Assembly (NCBI RefSeq): GCF_001422285.1
Contig: NZ_LMMO01000003.1
Coordinates: 139,297 to 203,296 of the forward strand
From: Frigoribacterium sp. Leaf263
GTDB lineage: Bacteria > Actinomycetota > Actinomycetes > Actinomycetales > Microbacteriaceae
Direction: 5' to 3'
DNA length: 64,000 nt
The notes beneath the pieces are model-generated. The model ran no database searches and had not been told where the DNA came from. It saw only the letters and a list, made by a program, of their open reading frames with translations. Below, in pieces: positions 1-64,000 of the stretch; positions within the stretch are counted from its first letter, which is position 1, and every line of letters begins with the position of its first letter. The translations under genes and the position numbers were made by a program.

Positions 1-860
1 ACGGGAACTGACGTGACCGCCGCCACCGACGTGACTGGCACCGACGTGACTGGCACGGATGTCACCGCAGCCACCGATGTCACCGGCACCGACGTGACTG
101 CCGCCACCGACGTGACGGGCACTGACGTGACTGCCGCCACTGACGTGACGGGTACTGACGTGACCGGCACGGACGTGACCGCCGCCACCGACGTGACGGG
201 CGCCGACGTGACTGGCACCGACGTGATTGGCACGGATGTCACCGCAGCCACCGATGTCACCGGCACCGACGTGACCGGCACTGACGTGACCGCCGCCACC
301 GACGTGACGGGCACCGACGTGACTGGCACCGACGTGACTGGCACTGACGTGACTGGCACGGATGTCACCGCAGCCACCGATGTCACCGGCACCGACGTGA
401 CCGGCACTGACGTGACTGGCACTGACGTGACTGGCACTGACGTGACTGGCACGGATGTCACCGCCGCAACCGATGTCACCGGCACCGACGTGACCGGCAC
501 TGACGTGGCGGGAACGGACGTGACGGGCACTGACGTGGCGGGAACGGACGTGACGGGAACGGACGTGACGGGCACTGACGTGACGGGAACGGACGTGACG
601 GGCACTGACGTGACGGGCACTGACGTGACGGGCACCGATGTGACGGGCACGGATGTGACCGCGGCCACCGATGTGACCGGCACGGATGTCACCGCCACTG
701 ACGTGACTGCCACCGATGTGACGGCCACGGACGTGACCGCGACTGACGCGACCGCCACCGACGTGACGGCCACGGACGTGACGGCCACGGATGTGACCGC
801 CACCGACGTGACCGCCACCGACACCGCCGGCACCGACACCTCGGCGAGCGACACGGCGGG
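1..860 (+). repeat. In-frame 15-bp tandem repeats with higher-order structure
   Basis: The basic DNA unit is about 15 bp (ggcaccgacgtgact and synonymous variants) encoding GTDVT, with occasional 18-bp units giving a six-residue step (TDVTAA). A longer block beginning ggcacggatgtcacc recurs at about 52, 229, 355 and 448. That indicates duplication of multi-unit blocks on top of the simple tandem repeat. All steps are multiples of three, so the frame is kept. Confidence 0.92.
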
Positions 861-1398
861 CACCACGCCCGACACGCTCCCCGGCAACCAGGAGATCACC
901 ACCTCCACGGTGCAGATCGAGCGCATCGTCCGCGGTGACGGAGTCGTCCAGACGGTCTACGGCACCGACTTCATCCCCGGTGAGAAGGTCGACGCCGTGA
1001 TCCGTTCGACGCCGATGCCTCTCGGGGCGCAGATCGCGGACGAGAACGGGACGGTCACGTTCACGTTCACCGTCGCCGCCGACTTCGAGCTGGGTCTGCA
1101 CCGGGTCGAGTTGACCGGCAGCGAGTCCTCGACGGTGCTGCCGGAGAACGACACCACCCAGTTCGTCGTCGTCGCCTCGGCTGACGAGGCCGGTGGGGTC
1201 GGAACGGATGGAGGCGCGGGTGGCGTCGTCGGAGCGGGCGGAAGCCCCAGCGCCGGCGGTCCCACGCTCGCCTACACGGGACTGGACGCCCTGCCCTGGG
1301 CGGCCTCCGGTCTGGGCATCCTCGTGCTCGGCCTCGGGATGCTGCTGGCCTCCCGTCGCCGCAGCAGGATCGGGACGACGATGCGTCGGATCCGGTAG
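1..1398 (+). CDS. Partial tandem-repeat cell-wall protein with LAYTG sorting signal
   Basis: The reading frame is already open at base 1, so the true start and any signal peptide lie outside the window. About 275 residues are short repeats of the type TDVTG with TDVTAA variants, becoming TDVTA near 690-820. A folded segment follows (about 890-1170) with alternating hydrophobic residues like a beta-sandwich, then a Gly-rich linker. The C-terminus has LAYTG, a hydrophobic stretch and a basic tail (RRRSR). LAxTG is the motif known for class E sortases of high-G+C Gram-positives, so I infer covalent attachment to the cell wall, with the repeats acting as a stalk. A Thr/Asp/Val-rich stalk might be glycosylated; that is speculation. 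No sortase is encoded in the window. Confidence 0.8.
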   Translation, partial: TGTDVTAATDVTGTDVTGTDVTAATDVTGTDVTAATDVTGTDVTAATDVTGTDVTGTDVTAATDVTGADVTGTDVIGTDVTAATDVTGTDVTGTDVTAATDVTGTDVTGTDVTGTDVTGTDVTAATDVTGTDVTGTDVTGTDVTGTDVTGTDVTAATDVTGTDVTGTDVAGTDVTGTDVAGTDVTGTDVTGTDVTGTDVTGTDVTGTDVTGTDVTGTDVTAATDVTGTDVTATDVTATDVTATDVTATDATATDVTATDVTATDVTATDVTATDTAGTDTSASDTAGTTPDTLPGNQEITTSTVQIERIVRGDGVVQTVYGTDFIPGEKVDAVIRSTPMPLGAQIADENGTVTFTFTVAADFELGLHRVELTGSESSTVLPENDTTQFVVVASADEAGGVGTDGGAGGVVGAGGSPSAGGPTLAYTGLDALPWAASGLGILVLGLGMLLASRRRSRIGTTMRRIR

Positions 1399-1446
1399 CC
1401 GATGACGGCGCGGGCTCACCACCCGCGCCGTCGACGTCCACCGAAG

Positions 1447-1480
1447 GAGGGCCCCGTCCGCAGCTGCGGACGGGGCCCTC
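1447..1480. terminator. 34-bp perfect palindrome, probable terminator
   Basis: The two 17-base arms (gagggccccgtccgcag and its exact complement) abut with no spacer. It lies 49 bases after the surface-protein stop and before the dnaX promoter. There is no T-tract, as is common for actinobacterial hairpin terminators. Confidence 0.75.
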
Positions 1481-1511
1481 TCGCGAGTCGTCCGCTGTCG
1501 GTGGCCCCGAC

Positions 1512-1517
1512 TACTCT
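1512..1517 (+). promoter_or_regulatory. -10 box of a probable leaderless promoter for dnaX
   Basis: TACTCT lies 6 nt before the GTG at 1524 and no Shine-Dalgarno is visible, so transcription would begin at or next to the start codon. Confidence 0.55.
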
Positions 1518-1523
1518 GGTCCC

Positions 1524-3884
1524 GTGGTCACCGCCTTGTATCGCCGTTACCGGCCAGAGAACTTCGCCGAACTCATCGGTCAGACGCAGGTGACCGATCC
1601 TCTGCGGACGGCCCTCCGCACGAACCGCGTGAACCACGCCTATCTCTTCAGCGGCCCTCGCGGCTGCGGCAAGACGACGTCGGCGCGGATCCTCGCGCGG
1701 TGCCTCAACTGCGCCGAGGGCCCGACCGACACCCCGTGCGGCGTCTGCCCCTCGTGCGTCGAACTCGCCCGCGACGGCGGCGGATCGCTCGACGTCATCG
1801 AGATCGACGCGGCGAGTCACAACGGCGTCGACGACGCCCGCGACATCCGCGACCGCGCTATCTTCGCTCCGGCGCGCGACCGATTCAAGATCTTCATCCT
1901 CGATGAGGCCCACATGGTCACGCCGCAGGGCTTCAACGCGCTGCTCAAGGTCGTCGAAGAGCCACCGGAGCACGTCAAGTTCATCTTCGCGACGACCGAG
2001 CCCGACAAGGTCATCGGCACGATCCGGTCGCGCACGCACCACTATCCCTTCCGTCTCGTCCCGCCGGCGCAGATGCTCGACTACGTGCAGCAGCTCAGCG
2101 CGACCGAGCAGGTCGACGCCGCGCCCGGCGTCCTGCCCCTCGTCGTCCGCGCCGGCGGCGGCTCCGTCCGAGACACCCTGTCGCTGCTCGACCAGCTGAT
2201 GGCCGGCAGCGAAGACAGCGGTATCGAGTACGAGCGTGCCGTGGCGCTCCTCGGCTACACGCACGCCTCGCTCCTCGACGAGGTCGTCGAGGCGCTCGGC
2301 GCGCGCGACGGCGCCGCCGCCTTCGCCGCGGTCGACCGGGTCGTGCAGACCGGTCAAGACCCGCGTCGCTTCGTCGAAGACCTCCTCGAGAGACTCCGCG
2401 ACCTCATCGTCGTCGGGGCGACCGCCGAGGGGGCCTCGGCCGTGCTGCGGGGCATCACCGCCGACGAGCTCGATCGGCTGCTGCATCAGGCCCGCTCGTT
2501 CGGCGCCGCCGAGCTCTCCCGCTCCGCCGACGTCGTCAACCGCGCTCTCACCGACATGACGGGGGCGACGTCGCCTCGGCTCCACCTCGAGCTGATGATC
2601 GCCCGAGTGCTCGTCCCCGAGGCCGACGAGACCGAGCGGGGCGCCCTGGCCCGAGTCGAACGACTCGAGCGGCGCGTGGGCGTCGACGGCGCCGTCTCGT
2701 CGAGCCCCGGCCCGCAGACCTCCGTCGGTGCGCCGTCGCCCACGTCCACGCCGAACCGGGCTGAGCCGAGCCCGACCCGGGCTCCGGCGGTCCCCGTCAC
2801 CGCGCCTCCCGCGACGTCGTCTCCTGCGGCGGCGGTCGACACCCCGGCAGCACCCGAGTCGGCACCCGGCGCGGTGGCCGCGACCGCGTCCGCGGCCTGG
2901 GGCGCCGCCACACCGCCCGCGGCTCCGGCGGCCGCCCACTCCGCCGCCTGGGCCCAGACGCCCCCCGTGACCGACGGCGTCCCCGCCGACCCCGACGAAC
3001 GGGCGACCTCGGTGGCGCCGGTCACTCTCCAGCAGATGCGCGACAGCTGGCCCGAGATCGTCGAAGTGGTCGAGAAGGCCCGACGCACCGCCTGGATGGT
3101 CGTCGTCACCGCGACCGTGCAGGCCTACGCCGACGACGTCCTCACCCTCACCTTCCCGAGCGCCAGCGACGTCGAGAACTTCAAGAAGCCGCAGGGTGCC
3201 GGCGAGGGAGTCAGCGAGCACCTCCGTCGCGCGATCCAGAGCGTGCTGGGCGTCACCGTCAAGTACATCGCCCGTGTCGAGGGCGCTCCGACCCGACCGA
3301 CCGCCCCCGCCCGTGAAGCGGTCGACGCGCCCCCGGCGGCCGCGACGCCCGCCGTCTCCACCGACCCGGCGCCCGCGCCCCCGTCGACCGCCGCCGCACG
3401 CGAACCCGAACCGGCCGACCCAGCGCCCGCTCGGCGACCGACGACCGCGCCGGTTCCGCCGACGGGGCCGCGTCAGCACGCGCCGGCAGCCGGCTCCTCA
3501 GCTGCTCCGGGCTCCGCGCCCGCCGCAGCCCCCGCGCCCGTCACCGGGTGGGACGTCGCGGCGATCCCGCAGGCCGCGCCGCCGGAGCCCGACGAACCCG
3601 AGCACATCACCGAAGAACCCGACGGGGGAGCACCGCCGCTCGACGCCGCGCCCGCGTCCGAGCCCGTCGCCTCCAGCCGGCCCGCGGCGGCCCCGTCCGG
3701 TTCCGCGGCCCCGTCCGGCGCCTCGGTATCGGCTCCCGACCGTCGTGTCGCCGCGGGCGACCCGCGCCGGGGCATCCCCGCCAACTCCCGCTACGGCGAA
3801 GCCGTCGTCCGCGAGATCCTCAACGCCCAGTTCATCGAAGAAGAGACGATCGCGCCCCGCGTCACGCCTCAGAGAAGCGAGTAG
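1524..3884 (+). CDS. dnaX: DNA polymerase III subunits gamma and tau
   Basis: ATPase of the clamp loader, which loads the sliding clamp and holds the replicative polymerase. The Walker A GPRGCGKT is at residues 44-51, a zinc module uses Cys60, 63, 72, 75 and 78, and the DEAH Walker B is at 127-130. The AAA+ and collar domains reach about residue 370. They are followed by a Pro/Ala-rich linker, a conserved segment near 490-590 that resembles the tau polymerase-contact region, and another Pro/Ala-rich stretch. At 786 aa it is long, as usual for actinobacteria. The GTG start gives the canonical ALYRRYRP N-terminus. recR follows after 2 bases, so the two are co-transcribed. I saw no obvious slippery A-tract for producing a short gamma form. 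Confidence 0.97.
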
Positions 3885-3886
3885 TC

Positions 3887-4486
3887 GTGTACGAGGGCAT
3901 CGTCCAAGAGCTGATCGACGAGTTCGGCAGACTGCCGGGCATCGGTCCGAAGTCCGCGCAGCGCATCGCGTTCCACATCCTCCAGAGCGAGAACTTCGAC
4001 ACCACACGTCTCTCCGAGCTGCTCGTCGACGTCAAGACCAAGGTCCGCTTCTGCGAGATCTGCGGCAACGTCACCGAACAGGACACCTGCGCCATCTGCC
4101 GCGACCCGCGCCGGTCACCGGCCACCATCTGCGTCGTCGAAGAAGCCAAAGACGTGCAGGCGATCGAGCGCACCCGCGAGTTCCGCGGCCTGTACCACGT
4201 GCTGGGTGGGGCGATCAGCCCCATCGACGGCATCGGCCCCGACGACCTGCGCATCCGACAGCTCGTGCAGCGTCTGGCCGACGACACCGTGCAGGAGGTC
4301 ATCATCGCGACCGACCCCAACCTCGAAGGCGAAGCCACCGCGACCTACCTGTCGCGCATGCTCGCTCCGTTCGGGCTGCGGGTCACCCGTCTCGCCTCCG
4401 GGCTGCCCGTCGGCGGCGATCTCGAATACGCCGACGAGGTCACCCTCGGCCGGGCCTTCGAGGGTCGCCGACTCGTCTCCGAATAG
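3887..4486 (+). CDS. recR: Recombination mediator protein RecR
   Basis: RecR acts with RecO (and RecF) to load RecA at single-stranded gaps. The 199-aa product begins [20 protein letters not shown], with the family's N-terminal helix-hairpin-helix ([11 protein letters not shown]). A zinc finger with two CxxC pairs (CEIC...CAIC) and a Toprim domain (VVEEAKD, then [10 protein letters not shown]) follow. The GTG start was chosen because it gives the family N-terminus and sits 2 bases after the dnaX stop; longer in-frame extensions lie inside dnaX. Many bacteria carry ybaB between dnaX and recR; here it is absent. Confidence 0.97.
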
Positions 4487-4492
4487 AGACCG

Positions 4493-5302
4493 TCAGAGTC
4501 GCGCGCGGCGCGCCCGGACGAAGCTGTAGAGACCGAACGCGATCAGGCCGACGGCCACCGCGGTCAAGACCGCCGTGCCGAAGGGCAGCTCGGCCAGGGC
4601 CTTCAAGGCCCCGTCGAGACCGGACGCCTCGTCCGGATCGGCCTGCACCGCCGCGACCCCGAACAGGACGCCCACGACGATCAGGGCGATCCCCTTCGCG
4701 ACGTAGCCCACGACCCCGAAGGCGACCGTCACGCGTCCGGCGCTGCCCGACGGCACGACGAGATCCTCTCGGAACCTCTGGCGAGCGCCCTTGACCACGA
4801 AGTAGCCGCCGATCGCAACGATCGCGAGAGCGAGCACCACGAGCAGCACCACACCGCCCGGCGTCGCCAGCAGACGCGCGCTCAGCGACTCCGTCTGATC
4901 CGAGCTGTCGCTCGACCCGCCGCGAGCGAAGGTGAAGGCGGTGAAGCCCACCGCCAGGTAGGCGACCCCCTTGCCGCCCTCCTTGACCCGCTCCGCCCAG
5001 TCCTCCTTGTCGGACCCGCGCACGAGCGCCGCCTCGAGGATCTGGAACACGCCGAGCGCCCACAGCCCCACGACGATGACCCACAGCAGCGCCTGACCGC
5101 CGGGACGCGACGCGAGCTCCCCGAGCGCGCCTCCCTGGTCGGCCTCGCCGCCGCCGCCGAAGGCGACCCGCAGGGCGATGACCCCGATCAGGATGTGCAG
5201 CACGCCGTTCATGCCGAACCCGACCCGCGCGAGGGTCGTCAGGGCGCGGCTGTTCTGCAGGCGGCTCGTCGTGCGTCGGGCGTCTTCGGTGGCTTCGGGC
5301 AT
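4493..5302 (-). CDS. DUF1206 multi-pass membrane protein
   Basis: A 269-aa protein with about six hydrophobic segments arranged as three similar pairs, each opening with a motif like ARVGFGMNGVLHILIG, KGVAYLAVGFTAF or VGYVAKGIALIVVG. That triplicated layout is the hallmark of DUF1206, a family with no established function. It is convergent with recR (6 bases apart). The ATG at 5302 is supported by a TANNNT box 6 nt upstream rather than by a Shine-Dalgarno. In-frame extension upstream would run into the lysC region and is unlikely. Confidence 0.85.
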   Translation of the reverse strand: MPEATEDARRTTSRLQNSRALTTLARVGFGMNGVLHILIGVIALRVAFGGGGEADQGGALGELASRPGGQALLWVIVVGLWALGVFQILEAALVRGSDKEDWAERVKEGGKGVAYLAVGFTAFTFARGGSSDSSDQTESLSARLLATPGGVVLLVVLALAIVAIGGYFVVKGARQRFREDLVVPSGSAGRVTVAFGVVGYVAKGIALIVVGVLFGVAAVQADPDEASGLDGALKALAELPFGTAVLTAVAVGLIAFGLYSFVRARRARL

Positions 5303-5308
5303 GTGACC

Positions 5309-5314
5309 ACCGTA
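5309..5314 (-). promoter_or_regulatory. -10 box of a probable leaderless promoter for the DUF1206 gene
   Basis: Read on the minus strand the box is TACGGT, 6 nt before the ATG at 5302. Confidence 0.5.
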
Positions 5315-5388
5315 GGGGAGCGGAGGAGGCGCCGCCCGTCCCGCCAGGGCGCCGCTGCAGCGGTGCGTCACACGCGTCCGGCACCGAA

Positions 5389-5394
5389 TAGAAT
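5389..5394 (+). promoter_or_regulatory. -10 box of the probable ask-asd promoter
   Basis: TAGAAT lies about 57 bases before the ask start in the divergent intergenic region. No convincing -35 was seen. Unlike many genes here, ask keeps a leader and a Shine-Dalgarno (tggag). Confidence 0.5.
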
Positions 5395-5450
5395 CGGCGG
5401 ACGCAGGCGCGTCGTCGATCCGACCGCCGTCCCCCTCTCCTGGAGTCACC

Positions 5451-6716
<1,266 letters not shown>

Positions 6717-6770
6717 CACGACCCGTCGATGACCGAGGAGGCGCGGCGCGGCCCGCACCGCACCTCCTGA

Positions 6771-7874
<1,104 letters not shown>

Positions 7875-7890
7875 CGTGCATCCCGGCTCC

Positions 7891-7924
7891 CGGCGGGCTG
7901 TCTCGACATCGAGACACCCCGCCG
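7891..7924. terminator. Strong hairpin between asd and mqo with an operator-like core
   Basis: An inverted repeat with 16-base arms and a 2-base centre contains one mismatch. Its core TGTCTCGACATCGAGACA (7899-7916) is a perfect 18-base palindrome. It can end asd transcripts. The core also looks like a binding site for a dimeric regulator, 40 bases before the mqo -10 box. The two roles cannot be separated by eye. Confidence 0.55.
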
Positions 7925-7956
7925 AGGGCTCCGGCGGCCCGACGAGGGCCGGGGCT

Positions 7957-7962
7957 TAGACT
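7957..7962 (+). promoter_or_regulatory. -10 box of a probable leaderless promoter for mqo
   Basis: TAGACT is 7 nt before the GTG at 7970, and no Shine-Dalgarno is present between them. Confidence 0.6.
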
Positions 7963-7969
7963 GGCGCTC

Positions 7970-9448
7970 GTGAACGATGCGAAGAAGCCCGTCGACGTGG
8001 CCCTCATCGGCGGTGGCGTCATGAGCGCCACGCTGGGCGCCATGATCAAGCAGCTCGAACCCGACTGGACCATCCGGATCCTCGAGGCGCTGGACGACGT
8101 GGCGCTCGAGTCGAGCAACCCCTGGAACAACGCCGGCACGGGTCATTCGGCACTCTGCGAGCTGAACTACACGCCCGAGCGGGCCGACGGCACGATCGAC
8201 ACGAGCAGCGCCGTCAAGGTCAACGAGCAGTTCCAGGTCTCGCGGCAGTTCTGGTCGTTCCTCGTCGCCGAGGGCTCCCTTCCGGAGCCCTCCGCCTTCA
8301 TCAACTCCAGTCCGCACATGAGCTTCGTCTGGGGCGACGCGAACGTCGAGTACCTCCGCAAGCGGTTCGAGGCCCTCCGCGGGCACCCGCTCTTCCAGGG
8401 TCTCGAGTTCAGCACCGACCGCGAGAGGATCGCCGAGTGGGCGCCCCTCCTGACGTCCCAGCGGCCTCTCGGGCAGCCGATCGCCGCGACGCGCATCGCC
8501 GCCGGAACGGACGTCGACTTCGGGAGTCTCACGCGCCTCCTCATGGACGACCTCACCGCCGGCGGCGCCGAGCTGAGTCTCGGTCACCGGGTCACCGGTC
8601 TCACGCGCCGACCGGGCGGTGGATGGATCATCTCCGCGCGACCCTCCGGCGGCGCACCCGTCGAGATCGAGGCCTCGTTCGTGTTCGTCGGGGCCGGCGG
8701 GGGAGCCCTGAACCTCCTGCAGAAGTCGGGGATCCGAGAGATCGAGGGTTTCGGCGGGTTCCCCGTCAGCGGGGAGTTCCTCCGCACCGACGACCCGGCC
8801 ATCGTGGCCCGCCATCAGGCGAAGGTCTACGGCAAGGCGGCCGTGGGCTCGCCGCCGATGTCGGTCCCGCACCTCGACACCCGCGTCGTCGACGGGCGGG
8901 CCAGTCTCATGTTCGGACCCTATGCGGGGTTCAGTCCGAAGTTCCTCAAGAGCGGTTCGTGGTTCGACCTCTTCGCGTCGATCAGGCCGCACAACCTCTA
9001 CCCGATGATCCGTGCCGGCCTGGCCAACCTCTCGTTGGTGAAGTACCTCGTGGGCCAGCTGGCGGCCAGCAAGGCGACGAAGTTCGAGGCGCTGCGAGAG
9101 TTCGTCCCCGACGCCGACCCGAAGGACTGGTACCGGATCACGGCGGGGCAGCGGGTCCAGGTGATCAAGAAGGATGCGAAGAAGGGCGGCGTGCTGCAGT
9201 TCGGCACCGAGGTCGTCTCCGCCGCCGACGGCTCCATCGCCGGCCTCCTCGGCGCGTCGCCCGGGGCGTCGACGGCCGTGCCGATCATGCTCGACGTGCT
9301 GGGTCGATGCTTCCCCTCGCGGATGACCGACTGGGAGCCCACCCTCCGACGCATGATCCCGAGCTACGGCTCGCCCCTCGCGGCGGACGAGGCCCGGGCC
9401 GCGGCGACCCTGGGCGCGACCGCGGAGGCGTTGGGCATCCGCTCCTGA
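7970..9448 (+). CDS. mqo: Malate:quinone oxidoreductase
   Basis: FAD enzyme at the inner face of the membrane that oxidises malate to oxaloacetate and passes electrons to quinone. The 492-aa length matches the family. The N-terminus DVALIGGGVMSATLG is the FAD-binding fold, followed by the family-typical NPWNNAGTGHSALCELNYT and, near the C-terminus, QFGTEVVSA. The GTG at 7970 was chosen because it directly precedes the FAD fold and follows a -10 box by 7 nt. The frame stays open upstream into asd, but that extension has no family similarity. With sdhCDAB at 48.6-52.2 kb this supplies membrane-linked TCA steps. Confidence 0.96.
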   Translation: MNDAKKPVDVALIGGGVMSATLGAMIKQLEPDWTIRILEALDDVALESSNPWNNAGTGHSALCELNYTPERADGTIDTSSAVKVNEQFQVSRQFWSFLVAEGSLPEPSAFINSSPHMSFVWGDANVEYLRKRFEALRGHPLFQGLEFSTDRERIAEWAPLLTSQRPLGQPIAATRIAAGTDVDFGSLTRLLMDDLTAGGAELSLGHRVTGLTRRPGGGWIISARPSGGAPVEIEASFVFVGAGGGALNLLQKSGIREIEGFGGFPVSGEFLRTDDPAIVARHQAKVYGKAAVGSPPMSVPHLDTRVVDGRASLMFGPYAGFSPKFLKSGSWFDLFASIRPHNLYPMIRAGLANLSLVKYLVGQLAASKATKFEALREFVPDADPKDWYRITAGQRVQVIKKDAKKGGVLQFGTEVVSAADGSIAGLLGASPGASTAVPIMLDVLGRCFPSRMTDWEPTLRRMIPSYGSPLAADEARAAATLGATAEALGIRS

Positions 9449-9470
9449 CCGCTCCGCGTTCCGGGCTCAT

Positions 9471-9499
9471 TTGACTCGGCATCGAACATGTGTTCGAAT
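9471..9499 (+). promoter_or_regulatory. Promoter with -35 TTGACT and -10 TCGAAT
   Basis: TTGACT (9471-9476) and TCGAAT (9494-9499) are 17 bases apart. The start codon is 5 bases after the -10, so the transcript is likely leaderless. The LexA box covers the spacer end and most of the -10. Confidence 0.65.
9482..9497. promoter_or_regulatory. LexA (SOS) box
   Basis: TCGAACATGTGTTCGA fits the actinobacterial SOS consensus TCGAAC-N4-GTTCGA exactly. It overlaps the -10 region of the following radical SAM gene, the position expected for LexA repression. The palindrome is perfect except for its central two bases. Confidence 0.9.
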
Positions 9500-9504
9500 G
9501 AGGC

Positions 9505-10599
9505 ATGCGGTGGAGCGGGCAGGGAGTCGACGTCGAGAGCGACGCCGCGCTCCCTCCGTTGGCGAAACTCTCCTCGGTGGTGCGGTCGGTCACGACGCCG
9601 GAGTTCGCCGGCGTCACCTTCCACGAGATCCTCGCCAAGAGCGCGTTGAATCGCGTGCCGGGCGGCGATTCGGCGCTCCCCTTCGGCTGGACGATCAATC
9701 CGTACCGCGGCTGCAGCCACGCCTGCGTCTACTGCTTCGCCCGCTCTACCCACGAGTACCTCGATCTCGACGGCGGTGACGACTTCGATCGCCAAATCGT
9801 CGTCAAGGTCAACGTCGCCGAGGTCCTCTCCCGTGAGCTGCGCCGGCCGTCGTGGCAGAACGCGCCGGTCGCCCTCGGCACGAACACCGACCCGTATCAG
9901 CGGGCCGAGGGTCGCTACCGGCTCATGCCGGGCATCATCGCGGCCCTGGCCGACTCGGGGACTCCGTTCAGCATCCTGACCAAGGGCACGCTCCTCCGTC
10001 GTGACCTGCCGCTCCTGGCCGAGGCCGCCCAGCATGTACCGGTCGACATCGCCATGTCCATCGCCGTCTACGACGACGAGCTGCAGCAGTCCCTCGAGCC
10101 GGGCACCCCGACCACCGCGGCGCGCCTGGCGACCGTCCGAGCGGCTCGCGACCTCGGTCTCGACGTCTCCGTCTTCATGATGCCGGTCCTGCCGTATCTG
10201 ACCGACGGCGTCGACCATCTCCGAACGGCCCTGGCGGCGGTCCGCGACTCGGGGGCGACCAGCGTCATGTACAGCGCGCTCCACCTCAAGCCGGGCGTCA
10301 AAGAGTGGTTCTTCGCCTGGCTGGGTCGCGAGCGACCGGACGTGGTCGAGCGATACGCCGATCTCTACGCCCGCGGCACCTACGCGCCCACGGGTTATCG
10401 CAAGTGGCTGGCGGCGCGCCTGCGGCCCCTGCTGGCCGAGTACGGCCTCGAGCGGGGTCGCGCCGATCCGGCGACGGGATCGACCCGATCGCGCGTGCAC
10501 GACGCGCTGGGCGACCGCGCGGAGGGCGTCGCGGGCCGGGCCCTGCTGTCGGCCGAGCTCCCGGGTGGTTCGCGCACCGCGCATCCTCGGCTCTTCTGA
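9505..10599 (+). CDS. Rv2578c-type radical SAM protein, predicted SOS-regulated
   Basis: A 364-aa protein with the radical SAM 4Fe-4S motif C70-x3-C74-x2-C77 in NPYRGCSHACVYCFAR, then GTNTDPYQ and a TIM-barrel-like remainder. This layout is that of the Rv2578c / SplB-related group; SplB is spore photoproduct lyase. The exact substrate is unknown. The perfect LexA box overlapping its promoter ties it to the DNA-damage response, and I recall Rv2578c being listed among LexA-controlled genes in Mycobacterium tuberculosis. A DNA-lesion or nucleotide-modifying role is therefore plausible but inferred. The ATG at 9505 fits the promoter geometry. Confidence 0.85.
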   Translation: MRWSGQGVDVESDAALPPLAKLSSVVRSVTTPEFAGVTFHEILAKSALNRVPGGDSALPFGWTINPYRGCSHACVYCFARSTHEYLDLDGGDDFDRQIVVKVNVAEVLSRELRRPSWQNAPVALGTNTDPYQRAEGRYRLMPGIIAALADSGTPFSILTKGTLLRRDLPLLAEAAQHVPVDIAMSIAVYDDELQQSLEPGTPTTAARLATVRAARDLGLDVSVFMMPVLPYLTDGVDHLRTALAAVRDSGATSVMYSALHLKPGVKEWFFAWLGRERPDVVERYADLYARGTYAPTGYRKWLAARLRPLLAEYGLERGRADPATGSTRSRVHDALGDRAEGVAGRALLSAELPGGSRTAHPRLF

Positions 10600-10708
10600 C
10601 GACCCTCGAGCGCGTCCAGAGGTCGATCGGGGCACAAAAGCGCCGGGTGGAAGGCCGTTCCCGGCTCATCCCCCCGATAACGGGGTACACCGAAAGTCCA
10701 TGTTCAGG

Positions 10709-10714
10709 CATACT
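10709..10714 (+). promoter_or_regulatory. Possible -10 box for the sensor kinase operon
   Basis: CATACT lies about 35 bases before the kinase ATG, leaving room for the gagaaagagg Shine-Dalgarno. No clear -35 was seen. Confidence 0.35.
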
Positions 10715-10749
10715 TCTATCTGCCCGCCCATCGACGAGAAAGAGGCCGC

Positions 10750-12006
10750 ATGCTTCTCGGCCTCCCGGCTCACCTGGCTCCGCAGAGCACCGGCCGTGCC
10801 GTCGCGCGAGCCTGTCACGTCATCGCCTGCGTCATGCTGGGCAGCGCGTCCCTGGTGCTGCTCATCAATCAGGCGACCCGCCCCGGGTACATCCTCTGGC
10901 CCGCCCTCGCGGCCGTGGCGACCATGATCGCCCTCATCGTCGTCGTCGAGAGGCGACGCACGGCGACGTCCATCGCCGCCTATCTCGCGATCGGCTCGGC
11001 CGGGACGTACTGGTACGCCATCACGCTCCTCGCGCAGGTGCCGGCCGTGCAGTCGTCCGACGCGTTCTCGCTGTCGCTGCCGAAGATCGCGCTGATCATG
11101 GTCGGCGGCAGTGGGCGGCAGCCGCGACTGGGCCTTCTGTGGGCGACCATCGCGTTCGTCCTCGGCGAGGTGGGCACCCAGGCGGCGACCTGGCAGACCG
11201 GCCAGGCGTCCCGGTTCGACGTGGCCACCGGAATGGCGTACGTCCTGGTCGTTGTCACGGTCGGCTGGGGCATCGTGGCCCGCGATCGTGCCCGCCGGGC
11301 CCAGCCGAGCCTCCACCGCGCCGCGCTCGACCAGCAGATGCAGGGCATCCGTCACGACATCGAGCAGCAGGCGGCCGCCCTGCTGCACGACACCGTCCTC
11401 AGCCACCTGGCCGCCGTCGCCACCAGCGCACCCGGGCCTCTCGATCCGCGGGTGGCGAGCGCCATGTCACGGGATCTCGAGACCCTCGTCGGCCGCGAGT
11501 GGCTGGCCGGACGCGCCGCCGAGGGTAGCGCTCGCGACTGGCACCGCAGCGAGCTCGCCGTCGCGGTGGAGTCGGCGCGCGATTCGGGCCTCGAGGTCGG
11601 CGTGACCGGCGACGTGAGCGCCGTGGCCCGCCTCCGTCCCGATCAGGAGCAGGCCCTCGGTCTCGCCGTGGCGCAGTGCCTCGTCAACGTCGAGCGGCAC
11701 AGCGGCACCACGCGGGCCGAGGTGGTCGTCTACGGCGACGGCGGCGACGTGTCGGTCATGGTCATCGACGACGGGGTCGGGTTCGATCCGCAGACGACCG
11801 GGGCCGACCGGCTGGGGCTCAAGAACTCCGTGCAGGCCCGTATGGAGCGCGTCGGCGGCTCCGTGCAGATCTGGTCGTCGCCGGGCAGCGGCACGAGCGT
11901 CGTCATCCGCGTCGCGGTCGACGCGACCCCGGAGCCTCCTGCGCCGCGAGATGTCACCGGACGCGATCTCGGCACGGGGCCCGTCCGCGTCGAGGGAGCG
12001 GCGTGA
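10750..12006 (+). CDS. Membrane sensor histidine kinase, NarL/DesK type
   Basis: A 418-aa protein with five or six membrane segments in residues 20-178 and a short helical linker. The phospho-acceptor box is LLHDTVLSHL (His213), and a GHKL ATPase follows with N-box QCLVNVERHSG (Asn313), DDGVGF at 341-346 and GLKNS. The H-box type (HisKA_3) pairs with LuxR-type response regulators, and one lies two genes downstream. The input signal is unknown: there is no extracellular domain, so the membrane bundle itself is probably the sensor. The ATG has a purine-rich site upstream. The stop overlaps the next start by four bases (GTGA), implying translational coupling. Confidence 0.88.
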   Translation: MLLGLPAHLAPQSTGRAVARACHVIACVMLGSASLVLLINQATRPGYILWPALAAVATMIALIVVVERRRTATSIAAYLAIGSAGTYWYAITLLAQVPAVQSSDAFSLSLPKIALIMVGGSGRQPRLGLLWATIAFVLGEVGTQAATWQTGQASRFDVATGMAYVLVVVTVGWGIVARDRARRAQPSLHRAALDQQMQGIRHDIEQQAAALLHDTVLSHLAAVATSAPGPLDPRVASAMSRDLETLVGREWLAGRAAEGSARDWHRSELAVAVESARDSGLEVGVTGDVSAVARLRPDQEQALGLAVAQCLVNVERHSGTTRAEVVVYGDGGDVSVMVIDDGVGFDPQTTGADRLGLKNSVQARMERVGGSVQIWSSPGSGTSVVIRVAVDATPEPPAPRDVTGRDLGTGPVRVEGAA

Positions 12007-13145
12007 GGCGCCGTGAGCGCACGCCTCAGCAGGTCGATCCGCTGGGTGCGCTGAGCGCCGGTCCTCTGACGCTGCTCGCGAGCGTCGCGGCCGGCGTCTA
12101 CGCCGTCGTCCTCACGACCGTCTCCCGTGACGACGTCGTGTCCTGGCCGGTGGCCGTCGGCGCCCTGGCGGCGCTGATGGCGGCCGGAGTCATCCTCGTC
12201 GTGGTCTCCCGCCCCTCCCGCGCCCCCTTCCGCCGGAGGTACGTGGTCATCATGACGGTGCTCCTCGCCGGATCGGCCGTGCTCTCGGGTGCGTCGACCG
12301 CGGGCCACAACGCGCTGGTGCGCGACGACTGGGTCCCCGTCGCGATCGGCGTGCTCGTGCTCGGGCTGGCTCCCTACCGCCCCGGTCGCGAGATCGCGAT
12401 CGTCGGCGTCGCCCTCGCGGTCGTCGTGGGCGGCGTGATCGCCGCCGAGGGACCGTCGTTCGCCGCCGGACTCCCCACCGGGCTCTACGTCGTCGTCGCC
12501 GTCACGCCCGTCCTCGCCCTGTCGCTGGCGGGGGCGACCTTCTCCAGCACGTTCGTCGCCCTGGTCGACCGCTGGGTCGAACGGGCGGTGACGTATCGGC
12601 GCGAGAGCACCGACGGGCTCCGGGCCAGCATCGCGAGGTCGGTCCAGCAGGACCGCGTGACGATCCTCAACCGCGACGTCGTGCCGTTCTTCACCCGCCT
12701 GATCGAGTCCGGCGAGGTGACGGCCGACGACGGCGCGAGGGCCCGGACCATCGCCGAGACCCTGCGAGGCACCATGGTGGCCGAGGCCGACCGCAGCTGG
12801 CTCGAGCACCTGCTCACGGCGTCGTCCGTCGCCGTCCGCGGCACGGTGGACGACCCGGCGCACATCGCCGGCGAGATGGCCGACGACCACCGCACGGCCC
12901 TGCGGGCGCTGATCGTGGCGTTCGCCGACACGGGGGTCGTCGACGCCTCCGACATCCGTCTCGTCCTCCGAGCCGAGGAGGCGCGGGTCGACGTCCGACT
13001 GACCGTCGCCACCCGCGCATCCGACCTCACGATCCGACACCGGCTCGCACCCTACTTCGCCGTCCTGCGGGTGGTCTACGACGACCTCGTCGTCGACGTG
13101 ACCCCTCCTCACCTGACACTAAGGTTTTCTTATGACCAGCACTGA
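12003..13145 (+). CDS. Kinase-dead histidine-kinase-like membrane protein
   Basis: A 380-aa protein with about six membrane segments (residues 20-185) and a cytoplasmic part that follows the plan of the preceding kinase. The H-box equivalent reads ILNRDVVPFF, so Asn223 replaces the phospho-acceptor His. No N-box, DxGxG or G2 motif of the ATPase can be found. I therefore read it as a degenerate paralogue that cannot phosphorylate, perhaps modulating or heterodimerising with the active kinase. The start at 12003 overlaps the upstream stop (GTGA). Its 3' end overlaps the response regulator by 14 bases. Recognition as a pseudokinase is mine from motif comparison, not a named family. Confidence 0.7.
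   Translation: MRRRERTPQQVDPLGALSAGPLTLLASVAAGVYAVVLTTVSRDDVVSWPVAVGALAALMAAGVILVVVSRPSRAPFRRRYVVIMTVLLAGSAVLSGASTAGHNALVRDDWVPVAIGVLVLGLAPYRPGREIAIVGVALAVVVGGVIAAEGPSFAAGLPTGLYVVVAVTPVLALSLAGATFSSTFVALVDRWVERAVTYRRESTDGLRASIARSVQQDRVTILNRDVVPFFTRLIESGEVTADDGARARTIAETLRGTMVAEADRSWLEHLLTASSVAVRGTVDDPAHIAGEMADDHRTALRALIVAFADTGVVDASDIRLVLRAEEARVDVRLTVATRASDLTIRHRLAPYFAVLRVVYDDLVVDVTPPHLTLRFSYDQH
13120..13125 (+). promoter_or_regulatory. -10 box of a possible leaderless internal promoter for the response regulator
   Basis: TAAGGT is 6 nt before the ATG at 13132, inside the last codons of the upstream gene. The stretch cactaaggttttctt is unusually A/T-rich for this genome. Confidence 0.5.
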
Positions 13146-13881
13146 GTCGAGCGACCGCTCGTCGCACCGTCCCGGCTTCTCGCGACCCGCGGCGGCCCCG
13201 TCGTGGAGCACCGTGGGGCCGGCCGGCGACGATCCCTCGACGCGTCGGGTGCGACTGGCCATCCTCGACGACCACGAGGTGCTGCTCGACAGCCTCTCGA
13301 GCTGGATCAACGTCAACGCCTTCGACTTCGACCTCGTGCTCACGGCGCACACGTGGCTGCAGCTGGTCCACAGCGACAACTTCCCCACGGATCTGGTGTT
13401 CCTCGACTTCCAGTTGAAGGAGCCCGTGTCGATCGAGGCCCGTGTGCGGACCTGCCGCGCCGCAGGCGCGAAGGTCATCGTGCTGTCGAGCCTCGATACG
13501 CGCGAATCCCGCGAGCGGGCGCTCGAGGCGGGAGCCTCGGCGTTCCTGTCGAAGTCGCTGCCCATGCGCGAGGTCATGGACGCCGCTCGTCAGGTCATGG
13601 GCGTCGCACGCGACGCCTCGCCGCAGCGGGACTGGCGCCCCCTCCCCGTCGGGGCGACGAACCAGAGCCGCCCGAAGCTGAGCGCGGGCGAGTCCGAGGC
13701 GTTCCGCCTCTACGTCTCCGGCTTCAGCACCAACGAGGTGGCGCAGCAGATGAACGTGCAGTACGAGACGGCCAAGACCTACCTCCGGCGGGTCCGCGAG
13801 AAGTACGCCAAGGCGAATCGCCCGGCGAGCAAGAAGTCCGAGCTGATCCGACGGGCCGCCGAAGACGGTTACCTGCAGTAG
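13132..13881 (+). CDS. LuxR-type response regulator
   Basis: A 249-aa protein with a receiver domain (about residues 38-160: acidic pair Asp46/47, phospho-acceptor Asp92 in VFLDFQL, FLSKS lysine near 145). A LuxR helix-turn-helix follows (LSAGESEAFRLYVSGFSTNE, about 182-235). The first 35 residues are an unconserved Pro/Ser-rich tail. It is the expected target of the kinase encoded two genes upstream. It has its own candidate promoter inside the upstream gene, so regulator levels may be set separately from the sensors. Target genes are unknown. Confidence 0.9.
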   Translation: MTSTESSDRSSHRPGFSRPAAAPSWSTVGPAGDDPSTRRVRLAILDDHEVLLDSLSSWINVNAFDFDLVLTAHTWLQLVHSDNFPTDLVFLDFQLKEPVSIEARVRTCRAAGAKVIVLSSLDTRESRERALEAGASAFLSKSLPMREVMDAARQVMGVARDASPQRDWRPLPVGATNQSRPKLSAGESEAFRLYVSGFSTNEVAQQMNVQYETAKTYLRRVREKYAKANRPASKKSELIRRAAEDGYLQ

Positions 13882-14486
13882 TGGCGAAGCTCTACTTCCG
13901 CTACGGCGCGATGAACAGCGGCAAGAGCACGGCTCTGCTGCAGGCCGCCTACAACTACGAGGAGCGCGGGCAGCGGGTCGTCCTCGCCAAGCCCCGCGTA
14001 GACACCAAGGGCGATGACCAGATCGTCTCGCGGCTCGGCGTCACCCGCACCGCCGACGTCGCCTTCGCTCCCGGCGACGACGTGCTCGAGGTGTTCTGCG
14101 CCGAGCGGGCGCGCGTCCGCGCGGCGACGGGCAGCGACATCGCCTGCCTGCTCGTCGACGAGGTCCAGTTCCTGGAGCCGCGCCAGGTCGACGACCTGCT
14201 GCGCATCGCGATCCTCGAGGGGGTGCCCGTCCTCGCCTACGGCATCCGGACGGACTTCCGGACGATGGCGTTCCCCGGCAGCCGGCGTCTGCTCGAGGTG
14301 GCGCACTCGCTGGAGGAGCTCAAGACGATCTGCCGGTGCGGGCGCAAGGCCGTGTTCAACGCTCGGACCATCGACGGCCGCTTCGTCTTCGACGGCGACC
14401 AGGTCGCCATCGACGGCCATGAGGTCACCTACGAGTCGCTGTGCGGGGCGTGCTACCTCGCCGAGAGCGGCGGCCGTCTCACCTGA
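13881..14486 (+). CDS. tdk: Thymidine kinase (type II, TK1-like)
   Basis: Phosphorylates thymidine for salvage into dTTP. The 201-aa product has Walker A GAMNSGKST at residues 9-17, LLVDEVQFL as Walker B, YGIRTDF in the lasso/nucleoside site, and zinc cysteines in CRCGRK and CGAC. The GTG at 13881 shares its first base with the response regulator's TAG stop, an unusual 1-base overlap also seen at topA-tmk. A bidirectional hairpin about 90 bases downstream probably ends the transcript. Confidence 0.95.
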   Translation: MAKLYFRYGAMNSGKSTALLQAAYNYEERGQRVVLAKPRVDTKGDDQIVSRLGVTRTADVAFAPGDDVLEVFCAERARVRAATGSDIACLLVDEVQFLEPRQVDDLLRIAILEGVPVLAYGIRTDFRTMAFPGSRRLLEVAHSLEELKTICRCGRKAVFNARTIDGRFVFDGDQVAIDGHEVTYESLCGACYLAESGGRLT

Positions 14487-14574
14487 CCCGGACGCCGCAG
14501 ATCGCCGCTGACGGGCGCAGGGGCCGGTCGGGCCTCGAGGGCGGGCTCGCCCACGGGCGGACGGGACGTGAGAC

Positions 14575-14608
14575 GAGAATGGCCCCGCCCGAAGGCGGGG
14601 CCATTCTC
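14575..14608. terminator. Bidirectional hairpin terminator between tdk and tRNA-Pro
   Basis: Perfect 15-base arms (gagaatggccccgcc and complement) surround a cgaa tetraloop. It stands 6 bases from the 3' end of tRNA-Pro and downstream of tdk, so it can serve both strands. Confidence 0.85.
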
Positions 14609-14613
14609 TGGTG

Positions 14614-14687
14614 TCGGGGTAGCGGGATTCGAACCCACGACCTCCTCGTCCCGAACGAGGCGCGCTACCAAGCTGCGCCACACCCCG
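14614..14687 (-). tRNA. tRNA-Pro, anticodon CGG
   Basis: Reading the minus strand, the 74-base gene folds into a full cloverleaf. The acceptor is CGGGGTG pairing with TACCCCG, the anticodon stem CCTCG/CGAGG encloses TTCGGGA (anticodon CGG, reads CCG), and the T arm contains GTTCGAATC. Discriminator is A and CCA is not encoded. Confidence 0.97.
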
Positions 14688-14729
14688 ATGTGGCCGGCTG
14701 CGATGCTCTGCTGCCGGTGCAACCTGATC

Positions 14730-14735
14730 ATGTTA
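14730..14735 (-). promoter_or_regulatory. -10 box of the probable tRNA-Pro promoter
   Basis: On the minus strand TAACAT lies about 43 bases before the mature tRNA 5' end, which would leave a short 5' leader for RNase P. Confidence 0.45.
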
Positions 14736-14784
14736 GCAAACGAATGGGGTCGTCCGTGACCGGCTCGACCGGCTCGACGTGGTC

Positions 14785-15735
14785 TCAGGCGGTGAGCGTG
14801 AGCACGACGGCCTCGGGGCGGCAGTCGAACCGGACGGGCGCGTAGATGGAGGTGCCGAGACCGGCGGAGATCTCGAGGTGCGCCGTCCTGCGGGCATGAC
14901 TCCAGGTGCTGAGGCCGCTGACCTTGCTGCGGGGGATGTCGCAGTTGGTCACCAGGGCGCCGTAGCCCGGCACGCGGACCTGCCCGCCGTGCGTGTGCCC
15001 GCCGAACACGACGTCGGCGCCGTTCGTCACGAACGAGTTCAGGACCCGCTGGTACGGCGCGTGGGTGAGAGCGATGCTGATGGGGTCGGGGCCACCGCGG
15101 TCGTCCTGCCAGCCGACGTTCTCGCGGAGGTCGTCGAGGGCACCGGGGAGGCGGTCGAGGCGGTCCCAGCCGCGGTGCGCGTCGTTCACCCCGAACAGCT
15201 CGAGTCGCGAGCCGCGGATCTCGATGGCCCGTGCGGTGTTGTTCAGGTCGAGCCAGCCGAGACCGGCGAAGAACGACTCCATGCGGCCGATGTCGAGGGC
15301 GGTCGGCGTCCGGTGCGCCTTGCTCGGGCCGCCGAAGTACGCCAACGGGTTCTTCGGCGTCGGGCCGTAGTAGTCGTTCGAGCCGTGGACGAACACGCCG
15401 GCCGTGTCGCGGAACGGCTCGAGGGTGTACTCCAGCGCATCATGAGCATCGACATGCCCCATGTTGTCGCCCGTGTTGACGACGAGATCGGGCTCGTAGA
15501 CCGAGAGCCCGCGGATCCATTCCTGCTTCTCGGTCTGCCAGGGAGCCAGATGCAGATCGCTCAGGTGGAGGATCGTCAGGCTGCGCGAGCCCGACTCGAG
15601 GATCGGCAGCACCTCGTGCCGCACCGTGAAGCGGTTGCGTTCGACGAGCGAACCCCAGGCGAATGCGCCCAGGCCGACGGCCGCGCCCACCATCGCGGTC
15701 GCGGCCGTCGTCCTTCCGGCGCTCAGTGGGCTCAC
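14785..15735 (-). CDS. Membrane-anchored metallophosphoesterase
   Basis: A 316-aa protein with one N-terminal hydrophobic segment (about residues 10-30) and a calcineurin-like phosphoesterase domain. Metal-binding motifs are HLSDLHL, NTGDNMG, GSNDYY, an ALTHAPY segment and GGHTHGGQ. This matches the YkuE/YaeI-like membrane-associated group; the physiological substrate is unknown. The GTG start overlaps the upstream penicillin-binding protein stop by four bases (GTGA), so the two are translationally coupled. That suggests a cell-envelope role, but this is inference from position. Confidence 0.88.
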   Translation of the reverse strand: MSPLSAGRTTAATAMVGAAVGLGAFAWGSLVERNRFTVRHEVLPILESGSRSLTILHLSDLHLAPWQTEKQEWIRGLSVYEPDLVVNTGDNMGHVDAHDALEYTLEPFRDTAGVFVHGSNDYYGPTPKNPLAYFGGPSKAHRTPTALDIGRMESFFAGLGWLDLNNTARAIEIRGSRLELFGVNDAHRGWDRLDRLPGALDDLRENVGWQDDRGGPDPISIALTHAPYQRVLNSFVTNGADVVFGGHTHGGQVRVPGYGALVTNCDIPRSKVSGLSTWSHARRTAHLEISAGLGTSIYAPVRFDCRPEAVVLTLTA

Positions 15736-18308
15736 GTGCAGTCGCCCGGGTCGCGACCCTCGGCGTTGCCGTAGAGCTGGATCGCGATGGAGGCGCCCTT
15801 GTCGACGGAGGCCCCTCCGCCCGGCTCCATGAGCGACACCTCGCACTGATTGTCTTCGGTGCCCACGGTGTAGCCGGCCAGCACGATCTTCGACCGGTCG
15901 AAGCCCGCGGCGCCGATGGCCTCGACGGCGTCGTCGTAGTTCGCTCCGACGACGTTCGGCACGGCCGCGGCGTTCGTGCCGACGCTCGTGTAGACCGTGA
16001 CGGCCGTACCCGACGACACCTGCGTGCCGGCGGCGGGCGACGTGGCGGACACCGTCCCGATGGGGGCGGTCGACTCCTGCTGACCGCCGTCGACGTAGCT
16101 CAGTCCGATGCCGCGGAGCGTGGCGGCCGCCTGCTCGGCGGTCTGTCCGCTCAGGTCGGGGAGGGCCTGGGCGGCGCTGCCGCGGACGACGCTGGGATCG
16201 GCCGTGGGGAACGCGCCTCCGCCGTAGACGGTGTTGTTGACCGTCTGCACGTCGCGGAAGAAGCCGGCGCGAGCGGTGGCGTAGGTCGTGCCGGTGGCGG
16301 GCGAGTAGGCCGTCCGCAGGCTGACCTTGCCCTTGACGTTGCCCATCCAGACCGCGGTCGCCAGCTTGCTGGTCGACCCGACCAGCCAGATCTGGTCCTT
16401 CTCGGTGGTGGTGCCGGTCTTGCCGATCTCGGGCAGCCCGTCGGCGGGCAGGGCGCCGACACCGGTGCCGCCGCCCGACCAGAGCTGGGACATGCCCTGG
16501 ATGGTGGCTGCGGCGATGGCCGGGTCGAGCGCCTGGTTGCACTCCTGCGGCTGTCCGCCGATCTCCTTGCCGTCGGCGTCCACGATCTGGTCGACGATGA
16601 TCGGCTTGCAGTACTTGCCGCCGGCCGCGATGCCGGCGTAGGCGGCGGCCATCGTCAGCGGGGCGATCTCGTTCGTCCCGAGGAACGACGACGTGTTGGT
16701 GAGCAGCTCGGCCCCGTCGGCACGGTGGACTCCGAGCGAGCTGGCGACATCGCGGATGTCCGCCAGGTCGAGCTTCTGCGCCATGGCCGCGTACGCCGTG
16801 TTGATCGACAAGGCCGTCGCACGCTGAGCCGTGACGTATCCGGGGTTCCGGCCGTCGTCGTTCTTGGGTGCGAACCCTCGGGGGAACTGCCCGTCGACGG
16901 TGCTGTACTGCTGCCCGTCGACCGTCATCGGGGTGAAGGCCCTCGGCGTGCCGTTGACGACCTCGGAGAGCCCGTGCCCGTTCTGCAGCCAGTTGATCAG
17001 CGTGAAGGGCTTGTACGTCGACCCGGTCTGGAACCCGCTCGAACCGCCGTAGGGCTTGTCGGTGCTGTAGTTGATGGCCGTGACGTTCGGGTCGGTGACC
17101 TCGGGGTCCTCGTTCAGGCTGCGGTTCTGCGCCATGACGACCACGCGGCCCGTGCCGGCCTCGACCGAGTTCACGGCGCTGCCCAGGTTGAGGGCCGGCT
17201 CGGTCGGCGGTGCGTAGCGGTCGATCTGGGTGCGCGCGTTGGCGGTCAGATCGAGGTTGATCGTCGTGTAGACCTTGTAGCCGCCCGTGCGCCAGTTGGC
17301 GTCGCGCTCGGCGGCGTCCTTCCCGAGCGACGGGATGTCCTTGATGCTCTTCTTGACGTAGTCGCAGAACTGCTGGGCTCCGGGCGAGGTGACGGCCACG
17401 CAGCCCTGGGTCGGCTGCGTCAGCTTGACGTAGGTCTCGGGGGCGTCGTCGATGGAGGCGTCGTAGGCCTTCTGATCGAGGTAGCCCTCGCCGAGCATGC
17501 TCGCGAGGATGACATCGCGGCGGTCGACGTTGGCCTTGTAGTTGTCGGGGGTCGCGAGGTTCCGCTTCTCGGGGTACTGCACCATCGCGATGAGGCTGGC
17601 CGCCTCGACGGCCGTCAGGCCTGAGGCGGGCTTGTTGAAGTAGTGCTGCGCAGCCGCCTGGACGCCGTACGCCTGATCGCCGAAGTACGCGATGTTCAGG
17701 TAGGCGAGCAGGATGTCGTCCTTGCTGTACTTCTTCTCGAGGCCGATGGCGAACTTCATCTCCTGGAGCTTTCGCTCGATGCTGACCTCCTTGGCCTCCT
17801 GGATGGCCTTGGTCTGCGCGTCGCCCGTGAGCTCCTGCGCCTCGGCGAGACGGATGTTCCGCACGAGCTGCATCGTCAGGGTCGAGCCTCCACCGCTCTC
17901 GCCCAGCCCTCCGGCGAGCGATCCGACGCCGGCCCGGACGAGAGACGTCAGGTCGACGCCGCCGTGCTCGTAGAAGCGGCGGTCCTCACCGGCCACGACG
18001 GCGTTCTTGAGGTTCGGCGAGACCTCGTCCCACTTGAGGGCGACGCGGTTCTGCGCGTAGAGGGTGGCGAACGGGACGTCCTTCCCGTTCTGCTTGCCGT
18101 ACAGCACGTTGCGCTGCTGGAGCTTGCCGATCTCGATGTACTCGGGGATCGACTCGAACACGCCGATCGAGCTGGAGGCGGTCATTCCGGCGACGGCGAT
18201 GGCGGGAGTGACGCCGATGGTGACCAGCAGACCGGCGAGGACGCTGAAGCCGACGAAGCCGAAGAGCGCGCCGACGACGGAAGTCGGCTTCGATTTTGGG
18301 GCAGACAT
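15732..18308 (-). CDS. ponA: Class A penicillin-binding protein with PASTA domains
   Basis: Bifunctional peptidoglycan synthase of 858 aa. It has a cytoplasmic tail, one membrane helix (about residues 10-42) and a GT51 glycosyltransferase domain with AGEDRRFYEHGG and GGSTLTMQLVRN. The transpeptidase carries GSTYKP (active-site Ser), SIN and KTGTT. Two PASTA repeats at about 700-845 end in a Gly/Asp-rich tail. PASTA domains bind peptidoglycan or muropeptides in this family. The start at 18308 follows a -10 box by 6 nt; an in-frame extension would add 16 unconserved residues. The phosphoesterase gene follows, coupled. Confidence 0.96.
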   Translation of the reverse strand: MSAPKSKPTSVVGALFGFVGFSVLAGLLVTIGVTPAIAVAGMTASSSIGVFESIPEYIEIGKLQQRNVLYGKQNGKDVPFATLYAQNRVALKWDEVSPNLKNAVVAGEDRRFYEHGGVDLTSLVRAGVGSLAGGLGESGGGSTLTMQLVRNIRLAEAQELTGDAQTKAIQEAKEVSIERKLQEMKFAIGLEKKYSKDDILLAYLNIAYFGDQAYGVQAAAQHYFNKPASGLTAVEAASLIAMVQYPEKRNLATPDNYKANVDRRDVILASMLGEGYLDQKAYDASIDDAPETYVKLTQPTQGCVAVTSPGAQQFCDYVKKSIKDIPSLGKDAAERDANWRTGGYKVYTTINLDLTANARTQIDRYAPPTEPALNLGSAVNSVEAGTGRVVVMAQNRSLNEDPEVTDPNVTAINYSTDKPYGGSSGFQTGSTYKPFTLINWLQNGHGLSEVVNGTPRAFTPMTVDGQQYSTVDGQFPRGFAPKNDDGRNPGYVTAQRATALSINTAYAAMAQKLDLADIRDVASSLGVHRADGAELLTNTSSFLGTNEIAPLTMAAAYAGIAAGGKYCKPIIVDQIVDADGKEIGGQPQECNQALDPAIAAATIQGMSQLWSGGGTGVGALPADGLPEIGKTGTTTEKDQIWLVGSTSKLATAVWMGNVKGKVSLRTAYSPATGTTYATARAGFFRDVQTVNNTVYGGGAFPTADPSVVRGSAAQALPDLSGQTAEQAAATLRGIGLSYVDGGQQESTAPIGTVSATSPAAGTQVSSGTAVTVYTSVGTNAAAVPNVVGANYDDAVEAIGAAGFDRSKIVLAGYTVGTEDNQCEVSLMEPGGGASVDKGASIAIQLYGNAEGRDPGDCT

Positions 18309-18314
18309 AAGATC

Positions 18315-18320
18315 AGGGTA
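18315..18320 (-). promoter_or_regulatory. -10 box of a probable leaderless promoter for the penicillin-binding protein
   Basis: On the minus strand TACCCT is 6 nt before the ATG at 18308. Confidence 0.55.
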
Positions 18321-18358
18321 AGTGATGACCCGGAAATCCAAGCTGAACGGAACCACAA

Positions 18359-18517
18359 ATGGTCCTTTGGGAGTACATGACCACGCCGCTCATGGTGCAC
18401 AACAGCACCGCGATCCTGAACAACTGGGGGAGTGACGGCTGGGAGCTCGTGCAGGTGACGCAAGGACCCGAGGGCGGCCCGGTCGCCTGGTTCAAGCGAC
18501 CGAAGCAGGCGGACTGA
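18359..18517 (+). CDS. Small DUF4177-like protein
   Basis: A 52-residue protein beginning MVLWEYMTTPLMVHNSTAIL, with NNWGSDGWELVQV and GGPVAWFKRP further on. The WEY...ILNxWGxxGWELV pattern is that of small DUF4177-like proteins found in actinobacteria next to RidA genes. Function is unknown. Its stop overlaps the RidA start (TGATG), so the pair is co-translated. It is divergent from the penicillin-binding protein gene with only 50 bases between starts. A shorter start at 18371 (MTTPLMV) is possible but would lose the conserved WEY. Confidence 0.8.
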   Translation: MVLWEYMTTPLMVHNSTAILNNWGSDGWELVQVTQGPEGGPVAWFKRPKQAD

Positions 18518-18993
18518 TGTCCGTCGTCGGCGACCGGCTCGCCGAGCTCGGCCTCGAACTGCCGGGCGTCGCGACCCCGGCCGGCGCCTACGTGCCCGCC
18601 GTCCGCACGGGGTCGTACGTCTACACGGCGGGTCAGCTGCCCTTCGTCGACGGCGTCCTGCCGGCGACCGGCAAGGTGGGCGACGGCCCGGGGCTGGTCG
18701 ACCCCGCCGCCGCCAAGGAGCACGCGGCCACGAGCGCCCTCAACGCCCTGGCCGCCGCCGCCTCGGTGCTCGACTCGCTCGACGACGTCGTCCGCGTCGT
18801 CAAGGTGACCGGCTTCGTCGCCTCCGATCCCGGCTTCAGCGGACAGCCCGGCGTGATCAACGGGGCCTCCGAGCTCATCGGCCGGGTCTTCGGCGACGCG
18901 GGCGTGCACGCCCGCAGCGCGGTCGGCGTGGCCGTGCTGCCCCTCGACTCGCCCGTCGAGGTCGAGATCGTGCTCGAGGTCCGACCCGCCTGA
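18517..18993 (+). CDS. RidA family protein (Rv3678c-like)
   Basis: A 158-aa member of the YjgF/YER057c/UK114 family, longer than the 130-residue RidA enzymes and resembling the Rv3678c group. Visible features are VRTGSYVYTAGQLPFVDG and a C-terminal SAVGVAVLPLDSPVEVEIVL strand. The Arg that enables imine deamination in true RidA (in the RxxV motif near the C-terminus) is not evident, so enamine/imine deaminase activity is uncertain. It overlaps the small upstream gene. It converges on acs with 3 bases between stops. Confidence 0.85.
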   Translation: MSVVGDRLAELGLELPGVATPAGAYVPAVRTGSYVYTAGQLPFVDGVLPATGKVGDGPGLVDPAAAKEHAATSALNALAAAASVLDSLDDVVRVVKVTGFVASDPGFSGQPGVINGASELIGRVFGDAGVHARSAVGVAVLPLDSPVEVEIVLEVRPA

Positions 18994-18996
18994 CGC

Positions 18997-20949
<1,953 letters not shown>

Positions 20950-21090
20950 GGCGTTCCTTTCGCGTCATTGCGGGAGGCGCGGGGTCAGCCGCGTAGGAGC
21001 CGACACTACCCCCGAGGGCCGGTCCGTCGGGGTCTGTCCGCTATCGGTGATCCGTCCCGTCGGTCGTGGCGCGCGGCGGTCATCCTGGGG

Positions 21091-21096
21091 TACAGT
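21091..21096 (+). promoter_or_regulatory. -10 box of the 6C RNA promoter
   Basis: TACAGT would place the RNA start near 21103. No good -35 is visible. Confidence 0.5.
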
Positions 21097-21102
21097 TGAC
21101 GT

Positions 21103-21203
21103 AGTCGGATTCAGTTCCGACTCGCAATGCGCTGATTCCCCCCAATCGCGTGTTGCGGTGGCGGCGCCGGTTCCCCCCAATCGGCGCCGCCCCTCTTTCT
21201 TTA
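21103..21203 (+). ncRNA. 6C small RNA
   Basis: Two hairpins each present a loop of exactly six cytosines closed by GATT/AATC (loop 21138-21143) and GGTT/AATC (loop 21173-21178). The first hairpin continues in the TGCG/CGCG and CGCAA/TTGCG stems. The second has a 13-pair stem (21160-21172 with 21179-21191, one G-U) followed by a T-rich tail, forming a terminator. This is the definition of the actinobacterial 6C RNA family (B11 / ncRv13660c in Mycobacterium tuberculosis), known as a C-rich-loop regulator of several mRNAs. The adjacent tad cluster is also the conserved location, as I recall it. The ends are approximate. Confidence 0.92.
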
Positions 21204-21314
21204 ACCCGTCGGTCACCCTCGACGGGTGAGCGAGACCACCCCTCCACAGATCGATGCCGAGGCGGCCTCTCCCCAGTCACCAGACCGAACCGTCTGCTCG
21301 GACGCGGCCGGCTC

Positions 21315-21320
21315 TAGCGT
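21315..21320 (+). promoter_or_regulatory. -10 box of a probable leaderless promoter for the tad-like cluster
   Basis: TAGCGT lies 6 nt before the ATG at 21327. Confidence 0.45.
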
Positions 21321-21326
21321 CCGAGC

Positions 21327-22454
21327 ATGTCCCTTCCGTCGGTCGCTCCCGCCCTCCCCGTCCTCCCGTCCGCCTCCGGCTCGTCCGCCTCCGGTCACCC
21401 GGGGCTCACCCGGGAGTCGGGCTCGGGCCGGTTCGTCCCCGCGCTCGTGACGGGTCCGATCATCGACCGGGGTACAGAGCGGCAGAACGGGGGACACCGA
21501 TACCCTGACCGTTCGCGCGGCGCACCCTTCGGGCCCCTCCGTGACCTGATCGACGAGCCCGGGGTCACCGACGTTTTCGTCAACGGGGGACGAGGCACCT
21601 GGGTCGACCGCGGCTCCGGCCTGCGACCGGACGGCCTCGTGCATCTCTCGGACGAGGCGGCGAGGGCGTTGGCGACACGACTCGTCGCCGCGGGCGGCCG
21701 TCACGTCGACGAGGCGAGCCCGTGCGTGGACGTGCGTCTCGACGAGGGCATCCGCGTCCACGTCGTCCTTCCGCCCGTCTCGACCGTGGGGACCCTGCTC
21801 TCCATCCGCCTCCCGCGACGCGCACCCCTCTCTCTCGACGCGTTGTCCGCGCAGGGGTTCTTCGCCGCGGTCGACGAGACCGAGGTGAGGGAGTGCGTGG
21901 CGCGACGGGCGAACGTCCTCATCACCGGGGCGGGAGGCGCGGGCAAGACGACGTTCCTGGCGGGCCTGCTCTCGGAGGCCGATCCCTCCGATCGCATCGT
22001 GACCCTCGAGGACGTCGCCGAGCTGCGGGTCGATCATCCCCACGTCGTGGCGCTCGAGGCCAGACAGCCCAATCTCGAGGGCGTCGGAGGCGTCGATCTC
22101 GCTCGGCTCCTCCGCGAGGCCCTCCGGATGCGCCCCGATCGGCTCGTCGTGGGCGAATGCCGGGGCGTCGAGGTGCGCGACCTCCTCTCGGCGCTCAACA
22201 CCGGACACGACGGCGGCGCGGGCACCCTCCATGCGAACGGCCTCGCCGACGTCCCCGCGCGGCTCGAGGCCCTCGGCGCGGTCGCCGGGTTGAGCCCCGA
22301 CGCCCTGGCCCGCCAGGCCGTCAGCGCCTTCGACGCGGTGTTCCACCTCGAGCGGACGCCCGAGGGCCGCCGCCTCGCTCAGGTGGGGCGGCTCGTGCTC
22401 GACGGACGCGGCGCCCTCGTCGCTCGACCGGGGCTCGGCCGACGTGGCGGCTGA
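21327..22454 (+). CDS. tadA: TadA/VirB11-type secretion ATPase
   Basis: Predicted to power assembly of the Flp/Tad-type filament encoded downstream. Of 375 aa, the first 65 are Ser/Pro/Gly-rich and unconserved. Then come the N-terminal VirB11 domain (FGPLRDLIDEPGVTDVFVNG), Walker A GAGGAGKTT at 201-209, an Asp box (VTLEDVAEL), a Walker B region (RPDRLVVGECRG) and a His box (GTLHANG). The ATG at 21327 is supported by a -10 box 6 nt upstream, although the real start could be further in. It corresponds to Rv3659c in position. The gene normally upstream of it (Rv3660c/Ssd, a CpaE-like ATPase) is missing here. Confidence 0.9.
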   Translation: MSLPSVAPALPVLPSASGSSASGHPGLTRESGSGRFVPALVTGPIIDRGTERQNGGHRYPDRSRGAPFGPLRDLIDEPGVTDVFVNGGRGTWVDRGSGLRPDGLVHLSDEAARALATRLVAAGGRHVDEASPCVDVRLDEGIRVHVVLPPVSTVGTLLSIRLPRRAPLSLDALSAQGFFAAVDETEVRECVARRANVLITGAGGAGKTTFLAGLLSEADPSDRIVTLEDVAELRVDHPHVVALEARQPNLEGVGGVDLARLLREALRMRPDRLVVGECRGVEVRDLLSALNTGHDGGAGTLHANGLADVPARLEALGAVAGLSPDALARQAVSAFDAVFHLERTPEGRRLAQVGRLVLDGRGALVARPGLGRRGG

Positions 22455-23472
22455 GCGGGCCGGGCGTCCCGTCGCCGTCACCCCGGCGTCGACGGTCGTC
22501 GAGCGGATCGCCGTGCTGCTCTCCGCCGGCGTCGTCCCGGCGTCGGCGTGGCGCCATGTGGCGGAGTCGGAGCCGCCAGGACCCGTGCGGACGGTGACGA
22601 CCGCCGTCGCCGACGAGGCGGTCACGGGCACCGCGATCTCCGATGCCCTGGGGGCCGCCCTCGACGGCGAGGTCTTCGCCGGCTCGCGCGACCGGCTGCG
22701 GCATCAGCTCGACTGGCAGCAGGTGGCATCCGCCTGGTACGTCGCGGAGCGCAGCGGAGCGCCGCTGGCCGACTGTCTGCGGACCTTCGTGGTGGGGCTC
22801 CGGGCGGCGGAGGCGGCGCGGCGCGAGGTCGACGTGGCCCTGAGCGGCCCTCGATCGACCGGCCGCATCGTGCTCGCCCTCCCTCCGGTCGGACTCCTCT
22901 TCTCGCTCGGCATGGGCTTCGACACGGCGGGCGTCCTCTTCGCGACGCCGATCGGGTGGTCGTGCCTCGGGCTCGGCGGAGCGCTCGTCGGCGTGGCCCG
23001 AGCCTGGAACGCGAAGCTGGTGGCACGGGCGACCCCCCGGGGGCCGGTGCCCGGACTCCGTCTGGAGCTCCTCGCCGTCGCCGTGTCGGGTGGCGCGTCT
23101 TGGGAGAAGGGCCTCGGCCTGGTCCGAGGGGCGTTCGCGAGATTCCCGGCGGCGATCGCCCGCGAGGCCGTGCCGGGCGCTCCGACGCGTGCGGCTGCGG
23201 GTGCGGTGCCGACGACTGCCCCGGACCCCGAGCAGGACTGCCTCGACGTCCTCGACCTCTCGCGCCGGGCCGGCGCCCCGGCGGTCGAGCTGCTCCGTGC
23301 CACCGCTCGCGAACGCCGCCTCGAGTCCGCTGCGGCGTCTCAGGCGGCGGCCGCGCGTCTGGGGTCGACGCTCATGCTCCCGCTCGGTCTCTGCGTGCTG
23401 CCGGCCTTCCTCGTCGTCGCCGTCGTGCCGCTCGTGGTGTCGCTCGTCTCCTCCACAACGGCCACCTGGTGA
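22444..23472 (+). CDS. Type II secretion F domain protein (TadB/TadC-like)
   Basis: A 342-aa integral membrane platform protein of the Tad system. Cytoplasmic helical T2SSF segments (about residues 14-125 and 200-310) alternate with hydrophobic stretches (VLALPPVGLLFSLGMGF, ATPIGWSCLGLGGALVG and the C-terminal LMLPLGLCVLPAFLVVAVVP). The start overlaps tadA by 11 bases. Many tad loci carry separate tadB and tadC; here a single protein has both halves, which may be a fusion or simply the compact form of this lineage. Confidence 0.82.
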   Translation: MAAERAGRPVAVTPASTVVERIAVLLSAGVVPASAWRHVAESEPPGPVRTVTTAVADEAVTGTAISDALGAALDGEVFAGSRDRLRHQLDWQQVASAWYVAERSGAPLADCLRTFVVGLRAAEAARREVDVALSGPRSTGRIVLALPPVGLLFSLGMGFDTAGVLFATPIGWSCLGLGGALVGVARAWNAKLVARATPRGPVPGLRLELLAVAVSGGASWEKGLGLVRGAFARFPAAIAREAVPGAPTRAAAGAVPTTAPDPEQDCLDVLDLSRRAGAPAVELLRATARERRLESAAASQAAAARLGSTLMLPLGLCVLPAFLVVAVVPLVVSLVSSTTATW

Positions 23473-23575
23473 CCGACGTCCCCACCCGGGAACGCCCCGT
23501 CGACCGACCCGGTCCCTCGTCTCCGAGACTCGATCCAGGCCACAGACGGTGGCCCCCAGAACAGTAAGGAACACC

Positions 23576-23821
23576 GTGACAACGCGATTCGTCTCTGAAC
23601 GGCCCGATCCGACCCCCTCCTTCCCCTCGCAGACCAGCCCGTCCACCCCCGGCGCCCTCCGGCGACTGCTCGCGGCCGACGACGGGGCGGCGACCGCCGA
23701 GTACGCCATCGTCATCATGGCGGCCGTCGGGTTCGCCGGACTCCTGGTCGTCATCATGCGGTCGGACGAGGTCAGGGGGACCCTCTCCGATCTGGTCCGA
23801 TCCGCGCTCACGGTGGGTTGA
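23576..23821 (+). CDS. Flp/DUF4244-type pilin-like small protein
   Basis: An 81-residue protein with a 30-residue polar leader, then DDGAATAEYAIVIMAAVGFAG. The GxxxxEY motif followed by a hydrophobic helix is the signature for Flp-type prepilin peptidase cleavage after Gly. It corresponds to DUF4244 proteins (Rv3656c position) and is the candidate major subunit of the filament. The GTG start is decided by aagga a few bases upstream. No prepilin peptidase is encoded in the window. Confidence 0.85.
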   Translation: MTTRFVSERPDPTPSFPSQTSPSTPGALRRLLAADDGAATAEYAIVIMAAVGFAGLLVVIMRSDEVRGTLSDLVRSALTVG

Positions 23822-23824
23822 CGT

Positions 23825-24181
23825 GTGCGGCCCCGCACCGTGCGTCCTCGTCTCGCAGCCGACGACGGCAGCGTCGTCGCCGAGTTCGCCCTCGTGGTGC
23901 CGGCCCTCCTGTCCGTCCTCGGGCTCGCCGTGATGGTCGCCGGCGCCGGTGTGCAGACCATCCGACTGGCCGACGCAGCCGCCGTCGTCGCCCGGCAGAC
24001 CGCGCGAGGCGGAGCCGACTCGGTGCCGGGCACGCTCGCCGCTCTGGCTCCGGGTGCGGTGATGGTCACGTCGGTCGAGGGCGATCTGATCTGCGTGCGG
24101 CTCACGCGTTCCGTGGATCTGGGGCCGGTCGAGGCGGTGCAGCTGTCCGGGCGGAGCTGCGCCCCCACGGCGGGCGGATGA
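23825..24181 (+). CDS. TadE-like minor pseudopilin
   Basis: A 118-aa protein with a short basic N-terminus, then DDGSVVAEFALVVPALLSVLG. This is a GxxxxEF cleavage motif and hydrophobic helix typical of TadE, followed by a Cys-containing periplasmic part (LICVRLT and GRSCAPT, perhaps a disulfide). It starts within a few bases of the upstream stop; GTG at 23823 or 23825 is out of frame or in frame respectively, and 23825 gives the conserved product. It overlaps the next gene by four bases (ATGA). Confidence 0.8.
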   Translation: MRPRTVRPRLAADDGSVVAEFALVVPALLSVLGLAVMVAGAGVQTIRLADAAAVVARQTARGGADSVPGTLAALAPGAVMVTSVEGDLICVRLTRSVDLGPVEAVQLSGRSCAPTAGG

Positions 24182-24570
24182 CCCGCTCGGAGCTCGAGCG
24201 TCACAGTCTCCGCGACGACTCCGGGTCCGCATCCGTGGTCGCCGTCGGAACGCTGGTCGCCGTCGTCTCCCTCGTCGTCGCCACGTCGATCGCGTCGGGC
24301 GCCCTCGTGGAGCGCAGCAGGGCGGCCGGCGCTGCCGACGCGTCCGCCCTGGCCGGCGCCGACGTCGCCGCCGGGCTGACAGCGGGCGCCGTCTGCGATG
24401 TCGCGGGTCGTGTTGCCGCGGCGAACGGGACGACCCTCCTCTCATGTCGGACCGACGGCCCCGTCGTGACCGTCCAAGTGTCGAGCGCCTTCGGCCCCGT
24501 CTCCGTGACGGCGTCCGCGACGGCGGGACCACCACCGGACGCGGCGCCTCGACCCTCGACCACGCCGTGA
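24178..24570 (+). CDS. Rv3654c-type TadE/TadG-like protein
   Basis: A 130-aa protein with an N-terminal segment DDSGSASVVAVGTLVAVVSL, one hydrophobic helix and SRAAGAADASALAGADVAAG, which is characteristic of the Rv3654c family at the end of actinobacterial tad clusters. It lacks the Glu at the +5 position of the prepilin motif, so processing is doubtful. Two cysteines (AVCDVAG, LLSCRTD) could pair. It overlaps the TadE-like gene by four bases. Confidence 0.8.
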   Translation: MTRSELERHSLRDDSGSASVVAVGTLVAVVSLVVATSIASGALVERSRAAGAADASALAGADVAAGLTAGAVCDVAGRVAAANGTTLLSCRTDGPVVTVQVSSAFGPVSVTASATAGPPPDAAPRPSTTP

Positions 24571-24593
24571 GCAAGTCGCGAGTGCGGTGTGTG

Positions 24594-24599
24594 TATGGT
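24594..24599 (+). promoter_or_regulatory. Possible -10 box for topA
   Basis: TATGGT is about 109 bases before the topA GTG, in the gap after the tad cluster. topA has a good Shine-Dalgarno (aaggag), so it is not leaderless. Confidence 0.35.
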
Positions 24600-24707
24600 G
24601 TGCCTGTCGGCAGCCAGCCCGTCGCACCCGGCCCGGAGGGACATCGTCCCCCGGCCCCGCCGATCTCTCTCGATCGGCCGTACACGTTCCACAATCCAAG
24701 GAGTCCC

Positions 24708-27620
24708 GTGCCAGGCACGAAGAAACTGGTCATCGTCGAGTCGCCCGCGAAGGCCAAGACGATCGCCCAGTACCTCGGCAGCGGATACGAGGTCCTCGCA
24801 TCCGTCGGCCACATCCGCGACCTCATCGAGCCGAAGAACCTCCCGCCCGAGATGAAGAAGGGCTCGCTCGGCAAGTTCTCCGTCGACGTCGAGAACGGCT
24901 TCGAGCCCTACTACGTCGTCTCCGACGCCAAGAAGAAGACCGTCGCCGATCTCAAGCGCGCGCTGAAGACCGCGGACGAGCTGTACCTCGCCACTGATGA
25001 GGACCGCGAGGGCGAGGCCATCGCGTGGCACCTGCTCCAGGAGTTGAAGCCCAAGGTCCCCGTCAAGCGGATGGTGTTCCACGAGATCACCAAAGACGCG
25101 ATCCAGAAGGCGCAGGAGAACACCCGCGAGCTCGACACCGCGCTGGTCGACGCGCAGGAGACGCGTCGGATCCTCGACCGCCTCTACGGGTTCGAGGTCT
25201 CTCCGGTCCTCTGGCGCAAGGTCGGGCCGGGTCTGTCGGCGGGCCGTGTCCAGTCGGCCGCCACCCGCCTGGTCGTCGATCGCGAGCGCGAGCGTCTCGC
25301 GTTCGTGTCGGCCACCTACTGGGATCTCACGGCGACGTTCGAGCCCTCGAGCGGGTCGGTCGCATTCTCGTCGAAGCTCGTCCGGGTCAACGGCTCGCGG
25401 GTCGCGAGCGGTCGCGACTTCGACGACCGCGGTCAGCTGAAGAGCGAGTCGGTCTCGCTCGACGAGACGACGGCGCAGGCTCTCACCCGCGCCCTGGAGT
25501 CCGACGGCGTCGCGATCGAGGTCACCTCGGTCGAGTCGAAGCCCTACACGCGCCGTCCCGCGGCGCCGTTCACGACATCGACGCTCCAGCAGGAGGCGGC
25601 GCGCAAGCTCCGGTTCTCGGCTCGTCAGACCATGAGCGTCGCCCAGTCGCTCTACGAGAACGGCCACATCACCTACATGCGGACCGACTCGCCGTCGCTC
25701 TCGCAGCAGGCCATCGACGCGGCGCGCAACCAGGCGTCGAAGCTGTACGGCGCCGAGACCGTCCCGGCCAAGCCCCGGCTCTACACCGGCAAGAGCAAGA
25801 ACGCTCAGGAGGCGCACGAGGCGATCCGGCCGTCGGGCGACACCTTCCGGACCCCGTCCGAGATGTCGAGCTCGCTCCGCGGCAACGACTGGAAGCTCTA
25901 CGACCTCATCTGGAAGCGCACCGTCGCGTCGCAGATGGCCGATGCGAAGGGCTCGACGGCCTCGGTCGTCGTCGCCGCGACGACACCGGGTGCCGTCGAG
26001 GGCATCGCGTCCCGAGCCGCCGAGGGCACGCTCGCCGAGTTCACCGCCTCGGGAACGGTCATCACGTTCCGCGGCTTCCTCAACGCCTACGAAGAGGGGC
26101 GCGACGAGGACCGCCACGGCTCGGCGGAGCCCGCCGACGCCAAGCTCCCCCCGCTGACCGTCGGTCAGTCGCTCTCCCTCGACGAGATCGAGGCCAAGGG
26201 GCACGACACGAGCGCTCCGCCGCGCTACACGGAGGCCAGCCTCGTCAAGACCCTCGAAGAGCTCGGGATCGGGCGTCCGTCGACCTACGCCGCCATCATG
26301 TCGACCATCGTCGACCGCGGCTACGTGACCCCGCGGGGCACCGCGCTGGTGCCGAACTGGATCGCGTTCTCGGTGGTTCGCCTGCTCGAGGAGTACTTCG
26401 GCGACCTCGTGCAGTACGACTTCACCGCCAGCATGGAAGACGACCTCGACCTCATCGCCGGGGGAGACGCCGACCGGGTCGACTGGCTCAATGGCTTCTA
26501 CTTCGGAAACGAGCAGCACCGGGGCCTCCGCAAGGTGATCGACAACCTCGGGGACATCGACGCTCGGGACATCAACTCGATCCCGCTGGGCGAGGGTCTG
26601 ACGCTCCGCATCGGACGCTACGGCCCCTATCTCGAGGCACCCGGCGCAGACCCCGAGACCCCTCGACGCGTCAACGTCCCGGAGGACCTCGCCCCCGACG
26701 AGCTCACCGCCGCGAAGGCTCGAGAGCTGATCGATGCGCCGGTCGTCGGCGACCGCGTGCTCGGCGTCAACCCCGAGACCGGCAAGGAGGTCGTCGCGAA
26801 GGACGGCCGCTTCGGTCCGTACGTGACCGAGCGCACCCCCGAGGAGGTCGAGGCCGACCCGAGCACGGGCGAGGTCGTCGAGGCGACCCCCGCCGTCGCC
26901 GAGCCCGCTGCGGCGAAGCCGAAGAGGGCTCCCGCGAAGAAGGCCGCGCCGAAGGAGCGCACGTCGTCGCTCTTCAAGAGCATGCACGTCGACACGGTGG
27001 ATCTCGAGACCGCCCTGCGTCTGCTCGACCTCCCGCGCGTCGTCGGGGTCGACCCCGAGAGCGGCGAGGAGATCCAGGCCCAGAACGGCCGCTACGGTCC
27101 GTACCTCAAGAAAGGAGCCGACACCCGGTCGCTCACCAGCGAGGATCAGATCTTCGACATCGATCTGGCTGGCGCCATCGAGCTCTACGCCCAGCCGAAG
27201 TACGGCGCGAAGCGCGCCAGCAGCGCGCTCAAGGAGTTCGAGGCCGACCCGGTCAGCGGCAAGCCCATCAAGGTGAAGGACGGCCGATTCGGTCCGTACG
27301 TGACCGACGGCGAGACGAACGCCACGATCCCCCGTGGCGAGACCGTCGAGGAGGTGGACTTCGATCGGGCCGTGCAGCTGATCGCCGACAAGCGCGCCAA
27401 GGGGCCGGCCAAGAAGCCCGCCGCGAAGAAGCCGGCCGCTAAGAAGCCGGCGGCGAAGAAGCCCGCCGCGAAGAAGCCGGCCGCCGCGAAGACGACCGCT
27501 TCCAAGACGACGACCGCCGCCAAGACGACGACCGCTGCCAAGAAGCCGGCGGCCAAGAAGCCGGCTGCCGCGAAGACGACCGCCGCCGAGAAGCCGGCCG
27601 CCGAGAAGCCGTCCGAGTAG
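24708..27620 (+). CDS. topA: DNA topoisomerase I
   Basis: Type IA enzyme relaxing negative supercoils. The 970-aa product opens with KLVIVESPAKAKTI (Toprim), has DEDREGEAIAWHL, and the active-site Tyr323 in TYMRTDSPSLS. There are no Cys zinc fingers. C-terminal repeats of the type DPxSGKPIKVKDGRFGPYVTDG occupy about residues 640-890, then a Lys/Ala/Pro-rich basic tail from about 897. Basic tails of this kind in actinobacterial TopA aid DNA binding and processivity. The GTG start at 24708 has aaggag upstream; the frame extends further 5' but without similarity. The tmk start overlaps its stop by one base. Confidence 0.97.
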   Translation: MPGTKKLVIVESPAKAKTIAQYLGSGYEVLASVGHIRDLIEPKNLPPEMKKGSLGKFSVDVENGFEPYYVVSDAKKKTVADLKRALKTADELYLATDEDREGEAIAWHLLQELKPKVPVKRMVFHEITKDAIQKAQENTRELDTALVDAQETRRILDRLYGFEVSPVLWRKVGPGLSAGRVQSAATRLVVDRERERLAFVSATYWDLTATFEPSSGSVAFSSKLVRVNGSRVASGRDFDDRGQLKSESVSLDETTAQALTRALESDGVAIEVTSVESKPYTRRPAAPFTTSTLQQEAARKLRFSARQTMSVAQSLYENGHITYMRTDSPSLSQQAIDAARNQASKLYGAETVPAKPRLYTGKSKNAQEAHEAIRPSGDTFRTPSEMSSSLRGNDWKLYDLIWKRTVASQMADAKGSTASVVVAATTPGAVEGIASRAAEGTLAEFTASGTVITFRGFLNAYEEGRDEDRHGSAEPADAKLPPLTVGQSLSLDEIEAKGHDTSAPPRYTEASLVKTLEELGIGRPSTYAAIMSTIVDRGYVTPRGTALVPNWIAFSVVRLLEEYFGDLVQYDFTASMEDDLDLIAGGDADRVDWLNGFYFGNEQHRGLRKVIDNLGDIDARDINSIPLGEGLTLRIGRYGPYLEAPGADPETPRRVNVPEDLAPDELTAAKARELIDAPVVGDRVLGVNPETGKEVVAKDGRFGPYVTERTPEEVEADPSTGEVVEATPAVAEPAAAKPKRAPAKKAAPKERTSSLFKSMHVDTVDLETALRLLDLPRVVGVDPESGEEIQAQNGRYGPYLKKGADTRSLTSEDQIFDIDLAGAIELYAQPKYGAKRASSALKEFEADPVSGKPIKVKDGRFGPYVTDGETNATIPRGETVEEVDFDRAVQLIADKRAKGPAKKPAAKKPAAKKPAAKKPAAKKPAAAKTTASKTTTAAKTTTAAKKPAAKKPAAAKTTAAEKPAAEKPSE
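27397..27610 (+). repeat. Lys/Ala/Pro repeat tail of topA
   Basis: Near-tandem copies of KKPAAKKPAA and AKTTTAAK encoded by repeated aagaagccggcggc blocks. It is low-complexity and probably variable in length between strains. Confidence 0.85.
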
Positions 27621-28240
27621 TGGCGGGGCTCTTCATCACGCTCGAGGGTGGCGACGGTTCGGGCAAGACGACCCAGGCCGGCCTGCTCGAGGCCTGGCTC
27701 GTCGAAAGCGGTCGCTCGGTGGTCCGCACGCGAGAGCCGGGTGGCACGGATCTCGGCGTCGAGCTGCGTGAGATCGTCCTGCACCGACGAGGTCACATCG
27801 CGCCCCGGGCCGAGGCGCTGCTCTACGCCGCCGATCGGGCCCACCACGTCGACACTCTCGTCCGGCCGGCCCTCGATCGGGGCGACGTCGTGCTCCAGGA
27901 CCGGTACATCGACTCGTCCGTCGCGTACCAGGGTGCCGGCCGCGTGCTCGGAGGCGACGAGATCCGGACCCTGTCCGACTGGGCGACCGGCGGTCTCGCG
28001 CCCGATGTCACCGTGCTGCTCGACCTCGACGAGCTCGAGGGCCGGCGCCGGCTCGACGGCGCGCGCACCGACTACGACCGCCTCGAGTCCGAGAAGGCCG
28101 AGTTCCATGCGCGGGTGCGGGCCGCGTACCTCGCGATCGCCGAGTCGGAGCCCGACCGCTTCGTCGTCATCGACGCCACCCGGCCCCAGTCCGAGATCGC
28201 CGAGGTCATCCGCCGACGCGTCTCCGGTCTGCTGGCGTGA
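27620..28240 (+). CDS. tmk: Thymidylate kinase
   Basis: Phosphorylates dTMP to dTDP. The 206-aa product has Walker A EGGDGSGKTT, the TREPGGT motif, QDRYIDSSVAYQG and a LID region (RRLDGARTDYDR). It begins at a GTG sharing one base with the topA stop and is followed by holB through a GTGA overlap. Together topA-tmk-holB form a tightly coupled replication operon, conserved in actinobacteria. Confidence 0.96.
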   Translation: MAGLFITLEGGDGSGKTTQAGLLEAWLVESGRSVVRTREPGGTDLGVELREIVLHRRGHIAPRAEALLYAADRAHHVDTLVRPALDRGDVVLQDRYIDSSVAYQGAGRVLGGDEIRTLSDWATGGLAPDVTVLLDLDELEGRRRLDGARTDYDRLESEKAEFHARVRAAYLAIAESEPDRFVVIDATRPQSEIAEVIRRRVSGLLA

Positions 28241-29400
28241 CCGTCACGGCAGGGTCGTTCTGGGACGGCCTGACGGGGCAGACCGAGGCGATCGAGACCC
28301 TGCGCGCCGCCGCCTCGACGCAACCCGGCAACTCGTCGATGACGCACTCGTGGTTGATCACCGGCCCTCCGGGGTCGGGGCGATCGAATCTCGCGTACGC
28401 GTTCGCCGCCGCGCTGCTGGCCCGGGGCGACGACGACGCGGCTGCGACCATCCGCCAGGTCGGAGCTCGATCGCACCCCGATCTGGCCGTCCTCAGCACC
28501 GAGCGCATCATCATCACGATCGACGAGGTCCGGTCGCTGGTCGCCGCGTCGCAGTTCTCGCCCTCGGTCGGCCGCTACCGCGTGGTCGTCATCGAAGACG
28601 CCGACCGGATGACCGAGCGCACGTCGAACCTGCTGCTCAAGGCGCTGGAGGAGCCGCCGCCCCGCACGGTCTGGATCCTCTGTGCGCCGAGCGAGGCCGA
28701 CCTGATCCCCACGATCCGGTCGCGCGTCCGCGGAGTGCGGCTGCGCGTCCCCTCGGTGGCCGACGTCGCCGCCCTCATCGAGCGTCGGGACGGTGTCGAT
28801 CACGACACCGCCCTCGTCGCTGCGCGCGAGGCCCAGAGCCACATCGGCATGGCGCACCGTCTCGCCACCAACCCCGAGGCCCGGGACCGCCGTCGACGCA
28901 CACTCGAGACCGCTCTCGCCATCCGCTCCGTCTCGGACGCCGTGCAGGCCGCCGCCACGCTCCTCGCCGTGGCGGGCGACGACGCCAAGGCGATCACGAC
29001 GGAGCGGGACGCCGACGAGCGCGCCAGTGCGCTCCGGTCGCTCGGGGTAGAGCCCGGCGGCACCGTCCCGCCGGCCCTCCGCAGCCAGCTGCGCGCGCTC
29101 GACGACGACCAGAAGCGCCGGGCCACCCGCAGTCTCCGGGACGGCATCGACCGCATCATGGTCGACCTGCTCTCGCTCTACCGCGACGTCCTGCTGCTGC
29201 ATCTCGGGGTCGCCGACGAGCCGATCAATCAGAGCATGCGAGGCCGCCTCGACGACGCGACCCGCGCCTCCTCGCCGGCCAGCACCCTCGCGGTGATGGA
29301 TGCCATCGCCGTCGCCCGCCGGCGCATCGAGTCGAACGTCTCGCCGGTGCTCGCGCTCGAGGCCATGCTCGTCGCCATCAGCAGACACGCGGTCAGGTGA
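28237..29400 (+). CDS. holB: DNA polymerase III delta-prime subunit
   Basis: A non-catalytic clamp-loader partner of DnaX. The 387-aa AAA+ protein has a degenerate Walker A (GPPGSGRSN, with Arg in place of the catalytic Lys), VVIEDADRMTERTSNLLLKA, LEEPPPRTVWILCAPS and the SRV sensor segment. There is no zinc module. Loss of the Lys fits the family role as a stator without ATP hydrolysis. It is translationally coupled to tmk. Confidence 0.94.
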   Translation: MTVTAGSFWDGLTGQTEAIETLRAAASTQPGNSSMTHSWLITGPPGSGRSNLAYAFAAALLARGDDDAAATIRQVGARSHPDLAVLSTERIIITIDEVRSLVAASQFSPSVGRYRVVVIEDADRMTERTSNLLLKALEEPPPRTVWILCAPSEADLIPTIRSRVRGVRLRVPSVADVAALIERRDGVDHDTALVAAREAQSHIGMAHRLATNPEARDRRRRTLETALAIRSVSDAVQAAATLLAVAGDDAKAITTERDADERASALRSLGVEPGGTVPPALRSQLRALDDDQKRRATRSLRDGIDRIMVDLLSLYRDVLLLHLGVADEPINQSMRGRLDDATRASSPASTLAVMDAIAVARRRIESNVSPVLALEAMLVAISRHAVR

Positions 29401-29414
29401 GGCAAGATGGCCTG

Positions 29415-30095
29415 ATGAGCGACCTCCCCGCCGCCCCCGGTCTCCGCGAACGGAAGCGCCTGGCCACGCGGCGGGCGATCCAGGTCGCCGTGCTCGACCT
29501 CATCGGCGAGCACGGCCTCGAGGCCGTCACGGTCGACATGATCAGCCGCCGAGCCGACGTCTCCCCGCGCACGTTCTTCAACTACTTCACGTCCAAAGAA
29601 GAGGCCGTCGTCGGCGACCCGCCTCAGCTGTCCGAGGGTGCCGAGCTCACGGCCTTCATCGACGACCACGACGGATCGCTCCTCGACGGCCTGGTGCATC
29701 TGCTCGATCACGCGGCCACCACGGCCACGACGGATCGCGGGCTCGTGCAGCGTCGGCGGGCGGTGCTCCGCGCGTACCCCGAGCTGTTCGCCCGGCGCAT
29801 GGCGTCGGTGCGGGTGTTCGAGGAGCGCGTGACCGCCGTCGTCGCGCAGCGCCTCGCGTCCGACGACCGCTTAGCGTCGACCATCGAGGGTTCCGACGGC
29901 CTCGACGGCGCCGAGTCGATCGCCAGCCGCGCGAACCTGGTGGCGCTGGTCGTCATCGCCACGCTGCGTCACGCCTGGGCCGAGTGGATCGAGGACGACG
30001 ACGTCGAGCACCTCGGCGACTACCGGTTCAGCCTGCGAGCCCGGATGGACGACAGCTTCGCCGACCTCCGACGCCTCGTGTCACGGGAACTCTGA
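29415..30095 (+). CDS. TetR family transcriptional regulator
   Basis: A 226-aa protein with an N-terminal TetR helix-turn-helix (LATRRAIQVAVLDLIGEHGL, then VTVDMISRRADVSPRTFFNY). A C-terminal ligand/dimer domain has no recognisable specificity. The ATG at 29415 is preceded by CAAGAT at a leaderless-like distance. It is not clearly linked to a target: upstream is holB on the same strand and downstream is tRNA-Thr. A distant or unlinked target is likely. Confidence 0.9.
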   Translation: MSDLPAAPGLRERKRLATRRAIQVAVLDLIGEHGLEAVTVDMISRRADVSPRTFFNYFTSKEEAVVGDPPQLSEGAELTAFIDDHDGSLLDGLVHLLDHAATTATTDRGLVQRRRAVLRAYPELFARRMASVRVFEERVTAVVAQRLASDDRLASTIEGSDGLDGAESIASRANLVALVVIATLRHAWAEWIEDDDVEHLGDYRFSLRARMDDSFADLRRLVSREL

Positions 30096-30103
30096 GAATC
30101 CGG

Positions 30104-30109
30104 TACAGT
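30104..30109 (+). promoter_or_regulatory. -10 box of the probable tRNA-Thr promoter
   Basis: TACAGT is about 48 bases before the mature tRNA. A second A/T-rich box (TATCTA) follows closely. Confidence 0.45.
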
Positions 30110-30156
30110 ATCTATTCGTGCCGAGAGGCACGGGTTCCCGGTCTCGACCGGTATCC

Positions 30157-30229
30157 GCCGCTTTAGCTCAGTCGGTAGAGCGTCTCACTCGTAATGAGAA
30201 GGTCTGGGGTTCGATTCCCCAAAGCGGCT
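30157..30229 (+). tRNA. tRNA-Thr, anticodon CGT
   Basis: A 73-base cloverleaf. The acceptor is GCCGCTT with AAGCGGC, the D arm has GCTCAGTCGGTAGAGC, the anticodon stem TCTCA/TGAGA encloses CTCGTAA (anticodon CGT, reads ACG), and the T arm contains GTTCGATTC. Discriminator is T and CCA is not encoded. Confidence 0.97.
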
Positions 30230-30235
30230 CCGACA

Positions 30236-30267
30236 GAAAGCCCCGATCCCGATGGATCGGGGCTTTC
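30236..30267. terminator. Terminator after tRNA-Thr
   Basis: Perfect 14-base arms (gaaagccccgatcc and complement) flank a cgat loop, 6 bases after the tRNA. Confidence 0.88.
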
Positions 30268-30349
30268 GTCGTCCGGTGGGCGACCCGCGGACATCGAGCG
30301 CCCTGCAGCCCCGCAGCCCCGGTCGTCCCGCCGCCCCGGCCCCGCCTGG

Positions 30350-30355
30350 TAGACA
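30350..30355 (+). promoter_or_regulatory. Near-consensus -10 box for the first oxidoreductase
   Basis: TAGACA is 6 nt before the ATG at 30362, without a Shine-Dalgarno, so transcription is probably leaderless. Confidence 0.4.
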
Positions 30356-30361
30356 GGGGGC

Positions 30362-31342
30362 ATGACGATTCGATGGGGAATACTCGGCGCGGGCGGCATC
30401 GCCCACGACTTCACCTCCGACGTGCTGGGGGCGGGGCTGCCGGTCTCGGCGGTCGGCTCGCGTGACGCGGCCAAGGCGCAGGAGTTCGCCGACCGCTTCG
30501 GCATCGCGCACGCGCACGGCGGCTACGACGACCTGGTCGCCGACCCGACCGTCGACGCGGTGTACGTCGCCACCCCGCATGTGTTCCACGCGGAGCAGGC
30601 GCTGCTGGCGATCGCCGCGGGCAAGCACGTCCTCGTCGAGAAGTCGTTCACCATCACGGCCGCCGAGGCGCAATCCGTCGTCGACGCGGCAGCGGCCGCG
30701 GGCGTCGTCGTCATGGAGGCCATGTGGACGCGCTACCTGCCGCAGAGCGCGCGTCTGCGGGCGATCGTGCGCTCCGGGACCATCGGCGAGGTGCGCCTCC
30801 TGACGGCGCTGCATCTCCAGTCGCTTCCGACCGACCCGCGCCACCGCCTCAACGACCCCGCGCTCGGCGGGGGAGCGCTGCTCGACCTCGGCGTCTACCC
30901 GGTCTCGTTCGCGCACGACATCCTCGGAGCCCCGAGCAACATCCGCACCGTGGGCGTGCTCAGCGACCAGGGCGTCGACGCCCGGCACTCGGTCTCGCTC
31001 GGCTACGAGAGCGGCGCGTCGGCTCAGCTGTACTCGGCCCTCGACTCGTCGGGTCACAACGTCGCGGTGATCCACGGGACGGCGGGTCGCATCGAGGTCG
31101 ACGCGACCTGGTACACGCCCGTCGGCTTCACGGTCTACGACAGCGACGACGCCGTCATCGAGCGGTACGACTCCGACGAGGGGTCGCTGCGCGGGCTCCA
31201 TCACCAGGCGATCGAGCTCGACCGGGTCGTCGCGGCGGGGGAGCGCGAGAGCCCTCTGCTGCCGACGTCGGGCATCATCGACGTCATGCGCACCATGGAC
31301 GAGATGCGCCGGCAGCTCGGCGTCCGCTACCCCGGCGAGTAG
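30362..31342 (+). CDS. Gfo/Idh/MocA family NAD(P)-dependent oxidoreductase
   Basis: A 326-aa protein with an N-terminal Rossmann fold (WGILGAGGIAHDF), the EKSFTI segment equivalent to the catalytic EKP motif (here Pro is replaced by Ser) and a C-terminal GFO/IDH domain (LGGGALLDLGVYPVSFAHDI). It belongs to the dihydrodiol/xylose dehydrogenase-like subgroup (VMEAMWTRYLPQ). The substrate is unknown, most likely a sugar or cyclic polyol. It appears monocistronic between the tRNA-Thr terminator and the dacB promoter. Confidence 0.88.
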   Translation: MTIRWGILGAGGIAHDFTSDVLGAGLPVSAVGSRDAAKAQEFADRFGIAHAHGGYDDLVADPTVDAVYVATPHVFHAEQALLAIAAGKHVLVEKSFTITAAEAQSVVDAAAAAGVVVMEAMWTRYLPQSARLRAIVRSGTIGEVRLLTALHLQSLPTDPRHRLNDPALGGGALLDLGVYPVSFAHDILGAPSNIRTVGVLSDQGVDARHSVSLGYESGASAQLYSALDSSGHNVAVIHGTAGRIEVDATWYTPVGFTVYDSDDAVIERYDSDEGSLRGLHHQAIELDRVVAAGERESPLLPTSGIIDVMRTMDEMRRQLGVRYPGE

Positions 31343-31362
31343 GAGGCGCGGCGCGCGTTTCG

Positions 31363-31368
31363 TAGACT
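31363..31368 (+). promoter_or_regulatory. -10 box of a probable leaderless promoter for the D,D-carboxypeptidase operon
   Basis: TAGACT is 7 nt before the ATG at 31376. Confidence 0.6.
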
Positions 31369-31375
31369 GCCTCGG

Positions 31376-32887
31376 ATGGACGAGCAGTCGGGTGTCAGGC
31401 GAGAGCGTCGGCGGAGGCGAGGCGCGCGATCGACCGTCGCGCGCCTCCTCCATGACCACCCCCGAGGGGCTCGGGCCACGGCGGCCGTCACGGTGCTCGT
31501 GCTGCTCGGCGGCGGGGCCTTCGCCGCGGGCGCCGTGACCGGCCCGTCGGCGCCGTCGACCGGGGTCGCCGCGACGGCGTCGGTCTCGCCGACGCCTCCG
31601 ACCCCGAGCCGTTCGGCGACGCCGATCTCGTCCCCGACGCCGACGCCCGCCCCGACCGAGACGCCGACGACAGCCGCGCCGACGGCGACGCCCGTCCGGA
31701 CGTGCTCGGTCGCGGCGGCCGCCGCCGATCCCCGTCTCGCCCGGTTCGAGGGCGCCGTCCTCGACGCCGCGTCCGGTGACGTGCTGTTCGACCGCGACGG
31801 CTCCACGCCCGCTCGCACCGGCAGCGTCCTCAAGACCCTCACGAGCGCGGTCGCGCTGTCGGTGCTCGGGCCGGACCACCGGCTGTCGACCCGGGTCACG
31901 GGCGATGCCGGCGGCGGCGCGATCGCCCTCGTCGGCGGCGGCGACGCGACCCTCAGCGCTGCGGCCGGCCCGAGCGTCTACGCCGGCGCCCCGAAGCTGA
32001 GCGACCTCGCCGCGCAGGTGAGGAGCGGGTTGGGCGACGCGTCCGTCACGCGCATCACCCTCGACGCGACCTACTGGGATCAGGCGGACGAGTGGGACCC
32101 GTCGTGGAAGCGGACCGAGCAGACCATCGGCTACCACTCCGAGGTGACGGCGCTCATGGTCGACGGCGACCGGGCCGACCCGACCGCTCAGACGAGCCCG
32201 CGCAGCACCGACCCGGTCGCGCGGGCGGGCGAGGCGTTCCGGGCGGCTCTCGTCGACGCCGGTGTCGTCGGGGCGGAGACGGCCGTCATGGCGCAGGGGA
32301 CGGCGACCGGCACGGTCGTCCTCGGCGAGGTCCGCTCGCAGCCCGTCTCGACCCTGATCTCGCAGCTGCTGCCGACGTCCGACAACACCCTCGCCGAGAT
32401 GCTCGCCCGGGTCTCGTCCCGGGTGTCCGGCGCCGACGGCTCGTCGGCCTCGTTGACCCCGCTCTACCGGTCCGTCCTCGCGTCGGCGTACGGGCTCGAC
32501 ACGTCGTCGACGACCATCGTCGACGGATCGGGGCTCAGCGAGAACGACGCGGTGCCGGCGACGGTCGTCGCGGATCTGATGATCGCCGTCGCCGACCGAC
32601 GCGGCGGACTCGGCGTCGTCTACGACGCCCTGCCGATCTCGGGGCGGACCGGCACGCTCGCCGCCCGCTTCACCGGTGAGAACGCGGTCGCCGCCGGGGC
32701 CGTGCACGCGAAGACCGGCTGGATCGACACGGCCTACACGCTGGCCGGCAGCATCGACGCGGCCGACGGCACCCGTCTCGCCTTCGCGTTCTACGCCATC
32801 GGCGACGTCCGCGACGACGCCCGCGCCGCGCTCGACACGCTGACCGCCGCGGTGTATCGCTGCGGCGGCGATCTGTCAGGAGAATGA
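31376..32887 (+). CDS. dacB: D-alanyl-D-alanine carboxypeptidase/endopeptidase (PBP4, peptidase S13)
   Basis: A 503-aa protein with an Arg-rich cytoplasmic tail, one membrane helix (about residues 34-54) and a Pro/Thr/Ser-rich linker (60-108). The S13 catalytic domain carries SVLK at 150-153, SDN (PTSDNTLAE) and KTG (HAKTGWID). It trims or cleaves peptidoglycan stem peptides outside the membrane. The long low-complexity linker would hold the domain away from the membrane. pncA follows after 4 bases, so the two share a transcript. Confidence 0.93.
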   Translation: MDEQSGVRRERRRRRGARSTVARLLHDHPRGARATAAVTVLVLLGGGAFAAGAVTGPSAPSTGVAATASVSPTPPTPSRSATPISSPTPTPAPTETPTTAAPTATPVRTCSVAAAAADPRLARFEGAVLDAASGDVLFDRDGSTPARTGSVLKTLTSAVALSVLGPDHRLSTRVTGDAGGGAIALVGGGDATLSAAAGPSVYAGAPKLSDLAAQVRSGLGDASVTRITLDATYWDQADEWDPSWKRTEQTIGYHSEVTALMVDGDRADPTAQTSPRSTDPVARAGEAFRAALVDAGVVGAETAVMAQGTATGTVVLGEVRSQPVSTLISQLLPTSDNTLAEMLARVSSRVSGADGSSASLTPLYRSVLASAYGLDTSSTTIVDGSGLSENDAVPATVVADLMIAVADRRGGLGVVYDALPISGRTGTLAARFTGENAVAAGAVHAKTGWIDTAYTLAGSIDAADGTRLAFAFYAIGDVRDDARAALDTLTAAVYRCGGDLSGE

Positions 32888-32891
32888 GGTC

Positions 32892-33539
32892 ATGGTCAGA
32901 GCACTCCTCGTCATCGACGTCCAGAACGACTTCACCGAAGGAGGCGCGCTCGGCGTCGCCGGCGGCGCCCGGGTGGCCGAGGGGGTCGCCGAGCTCCTCG
33001 CCCACCGACGCGACGCGTACGACCTCGTGCTCGCCAGCCGCGACTGGCACGAGGCGGACTCCGACAACGGCGGCCACTTCTCGCTCGTCCCCGACTTCGT
33101 CGACTCGTGGCCGGTCCACTGCGTGCAGGGGACGGCGGGCGCCGAGTACCACCCGGCCCTCGACGCGACGACGATCGACGTGCATCTCACGAAGGGGACG
33201 GGCAGCCCCTCGTACTCCGCCTTCGAGGGCGTGACCGACGACGGCGGGGCTGTGGCCGACGTGCTCCGCGGGCGTCGGGTCGACGCCGTCGACGTCGTCG
33301 GGCTCGCGACCGACCACTGCGTGCGGGCCTCGGTGCTCGACGCTCTCGCCGCGGGGTTCGCCGTGCGCGTCGTCACGGATCTCGTCGCAGGCGTCGCCCC
33401 GGTCTCGAGCGAGGCCGCGCTCGCGGAGATGACCGGGGCGGGCGCCGTCCTCATCGACCGGGCCGGGCTCGACGCCGAGCGCGACGTCGACGTCGACGCC
33501 GACGCCGGGTCCACCGTCGACCCGGGAGCCGACGCGTGA
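32892..33539 (+). CDS. pncA: Nicotinamidase / isochorismatase-like hydrolase
   Basis: Converts nicotinamide to nicotinate for NAD recycling. The 215-aa product has the catalytic triad in place (Asp9 in LLVIDVQNDF, Lys101, Cys143 in ATDHCVRAS) and the metal site DWHE (Asp51, His53). The FTEGGALGV segment after Asp9 is typical of nicotinamidases rather than isochorismatases. The last 20 residues are Asp/Val repeats encoded by a run of gacgtcgacgcc. The start has aggag upstream. It overlaps the next oxidoreductase by GTGA. Confidence 0.9.
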   Translation: MVRALLVIDVQNDFTEGGALGVAGGARVAEGVAELLAHRRDAYDLVLASRDWHEADSDNGGHFSLVPDFVDSWPVHCVQGTAGAEYHPALDATTIDVHLTKGTGSPSYSAFEGVTDDGGAVADVLRGRRVDAVDVVGLATDHCVRASVLDALAAGFAVRVVTDLVAGVAPVSSEAALAEMTGAGAVLIDRAGLDAERDVDVDADAGSTVDPGADA

Positions 33540-34564
33540 CCGGCGAGCCGATCCGCGTCGGAATCGTCGGCTTCGGCCTCGCGGGTCGCGTGTTCCATGG
33601 CGCTCTGCTCGCCGACGACCCCGAGTACCGGGTCGAGGCCGTGGTCACGCGCGACGACGATCGGGCCGCCGATGCGAGGCGCCGCCACCCCGGTGCCGCC
33701 GTCGTGCCGAGCAGCGCCGACCTCGCGAGCATGGGGCTCGACCTCGTCGTCGTCGCCACGCCCAACGCCACGCACGCGGACGTCGCGGTCGAGGCGCTCC
33801 GCGCGGGATCCGCCGTCGTCGTCGACAAGCCGGTCGCCACGACCGCCCGCGAGGCCCGTGAGCTGATCGCCGAGGCCGAGAGCGCCGACCGGCTGCTGAC
33901 CGTCTATCAGAACCGCCGCTACGACGGCGACTACCTGACCGCCTCGCGCCTCGTCGCCGACGGCTCGCTCGGCGAGGTCCACACCTTCGAGTCGCGCTTC
34001 GAACCCTGGAAGACCGCCAACCGGGCGGGCTGGAAGTCCTCGGCCACCGCCTCCGACGGCGGCGGCATCCTCTTCGACCTCGGTCCGCACCTCGTCGACC
34101 AGGCCCTCCGGCTGTTCGGCCCGGTCGACGACGTCCGGGCCGAGATCGCCACGCGCCGCCCCTCGGCGGTGGCCGACGACGACGTCATGGTGTCCCTGCG
34201 TCACGCGGGCGGCGTCCGGTCGCGTCTCTGGATGAGTCACGTCGCCGCGCAGCCCGGCCCGCGCCTCCGCGTACTCGGCTCAGAGGGGGCCTACGTCGTC
34301 TCGGGCCTCGACCCGCAGGAGGCGCAGCTCGCGTCGGGTCTCTCGCCCTCCGATCCGGAGTACGGTCTCGTGGGCGCCGACGGGCACGGCACCGTGGGCG
34401 TCGGCGACGATCGGCGGGTCGTGCCCACCGAGCGAGGACGCTACCCCCTGTTCTACCGCCGTCTCGCCGCCGCCCTGCGCGGCGAAGCCGAGGTGCCGGT
34501 CGATCCGCGCGACGCGCTCGCAGCCCTCGAGGTCATCGAGGAGGCGCGGCGCACGGCACGCTGA
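33536..34564 (+). CDS. Gfo/Idh/MocA family oxidoreductase
   Basis: A 342-aa protein with Rossmann motif GIVGFGLAGRVFHGALL, the catalytic-type VDKPVATTAREA (EKP variant with Asp) and GGGILFDLGPHLVDQALRLFG. It resembles YdgJ/YulF-like oxidoreductases of unknown substrate. The GTG start overlaps the pncA stop by four bases; the frame stays open upstream but only as an alternative frame of pncA. The link with nicotinamidase may be simple co-expression. Confidence 0.87.
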   Translation: MTGEPIRVGIVGFGLAGRVFHGALLADDPEYRVEAVVTRDDDRAADARRRHPGAAVVPSSADLASMGLDLVVVATPNATHADVAVEALRAGSAVVVDKPVATTAREARELIAEAESADRLLTVYQNRRYDGDYLTASRLVADGSLGEVHTFESRFEPWKTANRAGWKSSATASDGGGILFDLGPHLVDQALRLFGPVDDVRAEIATRRPSAVADDDVMVSLRHAGGVRSRLWMSHVAAQPGPRLRVLGSEGAYVVSGLDPQEAQLASGLSPSDPEYGLVGADGHGTVGVGDDRRVVPTERGRYPLFYRRLAAALRGEAEVPVDPRDALAALEVIEEARRTAR

Positions 34565-34594
34565 CCGTCCGCGTCGAGCAGGTCGTCCCGTCGC

Positions 34595-35635
34595 TCACAG
34601 CCGGGTCGCCCAGTCCACCCGGTCGATCACGGCGGGCGCATCGACGTCGGCCAGTCGCGCCGGCGTCCACCGGGGGCGGCGGTCCTTGTCGACGACCCGG
34701 GCGCGGATGCCCTCGACGAGATCCGCGGAGTCGGCCAGGGCGCTGACGAGTCCGAGCTCCTGACCGAGCACGGCCTCGAGGTCGGGGAGGCGGCGGGCGC
34801 GACGCAGCGCCTCGAGGGTCAGGACCACCGAGGTGGGCGACGCGGCCTCGATGTCGTCCGCCGCGCCTCCGGCGTCCTGGACGCCCCCGGCCGCCGCTGC
34901 GCGGAGCCGGCGGACGATCGCGACGGCGTCGTCGCCCTCGTACGCGGCGTCGATCCACGAGGCCGCCTCGGCGAGGGGAGCGGGGGACGGCGGGGTGGCC
35001 AGAGCCCGGACCGCCTCGAGGCCGCCGCGTCCGAGGGCGGGGACGATCTCGTCGAGCCGATCGGACGGCACGAGGACGTCGGCGAAGCCGGTCAGGATCG
35101 CGTCGGCTCCGGTCATGGCGCGGCCGGTCAGCGCCAGGTGGGTGCCCAGCTCGCCCGGGGCGCGCGCGAGGAGGTGGCTGCCGCCGGCGTCGGGGGTCAG
35201 CCCGATCAGCGTCTCGGGCATCCCCACGGCGCTGCGCTCGGTGACCACCCGCAGCGAGACGTGCCCGCCGAGCCCGATGCCCGCGCCCATGGCGACCCCG
35301 TCGAGCAGCGACACGATGGGTTTCGCGAATCGTGACAGCCGCAGCACCCCGAGGTACTCCCGCCGCCACATGGCGATGCTGCGGGAGGGGTCGGTCGTGC
35401 CGTTGCGGTGGATCTGCGTGATGTCGCCGCCCGCGCAGAAGCCCCGCGGACCCGCGCCGCGGATGACCACGGCCCCGACGGCGGGATCGTGCTCGAACGC
35501 CGTCAACGCCAGGTCGATCAGCTCGAGCATCCGCTCGGACACGGCGTTGATCTTCCCGGGTCGATCGAGGGTCAGGACCCCGACGCCCCCGATCGTCTCG
35601 GTCGCGATCGGGAGGTCGTCGGCGTCGTCGCTCAT
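34595..35635 (-). CDS. 3-hydroxyisobutyryl-CoA hydrolase / enoyl-CoA hydratase family
   Basis: A 346-aa crotonase-fold protein. Oxyanion-hole segments are RGFCAGGDITQIH and VAMGAGIGLGGHVS, followed by MPETLIGLTPDAGGS. The length (about 80 residues more than enoyl-CoA hydratases) and the ECH_2 layout fit 3-hydroxyisobutyryl-CoA hydrolase of valine breakdown. Enoyl-CoA isomerase-type activity cannot be excluded. No other valine-catabolism gene is near. The start is supported by a -10 box 6 nt upstream. Confidence 0.82.
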   Translation of the reverse strand: MSDDADDLPIATETIGGVGVLTLDRPGKINAVSERMLELIDLALTAFEHDPAVGAVVIRGAGPRGFCAGGDITQIHRNGTTDPSRSIAMWRREYLGVLRLSRFAKPIVSLLDGVAMGAGIGLGGHVSLRVVTERSAVGMPETLIGLTPDAGGSHLLARAPGELGTHLALTGRAMTGADAILTGFADVLVPSDRLDEIVPALGRGGLEAVRALATPPSPAPLAEAASWIDAAYEGDDAVAIVRRLRAAAAGGVQDAGGAADDIEAASPTSVVLTLEALRRARRLPDLEAVLGQELGLVSALADSADLVEGIRARVVDKDRRPRWTPARLADVDAPAVIDRVDWATRL

Positions 35636-35641
35636 GGGGTC

Positions 35642-35647
35642 ACGGTA
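35642..35647 (-). promoter_or_regulatory. -10 box of a probable leaderless promoter for the crotonase-fold gene
   Basis: On the minus strand TACCGT is 6 nt before the ATG at 35635. Confidence 0.5.
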
Positions 35648-35667
35648 GCGCGCACCCGCGTCGGACG

Positions 35668-37569
35668 TCAGACGAGCAGCTGGTGCTTCGCCAGGTCGCG
35701 GTAGAGCGGCGTGCTGACGACCAGCTCGGAGTGGGTTCCGACGCCGACGACCCGTCCGCCGTCGACGACGACGATCTGGTCGCTGTCGACGACCGTCGAC
35801 AGGCGGTGGGCGATCACGATGAGCGTGCGGTCCTGAGCGACGGCGTCGATGGCCCCGCGGAGGCGCTGCTCGTTCACCCCGTCGAGACTGGACGTCGACT
35901 CGTCGAGCAGCAGGATGGGCGGCGCCGAGAGCAGCGTGCGGGCGATGGCCAGACGCTGGCGCTCGCCGCCCGAGAGCATGACGCCGTCCTCGCCGACCTG
36001 AGCGTCGAGACCCTCGTCCCCGCGTTCGAGCACGGCCGTGAGGTTCACGGCCTCGAGCACGCGGCGGCAGTCGTCGTCGGTGGCCTCGGGGGAGCCGAGG
36101 GTGAGGTTGTCGCGGATCGTGCCGGCGAGAACCGGGGCGTCCTGTTCGACGTAGCCGATGCGCGAGCGCAGGTCGACGCGGTCGAGGCTGCGCACGTCGA
36201 CGCCGTCGACCCGGACGGTCCCGGAGGTCGGGTCGTAGAAGCGCTCGATCAGGGCGAGCATGGTGCTCTTCCCGGCTCCCGAGGGTCCGACCAGGGCCGT
36301 CCGGCGCCCGGCGGGCGCGGAGAAGCTGATGCCGCGCAGGACGGTGAGATCGTCGTCGGCCGGGGCTCCGTCGCCCGACCCGTCGTCGGCGGCGGGCGCG
36401 GCATCGGGCGAGGCGGGGTACCGGAAGTGGACGTCGTCGAAGGTCACGGCGTCGGCCGTGCCGGCGGGGCCGCCCGCAGGGATCCCGGCGGCCGTGCGGA
36501 CGTCGTCGTGGTCCTCCGACGGCAGGTCGAGGATCTCCTGGATCCGACCGAGCGCCCCGAGCGCCTGGTTGACGCTCAGCACGGCGCCCAGCGCCTGCCC
36601 GAGCGGCATGATCATCAGGAACAGGAACAGCACGAACGAGACCAGGGACGCGATGGTGATGTCGCCGCTGGCGACGCGGAAGCCGCCCACCCCGAGCACG
36701 ACCAGGAACGACGCCTGCAGAGCGATCGACGAGATCGGCACGACGAGGGCCGAGATCCGGGCGACCTGGAGTCCGCGCTGATAGGCCCCCACCGCGTCGA
36801 GCTCGACCGCTGCGATCTCGCGCTCCGTGGCACCGGAGGCGCGGATCGTGCGCACCGAGCTGATGGCCCGCTCGACGGCGGCCGTGAGATCGCCCACCTT
36901 CTCCTGCGCCTGTCGGCTCGCGACCCGGATGCGTCCCGAGAGCAGCACCACGACGACCACCGAGACGGCGACGACGAGGACCGTCAACCCCAGCAGGACC
37001 GGATCGATCAGGAACATGCCGACCAGCGCGCCGATGAAGGTGAGGCTGCCCCCGATGGCCTCGACGAGACCCTGGGTCAGGACGGCCCGCAGCAGCGTCG
37101 TGTCCGAGCCGACCCGCGACACGAGATCGCCCGTCCGGCGCGTGTCGAACTCGCTGATGGGGAGGCGGAGCATCCGGCCCACGAGGCGTCGACGGCTCGA
37201 GAGGACGACCCCCTCGCCGGTCCGCTGCAGCAGATAGTGCTGGAACCCGCTCAGCAGGCCGGCGGCCACCACGAGCGCGACGAGCGCCCAGACCAGACGG
37301 CCGAGGGGATCGCCCTGCTCGACGACGGCGATGACCCGCTGGACGAGCAGCGGCTGACCGAGCGACGCGGCGGCGCCCAGCACGCTGAGCACGATGATCA
37401 CCGCCATGACCCGCCGGTGCTCGAACAGGTACGGCAGCAGCTGACGGAACGTGGCACGGGGCCCCTCGGGAGGGCGACGGCCACCGAGTCGGCGACGCGG
37501 TCTCGGGGCGTCGACCCGCGCCTCCTCGGCGGGTGTCGTGGGGGTGCGCGCGCTCGTGTCGGAGCTCAT
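35668..37569 (-). CDS. ABC exporter, fused permease and ATPase
   Basis: A 633-aa half-transporter, probably a homodimer. It has a polar N-terminus, six membrane helices (about residues 50-345), then an ATPase domain with Walker A GPSGAGKS, signature LSGGERQRLAIART, Walker B ILLLDEST and H-loop IAHRLST. An Ala/Asp-rich insert (around 385-405) precedes the ATPase domain. Substrate is unknown; the family exports lipids, peptides or drugs. The ATG at 37569 has gagg just upstream. No linked regulator was found. Confidence 0.93.
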   Translation of the reverse strand: MSSDTSARTPTTPAEEARVDAPRPRRRLGGRRPPEGPRATFRQLLPYLFEHRRVMAVIIVLSVLGAAASLGQPLLVQRVIAVVEQGDPLGRLVWALVALVVAAGLLSGFQHYLLQRTGEGVVLSSRRRLVGRMLRLPISEFDTRRTGDLVSRVGSDTTLLRAVLTQGLVEAIGGSLTFIGALVGMFLIDPVLLGLTVLVVAVSVVVVVLLSGRIRVASRQAQEKVGDLTAAVERAISSVRTIRASGATEREIAAVELDAVGAYQRGLQVARISALVVPISSIALQASFLVVLGVGGFRVASGDITIASLVSFVLFLFLMIMPLGQALGAVLSVNQALGALGRIQEILDLPSEDHDDVRTAAGIPAGGPAGTADAVTFDDVHFRYPASPDAAPAADDGSGDGAPADDDLTVLRGISFSAPAGRRTALVGPSGAGKSTMLALIERFYDPTSGTVRVDGVDVRSLDRVDLRSRIGYVEQDAPVLAGTIRDNLTLGSPEATDDDCRRVLEAVNLTAVLERGDEGLDAQVGEDGVMLSGGERQRLAIARTLLSAPPILLLDESTSSLDGVNEQRLRGAIDAVAQDRTLIVIAHRLSTVVDSDQIVVVDGGRVVGVGTHSELVVSTPLYRDLAKHQLLV

Positions 37570-37670
37570 GATGCCTCTCGTGCCTGGCGACCGCGCCGGG
37601 CGCGGCGGTGCTCGCGGCGATCGACGGACCGCCGACTACGACCGTACTTCGTCGGCGCGCACCCCACCTG

Positions 37671-39017
37671 TCAGTCGACCGCCTCGTAGTCCACGTCGCG
37701 GGTCTCGCGGCTCAGCACCAGGGCGATCAGGGTGAGCAGCGCCATCGACGACAGGTACAGGCCCACCAGCCAGGTGCTGCCGCCCGCGGCGGTCCACAGA
37801 GCCACGGCGATGAACGGCGCGACGGCGGCACCGAGGATGCTGGCGACGTTGTAGCTGATCGCCGATCCCGTGTACCGCACGCTGGTCGGGAACAGCTCGG
37901 GCAGCACGGCGCCCATCGGGCCGAAGGTGAGCCCCATCAGCACGAACCCGATGATCAGCAGCGCCTGAGCGCCCAGGACGCCGCCCGCGAAGAGCGGGGC
38001 GAAGAGGAACCCGAAGACGAGGATGCCGGCCGTCACGCAGATCAGGGTCGTGCGGCGGCCGTACCTCTCGGCCAGAGGTCCGGAGACGAGGGTGAAGATG
38101 CCGAAGAAGACCACGCCGAGGATGAGCATCCACAGGAACTGCGTGCGCGGGATCCCGAGACCGGCCGGGTCGCCCGCCGCGTCGGCCGTGCCGAACGTCA
38201 GCGTGAAGGTCGTCATGAGGTAGAAGAGCGTGTACGTCGCCAGCATGATGAACGTGCCGAGGATGAGCGGGCGCCAGCTCGTCGTGAACACACGCGCGAG
38301 CGGCAGCTTCGCGACGGAGCCCGAGTCGACGACCTTCTGGAACGCGGGCGTCTCGATGAGCTTGAAGCGCACGTAGAGCCCGATGATCACCAGCAGCGCG
38401 CTCGCGAGGAACGGCAGACGCCAGCCCCAGGACATGAACTGCTCTTCCGTGAGGGTGGTGTTGAGCAGCACGAAGAGCAGGTTCGCGATGATGAAGCCGA
38501 TCGGGGCCCCGAGCTGCGGGAACGTGCCGTAGATGGCGCGACGGTTCTTCGGCGCGTTCTCGGTCGCCAGCAGCGCGGCGCCGCTCCACTCGCCGCCGAG
38601 GCCAAGGCCCTGGCAGAAGCGCAGCACGACGAGGCACGCGGGCCCGGCGACCGCCCAGCCGGGCGTCGTGCCGGCCGGGATGCAGCCGATCAGCACGGTC
38701 GCGATGCCCATCGTCAGCAGCGAGGCGACCAGGGTGCCCTTGCGGCCGATCCGGTCGCCGAAGTGGCCGAACACGATCGACCCCACGGGGCGCGCGATGA
38801 AGGCGACGCCGAAGACGGCGAACGAGGCCAGACGGGCGACCGCCGGGTCGTCGTTCGCGAAGAAGATCGTCGGGAACACCAGCACGGCGGCGGTGGCGTA
38901 GACGTAGAAATCGTAGAACTCGATGGACGTGCCGACGAGGCTCGCGATGATGACGCGCGAGCGCTTGTTGGCAGGAGGGGCGGGGTGCGTCGACGAGGCG
39001 ACGGCGGATGACGACAT
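37671..39017 (-). CDS. MHS-family major facilitator transporter
   Basis: A 448-aa protein with twelve membrane segments. It carries the metabolite:H+ symporter signature features: IASLVGTSIEFYDFYVYATA at the first helix, GHFGDRIGRKG between helices 2 and 3, and FCQGLGLGGEWSGAALLATE. Relatives such as ShiA, ProP and KgtP carry shikimate, proline/betaine or alpha-ketoglutarate; the substrate here cannot be assigned. A TAAACT box (minus strand 39171-39176) would give a leader of about 145 bases. I found no recognisable riboswitch in it. Confidence 0.9.
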   Translation of the reverse strand: MSSSAVASSTHPAPPANKRSRVIIASLVGTSIEFYDFYVYATAAVLVFPTIFFANDDPAVARLASFAVFGVAFIARPVGSIVFGHFGDRIGRKGTLVASLLTMGIATVLIGCIPAGTTPGWAVAGPACLVVLRFCQGLGLGGEWSGAALLATENAPKNRRAIYGTFPQLGAPIGFIIANLLFVLLNTTLTEEQFMSWGWRLPFLASALLVIIGLYVRFKLIETPAFQKVVDSGSVAKLPLARVFTTSWRPLILGTFIMLATYTLFYLMTTFTLTFGTADAAGDPAGLGIPRTQFLWMLILGVVFFGIFTLVSGPLAERYGRRTTLICVTAGILVFGFLFAPLFAGGVLGAQALLIIGFVLMGLTFGPMGAVLPELFPTSVRYTGSAISYNVASILGAAVAPFIAVALWTAAGGSTWLVGLYLSSMALLTLIALVLSRETRDVDYEAVD

Positions 39018-39170
39018 GGGTACTCCGGAGCGGCGGGGGGAGGCGATGCCGGCGGCGACGGGGCGGCGCCGGGTGGGGCGCGCAGGGCTTCGTCGCGACG
39101 TGCGACGGCCGGGGATCAGCAGGGGCGCACGACGCCGGTGTGGTTCGGCCGCTCGTGACAGCCGTCTCTC

Positions 39171-39176
39171 AGTTTA
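39171..39176 (-). promoter_or_regulatory. Possible -10 box for the MHS transporter
   Basis: On the minus strand TAAACT stands in an A/T-rich island between ribA and the transporter. Confidence 0.4.
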
Positions 39177-39195
39177 GCGTGTCGGTGAGCGTCGC

Positions 39196-39837
39196 TCACC
39201 CGTCGGACGGGAGGTGCCCGGGCAGCTGGTGGCCCATGCGGTCGCGCTTCGTGTCGAGGTAGCCCTCGTTGTCGGCGCCGACGCCGACCACGAGCGGGAC
39301 GAGCTCGGAGACGACGATGCCGTGCTCGACCAGCTGGCGGCGCTTCTCGGGGTTGTTGCTGAGCAGCCGGATCTCGTCGATGCCGAGGTCGCGGAGGATG
39401 TCGGCGGCGGCACCGTACTGACGGGAGTCGGCCGGGAGGCCGAGGGCGAGGTTGGCGTCGAGGGTGTCGTAGCCGTCCTCTTGGAGACGGTAGGCGCGCA
39501 GCTTGTCGACCAGGCCGATGCCCCGCCCCTCGTGGCCGCGGAGGTAGACCACCACGCCGCCCTGCTCGTGGATGATGTTGAGCGCGGCATCGAGCTGCGG
39601 GCCGCACTCGCACTTCAGCGAGCCGAACGCCTCGCCCGTCAGGCATTCGGAGTGCACACGGACGAGAGCGCCGCCGCCGGGAGCCGAACCGTCGGGACGC
39701 GTCGCCACCACGGCGATGTGGTCGGCGCCGGTGACGAGATCGCGATAGGCGCGGAACGCGAACGTGCCGTGGGTCGTCGGGACGGTGGTCTCGACCTCGA
39801 ACGAGATCTGGGGTGCGGCGGCTGGCGTGGTGGTCAT
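39196..39837 (-). CDS. ribA: GTP cyclohydrolase II
   Basis: Opens the imidazole ring of GTP in the first step of riboflavin synthesis. The 213-aa product has the zinc motif in SECLTGEAFGSLKCECGPQL, YLRGHEGRGIGL and LSNNPEKR. The usual N-terminal RibB (dihydroxybutanone phosphate synthase) domain of actinobacterial RibBA is absent; the start at 39837 leaves only the cyclohydrolase. It overlaps ribD by ATGA and is the last gene of the trpS-GNAT-ribD-ribA run. ribE, ribBA and ribH are not in the window, so a full set probably lies elsewhere. Confidence 0.92.
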   Translation of the reverse strand: MTTTPAAAPQISFEVETTVPTTHGTFAFRAYRDLVTGADHIAVVATRPDGSAPGGGALVRVHSECLTGEAFGSLKCECGPQLDAALNIIHEQGGVVVYLRGHEGRGIGLVDKLRAYRLQEDGYDTLDANLALGLPADSRQYGAAADILRDLGIDEIRLLSNNPEKRRQLVEHGIVVSELVPLVVGVGADNEGYLDTKRDRMGHQLPGHLPSDG

Positions 39838-40868
39838 GGCGTACTCCGGTGCTGGGCGCGGGCGACGATGACGAGATCGTCGCCCAACGGGGTGATTCGC
39901 GTCGTCGTGAGACGGATCTGCTCGCCGATGGTCTCGACGCCGAGGTCGCCGAGAGCCGCCCGCGGGCCGCCGATGAGGGTGGGGGCGAGGTAGAGGAGGT
40001 AGTCGTCGACCAGACCGAGGCGCACGAACTCGCTGGCCACGGTGGGGCCGCCCTCGACGAAGAGACGACGCACGCCTCGGTCGAAGAGGTCGGAGAGCAC
40101 CCCGGCCACGTCGCGGCTGCCGGTCTCGACCAGCGGTCTCGGATGGCGGCGGAGCGCTGCGCCCTCGGGGACGCGGCGCCGACCGAGGACGACGGGCAGG
40201 GGCTGCTCGTGCAGCAGCTCGCCGGCGTCGCCGCGCGCGGTGAGGCTGGGGTCGTCGGCGAGGACGGTGCCCGTGCCGACGAGGATCGCATCGTGGGCCG
40301 CGCGTCGCTCGTGGACGTGCTGACGGGCCGCCGTGCCCGTGATCCACTGGCTGCTGCCGTCGGCGGCGGCGGAGCGGCCGTCGAGGCTCGACGCCCACTT
40401 GAGCGTCACGAAGGGTCGACGGGATCGCGTCGCGACGAGCCAGGGTCGGATCGCCTCCTCGCCCTCCTCGGCGAGCACCCCGCCGAGGACCTCGACACCC
40501 GCTCGGCGGAGGCGCTCCGCACCACCCGAGGACGCCTCGCCCGGATCCGCCACGGCGTACACGACGCGCGACACCCCCGCCTCGATCAGAGCCTCGCTGC
40601 AGGGGCCCGTGAGACCGGTGTGGTCGCAGGGTTCGAGACTGACCACCGCGGTCAGACCACGGGTCTCGTCGGGCCGCAGCCTGGCCAGCGCGTCGACTTC
40701 CGCGTGCGGGGTCCCGGAGCCGCGGTGCCAGCCCTCCGCCGCGACGGACGAGTCGGAGCGCAGCAGGACGCAGCCGACCTGGGGATTCCGCCCGAGGGAG
40801 GTGCCTCGACCGGCCAGCTCGAACGCGCGCCGCATCGGGGCGTCATAGGCGCTCGATGGCGGGGTCAT
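39834..40868 (-). CDS. ribD: Bifunctional riboflavin deaminase/reductase
   Basis: Deaminates and reduces the pyrimidine intermediate made after GTP opening. Of 344 aa, the N-terminal deaminase has HAEVDAL and EPCDHTGLTGPC (zinc His/Cys plus catalytic Glu). The C-terminal reductase has TLKWASSLDGRSA, SQWITG and the FVEGGPTVASEF motif. The start overlaps the GNAT stop by four bases. No FMN riboswitch is associated because the gene is inside a transcript. Confidence 0.95.
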   Translation of the reverse strand: MTPPSSAYDAPMRRAFELAGRGTSLGRNPQVGCVLLRSDSSVAAEGWHRGSGTPHAEVDALARLRPDETRGLTAVVSLEPCDHTGLTGPCSEALIEAGVSRVVYAVADPGEASSGGAERLRRAGVEVLGGVLAEEGEEAIRPWLVATRSRRPFVTLKWASSLDGRSAAADGSSQWITGTAARQHVHERRAAHDAILVGTGTVLADDPSLTARGDAGELLHEQPLPVVLGRRRVPEGAALRRHPRPLVETGSRDVAGVLSDLFDRGVRRLFVEGGPTVASEFVRLGLVDDYLLYLAPTLIGGPRAALGDLGVETIGEQIRLTTTRITPLGDDLVIVARAQHRSTP

Positions 40869-41509
40869 GCGGTCTCCGACTCGATCGTGCCGCCCGGTGC
40901 GATGCGATCAGGGGAGTCAACTCCGGCGTCTCGGGGGTATTCCGAGCGGGGACCCGTGAGCGGCCAGCCGGTCTTCACCGTACGGTCGTCTCCGGCGCGG
41001 AGACGCCCTGTCCGGCAGAGCGGGTGCGAGCCGTCGCGGTCGGGGTGCAGACCGCGGGCGTCGCCGGTGTAGCGGAATCCGGCCGAGCGGGCGACCCCGG
41101 CGCTGCCGTCGTTGTCGAGGAACGCCTCCCAATAGAGCTCGTCCACGCCGCCGGTCGAGAAGGCCCAGTCGGCGACCAGCCCGACGGCGGCCGTCATGAG
41201 CCCGCGCCCGCGGTAGCCGGGGGACATCCAGAAGCCGATGTCGTCGTCGGCGAACCGGAGACTGATCATGCCCACGAGCAGCGACGAACCCGGAGCCCTA
41301 ACGCCCCAGGTGTACTCGCGACCCGTCGACCAGCCGTGGTCGACGATCCGCCGGAGGAAGAACTCGGCGTCGGACGAGTCGTACGGCACCGGCACCGTCG
41401 TGTACTTCTGCAGCAGGGGGTCGCTGCAGGCGTCGACCACGGCGGGGATGTCGGCCCGTTCGGGCACCGCGAGGCGAACCGCGTCGGATGCCAGGACGAA
41501 GGGCTGCAC
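40865..41509 (-). CDS. GNAT family N-acetyltransferase
   Basis: A 214-aa protein related to the RimJ/RimL group. The acetyl-CoA loop is MSPGYRGRGLMTAAV, preceded by the DIGFWM strand, with a C-terminal ARSAGFRYTGDAR segment. The last 30 residues (after VKTGWPL) are unconserved. The target is unknown. The GTG start is 3 bases before (minus strand: just after) the trpS stop, so it is co-translated with trpS; its own stop overlaps ribD. Confidence 0.85.
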   Translation of the reverse strand: MQPFVLASDAVRLAVPERADIPAVVDACSDPLLQKYTTVPVPYDSSDAEFFLRRIVDHGWSTGREYTWGVRAPGSSLLVGMISLRFADDDIGFWMSPGYRGRGLMTAAVGLVADWAFSTGGVDELYWEAFLDNDGSAGVARSAGFRYTGDARGLHPDRDGSHPLCRTGRLRAGDDRTVKTGWPLTGPRSEYPRDAGVDSPDRIAPGGTIESETA

Positions 41510-41511
41510 GA

Positions 41512-43446
<1,935 letters not shown>

Positions 43447-43449
<3 letters not shown>

Positions 43450-44550
43450 CCGGCGGCCACCGTCACCCCCGCCGCGCCGGCGCGACGGCAGGGGCACCCG
43501 GATGAGCAGGCCCCGCACCGCCGAGACGGCCCGGCGGGACCGGGAGGCGACCCGCGCCTCCTGAGCCAGCCGCTCCTCCTCGAGCACCCGGAGCCGCTCG
43601 GCCTCCTGATGCGGGTCGGCGAGCACTCCGATGTCGTCCATGCCGACCGCGATCCACGCCGCGGCGAGCAGCAGCACCTGGCAGAGGAGGTCGATGACGA
43701 TGAGCAGACCGATGATCGCAGCGAACGACGCGAGCAGCGGGTTGCTGCCCGTCGCGCGGAGCAGGGTGCCGCCGACGACGGTCAGCGCCACGAACCCCGC
43801 CGCCCCGATCGCGGAGCCGACGAGGAGGCGCCGGCCGGGGATGTGCAGACCCGCCAGCACCCGGAACAGCGCGGCCAGGACGACGGCGTCGAACAGGAAC
43901 ACGAGTACGAGCGCGGTCGCGCGGAGCAGCAGGACCGACGCCGGCGAGCTCGTCGACAGATCGAGCAGGTGCAGCGCCCAGCGCACCGCCGTCGTGCTGA
44001 GCAGCGACACGGTGGCCGACACGACGACGGCCGCGCCGAAGGCGATCGCCAGGCCGAGGTCGCGGAGCACCAGCCGCAGGAACGGGGTCGCGGGGGAGGG
44101 CGCCCGGAAGATCGTCCGGACGGAGTCGCGCATGCCGCCGAACAGCGTGATCGACGAGAAGAGGAGGCCGACGAGGGCGATCGCGCCCGTCCAGCCGAAG
44201 ACGGTCGCGTCGAGCAGGGCGTCCGGGTCGACGACCCCGGCCCCGGAGGAGTCCTGGATCAGGCCCGGGACGGCCGTGCGGATGAAGACGACGAGCTGGT
44301 CGCGGAGGGCCTCGTCGCCCGACACGACGAATCCGGCGACCGAGAAGCCGACCCACAGCCCGGCGAACAGCGCGAACAGCGCCTGATACGTGAGACCGGC
44401 GGCCAGCAGGGGGCCCTTCGCACCGACGTAGCGTCCGACGACCCTGACGGGTCGTGCGGTCGCGACCCGGGCGGCCCTCGATCGCGTCGCCTGGTCGTCG
44501 TCGATCCCGGGGCGGGCCGGGTGCCTCTCCTCTCCTCGTCGTCGTCGCAT
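43447..44550 (-). CDS. YihY/BrkB family membrane protein
   Basis: A 367-aa protein with an Arg-rich cytoplasmic N-terminus, about six membrane helices (KGPLLAAGLTYQALFALFAGL, then LVGLLFSSITLFGGMRDSV and ALHLLDLSTSSP among others), and a charged C-terminal tail with a Glu/Arg helix (QEAERLRVLEEERLAQEARV). This is the YihY (formerly RNase BN) family, whose function is unsettled; some members are linked to envelope or lipid transport. The start at 44550 follows a -10 box by 6 nt. Confidence 0.88.
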
Positions 44551-44556
44551 CGTCCC

Positions 44557-44562
44557 AGGGTA
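44557..44562 (-). promoter_or_regulatory. -10 box of a probable leaderless promoter for the YihY gene
   Basis: On the minus strand TACCCT is 6 nt before the ATG at 44550. Confidence 0.5.
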
Positions 44563-44623
44563 GGGGCGGGGGAGGCGCGCGTCCGGCGGGCGCACGGGGC
44601 GTCGGAACGGGACGCCTCTCGCG

Positions 44624-44629
44624 TACGAT
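44624..44629 (+). promoter_or_regulatory. Possible -10 box for ptsI
   Basis: TACGAT is about 74 bases before the ptsI GTG, in the divergent region shared with the YihY gene. Confidence 0.4.
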
Positions 44630-44702
44630 GGCGGACGACCGCGTGGCGCGTGCTCACCGCTCGTGCCCGGCATCCGAACTCACCGATACGAAGAGGTTCA
44701 CA

Positions 44703-46358
44703 GTGGCACTACAGGGCGTTGGCGTCGGACGCGGAGTGGCCGTCGGCCCGATCCTGCGGATGCCGGATCCCCTCCCGGAACCGGGCACCGAGAAGCGCGC
44801 GACCGAGGCGGACGCCGAGTTCGCCGGAGTGACCCGTGCCCTCCGGACGGTCGCGGACGATCTGACGGCCCGCGGTGAGAAGGCCGGCGGAGAGGCGAAG
44901 GACGTCCTCGACGCCCAGGCCCTCATGGCGGTCGACCCCACGCTGGCCGACGACGTCGAGCAGCGCATCGCCGACGGCGCGACGGGCGAGCGGGCGGTCT
45001 TCGAGGCGTTCGCCGCCTTCCAGGAGATGCTCGTCGGCATGGGCGGCTACATGGCCGAACGCGCCACCGACCTGGGCGACGTCGCCCAGCGCGTCATCGC
45101 GTCGCTCCGCGGAGTCGCGGCGCCCGGCGTCCCCGAGAGCGACACCCCGTTCGTGCTCGTCGCCCCCGACCTGGCTCCGGCCGACACGGCGCTGCTCGAC
45201 CTCGACAAGGTCCTCGCCCTCATCACACGCGACGGCGGCCCGACGTCGCACACCGCGATCCTCGCGCGCTCCAAGTCCATCCCGGCGATCGTCGGCGTGA
45301 CCGGCGCCCTCGAGCTCGTCGACGGCACCATGGTCGTCGCGGACGCCGCGACGGGCGTCGTCACCGTCGACCCCTCGGCCGACGAGATCGCGGCCGCCGA
45401 GAAGCGCATCGCCGACCGCCGCGCCGCGGCCGCGGCCCCGTTGACCGACGGTGCGCTCGCCGACGGTCACGTCGTCCCGCTGCTGGCCAACCTGGGCTCG
45501 CCGGACGAGGCCGCCGGCGCGGTCGAGCTGGGTGCCGAGGGCGTCGGCCTCTTCCGCACGGAGTTCCTCTTCCTCGGCTCGTCGACGGCGCCGACGGTCG
45601 AGAGTCAGACGGCGAGCTACACGGCCCTCCTCGAGGCGTTCCCCGGGAAGAAGGTCGTCGTCCGCGCGCTCGACGCCGGTGCCGACAAGCCCCTGAGCTT
45701 CCTGAACGACGCCCACGAGGAGAACCCGGCGCTCGGCCTCCGCGGGCTGCGGGCCCTCCGGGTCAAAGAGGACATCCTCCGCGACCAGCTGACCGCGCTC
45801 GCCCAGGCCCAGGCCGCCACCACCGCGGACCTGTGGGTCATGGCCCCCATGGTGAGCGACGCGGAGGAGACCGAGTACTTCGTCGCCCTCGGACGCGAGC
45901 TCGGGCTGAAGACCGTTGGCGTCATGGCCGAGGTGCCGTCGCTCGCGGTCCTGGCCGACCAGGTGCTCCGCACCGCCGACTTCGTCAGCATCGGAACCAA
46001 CGACCTCACGCAGTACACGCTGGCCGCCGACCGCATGCTCGGCTCCGTCGCCTCGTACCAGGACCCGTGGCACCCCGCGGTCCTGCGCCTCGTCCGAGCC
46101 CTCGGCGAGGCCGGCGCGTCGGCCGGCAAGCCCGTCGGCATCTGCGGCGAGGCCGCCGCCGACCCGCTGCTCGCCGTGGTGCTCGTCGGTCTCGGAGCCA
46201 CGACCCTGTCGATGACCCCGGCCGCCCTGGCCGACGTCCGCCTCGAGCTGGGCGGTCACACGCTCGAGCAGGCGAAGGCTCTGGCCGCCGCCGCGATCGA
46301 GGCGACGACGGCGTCGGGCGCCCGCGAAGCCGCCGAGGCGGTCGTCGCGGCCCGCTAG
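44703..46358 (+). CDS. ptsI: PTS enzyme I
   Basis: Transfers phosphate from phosphoenolpyruvate to HPr at the head of the phosphotransferase system. The 551-aa product has an HPr-binding helical domain, the phospho-His183 in GGPTSHTAILAR, and PEP-domain motifs GLFRTEFLF, RALDAGADKP and FVSIGTNDLTQY. The active-site Cys481 lies in PVGICGEAAADP. The GTG start has agagg upstream. HPr is not adjacent. The EIIA and EIIB proteins at 63.2-64 kb are possible downstream acceptors in the same chromosome segment. Confidence 0.96.
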   Translation: MALQGVGVGRGVAVGPILRMPDPLPEPGTEKRATEADAEFAGVTRALRTVADDLTARGEKAGGEAKDVLDAQALMAVDPTLADDVEQRIADGATGERAVFEAFAAFQEMLVGMGGYMAERATDLGDVAQRVIASLRGVAAPGVPESDTPFVLVAPDLAPADTALLDLDKVLALITRDGGPTSHTAILARSKSIPAIVGVTGALELVDGTMVVADAATGVVTVDPSADEIAAAEKRIADRRAAAAAPLTDGALADGHVVPLLANLGSPDEAAGAVELGAEGVGLFRTEFLFLGSSTAPTVESQTASYTALLEAFPGKKVVVRALDAGADKPLSFLNDAHEENPALGLRGLRALRVKEDILRDQLTALAQAQAATTADLWVMAPMVSDAEETEYFVALGRELGLKTVGVMAEVPSLAVLADQVLRTADFVSIGTNDLTQYTLAADRMLGSVASYQDPWHPAVLRLVRALGEAGASAGKPVGICGEAAADPLLAVVLVGLGATTLSMTPAALADVRLELGGHTLEQAKALAAAAIEATTASGAREAAEAVVAAR

Positions 46359-46362
46359 TCCG

Positions 46363-46815
46363 TCAGAGCGACCGGGCCGCCGGCAGCCAGGTCGGCCGGT
46401 AACGGTCGCTGCGCGGGAACCGCTCGAGATCGGCGACGTAGTCCGCGTCCGTGGGCACGTCGCCGGTCGGGCCCGGCTCGAACGGCGACGCCGGGTTGTC
46501 GTAGACGCGGCGATCGAGGGTGAAGCGGGCCGTGAACGACCCGTCGCTCGTCAGAGACAACGCGAACGAGAACCAGGCGCCCTTCTCCGGGTCGGCCATG
46601 ACCTCGCGGAGGCGCGATCCGGCCCCAGCCACGTCGGGGACCGCGAGACCGTGCTTCACACCGCCGGCGGCATCGAGGGCGTCGACCCACACGCGCGACG
46701 TGGAACCGACCTCGACGAGGAAGAGCGTCGCCTCGGCCCAGTCGTGGCCGGCGAGGGACTCCGCGAACGTCGCGGCGATCTCGTTCTGCAATTGCTGCTG
46801 GCGGGTGACGTCCAT
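46363..46815 (-). CDS. YezG/DUF600-like protein, possible immunity protein
   Basis: A 150-aa acidic soluble protein. The N-terminal helix (QQQLQNEIAATFAESLAGHD), a central mixed alpha/beta part and the C-terminal pattern YDNPASPFEP...DYVADLERFPRS resemble the YezG/DUF600 family. That family includes immunity proteins for nuclease toxins of Bacillus. The match is from the C-terminal pattern only and no toxin gene is adjacent, so the assignment is tentative. It converges on ptsI (4-base gap) and is divergent from the next gene. Confidence 0.5.
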   Translation of the reverse strand: MDVTRQQQLQNEIAATFAESLAGHDWAEATLFLVEVGSTSRVWVDALDAAGGVKHGLAVPDVAGAGSRLREVMADPEKGAWFSFALSLTSDGSFTARFTLDRRVYDNPASPFEPGPTGDVPTDADYVADLERFPRSDRYRPTWLPAARSL

Positions 46816-47012
46816 GCGTCGCGGCCTCTCGTTCGGGGTCGTGGTGGAGTCGTCGCGGGCGTCGTCGACGACCCGTGAGGAGCTCTCATCAGTTTAGGCG
46901 TCCGCGCCCGCATCGTCGTCGAGCCCGCGCGGTGGCCTCCCGGGCTCCCCGCCCGGCCATGCGCGTGGGCTGCGAGTCGGCGGCGGTCCGGACCGCCTCG
47001 GCTTCCGTGGAG

Positions 47013-47018
47013 CAGACT
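47013..47018 (+). promoter_or_regulatory. Near-consensus -10 box that decides the next start
   Basis: CAGACT is 6 nt before the GTG at 47025, the spacing seen at the other leaderless starts. Confidence 0.4.
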
Positions 47019-47024
47019 GGGCGT

Positions 47025-48215
47025 GTGGGAACCCCAATTCGACATCCTCTCGTCGACGCCGTCACGTCGCGCGTGGTCCGTGTCGACGGTCGGGGCCGGG
47101 TGCTCCGCCTGAGCCCGCCCCTGGCGGATCTCCTGCGCCGTCGTCGTCATCGCCGGCGCGTCGTCCTCGTCTCGAGCGAGCGGTCGCGGCTCACGGTCGG
47201 ACTTCGATCGGCCCTGGTCGAGGCAGGAGCCGCCTGGGTCGTGCACGACGACCGCGGAGACCTGCGCGACGGCCTCACCGGTCGCCCGTACGTCGACGTC
47301 GACGACGCGGGCACGCCCGTCGAGGAGGTCGGCACGGAGGTGGTCGAGTTCCCCGAGATCAGCCAGGCGATCGACACGAGGATCCAGCTGACGGTCGACC
47401 TGACCATCCTGCATCGCGCCGCGCACGACACCAGCCTGGGAGGCGCGGTGGAGCTCATCGCCGAGGCCGTCTCCGGCAGTCTCCCCGTCTCCTGGGGCGT
47501 GACCGAGCCGTTGCTGCATCCGTGGGACCGGTGGGTCATGACGCAGCACGCCAGGCACGCGGCTCCGGAACCCCTGCGGATCCTCGCGGAGGGGCCTCAC
47601 CTCTCGGGGACCGTCACCGCCCGTGTCACCGAGCACGGCATCGAGGAGACGGTCTCCGTGACGGTCGACGTGGTCGACGACGTCGAGGGAGACTCGCTCG
47701 ACGCCGGCATCACGCGTCTCACGGACGCCCTGGCCGAGATCGCGCGGCGGAGTCTGCCGACGTTCGCGCTCGTCGTGGCCCGCGAGGGCGAGGCCGACCG
47801 GTGCGTCTGCGCCGTCACCTACCCGCCTCCCAACCCCGTCGCCCTGCTGATCGGGGCGCCGTCGGTGAGGCGGCTCGGCCTCGAGCTGGCGACGCTCCCG
47901 ACGGGTGACGACGCCAAGGTCGTCGGTCGACCGAGCCTCCCGGCGTTCGTCCTGCCGCTCGGCGACGCGAGGACCGCCGGGTGGGACGCCCTCCACCAGA
48001 CCCTCGAGGCCGTCGGACCCGAACGCCTCGCCACCCTCGTCTCGAGCCCGCTGCTGCAGGCCTGGGAGGAGGACCTCCACGAGTTCGACCTCCTGCACCA
48101 GGGCGACGCCGACGGTGCGGAGACCTCGCCGGCCGACCACGAGACCCCCGACGGGCCCGACGACCCGTCGACTGACGACGGAGAGGCGAAGGAGGGGCGC
48201 GACAGTGCCTCGTGA
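47025..48215 (+). CDS. Uncharacterised DUF6177-like protein
   Basis: A 396-aa soluble protein with no signal peptide or membrane segment. It begins MGTPIRHPLVDAVTSRVVRV and contains VVLVSSERSRLTVGLRSAL, GAAWVVHDDRGDLRDGLTG and LPVSWGVTEPLLHPWDRW. It ends in an acidic, disordered tail of about 50 residues. The N-terminal pattern reminds me of DUF6177, which I associate with actinobacterial type VII secretion neighbourhoods; no such secretion genes are here. The frame is open upstream to 46875, but that part is Arg-rich and uncoding-like, and a -10-like box supports the GTG at 47025. It overlaps the next gene by 11 bases. Confidence 0.6.
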   Translation: MGTPIRHPLVDAVTSRVVRVDGRGRVLRLSPPLADLLRRRRHRRRVVLVSSERSRLTVGLRSALVEAGAAWVVHDDRGDLRDGLTGRPYVDVDDAGTPVEEVGTEVVEFPEISQAIDTRIQLTVDLTILHRAAHDTSLGGAVELIAEAVSGSLPVSWGVTEPLLHPWDRWVMTQHARHAAPEPLRILAEGPHLSGTVTARVTEHGIEETVSVTVDVVDDVEGDSLDAGITRLTDALAEIARRSLPTFALVVAREGEADRCVCAVTYPPPNPVALLIGAPSVRRLGLELATLPTGDDAKVVGRPSLPAFVLPLGDARTAGWDALHQTLEAVGPERLATLVSSPLLQAWEEDLHEFDLLHQGDADGAETSPADHETPDGPDDPSTDDGEAKEGRDSAS

Positions 48216-48552
48216 CATCACGATCCTGAGTCCTCAGGCTCCCGACGGACTCGATCTCGCGACGGCGGCACGCGCCATCGACGAGTCGTACGGGGTCCGA
48301 CCGATCGACGGGGCGACGGCTCACCAGGTCTTCGCCCGGGGCGGCCGGGCCCTGCTGACCGTCTACGGCGCTCAGGAGCTCGCGACGGTGGGCGAGATCG
48401 AGCGCCTGCTGCCCGACCCGCCGGAGGTGCGCCTCCCGGTCTTCTGGATCGACGCGTCGGCGCCCCTCGGTGACGACGGCGAGGCCGGTGTGTCGGTGGC
48501 TCTCCGCCTCGCCCTGGCCCTCGACGCCGTCTGCATCGTCGAGGACGACTGA
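48205..48552 (+). CDS. Small uncharacterised protein paired with the preceding gene
   Basis: A 115-aa acidic protein starting MPRDITILSPQAPDGLDLAT and ending VALRLALALDAVCIVEDD. I do not recognise a named family. The fold looks alpha/beta with a central LLTVYGAQELATVGEIERLL stretch. The GTG start has an unusually strong aaggagg site inside the end of the upstream gene. The two are therefore an obligate translational pair, probably a two-component unit of unknown role. Confidence 0.65.
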   Translation: MPRDITILSPQAPDGLDLATAARAIDESYGVRPIDGATAHQVFARGGRALLTVYGAQELATVGEIERLLPDPPEVRLPVFWIDASAPLGDDGEAGVSVALRLALALDAVCIVEDD

Positions 48553-48590
48553 GCCCTGACGGTGGCGGCTCGGCCGGAGTCGGGCGTCGC

Positions 48591-48632
48591 ATGACGAGGG
48601 GTGCCGGGCGATCGCCCGGCACCCCTCGTCAT
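48591..48632. terminator. 42-bp perfect palindrome, bidirectional terminator
   Basis: Two 21-base arms meet without a spacer (centre gcga/tcgc). It lies between the convergent small gene (stop 48552) and sdhB (stop 48647), and can end both transcripts. Confidence 0.85.
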
Positions 48633-48646
48633 GACTCCGATCTGCG

Positions 48647-49402
48647 CTAGGCCTTCCCGCGGAGGACGGCCTGCTTGACCTCGGCGATCGCCTGGGTCAC
48701 CTGGATGCCGCGAGGGCACGCCTCGGTGCAGTTGAAGGTCGTGCGGCAGCGCCAGACGCCCTCTTTGTCGTTGAGGATGTCGAGTCGGACCTGAGCGCCC
48801 TCGTCGCGCGAGTCGAAGATGAACCGGTGCGCGTTGACGATCGCGGCCGGCCCGAAGTACTGGCCGTCGGTCCAGAAGACCGGGCAGCTCGAGGTGCACG
48901 CGGCGCAGAGGATGCACTTGGTCGTGTCGTCGAAGCGGGCCCGCTGCGTGGCGCTCTGCAGGCGCTCCTTCTCCGGCTTGGAGGAGGCCATCAGGAACGG
49001 CTGGATCTCACGGTACGACTGGAAGAACGGCTCCATGTCGACGACGAGGTCCTTCTCGAGGGGCAGGCCCTTGATCGCCTCGACGTAGATCGGCTGCGTC
49101 AGGTCGAGGTCCTTGATGAGGGTCTTGCAGGCGAGGCGGTTGCGGCCGTTGATCCGCATGGCGTCCGAGCCGCAGATGCCGTGCGCGCACGAGCGGCGGA
49201 AGGTCAGCGAGCCGTCCTGCTCCCACTTGATCTGGTGCAGCGCGTCGAGCACGCGGTCGGTCGGCAGCACCTGGACGTCGAAGTCCTGCCAGCGCGGCTC
49301 GGAGTCCACCTCGGGGTCGAAACGCCGGATGATCAGCGTCGCGGTGAAGGTGGGGACGGCGTCGGCCCCGGCGGGGGCGTTCTCGAGGACAGCGGTGCTC
49401 AT
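48647..49402 (-). CDS. sdhB: Succinate dehydrogenase iron-sulfur subunit
   Basis: Carries electrons from the flavoprotein to the membrane anchor of complex II. The 251-aa product has the 2Fe-2S cluster motif in RRSCAHGICGSDAMRING...LACKTL and the 4Fe-4S/3Fe-4S clusters in CILCAACTSSCPVFW and CTEACPRGI. It is the last gene of sdhCDAB, starting 1 base after sdhA. Confidence 0.97.
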   Translation of the reverse strand: MSTAVLENAPAGADAVPTFTATLIIRRFDPEVDSEPRWQDFDVQVLPTDRVLDALHQIKWEQDGSLTFRRSCAHGICGSDAMRINGRNRLACKTLIKDLDLTQPIYVEAIKGLPLEKDLVVDMEPFFQSYREIQPFLMASSKPEKERLQSATQRARFDDTTKCILCAACTSSCPVFWTDGQYFGPAAIVNAHRFIFDSRDEGAQVRLDILNDKEGVWRCRTTFNCTEACPRGIQVTQAIAEVKQAVLRGKA

Positions 49403-49403
49403 G

Positions 49404-51212
49404 TCAGTACTTCCGTTCCATCGGCTGGTAGTTCGTGATGACGACGGGCTTCGTGTCGAGGCGGATGTGGTCGCCGGCGAGCGACGAGTGCGGGTCGCCC
49501 GTCAGGTAGGCCATCGTGTGCACGAGCCAGTTCTCGTCGTCGCGTGTCGGGTAGTCCTCGCGGAAGTGCCCGCCGCGGCTCTCCTGGCGCGAACGCGCCG
49601 AGTACACGACGACCTCGGCGAGGTCGAGCAGGAACCCGAGCTCGATCGCCTCGAGCAGATCGGTGTTGAACCGCTTGCCCTTGTCCTGCACGCTGATGTT
49701 CTTGAACCGCTCCCGCAGATCGGCGATCACGTGCGTGACCTCGTCGAGGGTCTCTTCCGTGCGGAAGACCTGCGCGTTCCGGTCCATGCTGTCCTGCAGC
49801 TCCTTGCGGAGGGTCGCGATGCGCTCGGTGCCGGTCGCGGCGCGGACGTCGGCCACGAGCCCCCGGACGAAGCCCGCCGGGTCGTCGGGCAGCGGGACGA
49901 AGGGGGCGTCCCGGACGAACTCGACCGCGTTGTTGCCGGCGCGCTTGCCGAAGACGTTGATGTCGAGCAGCGAGTTCGTCCCGAGGCGGTTCGAGCCGTG
50001 CACGCTCACGCAGGCGCACTCGCCGGCGGCGTAGAGGCCCGGGACGACGGTCGTGTTGTCGCGCAGCACCTCGGCCTTGACGTTCGTCGGGATGCCGCCC
50101 ATCGCGTAGTGCGCCGTCGGGAGGACGGGGACGGGCTCGGTGTAGGGCTCGACACCGAGGTAGGTGCGGGCGAACTCGGTGATGTCGGGCAGCTTGGCGT
50201 CGATCACCGCGGGGTCGAGGTGGGTGATGTCGAGGTAGACGTAGTCCTTGTGCGGACCGGCGCCTCGGCCCTCGCGGATCTCGGTCGCCATGCAGCGGGC
50301 GACGATGTCACGAGGTGCGAGGTCCTTGATGGTGGGGGCGTAGCGCTCCATGAAGCGCTCGCCCTCGCTGTTGCGGAGGATGGCGCCCTCGCCGCGCGCC
50401 GCCTCGCTGAGGAGGATGCCGAGACCGGCGAGGCCGGTCGGGTGGAACTGGAAGAACTCCATGTCCTCCAGCGGCAGGCCCTTCCGCCAGATGATGCCGA
50501 CGCCGTCTCCCGTGAGGGTGTGCGCGTTCGACGTCGTCTTGTAGATCTTGCCGAAGCCCCCGGTCGCGAAGATGACGGCCTTGCCCTGGAAGACGTGCAG
50601 GTCGCCGGTCGCGAGCTCGTAGGCAATGACGCCGGCCGGGCGTTCTTCCCCGTCGATCTCGCCCATGATCAGGTCGAGGACGTAGAACTCGTTGAAGAAG
50701 TTGATCCCGTGCTTGACGCAGTTCTGGTACAGGGTCTGGAGGATCATGTGGCCGGTGCGGTCGGCGGCGTAGCAGGCGCGACGGACGGGGTTCTTGCCGT
50801 GCTCCGCCGTGTGCCCGCCGAAGCGACGCTGATCGATCTTGCCCTCGGGCGTCCGGTTGAAGGGCAGCCCCATGTTCTCGAGGTCGAGGACGGCGTCGAT
50901 GGCCTCCTTGGCGAGGATCTCGGCGGCGTCCTGGTCGACGAGGTAGTCGCCTCCCTTGACCGTGTCGAAGGTGTGCCACTCCCAGTTGTCGTCCTCCACG
51001 TTGGCCAGGGCCGCGGCCATGCCGCCCTGCGCGGCTCCGGTGTGCGAGCGCGTGGGGTAGAGCTTCGAGATGACGGCGGTGCTGGCGTTCGGACCGGCCT
51101 CGATGGCGGCCCGCATCCCCGCGCCTCCTGCTCCCACGATGACGATGTCGTGCTGGTGGTAGTGGATGCCGTCGACGATGGTGCTCTCAGGAGCGGGGGA
51201 AGGTGTGGTCAC
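49404..51212 (-). CDS. sdhA: Succinate dehydrogenase flavoprotein subunit
   Basis: Oxidises succinate to fumarate. The 602-aa product has the FAD fold [16 protein letters not shown], the covalent-FAD His in [17 protein letters not shown], and the active-site region [12 protein letters not shown]. The GTG start at 51212 has ggaaag upstream and precedes a 15-residue unconserved lead into the FAD domain; the frame stays open further but only antisense or out of family. Confidence 0.97.
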
Positions 51213-51277
51213 GGTGCTTTCCGTCGGTGTGTGGTGCAGGGGAGTGTGGTCGAGGAGGCGCGGATCGGGCCGGGCGC

Positions 51278-51721
51278 CTACGAGCAGATCGAGGGCAGCA
51301 GATCGGCGGGGGCGCCGGCCGGGCACGGATCGAACGTGTAGATCACGAGGGTGCCGAGGGTCAGCAGCACGACCGACGACACGAGCAGCGCGCCGAGGAG
51401 GACCCGGCGGACCAGGGGCTTCGAGACGTAGTCGTTCACGATCGTCCGCATCCCGTTCGATCCGTGGATGAGCGCGAGCCAGAGGAGGAGCGTGTCGTAG
51501 ACCTGCCAGAACGGCGAGGCCCACTTGCCCGCCACGAAGGCGAAGTCGATGGCCTTGATCCCGCCCTCGGCGGCGAGCAGGTTGATGAAGAGGTGCCCGA
51601 AGATCAGGACGACGAGGACGACGCCGCTCGCCCGCATGTAGATCCAGCCCCATTTCTCGAGGTTCGAGCTGCGGGAGGCGGGGCGGGCCGACCGGGGGGC
51701 CTCGATGGTGTCGGTGGTCAT
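51278..51721 (-). CDS. sdhD: Succinate dehydrogenase membrane anchor subunit D
   Basis: A 147-aa protein with three membrane helices ([56 protein letters not shown]). The heme-ligand candidates are His in FGHLF and in LIHGSNG. It anchors SdhAB and binds quinone with SdhC. It starts 4 bases after sdhC and ends 65 bases before sdhA. Confidence 0.93.
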
Positions 51722-51725
51722 CGTG

Positions 51726-52178
51726 CTACTCCGAGAAGACGTTCATGAGGTGGCGGGGGGCGAAGCCGGCGAAGAGCACCGCGGCCACGCCGATCACGAT
51801 CCAGAAGAGGAGGCGCTGGTGCCTCGTGCCGGGGCCCCAGAAGTCGATGAGGATGATGCGCAGGCCGTTGAGGGCGTGGAACAGGATCGCCGCGACGAGC
51901 GCGGTCTCGCCGAGTCCCATGACGGGGTTCTTGTACGTGCCGATCACGGCGTTGTACGCCTCGGGGCTGATCCGCACGAGAGCCGTGTCGAGGATGTGCA
52001 CGAGCAGGAAGAAGTAGATGCTGACGCCGGTGATGCGGTGCAGGACCCACGACCACATGCCCTCGCGTCCGCGGTAGAGGGTGCCGACCAGGCGGTTCTT
52101 CCCGCGGGGCTCCCCGATCTCGGGTGCCCCCTGTCGCCCTGACGGTGAGGCCAGGGTTCCCGTCGACTGCTCGGCCAT
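51726..52178 (-). CDS. sdhC: Succinate dehydrogenase cytochrome b subunit C
   Basis: A 150-aa protein with a polar N-terminus of 45 residues, then the family motif SWVLHRITGVSIYFFLLVHI and two more helices, including ILFHALNGLRIILID (heme His). It is the first gene of sdhCDAB and forms the quinone site with SdhD. The ATG at 52178 has an aggag-like site upstream. Confidence 0.94.
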   Translation of the reverse strand: MAEQSTGTLASPSGRQGAPEIGEPRGKNRLVGTLYRGREGMWSWVLHRITGVSIYFFLLVHILDTALVRISPEAYNAVIGTYKNPVMGLGETALVAAILFHALNGLRIILIDFWGPGTRHQRLLFWIVIGVAAVLFAGFAPRHLMNVFSE

Positions 52179-52248
52179 GAGCTGCCCTCCTTGCGGACTG
52201 GGGCGGTCCGGCTGTCGTCGGAAGAGGACAGCCGTGTCCGCCGTATGT

Positions 52249-52271
52249 GTTCTCAGAACGTCCTCAGTCTA
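52249..52271 (-). promoter_or_regulatory. sdhCDAB promoter with adjacent palindrome
   Basis: On the minus strand the -10 box TAGACT (52271-52266) is followed by the 11-base palindrome GTTCTCAGAAC (52249-52259) at the predicted transcript start, a good position for a repressor. The leader to sdhC is about 80 bases. Confidence 0.5.
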
Positions 52272-52310
52272 TGTTCGAGGCCGCTCGCCCGGCGGACACG
52301 GCCGGTCCAA

Positions 52311-53495
52311 TTAGTTCGATGTCGAAAGACCGTGGGCGCGCGGGGCCTCGGCGGACCGCGGCCCGACCGGCAGCGCGGCGGCCATCGAGCGACGGGCGTC
52401 GGCGTAGTGCTCGAGCAGATCGTCGCCGAGGCGCTCCCACGTCCGCCCGACGACGGCCCGTCGTCCTGCCTCGCCGAGACGGGCGCGGAGCTCCGGCGCC
52501 TCCACGAGTCGGCGCACGGCTCGACGGAGCGAGTGGTCGTGACGGGGGTCGACGAGATAGCCGTCGACGCCGTGGCGCACGAGATCGAGAGGCCCGCCGG
52601 CCGCCGGGGCGACCACCGGCACCCCGCTGGCGTGCGCCTCCTGGATGGTCTGACCGAAGGTCTCGGTCGTCCCCGTGTGCACGAAGACGTCGAGCGACGC
52701 ATAGGCCGTCGCCAGGTCCGAGCCGTGCAGCGGCCCCGTGAAGACCGGGTCCAGGTGCCGCAGTCGCCGACGGAGCCCGGGCAGACTCGGGCCGCCGCCG
52801 ATGATCGCCAGTCGCATGCCCTCGACGCCCCGCAGGGCGGCGAGGCGGTCGAGCTCCTTCTCCGCGGCGAGACGACCGACGTACCCGACGACGACCTCGT
52901 CGGGGTCCGCCAGCGTGGCGCGGAACGCCGCCGTCGCGGGGGAGTGGCGGTGGTTGGGGTGGTAGCGGACCGAGTCGACGCCGCGCCCCCACGTCGCCAG
53001 CCGGTCCACGCCCACGGCCTCGAGATCCCGGCGCGACGCCGTCGAGGGCACGAGCGTCAGCGTCGCCTGCTGGTGGATCCGACGGACGAGGCGCCAGGCC
53101 AGGGAGGCGGTGGTCGCTCCGAGTCCGGACGTCGCCGCGTACCGGGCCACGTCGGTCTGGAAGACGGCGACGCTCGGGACGCCGAGTCGCGCCGCGGCCG
53201 AGATCGCCTGGGCACCGAGCAGGAACGGCGACGCCGCGTGCACCACGTCGGGGGCGAAGGCGGCGATGGCGCCCGCGACCGAGGGGTTGGGCAGCCCCAC
53301 GGGGAACTGGCGGTAGGCGACCGAGGGAACCCGGTGCACCGGGAACCCGGCGTACGAGTCGTGGCCGCGCCCGGCGGGCGCGATGACCAGTGCCTCGTGC
53401 CCCCGGGCCGCGAGGTGGTCGAGCACCCGGAGGACGCTCGTCGTCACCCCGTTGACGGTGGGGAGGAAGCTCTCGGTCACGACGACGACTCTCAA
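52311..53495 (-). CDS. GT4 family glycosyltransferase, probably GDP-mannose-dependent
   Basis: A 394-aa GT-B enzyme. The N-terminal domain has MRVVVVTESFLPTVNGVTTS, the nucleotide-sugar domain has VGYVGRLAAEKELDRL, and ETFGQTIQEAHASGVPVVAP supplies the EX7E motif. The closest plan is MgtA/PimB-type mannosyltransferases of actinobacterial lipomannan or phosphatidylinositol mannoside synthesis. The divergent manC gene, which supplies GDP-mannose, supports that. The start is taken as the TTG at 53495 because it gives the family N-terminus with gaggag 7 nt upstream; an ATG at 53585 would add 30 unconserved residues. Confidence 0.85.
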   Translation of the reverse strand: MRVVVVTESFLPTVNGVTTSVLRVLDHLAARGHEALVIAPAGRGHDSYAGFPVHRVPSVAYRQFPVGLPNPSVAGAIAAFAPDVVHAASPFLLGAQAISAAARLGVPSVAVFQTDVARYAATSGLGATTASLAWRLVRRIHQQATLTLVPSTASRRDLEAVGVDRLATWGRGVDSVRYHPNHRHSPATAAFRATLADPDEVVVGYVGRLAAEKELDRLAALRGVEGMRLAIIGGGPSLPGLRRRLRHLDPVFTGPLHGSDLATAYASLDVFVHTGTTETFGQTIQEAHASGVPVVAPAAGGPLDLVRHGVDGYLVDPRHDHSLRRAVRRLVEAPELRARLGEAGRRAVVGRTWERLGDDLLEHYADARRSMAAALPVGPRSAEAPRAHGLSTSN

Positions 53496-53661
53496 ACGGT
53501 GCTCCTCGGCTCGCGGTGAGCCCAGGCTGACGCCGCCGGGTGTCGTCCCCGCCTCGACGTCGTGGCCGACGGGTGGCGTCCGCATGAACGGCCGGGTGAG
53601 CGCCGGGGTGACCCGCGGGGTCGACGGCCGAGGGGAGCGCCGACCGACGCCCGGCGCTCAG

Positions 53662-53667
53662 TATGGT
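53662..53667 (+). promoter_or_regulatory. -10 box of a probable leaderless promoter for manC
   Basis: TATGGT is 7 nt before the ATG at 53675. Confidence 0.55.
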
Positions 53668-53674
53668 GGGGGGC

Positions 53675-54793
53675 ATGACGACCCAGGACAGCCTCGACCG
53701 GTTCTACAGCATCATCCCGGCCGGGGGGATCGGGTCGCGGCTGTGGCCCCTCAGCCGCGCCGACGCTCCGAAGTTCCTGCACGACCTCACGGGCAGCGGC
53801 TCGACCCTGCTGCGCGCGACCTGGGACCGCCTCGCGCCCCTCAACGGCGAGCAGCGCATCATGGTCGTCACCGGTCGGGCCCACCGTGCGGCCGTCGAGG
53901 GTCAGCTCCCCGCCCTCGAGGACCACAACGTCGTCCTCGAGAGCGAGCCGAAGGACAGCACCGCCGCCATCGGCCTCGCCGCCGCGATCCTCCGTCGGCG
54001 CGAGCCCGACGTCATCATCGGATCGTTCGCCGCCGACCACGTCATCGCCGACAGCCGCGGCTTCTCGCGAGCCGTCCGGGAGGCGATCGTCGTCGCCGAC
54101 GAGGGCTACATCGCCACCATCGGCATCACCCCCACCGAGCCCGCGATCGGCTTCGGCTACATCCACGTCGGCGGCGAGCTGACGGTCGAGGGCGCGCCCT
54201 CGGCCCGCATGGTCGAGTCCTTCGTCGAGAAGCCCGACCTCGAGACCGCCGAGGCCTACGTCGCGGGAGGCGACTACCTCTGGAACGGGGGGATGTTCAT
54301 CGCCCGTGCCGACCGCCTCCTGGAGCAGCTGGGGCAGACGAGCCCCGAGCTGCTCGCCGGCATCGAGGAGCTGGCCGAGGCATGGGACACCCCCCGCCGG
54401 GGTGCCGTGGTCGATCTCGTGTGGCCCGCTCTCGAGAAGATCGCCATCGACTACACGGTGGCCGAGCCCGCCGCCGCCGCGGGTCGCCTCGCGGTCATCC
54501 CCGGCGACTTCGACTGGGACGACGTCGGGGACTTCGCCTCCATCGCCAAGCTCCACTCGGGCGGACGCAAGAGCGACCTCGCGATCCTGGGCGAGAACGC
54601 CCGGGTGCTCGCGGACGCCTCGAGCGGCATCGTCGTCGCCGGCAGCGACCGGCTCATCTCGCTGATCGGCGTCAACGACATCATCGTCGTCGACACCCCG
54701 GACGCCCTCCTCGTGACGACGACGGCCAATGCCCAGCGCGTGAAATCGGTGGTGGACGCCCTGAAGCTCAGCGGTCGCAGCGACGTCCTCTAG
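53675..54793 (+). CDS. manC: Mannose-1-phosphate guanylyltransferase
   Basis: Makes GDP-mannose from GTP and mannose 1-phosphate. The 372-aa product has the pyrophosphorylase signature IIPAGGIGSRLWPLSRADAP, then SFAADHVI, FGYIHVGG, FVEKPD and WNGGMF. There is no C-terminal isomerase domain, so it is the monofunctional type. GDP-mannose feeds mannosylated envelope lipids, glycans or protein O-mannosylation, consistent with the divergent glycosyltransferase. The ATG at 53675 was preferred over 53663 because of the -10 box 7 nt upstream. Confidence 0.94.
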   Translation: MTTQDSLDRFYSIIPAGGIGSRLWPLSRADAPKFLHDLTGSGSTLLRATWDRLAPLNGEQRIMVVTGRAHRAAVEGQLPALEDHNVVLESEPKDSTAAIGLAAAILRRREPDVIIGSFAADHVIADSRGFSRAVREAIVVADEGYIATIGITPTEPAIGFGYIHVGGELTVEGAPSARMVESFVEKPDLETAEAYVAGGDYLWNGGMFIARADRLLEQLGQTSPELLAGIEELAEAWDTPRRGAVVDLVWPALEKIAIDYTVAEPAAAAGRLAVIPGDFDWDDVGDFASIAKLHSGGRKSDLAILGENARVLADASSGIVVAGSDRLISLIGVNDIIVVDTPDALLVTTTANAQRVKSVVDALKLSGRSDVL

Positions 54794-54830
54794 CTCTCGT
54801 CGGAGCGTTTCGTTTCGTCCCCGTTACACG

Positions 54831-54859
54831 TCGGTCCCGCTTGTGTAACGTCACGGCAT
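54831..54859. promoter_or_regulatory. Inverted repeat upstream of the BMP lipoprotein gene, operator candidate
   Basis: CGTTACAC and GTGTAACG are separated by 13 bases, about 100 bases before the gene start. Arms of 8 with that spacing suit a dimeric repressor, and TGTAAC could itself be part of a -10 region. A role in sensing nucleosides is inference. End positions are accurate to a few bases. Confidence 0.45.
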
Positions 54860-54955
54860 CATCACGCCGGGACGGTCATGAGCGCCCGTCGCAATGAGTA
54901 ACCTGACAGCCATACGTGCCCGGCTCAGCTGTCGGGCTGCATCTTGGAGGACAAC

Positions 54956-56044
54956 TTGACTACAACTGCGCGCAAGGCCGTGCTCAGCGGTATCGCCCTG
55001 TTCGGCACCGCGGCGATCCTGGCCGGCTGTGCCTCGGCTCCCGAGGAGGCCGACGGCGGTTCGTCCGGCGCCGCCTCGAGCGACTTCGTCCCGTGCATGG
55101 TCTCCGACGCCGGCGGGTTCGACGACAAATCGTTCAACCAGCTCGGCTTCGAGGGTCTGACCGAGGCCGCCGAGGCCATCGGCGCCACTCCGAAGACCGT
55201 CGAGTCGGCCGATGAGACCGTCTACGACGCCAACCTGACGAACCTCGCCTCCGAGGGCTGCAACCTGATCGTGACGGTCGGCTTCGCGCTGTCCGACGCG
55301 ACCGGCACCGCGGCCGCGGCGAACCCCGACATCGACTACGCCACCATCGACGACGCGGCCAACGACGCCGACAACGTCCGCCCGATCACGTTCAACACGT
55401 CCGAGGCGGCGTTCCTCGCGGGCTACGCGGCGGCGAGCTTCTCGAAGACCGGCACCGTCGGCACCTTCGGCGGCATGCAGTTCCCGACCGTCACCATCTT
55501 CATGGACGGCTTCGCGGACGGCGTCGAGTACTACAACGAGCAGAAGGACGCCGACGTCAAGACGGTCGGCTGGGACGTCGCGAGCCAGACCGGCACCTTC
55601 ACCGGCGGCTTCGAGGCCGGCACGGTCGCCAAGCAGAGCGCGCAGACGCTCATCGAGCAGGGCGCAGACGTGATCCTCCCCGTCGGCGGACCGATCTACC
55701 AGAGCGCCGCCGAGGCGATCCGCGACTCGGGCGACGAGATCGTGCTGATCGGCGCCGACAGCGACACCTACGAGACCGACAGCGCCAACAGCGACCTGTT
55801 CCTCACCTCGGTGCTGAAGGGCATCAAGCAGGCGACGGACGACGTCGTGAGCCAGGCGGCCGACGGCGAGTTCACCAACGAGCCCTACGTCGGGACCCTC
55901 GAGAACGAGGGCGTCGGCATCGCCCCGTTCCACGACTACGAGGACCAGGTCGACGCCGGACTCCAGGGCGAGCTCGACGAGATCGAGGCCGGCATCATCG
56001 ACGGCTCCATCACGGTCGAGTCGCCTTCGGCACTCACCGAGTAA
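54956..56044 (+). CDS. BMP family nucleoside-binding lipoprotein
   Basis: Extracytoplasmic receptor for the ABC importer encoded downstream. The 362-aa product has a lipoprotein signal peptide (lipobox LAGC), an acidic linker, then the BMP/PnrA fold (VSDAGGFDDKSFNQLGFEGL, with the DDKSFNQ ligand signature). Characterised relatives bind purine or pyrimidine nucleosides, and the adjacent cdd, deoA and add support that. The start is the TTG at 54956, decided by ggagg 5 nt upstream; a TTG at 54944 is the alternative. Confidence 0.93.
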   Translation: MTTTARKAVLSGIALFGTAAILAGCASAPEEADGGSSGAASSDFVPCMVSDAGGFDDKSFNQLGFEGLTEAAEAIGATPKTVESADETVYDANLTNLASEGCNLIVTVGFALSDATGTAAAANPDIDYATIDDAANDADNVRPITFNTSEAAFLAGYAAASFSKTGTVGTFGGMQFPTVTIFMDGFADGVEYYNEQKDADVKTVGWDVASQTGTFTGGFEAGTVAKQSAQTLIEQGADVILPVGGPIYQSAAEAIRDSGDEIVLIGADSDTYETDSANSDLFLTSVLKGIKQATDDVVSQAADGEFTNEPYVGTLENEGVGIAPFHDYEDQVDAGLQGELDEIEAGIIDGSITVESPSALTE

Positions 56045-56083
56045 CGACGCACCTCCCGTCATCGATTAGCATCGACTGACCCA

Positions 56084-56120
56084 GGGCCGGGAGCGACGGT
56101 CACCCCGTCGCTCCCGGCCC
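56084..56120. terminator. Hairpin between the receptor and ABC ATPase genes
   Basis: Perfect 16-base arms (gggccgggagcgacgg and complement) flank a 5-base loop, with no T-tract. Placed inside an operon, it probably acts as a partial terminator or 3' stabiliser so that the receptor is made in excess over the membrane parts. Confidence 0.75.
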
Positions 56121-56199
56121 TCGCAACGCCCCCGGACGCACGCCGACCCGACGCGCCCCGGACCCCTTCCCATCACCCGACCCGAGGTGGACACCTGAG

Positions 56200-57720
56200 A
56201 TGAAGCTCGAACTCCGGGGCATCACGAAGCGATTCGGCGCACTCACCGCCAACGACCACATCAGCCTGACCGTCGAGCCGGGGGAGATCCACTGCCTCCT
56301 CGGTGAGAACGGCGCCGGCAAGTCCACGCTGATGAACGTCCTCTACGGCCTCTACCAGGCCGACGAGGGCGAGATCCTCCTCGACGACGTCGTCCAGGGG
56401 TTCGCGGGCCCCGGCGACGCGATGGCGGCCGGCATCGGCATGGTCCACCAGCACTTCATGCTCGTCCCCGTGTTCACCGTCGCCGAGAACGTCATGCTCG
56501 GACACGAGCAGACCCGGGCCGGCGGTCTGCTCGATCTGAACGCCGCCCGCGCGAAGGTGCGCGAGATCAGCAGCCGCTTCGGGTTCGACGTCGACCCCGA
56601 CGCTCTCGTCGAGGAGCTGCCCGTCGGCGTGCAGCAGCGGGTCGAGATCATCAAGGCGCTGTCGCGCGACGCGAAGGTGCTCGTCTTCGACGAGCCGACG
56701 GCGGTGCTCACGCCTCAGGAGACCGACGAGCTCATGGTGATCATGCGTCAGCTGCGCGACGCGGGCACCGCCATCGTCTTCATCACCCACAAGCTCCGCG
56801 AGGTGCGAGAGGTCGCGACCCGCATCACCGTCATCCGCCTCGGCAAGGTCGTCGGAGAGGCCGAGCCGAGCGCCTCGAACGCCGAGCTCGCCTCGCTCAT
56901 GGTCGGCCGGGCCGTCGAGCTGACCGTTCAGAAGTCGGAGGCCGTGCCGGGCGAGGCCGCGCTCGTCGTCGAGCGGCTGCGGGTCGTCGACCCCATCGGC
57001 CAGGTCGTCGTCGACGACGTCTCGTTCGAGGTGCGCCGGGGCGAGATCCTCGCGATCGCCGGTGTCCAGGGCAACGGCCAGACCGAGCTGACCGAGGCGA
57101 TCCTCGGCCTCCAGCCCCGGGTCGAGGGCCGCGTGTCTCTCGACGGCCGCGACATCACGGGCCGGAGCGTCCGCCAGGTGCTCGACGCCGGAGTCGGCTT
57201 CGTCCCCGAGGATCGCAACCAGGACGGCCTCGTCGGCGAGTTCACCGTCGCGGAGAACCTCATGCTCGACCGGTCGCAGTCCGGCCCGTTCGTCAAGCGC
57301 GGTTCGCTCAAGCTCGCTCAGCTGGCGGCGTTCGCGGTCGAGAAGGTCCGCGAGTTCGACATCCGCACCCAGGGCATCACCACCCCCGCCGGGCGGCTCT
57401 CGGGCGGCAACCAGCAGAAGGTCGTCCTGGCCCGCGAGCTCAGTCGCGACCTGCGGCTCTTCGTCGCGGCCCAGCCGACCCGGGGCATCGACGTCGGGTC
57501 GATCGAGTTCGTCCACAAGCGCATCGTCGAGACCCGGGATCGCGGCGTGCCCGTCATCGTCGTCTCCACGGAGCTCGACGAGGTCGCCGCACTGGCCGAC
57601 CGCATCGCGGTCATGTACCGCGGAACGATCGTCGGCATCGTGCCGGCGAGCACGCCCCGCGAGGTGCTGGGGCTCATGATGGCCGGCGAGATGCCGCAGG
57701 GAACGGAGCAGGCAGCGTGA
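56200..57720 (+). CDS. Nucleoside ABC importer, double ATPase subunit
   Basis: A 506-aa protein with two ABC domains. The first has Walker A GENGAGKST and LPVGVQQRVEIIKAL. The second has a degenerate Walker A (GVQGNGQTE) but an intact LSGGNQQKVVLARELSRD, as is normal for sugar/nucleoside (RbsA/NupA-like) ATPases. VHQHFMLVPVFTVAENVMLG is typical of the BMP-linked group. In the second domain the usual Asp-Glu Walker B reads LFVAAQPTRGID, so Ala replaces the acidic residue. The next permease starts within its stop (GTGA). Confidence 0.94.
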   Translation: MKLELRGITKRFGALTANDHISLTVEPGEIHCLLGENGAGKSTLMNVLYGLYQADEGEILLDDVVQGFAGPGDAMAAGIGMVHQHFMLVPVFTVAENVMLGHEQTRAGGLLDLNAARAKVREISSRFGFDVDPDALVEELPVGVQQRVEIIKALSRDAKVLVFDEPTAVLTPQETDELMVIMRQLRDAGTAIVFITHKLREVREVATRITVIRLGKVVGEAEPSASNAELASLMVGRAVELTVQKSEAVPGEAALVVERLRVVDPIGQVVVDDVSFEVRRGEILAIAGVQGNGQTELTEAILGLQPRVEGRVSLDGRDITGRSVRQVLDAGVGFVPEDRNQDGLVGEFTVAENLMLDRSQSGPFVKRGSLKLAQLAAFAVEKVREFDIRTQGITTPAGRLSGGNQQKVVLARELSRDLRLFVAAQPTRGIDVGSIEFVHKRIVETRDRGVPVIVVSTELDEVAALADRIAVMYRGTIVGIVPASTPREVLGLMMAGEMPQGTEQAA

Positions 57721-59000
57721 GCGACGCCACCACCACGACGTCGGGTCCGACGCCCCCGACCACACCGACCACGGCGCCCGCCGGCGACGACGGCGACTCG
57801 CGCGGGTCGCGCCTCCTGAGGGAGATCACCACCGGCAACGCGGCGATCTCCGTGCTCGCCGTCGTCCTGGCGCTCGTCGTGTCGGGTCTGCTGATCGGGT
57901 TCACCGATCAGGACGTCCAGAGCACGATGGGCTACTTCTTCTCGCGGCCGAGCGACTTCCTGCAGGCCTTCGGGTCGTCCGTCGGCGGCTCGTACCTGTC
58001 GCTGTTCCAGGGCGCCGTCTACAACTTCCGGGTCGACGGGTTCGCCGCGGGGATCCGCCCCCTGACCGAGACGCTGAACTACGCCGTCCCCCTGATCGCC
58101 GCCGGTCTCGGCGTCGCCGTCGCCTTCCGGGTCGGACTCTTCAACATCGGTGCGCGGGGGCAGATGCTCATGGCCTCCGCCGCGGCCGGCTGGGTGGGCT
58201 TCTCGTTCCACCTCCCCTTGGCGCTGCACCTGCCGCTGGCTCTCGCCGCGGGCATCGCGGCCGGGGCCCTGTGGGGCGGCATCGTGGGTCTGCTCAAGGC
58301 CCGCACCGGTGCGCACGAGGTGATCCTCACGATCATGCTCAACTACATCGCCTTCTACCTGCTGGCCTTCATGCTGCGAACGCAGGGTCTCCTGCAGGCG
58401 CCCGGCAGCAACAACCCCAAGGCGCCCGCGACGCTGGAGACGGCGATCCTGCCCGACCTGTTCGGCCCGAGCTACGGGCTCAACTGGGGCTTCATCCTCG
58501 TGATCGCCATCACGGCCGCGGTCTGGTGGCTGATCAACCGCTCGACCCTCGGGTTCCGGTTCCGAGCGGTGGGTGAGAACCCCCACGCCGCGCGGACGGC
58601 CGGCATGAACGTCAAGAACATCTACCTCTACGCCATGCTGATCTCCGGTGCGCTGGCCGGTGTCGCCGGGTCCACGCAGGTGCTGGGGACCCTGACCTCC
58701 GGGTTCACCTCGGGCATCGACGCCGGCATCGGCTTCGATGCGATCACGGTCGCCCTCCTCGGGCGATCGCGCCCCTGGGGCGTCTTCGCCGCGGGCATCC
58801 TCTTCGGCGCCCTCAAGGCGGGCGGCTACTCGATGCAGGCGGCCAACGGCGTGCCCATCGACATCGTCCTCGTCGTGCAGTCCCTCATCGTGCTGTTCGT
58901 GGCGGCCCCGCCGCTCGTGCGCAGCATCTTCCGTCTGCCGGCCCCGGGCGCCCGCCCGGTGCGCAAGGCCTCGACCAAGGAGGCGGTGGTCACCAAGTGA
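57717..59000 (+). CDS. Nucleoside ABC importer permease, first subunit
   Basis: A 427-aa integral membrane protein of the BPD_transp_2 family with a 45-residue polar, Thr/Pro-rich N-terminus and about ten membrane segments. The signature region is FNIGARGQMLMASAAAGWVG, then GLLKARTGAHEVILTIMLNY. It pairs with the next permease to form the channel. Overlaps of four bases (GTGA) on both sides show tight translational coupling. Confidence 0.93.
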   Translation: MSDATTTTSGPTPPTTPTTAPAGDDGDSRGSRLLREITTGNAAISVLAVVLALVVSGLLIGFTDQDVQSTMGYFFSRPSDFLQAFGSSVGGSYLSLFQGAVYNFRVDGFAAGIRPLTETLNYAVPLIAAGLGVAVAFRVGLFNIGARGQMLMASAAAGWVGFSFHLPLALHLPLALAAGIAAGALWGGIVGLLKARTGAHEVILTIMLNYIAFYLLAFMLRTQGLLQAPGSNNPKAPATLETAILPDLFGPSYGLNWGFILVIAITAAVWWLINRSTLGFRFRAVGENPHAARTAGMNVKNIYLYAMLISGALAGVAGSTQVLGTLTSGFTSGIDAGIGFDAITVALLGRSRPWGVFAAGILFGALKAGGYSMQAANGVPIDIVLVVQSLIVLFVAAPPLVRSIFRLPAPGARPVRKASTKEAVVTK

Positions 59001-60286
59001 GCACCCTCAGCCCCGACACCGCGGCCCCCGCCGCCGCGTCGCCCGATCTGGCCCGTGCGGTCACCCGCAGCTACAAGGCCCCCATCGCCTTCGGCATCTT
59101 CACCGTGATCGCGTTCGTGCTGTTCGTGGCCTTCGGCCGCGAGGGGTCGAGCACGTTCCGCCTCGCGACGGCGACGGACTTCTTCGCCCTGCCCGACGCG
59201 GTGCTGCCCTCGGCCGGCACCGGTCTCGTGCTGTCGATCGTCCTGGCACTCCTGACCGCGGCGTCGGTCGTCCGCGTCGTCCGCGCCGAGAAGGTGCCGA
59301 TCTGGCTCGTCTCGGTCTTCGGCGTGCTCTTCCTGGTCGCCTTCCTCACCTGGACCAGCGCGGGCGCGACGATCCCCGTCCCCGGCCTGCTCCTCGGTGC
59401 GCTGGCCCTCAGCACGCCGCTGATCTTCGGCGCGCTCGGCGGCGTCATCAGCGAGCGGGTCGGCGTCGTCAACGTCGCCATCGAGGGGCAGCTGCTCGCC
59501 GGCGCCTTCGTCTCGGCCCTGGTGGCCTCGGCGACCGGCTCCGCCTACGTCGGGCTGGTGGGCGCGATGATCGCCGGCGTGCTCGTGTCGATGGTCCTGG
59601 CCGTCTTCAGCATCCGGTACATCGTCGACCAGGTCATCGTCGGAGTGGTCCTCAACGTGCTGGTGACCGGTCTGACGAGCTTCCTGTACTCGCAGGTGCT
59701 GGCGCGCTCGGAGTCGCTGAGCCGCGGTGTGCGGTTCCCGCAGCTGGACATCCCGGTCCTCAGCCAGATCCCCATCATCGGCCCCGTGTTCTTCCGCCAG
59801 ACGATCATCGTGTACCTGATGTACATCGCCATCGCGCTCGTGTTCTACGGGCTGTTCCGCACCCGCTGGGGTCTGCGCCTCCGCTCGGTCGGCGAGCACC
59901 CGCAGGCCGCCGACACGGTCGGCATCAAGGTCAACGCGACGCGGTTCTGGAACGTGTCGCTCGCCGGCGCGATCGCCGGTCTCGGCGGCGCGTACTTCAC
60001 GCTGGGCTCGCTGGGGAACTTCCAGAAGGAGATGACGGCCGGCGCCGGCTTCATCGCACTCGCCGCGGTCATCTTCGGCCGGTGGGATCCGATCCGGGCG
60101 ACCCTGGCGGCGCTCCTGTTCGGGTTCGCCAGCAACCTCCAGAACGTGCTCGGCGCCATCGGCTCGCCCGTCCCCAGCGAGTTCATGCTCATGCTCCCGT
60201 ACATCGTCACGATCTTCGCCGTCGCCGGTCTCGTCGGCCAGTCCCGGGGCCCGGCCGCGTCCGGCAAGCCCTACATCAAGTCGTGA
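58997..60286 (+). CDS. Nucleoside ABC importer permease, second subunit
   Basis: A 429-aa membrane protein of the same family, with the segment GGVISERVGVVNVAIEGQLL and the YIVDQVIVGVVLNVL loop that contacts the ATPase. About ten membrane helices are visible, with two extra N-terminal ones compared with typical 310-residue relatives. The start overlaps the first permease and the stop overlaps cdd. Confidence 0.93.
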   Translation: MSTLSPDTAAPAAASPDLARAVTRSYKAPIAFGIFTVIAFVLFVAFGREGSSTFRLATATDFFALPDAVLPSAGTGLVLSIVLALLTAASVVRVVRAEKVPIWLVSVFGVLFLVAFLTWTSAGATIPVPGLLLGALALSTPLIFGALGGVISERVGVVNVAIEGQLLAGAFVSALVASATGSAYVGLVGAMIAGVLVSMVLAVFSIRYIVDQVIVGVVLNVLVTGLTSFLYSQVLARSESLSRGVRFPQLDIPVLSQIPIIGPVFFRQTIIVYLMYIAIALVFYGLFRTRWGLRLRSVGEHPQAADTVGIKVNATRFWNVSLAGAIAGLGGAYFTLGSLGNFQKEMTAGAGFIALAAVIFGRWDPIRATLAALLFGFASNLQNVLGAIGSPVPSEFMLMLPYIVTIFAVAGLVGQSRGPAASGKPYIKS

Positions 60287-60702
60287 GCGTCGTCGACGAG
60301 ACCGACTGGTCGGCTCTGCGTGAGGCCGCTCGCGCGGCCATGAGCAAGGCCTACGTCCCGTACTCGAGGTTCCCGGTGGGGGCTGCGGCCCTCACGACCG
60401 ACGGGCGCCTCGTGTCGGGCTGCAACGTCGAGAACGCCTCGTACGGCATCACGCTGTGCGCCGAGTGCTCGCTCGTGAGCGACCTCATCATGTCGGGCGG
60501 CGGGCGCCTCGCGGCCTTCGCCTGCGTCGACGGGAACGGCGACGTGCTGATGCCGTGCGGCCGATGCCGTCAGCTGCTCTACGAGCACTCCGACGCCTCG
60601 ATGATCCTCGACACGGTCTCGGGCTTCAAGACCATCGACGAGGTCATCCCCGACGCGTTCGGCCCCCGTCAGCTCGACGAGTTCCGCGACTCGCGTCCGT
60701 GA
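60283..60702 (+). CDS. cdd: Cytidine deaminase
   Basis: Converts cytidine or deoxycytidine to uridine forms. The 139-aa product has YSRFPVGAAALT, GCNVENASYGITLCAE (zinc Cys plus catalytic Glu) and PCGRCRQ (second and third zinc Cys), i.e. the tetrameric three-Cys type. The GTG start overlaps the permease stop. It acts on nucleosides brought in by the preceding transporter and feeds deoA. Confidence 0.95.
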   Translation: MSVVDETDWSALREAARAAMSKAYVPYSRFPVGAAALTTDGRLVSGCNVENASYGITLCAECSLVSDLIMSGGGRLAAFACVDGNGDVLMPCGRCRQLLYEHSDASMILDTVSGFKTIDEVIPDAFGPRQLDEFRDSRP

Positions 60703-60742
60703 CCATCCGCCTGGGCGGAGCCGCCAGCACCGAAGGAGAACC

Positions 60743-62035
60743 ATGACCACCATCGTCGAGCCGTTCGACACCGTCGACCTGATCCGCGTGAAGCGCGGTT
60801 CGGGTGAGCTGAGCACCGCGCAGATCGACTGGCTGATCGACGCGTACACGCGTGGCTACGTCGGTGACGAGCAGATGGCCGCGATGACGATGGCCATCTT
60901 CCTCAACGGCATGGAGCGGCGCGAGATCCGCGACATGACCCTCGCCATGATCCGCAGCGGCGAGACCATGGACTTCTCCGGTCTCGGCAAGACCACCGTC
61001 GACAAGCACTCGACCGGGGGAGTGGGCGACAAGATCACCCTGCCCCTGGCTCCGCTGGTCGCCTCGTTCGGCGTCGCCGTGCCGCAGCTGTCGGGTCGCG
61101 GACTCGGCCACACGGGCGGCACGCTCGACAAGCTGGAGTCGATCCCCGGCTGGCAGGCGTCGATCTCGAACGACAGGATGCGCGAGATCATGGCCGACAG
61201 CGGCGCCGTCGTCTGCGCGGCCGGGTCGGGACTCGCTCCCGCCGACGGCAAGCTCTACGCCCTGCGCGACATCACGGGGACGGTCGAGTGCATCCCCCTC
61301 ATCGCGTCGTCGATCATGAGCAAGAAGATCGCCGAGGGCACGGCGGCCCTCGTGCTCGACGTGAAGTTCGGCTCGGGCGCGTTCATCCAGGACATCGAGC
61401 AGTCGCGCCTGCTGGCGCGCACCATGGTCGACCTCGGAACCGACGCGGGCGTGGCGACGACGGCGCTCCTGACCGACATGAACGTGCCGCTCGGACTGAC
61501 GATCGGCAACGCCCTCGAGGTCCGCGAGTCCGTCGAGACGCTCGCGGGGGGCGGCCCGGCGGACATCCGCGAGCTGACCGTGGCGCTCGCCCGCGAGATG
61601 CTGGCCTCGGCGGGCCTGCCCGATGCGGACGTCGAGGCGGCCCTCGACGACGGCCGCGCGATGGACGCCTGGAACCGGATGATCCGCGCGCAGGGCGGCG
61701 ACCCCGACGCGGCTCTGCCCACGGCCCGCGAGACGCAGGTCGTGACCGCCGACCGCTCGGGTTACGTGACGGAGCAGCACGCACTGCCCTTCGGGATCGC
61801 CGCCTGGCGTCTCGGCGCCGGGCGCGCTCGCAAGCAGGATCCCGTCCAGGCCGCAGCGGGCATCGAGCTGCACGCCAAGCCGGGCGACGCGGTCGTGGCG
61901 GGTCAGCCGCTCTTCACTCTGCACACCGACGAGCCCGAACGCTTCGAGCGGGCGCTCGAGGCGGTCGCCGGCGGATGGACGATCGGCGATGAGGCTCCGG
62001 CTTCCCGCTCGATCGTCGCGGAGCGCATCGCGTAG
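60743..62035 (+). CDS. deoA: Thymidine (pyrimidine-nucleoside) phosphorylase
   Basis: Splits thymidine or uridine-type nucleosides into base and (deoxy)ribose 1-phosphate. The 430-aa product has the signature KHSTGGVGDKITLPLAPLVA and SGRGLGHTGGTLDKLESIPG, then KKIAEGTAALVLDVKFG. The ATG has aaggag at good spacing. It starts 40 bases after cdd in the same direction, so it is probably in the same transcript. deoC and deoB are not in the window. Confidence 0.95.
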   Translation: MTTIVEPFDTVDLIRVKRGSGELSTAQIDWLIDAYTRGYVGDEQMAAMTMAIFLNGMERREIRDMTLAMIRSGETMDFSGLGKTTVDKHSTGGVGDKITLPLAPLVASFGVAVPQLSGRGLGHTGGTLDKLESIPGWQASISNDRMREIMADSGAVVCAAGSGLAPADGKLYALRDITGTVECIPLIASSIMSKKIAEGTAALVLDVKFGSGAFIQDIEQSRLLARTMVDLGTDAGVATTALLTDMNVPLGLTIGNALEVRESVETLAGGGPADIRELTVALAREMLASAGLPDADVEAALDDGRAMDAWNRMIRAQGGDPDAALPTARETQVVTADRSGYVTEQHALPFGIAAWRLGAGRARKQDPVQAAAGIELHAKPGDAVVAGQPLFTLHTDEPERFERALEAVAGGWTIGDEAPASRSIVAERIA

Positions 62036-62070
62036 CAGCCGTCGTCCAGATCCGGGAGGCGCGCCACGAG

Positions 62071-62076
62071 TAGATT
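62071..62076 (+). promoter_or_regulatory. -10 box of a probable leaderless promoter for add
   Basis: TAGATT is 7 nt before the ATG at 62084, suggesting that add and the PTS genes can be expressed apart from the transporter operon. Confidence 0.55.
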
Positions 62077-62083
62077 GAGCATC

Positions 62084-63208
62084 ATGAGCGCACCGGACAA
62101 GGACTACCGCATGCCCGACGGCGGGCCGAAGATCGCCTCCCTCCCGAAGGTGTCGTTGCACGATCACCTCGACGGGGGACTCCGACCGGAGACGATCGTC
62201 GAGCTCGCCGCCGAGAGCGGGTTCGATCTGCCGGTCTCGGGCGGGGCCGACGCTCTCGACCGCTGGTTCGTCGAGTCGGCCTCGGCGGGCAACCTCCCCG
62301 ACTACCTCGCCACGTTCGACGTGACCGTCGGCGTGATGCAGACCGCGGAGGCCCTCGAGCGGGTCGCTCGCGAGTTCGTCCTCGATCTCGCGGCCGACGG
62401 CGTGGTGCACGCCGAGGTCCGCTGGGCCCCCGAGCAGCATCTGCGTGGCGGCCTCTCCCTCGACGACGCCGTCGCGGCCGTGCAGTCGGGCGTCGACGAC
62501 GCCGTCGACCAGCTCGCCGACGAGGGGCACGAGCTGTCGGTGGGGCAGATCCTCACCGCGCTCCGACACGAGAACCGGTCCCTCGAGATCGCGACCCTCG
62601 CGGTGCGGCACCGTGAGACGGGCGTCATCGGCTTCGACCTCGCCGGGCCCGAGGAGGGGCACCCGGCAGGAGGACACCGCGCGGCCTTCGACCTCCTGGC
62701 GCGCGAGTTCTTCCCCGTGACGGTGCACGCCGGCGAGGCGGACGGCCTCGACAGCATCCGGGGCGCGCTCCTCGACGGGCGGGCGCTCCGCCTCGGCCAC
62801 GGTGTGCGCATCGCCGAGGACATCCGCGTGGTCCGCAACCGCGGGGATCAGACGACCGTCGAGCTCGGGCCGATCGCCTCGTGGGTCCGTGACCGCGAGA
62901 TCGCGCTCGAGCTGTCGCCGCAGTCGAACCTGCAGACCGGTGCGATCTCCGCCTGGGGCTCCGACCTCGACGACCACCCCTTCGACCTGCTGTACCAGCT
63001 GGGCTACCGGGTCACGGTCAACACGGACAACCGCCTCATGAGCGCGACCAGCCTCAGCCGCGAGCTGGCGCTGCTCACGCAGGCCTTCGACTACTCGCTG
63101 TCCGACCTCCAGGCGTTCCAGCTCAACGCCGCCGCCGCGTCGTTCCTGCCCCTCGAGGACCGCGACGATCTCGCGGATCGCATCGCACGCGGCTTCGAGG
63201 GGGTCTGA
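62084..63208 (+). CDS. add: Adenosine deaminase
   Basis: Converts adenosine and deoxyadenosine to inosine forms. The 374-aa metallo-TIM-barrel has the metal motif LHDHLDGGLRP (the usual HxHLxG type), a catalytic-site HAGEADG, RLGHGVRI and the NTDN metal Asp. The ATG at 62084 was preferred over a TTG at 62075 because of the -10 box 7 nt upstream. The EIIA gene starts 1 base after its stop. Confidence 0.95.
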   Translation: MSAPDKDYRMPDGGPKIASLPKVSLHDHLDGGLRPETIVELAAESGFDLPVSGGADALDRWFVESASAGNLPDYLATFDVTVGVMQTAEALERVAREFVLDLAADGVVHAEVRWAPEQHLRGGLSLDDAVAAVQSGVDDAVDQLADEGHELSVGQILTALRHENRSLEIATLAVRHRETGVIGFDLAGPEEGHPAGGHRAAFDLLAREFFPVTVHAGEADGLDSIRGALLDGRALRLGHGVRIAEDIRVVRNRGDQTTVELGPIASWVRDREIALELSPQSNLQTGAISAWGSDLDDHPFDLLYQLGYRVTVNTDNRLMSATSLSRELALLTQAFDYSLSDLQAFQLNAAAASFLPLEDRDDLADRIARGFEGV

Positions 63209-63209
63209 C

Positions 63210-63656
63210 ATGGCGCTCCCCGCGCTGCCGGACAGCGCGATCGTCATCGCGTCGCCGGTCGACGACTGGCGCGCCGCCGTCGGCGTGGTCGGCGCCGCAC
63301 TCGTGGCCTCGGGTGCCGCGCTCGAGGGCTACGGCGACGAGATGGTCCGCATGATCGACGAGCACGGCCCCTACGTGGTCATCGCGCCGGGGCTCGCCCT
63401 GGCTCACGCTCGCCCGGGCGACAGCGTGGTGCGCGACGGCCTCGCCGTGGTGACCCTCGCCGAACCCGTCCCCTTCGGCCATCCGCACAACGATCCCGTG
63501 TCGGTCGTGCTGGGGCTGGCGCTGCCGACGGTCGGCGCCCATCTCGAGTCCGTCGCCGATCTGGCGAACATCTTCAACGACGCGTCCGTCATCCCCGCGC
63601 TGGCGGCGGCCACGACGGCCGACGAGATCCGGCGTCTCATGGGCGTCCCGGCCTAG
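63210..63656 (+). CDS. PTS EIIA component, mannitol/ascorbate type
   Basis: A 148-aa PTS_EIIA_2 domain. The phospho-acceptor His66 is in APGLALAHARPGD, and FGHPHNDPVSVVLGLAL is the second conserved block. It accepts phosphate from HPr and passes it to EIIB. It starts 1 base after add, so it is translated with it. The substrate of the system is unknown; ascorbate-type systems also carry pentitols. Confidence 0.9.
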   Translation: MALPALPDSAIVIASPVDDWRAAVGVVGAALVASGAALEGYGDEMVRMIDEHGPYVVIAPGLALAHARPGDSVVRDGLAVVTLAEPVPFGHPHNDPVSVVLGLALPTVGAHLESVADLANIFNDASVIPALAAATTADEIRRLMGVPA

Positions 63657-63683
63657 ACCCGGTACCGACACGAAAGCGAACTG

Positions 63684-63956
63684 ATGAAGATCGTCACCAT
63701 CTGCGGAGCCGGCATCGGCAGCAGCGGAATCCTCAAGGTCAACGCCGAGCGCGTCCTGGCCCGACTCGACATCGAGGCCGACGTGGTCGCCGCCGACGTC
63801 GGCTCGATCCGGGATGTCGCCGACGACGCGCAGGTCATCCTGACCTCCGCCGAGTTCGTCGACGCGATCGGCAGCACCTTCGCGGACGTGATCGTGATCG
63901 TCAACCACTTCGACCAGCAGGAGCTCAGCGAGAAGCTGCAGAAGTCGTTGGGCTGA
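63684..63956 (+). CDS. PTS EIIB component, ascorbate/UlaB-like
   Basis: A 90-aa protein with the phospho-acceptor Cys7 in MKIVTICGAGIGSSGILKVN, the family P-loop-like motif (CGxGxGSS). It ends in a helix with NHFDQQELSEKLQ. It takes phosphate from EIIA and passes it to the sugar bound by an EIIC permease. No EIIC gene is present in the remaining 44 bases; it should lie just beyond the window. Confidence 0.9.
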   Translation: MKIVTICGAGIGSSGILKVNAERVLARLDIEADVVAADVGSIRDVADDAQVILTSAEFVDAIGSTFADVIVIVNHFDQQELSEKLQKSLG

Positions 63957-64000
63957 GCGCCCCTCGGCGCCTCTGACACGGGCACGACCGCGGGAACCCC

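Follow-up and report, generated by a model that had tools for sequence, protein, structure and literature searches.

An SOS-type operator at the predicted leaderless promoter of an Rv2578c-family radical SAM gene in Frigoribacterium, and a clamp-type C-terminal tail in its protein family

The radical SAM gene and its promoter

The window analysed here is a 64,000-nucleotide stretch of the genome of Frigoribacterium sp. Leaf263, and all coordinates refer to its forward strand. The gene of interest (9505-10599, +) encodes a radical SAM protein of 364 amino acids. It matches the general Radical_SAM family PF04055 (62 bits, 9e-17) and, at 506.3 bits against a curated cut-off of 430, the Rv2578c-family model NF038135, so the preliminary description of the product as Rv2578c-type was correct. 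The CX3CX2C motif for the [4Fe-4S] cluster and SAM (C70, C74, and C77; 9712-9735, +) has its cysteines in all 76 aligned sequences. The family signature GTNTDPYQ (residues 125-132; 9877-9900, +) is invariant in the same number of sequences, and its D129 and Y131 remain invariant in a wider set of 15. The window protein has three cysteines only, all of them in CX3CX2C. No fourth cysteine column is universal among the 76 homologues; the next best are occupied in 55 and 27 of them, and 16 have just three cysteines. We know of no reaction assigned to the Rv2578c family.

Upstream of the gene, a frame for malate:quinone oxidoreductase (Mqo, PF06039) ends at 9448, and between it and the ATG start codon (9505-9507, +) lies a LexA box, or SOS operator, TCGAACATGTGTTCGA (9482-9497, +). 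This is identical to TCGAACN4GTTCGA in 12 of 12 specified bases, as had been noticed earlier. The same consensus is given for Mycobacterium tuberculosis (PMC4181829). A -35 element, TTGACT (9471-9476, +), begins 11 nt 5' of the box. After a 17-nt spacer it is followed by an extended -10, TG-N-TCGAAT (9491-9499, +), in which TG occupies 9491-9492 and the hexamer 9494-9499, overlapping the downstream half-site of the box. The expected +1 coincides with the start codon or differs from it by no more than 1 nt. Further downstream, the window encodes a HATPase_c protein and a LuxR-type response regulator (PF00072, PF00196) at 10750-13878, in which no tie to the SOS response was seen.

How specific are these matches? 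In the shuffled window, 0.30 matches to the full 16-mer with up to three mismatches are expected per shuffle. Exact 12-base matches occur at four places in the 3.24-Mb genome, and sites with up to two mismatches number 520 in the forward pattern versus 105 for a reversed control. Since loose matches are common genome-wide, the argument is carried by exactness, fixed position, conservation, and the counts with zero or one mismatch. The hexamer TCGAAT is a poor -10, since its second base is not A, and no promoter was called within 9350-9650 by a strict sigma-70 scan. It is conservation that makes the case for the promoter. An Rfam scan of 9300-10800 found nothing reaching the gathering threshold.

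Conservation of the operator and promoter in orthologues

Three samples of orthologous loci were compared. The Microbacteriaceae sample comprised the 30 best-scoring and 60 further genomes out of 138 with a match, the 60 being chosen to represent about one genome per genus together with some low scorers, of which two fall below the family cut-off. The class sample was the best 30 of 137 genomes with a match, and the named-locus sample the best 80 of at least 594 candidate stretches, including Frigoribacterium, Microbacterium, Mycobacterium, Rhodococcus, Arthrobacter, and Kribbella. Lineages are shared among the three sets, which are not independent samples. An M-R-W start was located in 89 of 91 Microbacteriaceae loci, the window's own included, and the 120 nt 5' of the start codon were scanned; two were left out, L035 because its contig breaks off at the gene and L107 for want of an M-R-W start.

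The best site in these 89 loci has no mismatch in 41, one in 36, two in 10, three in one (L041), and five in one. Thus, 77 of 89 carry a box within one mismatch, against an expectation of 0.07, for which the background was four such sites in 586,793 positions elsewhere in the 68 of the 80 named loci with a start found in that count. The position is equally constant. Of the 87 loci with up to two mismatches, 86 have the first base of the box 23-25 nt 5' of the start codon. In the named loci, 72 of 80 have up to two mismatches, all at -23 to -25, and the remaining eight have three. The core GAACN4GTTC is exact in 26 of 30 class loci, 14 of the 30 having the form GGGAACN4GTTCTA 46-59 nt upstream. 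The preliminary description had proposed this comparison of orthologues, with absence of the box in relatives counting against SOS control; the box proved to be conserved. Exceptions exist: in two genomes of one genus (g5), LexA is present and the box is absent at the radical SAM gene. The L107 genome, checked over a longer sequence, has no box. The g5 proteins have an N-terminal extension or a different start, and their C-terminus still reads PTLF.

When 86 Microbacteriaceae promoters are aligned on the box, TTG of the -35 is kept in 90, 81, and 92%, and a 17-nt spacer leads to TCGA[A/C]T, with TCTA in 12%. Conservation is unequal between the half-sites and is higher in the downstream one. 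Box positions 10 and 11 (T and G) are invariant, while their mirror bases are kept in 48 and 59%; T two bases 3' of the box, outside the palindrome, is found in 100%, its mirror A in 40%. LexA alone would give symmetry, so this asymmetry fits a second reader, RNA polymerase, at the extended -10. The earlier claim that the box covers the -10 of a -35/-10 pair with a 17-base spacer thus holds through these conserved columns, with a non-canonical hexamer.

Where would transcription begin? Taking +1 to lie about 7 bases 3' of the -10, it coincides with the initial base of the start codon in 71 of 87 loci; in 15 others, including that of the window, the two differ by one base. The proposal that repression and leaderless expression are combined here gains support from the comparison, given the 23-25 nt spacing in 86 of 87 loci. 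Judged from the aligned sequences, the Microbacteriaceae orthologues conserve a design in which operator, -10, and start codon are fused. Repression of this Rv2578c-family promoter by LexA as part of the SOS response, as predicted from the box, is almost certain, and the conserved geometry makes it very probable that the mRNA is leaderless, with its 5' end at the start codon.

The SOS system of the genome

The genome carries both lexA and recA, and box-like sites lie 5' of each of them and also of a second dnaE, regarded here as dnaE2. The recA site, TCGAACATGTGTTCGC, has one mismatch and is 229 nt 5' of an in-frame start; the sites upstream of lexA have two and three mismatches; the second dnaE has an exact consensus site about 46 nt 5' of its matched part. 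The SOS control suggested in the preliminary description is therefore supported by lexA, recA, and conservation of the box, but is less new than was implied, as control of this kind is already in print (see below).

Several further sites and proteins were observed. Some 6 kb from the second dnaE, TCGAAAGTGTGTTCGA (L019, G000:C3:570180-570195) lies 21 nt 5' of a 108-aa ORF, which is probably another SOS target. An exact LexA-type box (L004, G000:C6:47552-47567) lies 113 nt 5' of an ORF whose sequence, on impression alone, looks like a membrane permease; this box is either chance or an unexpected SOS target. A second LexA-like protein (L151, G000:C4:233176-233508) scores 75 bits, below the cut-off, over model positions 86-195, and could be a UmuD-like or phage-type relative.

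Distribution and gene context of the family

Scores above the NF038135 cut-off occur in 133 of 199 Microbacteriaceae genomes sampled and in 123 of 296 of the class. A match is absent in 61 of the 199, and among those listed 12 of 20 are smaller than 2 Mb. No neighbour family, defined by clustering of stop-to-stop frames, occurs in more than nine of the 80 named loci. With neighbours that vary from locus to locus, the gene context offers no operon-based argument for a repair role.

Many orthologues have longer frames, of 505-528 and 677 aa in class loci (L125, L135, L140, and L144-L146) and of 544-821 codons in the Microbacteriaceae loci L071, L072, and L080. In all of these the CX3CX2C motif is unreadable as a single piece. 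NCBI has an intein model for the Rv2578c family (NF038136), and these frames likely contain inteins at the active-site motif. In one class genome (G278, C5:268713-279685) the gene is split, with some 10 kb between model residues 1-129 and 125-316, which looks like the insertion of a mobile element. The Streptomyces prophage Samy is reported to integrate in an Rv2578c-family gene, and the authors read no clear fitness cost from the prophage-interrupted orthologue in S. ambofaciens ATCC 23877 (PMC12924846). Four genomes of one family (f21; G272, G317, G444, and G468) have, beside a full member, a second copy of about 375-381 bits, below the cut-off, in which the first 24-25 model positions are unmatched.

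A clamp-type tail at the C-terminus

The NF038135 model (317 positions) ends before a linker of variable length and a short C-terminal tail. In the window protein the tail is HPRLF (10582-10596, +), a copy of the family tail Q-x-x-L-F in which L-F is kept and Q is replaced by H. Two close Frigoribacterium relatives (L039 and L155) have QPRLF. Tails were compared in 139 proteins (138 distinct) from 141 loci, 30 from the Microbacteriaceae, 30 from the class, and 79 named. The Microbacteriaceae tails were drawn from the 31 full-length loci of that sample only; L035 and one named locus, in which no complete frame of at least 300 aa was found, were dropped. As controls, 436 other stop-to-stop frames of at least 200 codons in the named loci were used, which are not annotated genes.

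An ending L[FLIM] is found in 135 of 139 complete proteins versus three of 436 control ORFs, and Q..[LM][FLIM] exactly at the C-terminus in 88 of 139 versus one of 436. Variants include QPTLF, QATLF, QDALF, QLSLF, QLTLL, and QLSLI. The other 51 proteins are outside the strict pattern, among them 18 of 30 complete Microbacteriaceae proteins sampled; with the strict pattern in 12 of 30, the Microbacteriaceae have a conserved core PTLF rather than QxxLF. Of the four proteins with other endings, two have the motif just inside the end (QGTLF in L140 and QLALF in L195), and two (L179 and L228) have no tail motif in the last 16 residues. The residues preceding the motif are alanine- and proline-rich and poorly conserved, and an AlphaFold2 model (mean pLDDT 81) gives residues 342-364 a pLDDT below 50.

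What might such a tail do? The consensus for binding the bacterial beta clamp is QL[S/D]LF. The nuclease NucS/EndoMS has a fold unrelated to radical SAM. As a repair enzyme of actinobacteria, it ends in an xxTLF/xxRLF tail like that of the Rv2578c family; its tail is given as [E/K][L/Y][T/R]LF, and in Corynebacterium glutamicum its C-terminal region is needed for clamp binding (PMC8228993). HPRLF fits the last three residues of this tail. ImuB has the clamp motif QLPLWG (PMC10421592). It is likely, from this resemblance, that the tail is the signature of a motif binding the beta sliding clamp (DnaN) and that the family docks on the clamp; for the HPRLF copy of the window protein docking is somewhat less likely. 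The main DnaE frame of the window genome contains no Q..[LM][FL] anywhere, so either the Q is relaxed in this lineage or the clamp motif of DnaE differs; this yardstick neither supports nor undermines the clamp reading. Among eight more distant plasmid loci, none fits Q..[LM][FLIM] at the very end, two being close (QLSFF and QQSLFD), and GAACN4GTTC is in none of these eight stretches.

A search of open-licence literature found no co-mention of 'radical SAM' and 'beta clamp', a search that hyphenated spellings may escape, and on this narrow basis the clamp tail of the Rv2578c/PA0069 enzymes appears to be unreported. Archaeal SplB-like genes are described as adjoining NreB, whose clamp motif is called less clear-cut, and the substrate of the archaeal enzyme as unknown, with cross-links as a guess (PMC4929162); the terms SplB, clamp, and LexA all occur in another paper (PMC3765255).

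PA0069-type relatives in other phyla

The combination of box and tail extends to a related group, named after PA0069. The PA0069 family (NF033668) is homologous to the window protein in the core, which scores 219 bits against this model, under the cut-off of 360; the LexA operator and the N-terminal region differ. Five PA0069-type relatives that were aligned are 30-35% identical to the window protein. Twelve loci of this type were sampled, of which three were tested against NF033668; two exceeded the cut-off, and Gemmatirosa, at 214 bits, was below the cut-off of 360. Two more bear the PA0069 name in their records.

A clamp-type tail (Q-x-x-[LM]-[FL]) is present in 11 of the 12, as QLTMF, QLSLL, QGELF, QLRLF, QLSLF, QYSLF, QLPLF, or QLTLF; the twelfth, from Gemmatirosa (Gemmatimonadota), is QLSLGI. 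A LexA-type box lies upstream in 10 of the 12. GTTCN7GTTC, which we take to be the alphaproteobacterial LexA operator, occurs 5' of the gene in nine of ten loci, with no other copy found in these roughly 3.7-kb stretches, and the Aeromonas locus has CTGTATATATAAACAG upstream. In the Gemmatirosa locus, none of the LexA-type patterns tried was found. Thus, three kinds of LexA site guard one enzyme group. On a Sphingomonas parapaucimobilis plasmid (L237), a convergent dnaE (DNA polymerase III alpha) is found about 420 nt from the PA0069-type gene, one small hypothetical gene separating the two.

Comparison with known systems

Lists of mycobacterial SOS genes were reportedly given by Davis in 2002 and Smollett in 2012. 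Named mycobacterial loci of the Rv2578c family have a box and tail as well. CX3CX2C and GTNTDPYQ are common to the window protein and the family. Several published statements bear on SOS control. In S. venezuelae, the radical SAM protein vnz_31145 appears in the list of LexA targets, rises about 20-fold with mitomycin C, and is described as similar to radical SAM enzymes repairing thymine cross-links. A difference is its box, TCGACCGTTCGCTC at -61 (PMC9380542). A pattern meant to link vnz_31145 to the Rv2578c family, that box followed by ATGCGNTGG, was found in none of 392 Streptomyces-type genomes, among which S. venezuelae may be absent and the start may differ. A comparison covering Leifsonia xyli, among others, places a radical SAM protein in the core SOS regulon of Gram-positive bacteria (PMC7739468), splB is SOS-regulated in alpha- and betaproteobacteria (PMC3323433), and an M. 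tuberculosis 'DNA repair photolyase' responds to mitomycin C in a RecA-dependent manner (PMC8151990). Radical SAM or SplB-like genes under SOS control have thus been described before. The passages name neither Rv2578c nor PA0069, and we infer that the published genes belong to this group, the 'splB' of PMC3323433 presumably being PA0069-family genes.

Is the protein a spore photoproduct lyase (SPL)? The preliminary description had seen a distant likeness, and this can be upheld. Among the matches listed, SPL (TIGR04070; PDB 4FHC and 4K9R) has the highest VIA-align Z of the solved folds, 15.2 versus 13.9 for lipoyl synthase, families missing from that list not being taken as absent; the fold is shared, but the likeness is distant, with 12% identity. 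By Foldseek E-value lipoyl synthase comes first (1.2e-5 versus 1.4e-5 for SPL). A PDB sequence search with the single window protein gave chance-level matches only. A homologue profile matched SPL weakly (best E 0.11), behind lipoyl synthase (0.084), and with a wider-group profile SPL was the best sequence match (E 3.6e-5). Control also differs, SPL being under sporulation control and the window gene under SOS-type control.

A model for the enzyme and its alternatives

The best explanation, and a fairly likely one in view of motifs and their conservation, is an SOS-induced radical SAM enzyme that is tethered to the clamp and acts on damaged DNA. LexA dimers on the box would cover the -10 and shut the promoter, as its position suggests. 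DNA damage would activate RecA, LexA would be cleaved, and transcription would start at or beside the start codon, giving what the conserved geometry predicts to be a leaderless mRNA. The product, by family, motif, and model, would be a [4Fe-4S] radical SAM enzyme whose flexible C-terminus bears a docking peptide of the QxxLF type, conserved as a motif and presumed to bind. It would be held on DnaN where DNA is synthesised or repaired, and there would apply the 5'-deoxyadenosyl radical to a DNA lesion, most likely reversing or processing a cross-link or base adduct. Its role would be like that of an SOS repair factor and distantly like that of SPL. That a DNA lesion is the substrate seems moderately likely. 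The role in DNA damage argued for in the preliminary description is thereby kept, but the strongest evidence for it, the C-terminal clamp-type motif, had been missed. Against this explanation, the tail of the window protein is without the key Q, and clamp motifs are short. Also against it stand the 51 of 139 proteins outside the strict tail pattern, the non-canonical -10, the two g5 genomes with LexA and no box, the varying gene neighbours, the prophage-interrupted orthologue of S. ambofaciens, and the nearness of lipoyl synthase to SPL in the fold comparisons.

Could the tail have another function? A hydrophobic end conserved in this way might instead serve as a degron or as a folding or packing element, and an SOS-regulated gene whose tail so limits the enzyme to the period of damage is an unlikely alternative. 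SOS proteins are often short-lived, and the PTLF core of the Microbacteriaceae, with its 12 of 30 strict QxxLF patterns, would suit such an element. Yet the tail spans clamp-motif variants (QLSLF, QLTLL, QDALF, QLRLF, and QYSLF) in Actinobacteria and Proteobacteria, QLSLGI of the one Gemmatimonadota is also within the clamp-motif range, and the predicted pLDDT below 50 speaks against packing. Alternatively, the enzyme might be SOS-induced and modify RNA or protein (tRNA, rRNA, or the polymerase or clamp), so that damage control is indirect. The radical SAM barrel is common to MiaB, RlmN, and lipoyl synthase, and the family has no known reaction; nevertheless, clamp-type tail and LexA-type box recur jointly across phyla, which points to DNA and makes an RNA or protein target improbable, although modification of a clamp-bound protein is possible.

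A true SPL-type enzyme, splitting thymine-derived UV photoproducts by the SPL mechanism, is very improbable. This idea, which annotation in the S. venezuelae work follows (PMC9380542), draws on the top place of SPL in the VIA-align list, the wider-group profile match (E 3.6e-5), and weak matches to TIGR04070 in four of seven relatives scanned (19.7-24.2 bits, cut-off 400). The window protein itself does not match TIGR04070 at E up to 1. In SPL the H-donor cysteine is Cys141 in B. subtilis, and C140 mutants of SPL appear in PDB titles. The only cysteines of the window protein are the cluster ligands, so the cysteine H-atom donor of SPL cannot be used; on its cysteine content and the missing TIGR04070 match, a classical SPL was rejected. 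A box that is a chance palindrome without a role has a negligible probability. Exact copies number four in 3.24 Mb, at least one of them lying beside a gene without evident SOS role (L004), and forward sites within two mismatches number 520; these figures have to be set against 77 of 89 orthologues within one mismatch, versus 0.07 expected, at a fixed place.

Implications for DNA repair

In 2026, any link of an Rv2578c-family gene to DNA repair was called speculative (PMC12924846). The clamp-type tail together with SOS control gives this link a concrete, testable form. There is about an even chance that the Rv2578c/PA0069 enzymes are the first radical SAM enzymes on the replication sliding clamp, induced by the SOS response to remove or process a replication-blocking lesion from Actinobacteria to Proteobacteria under three LexA operators. 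If this is true, radical chemistry would join polymerases, mismatch repair, and NucS as repair activities recruited by the clamp, and the lesion would have to be sought at stalled forks, not in spores.
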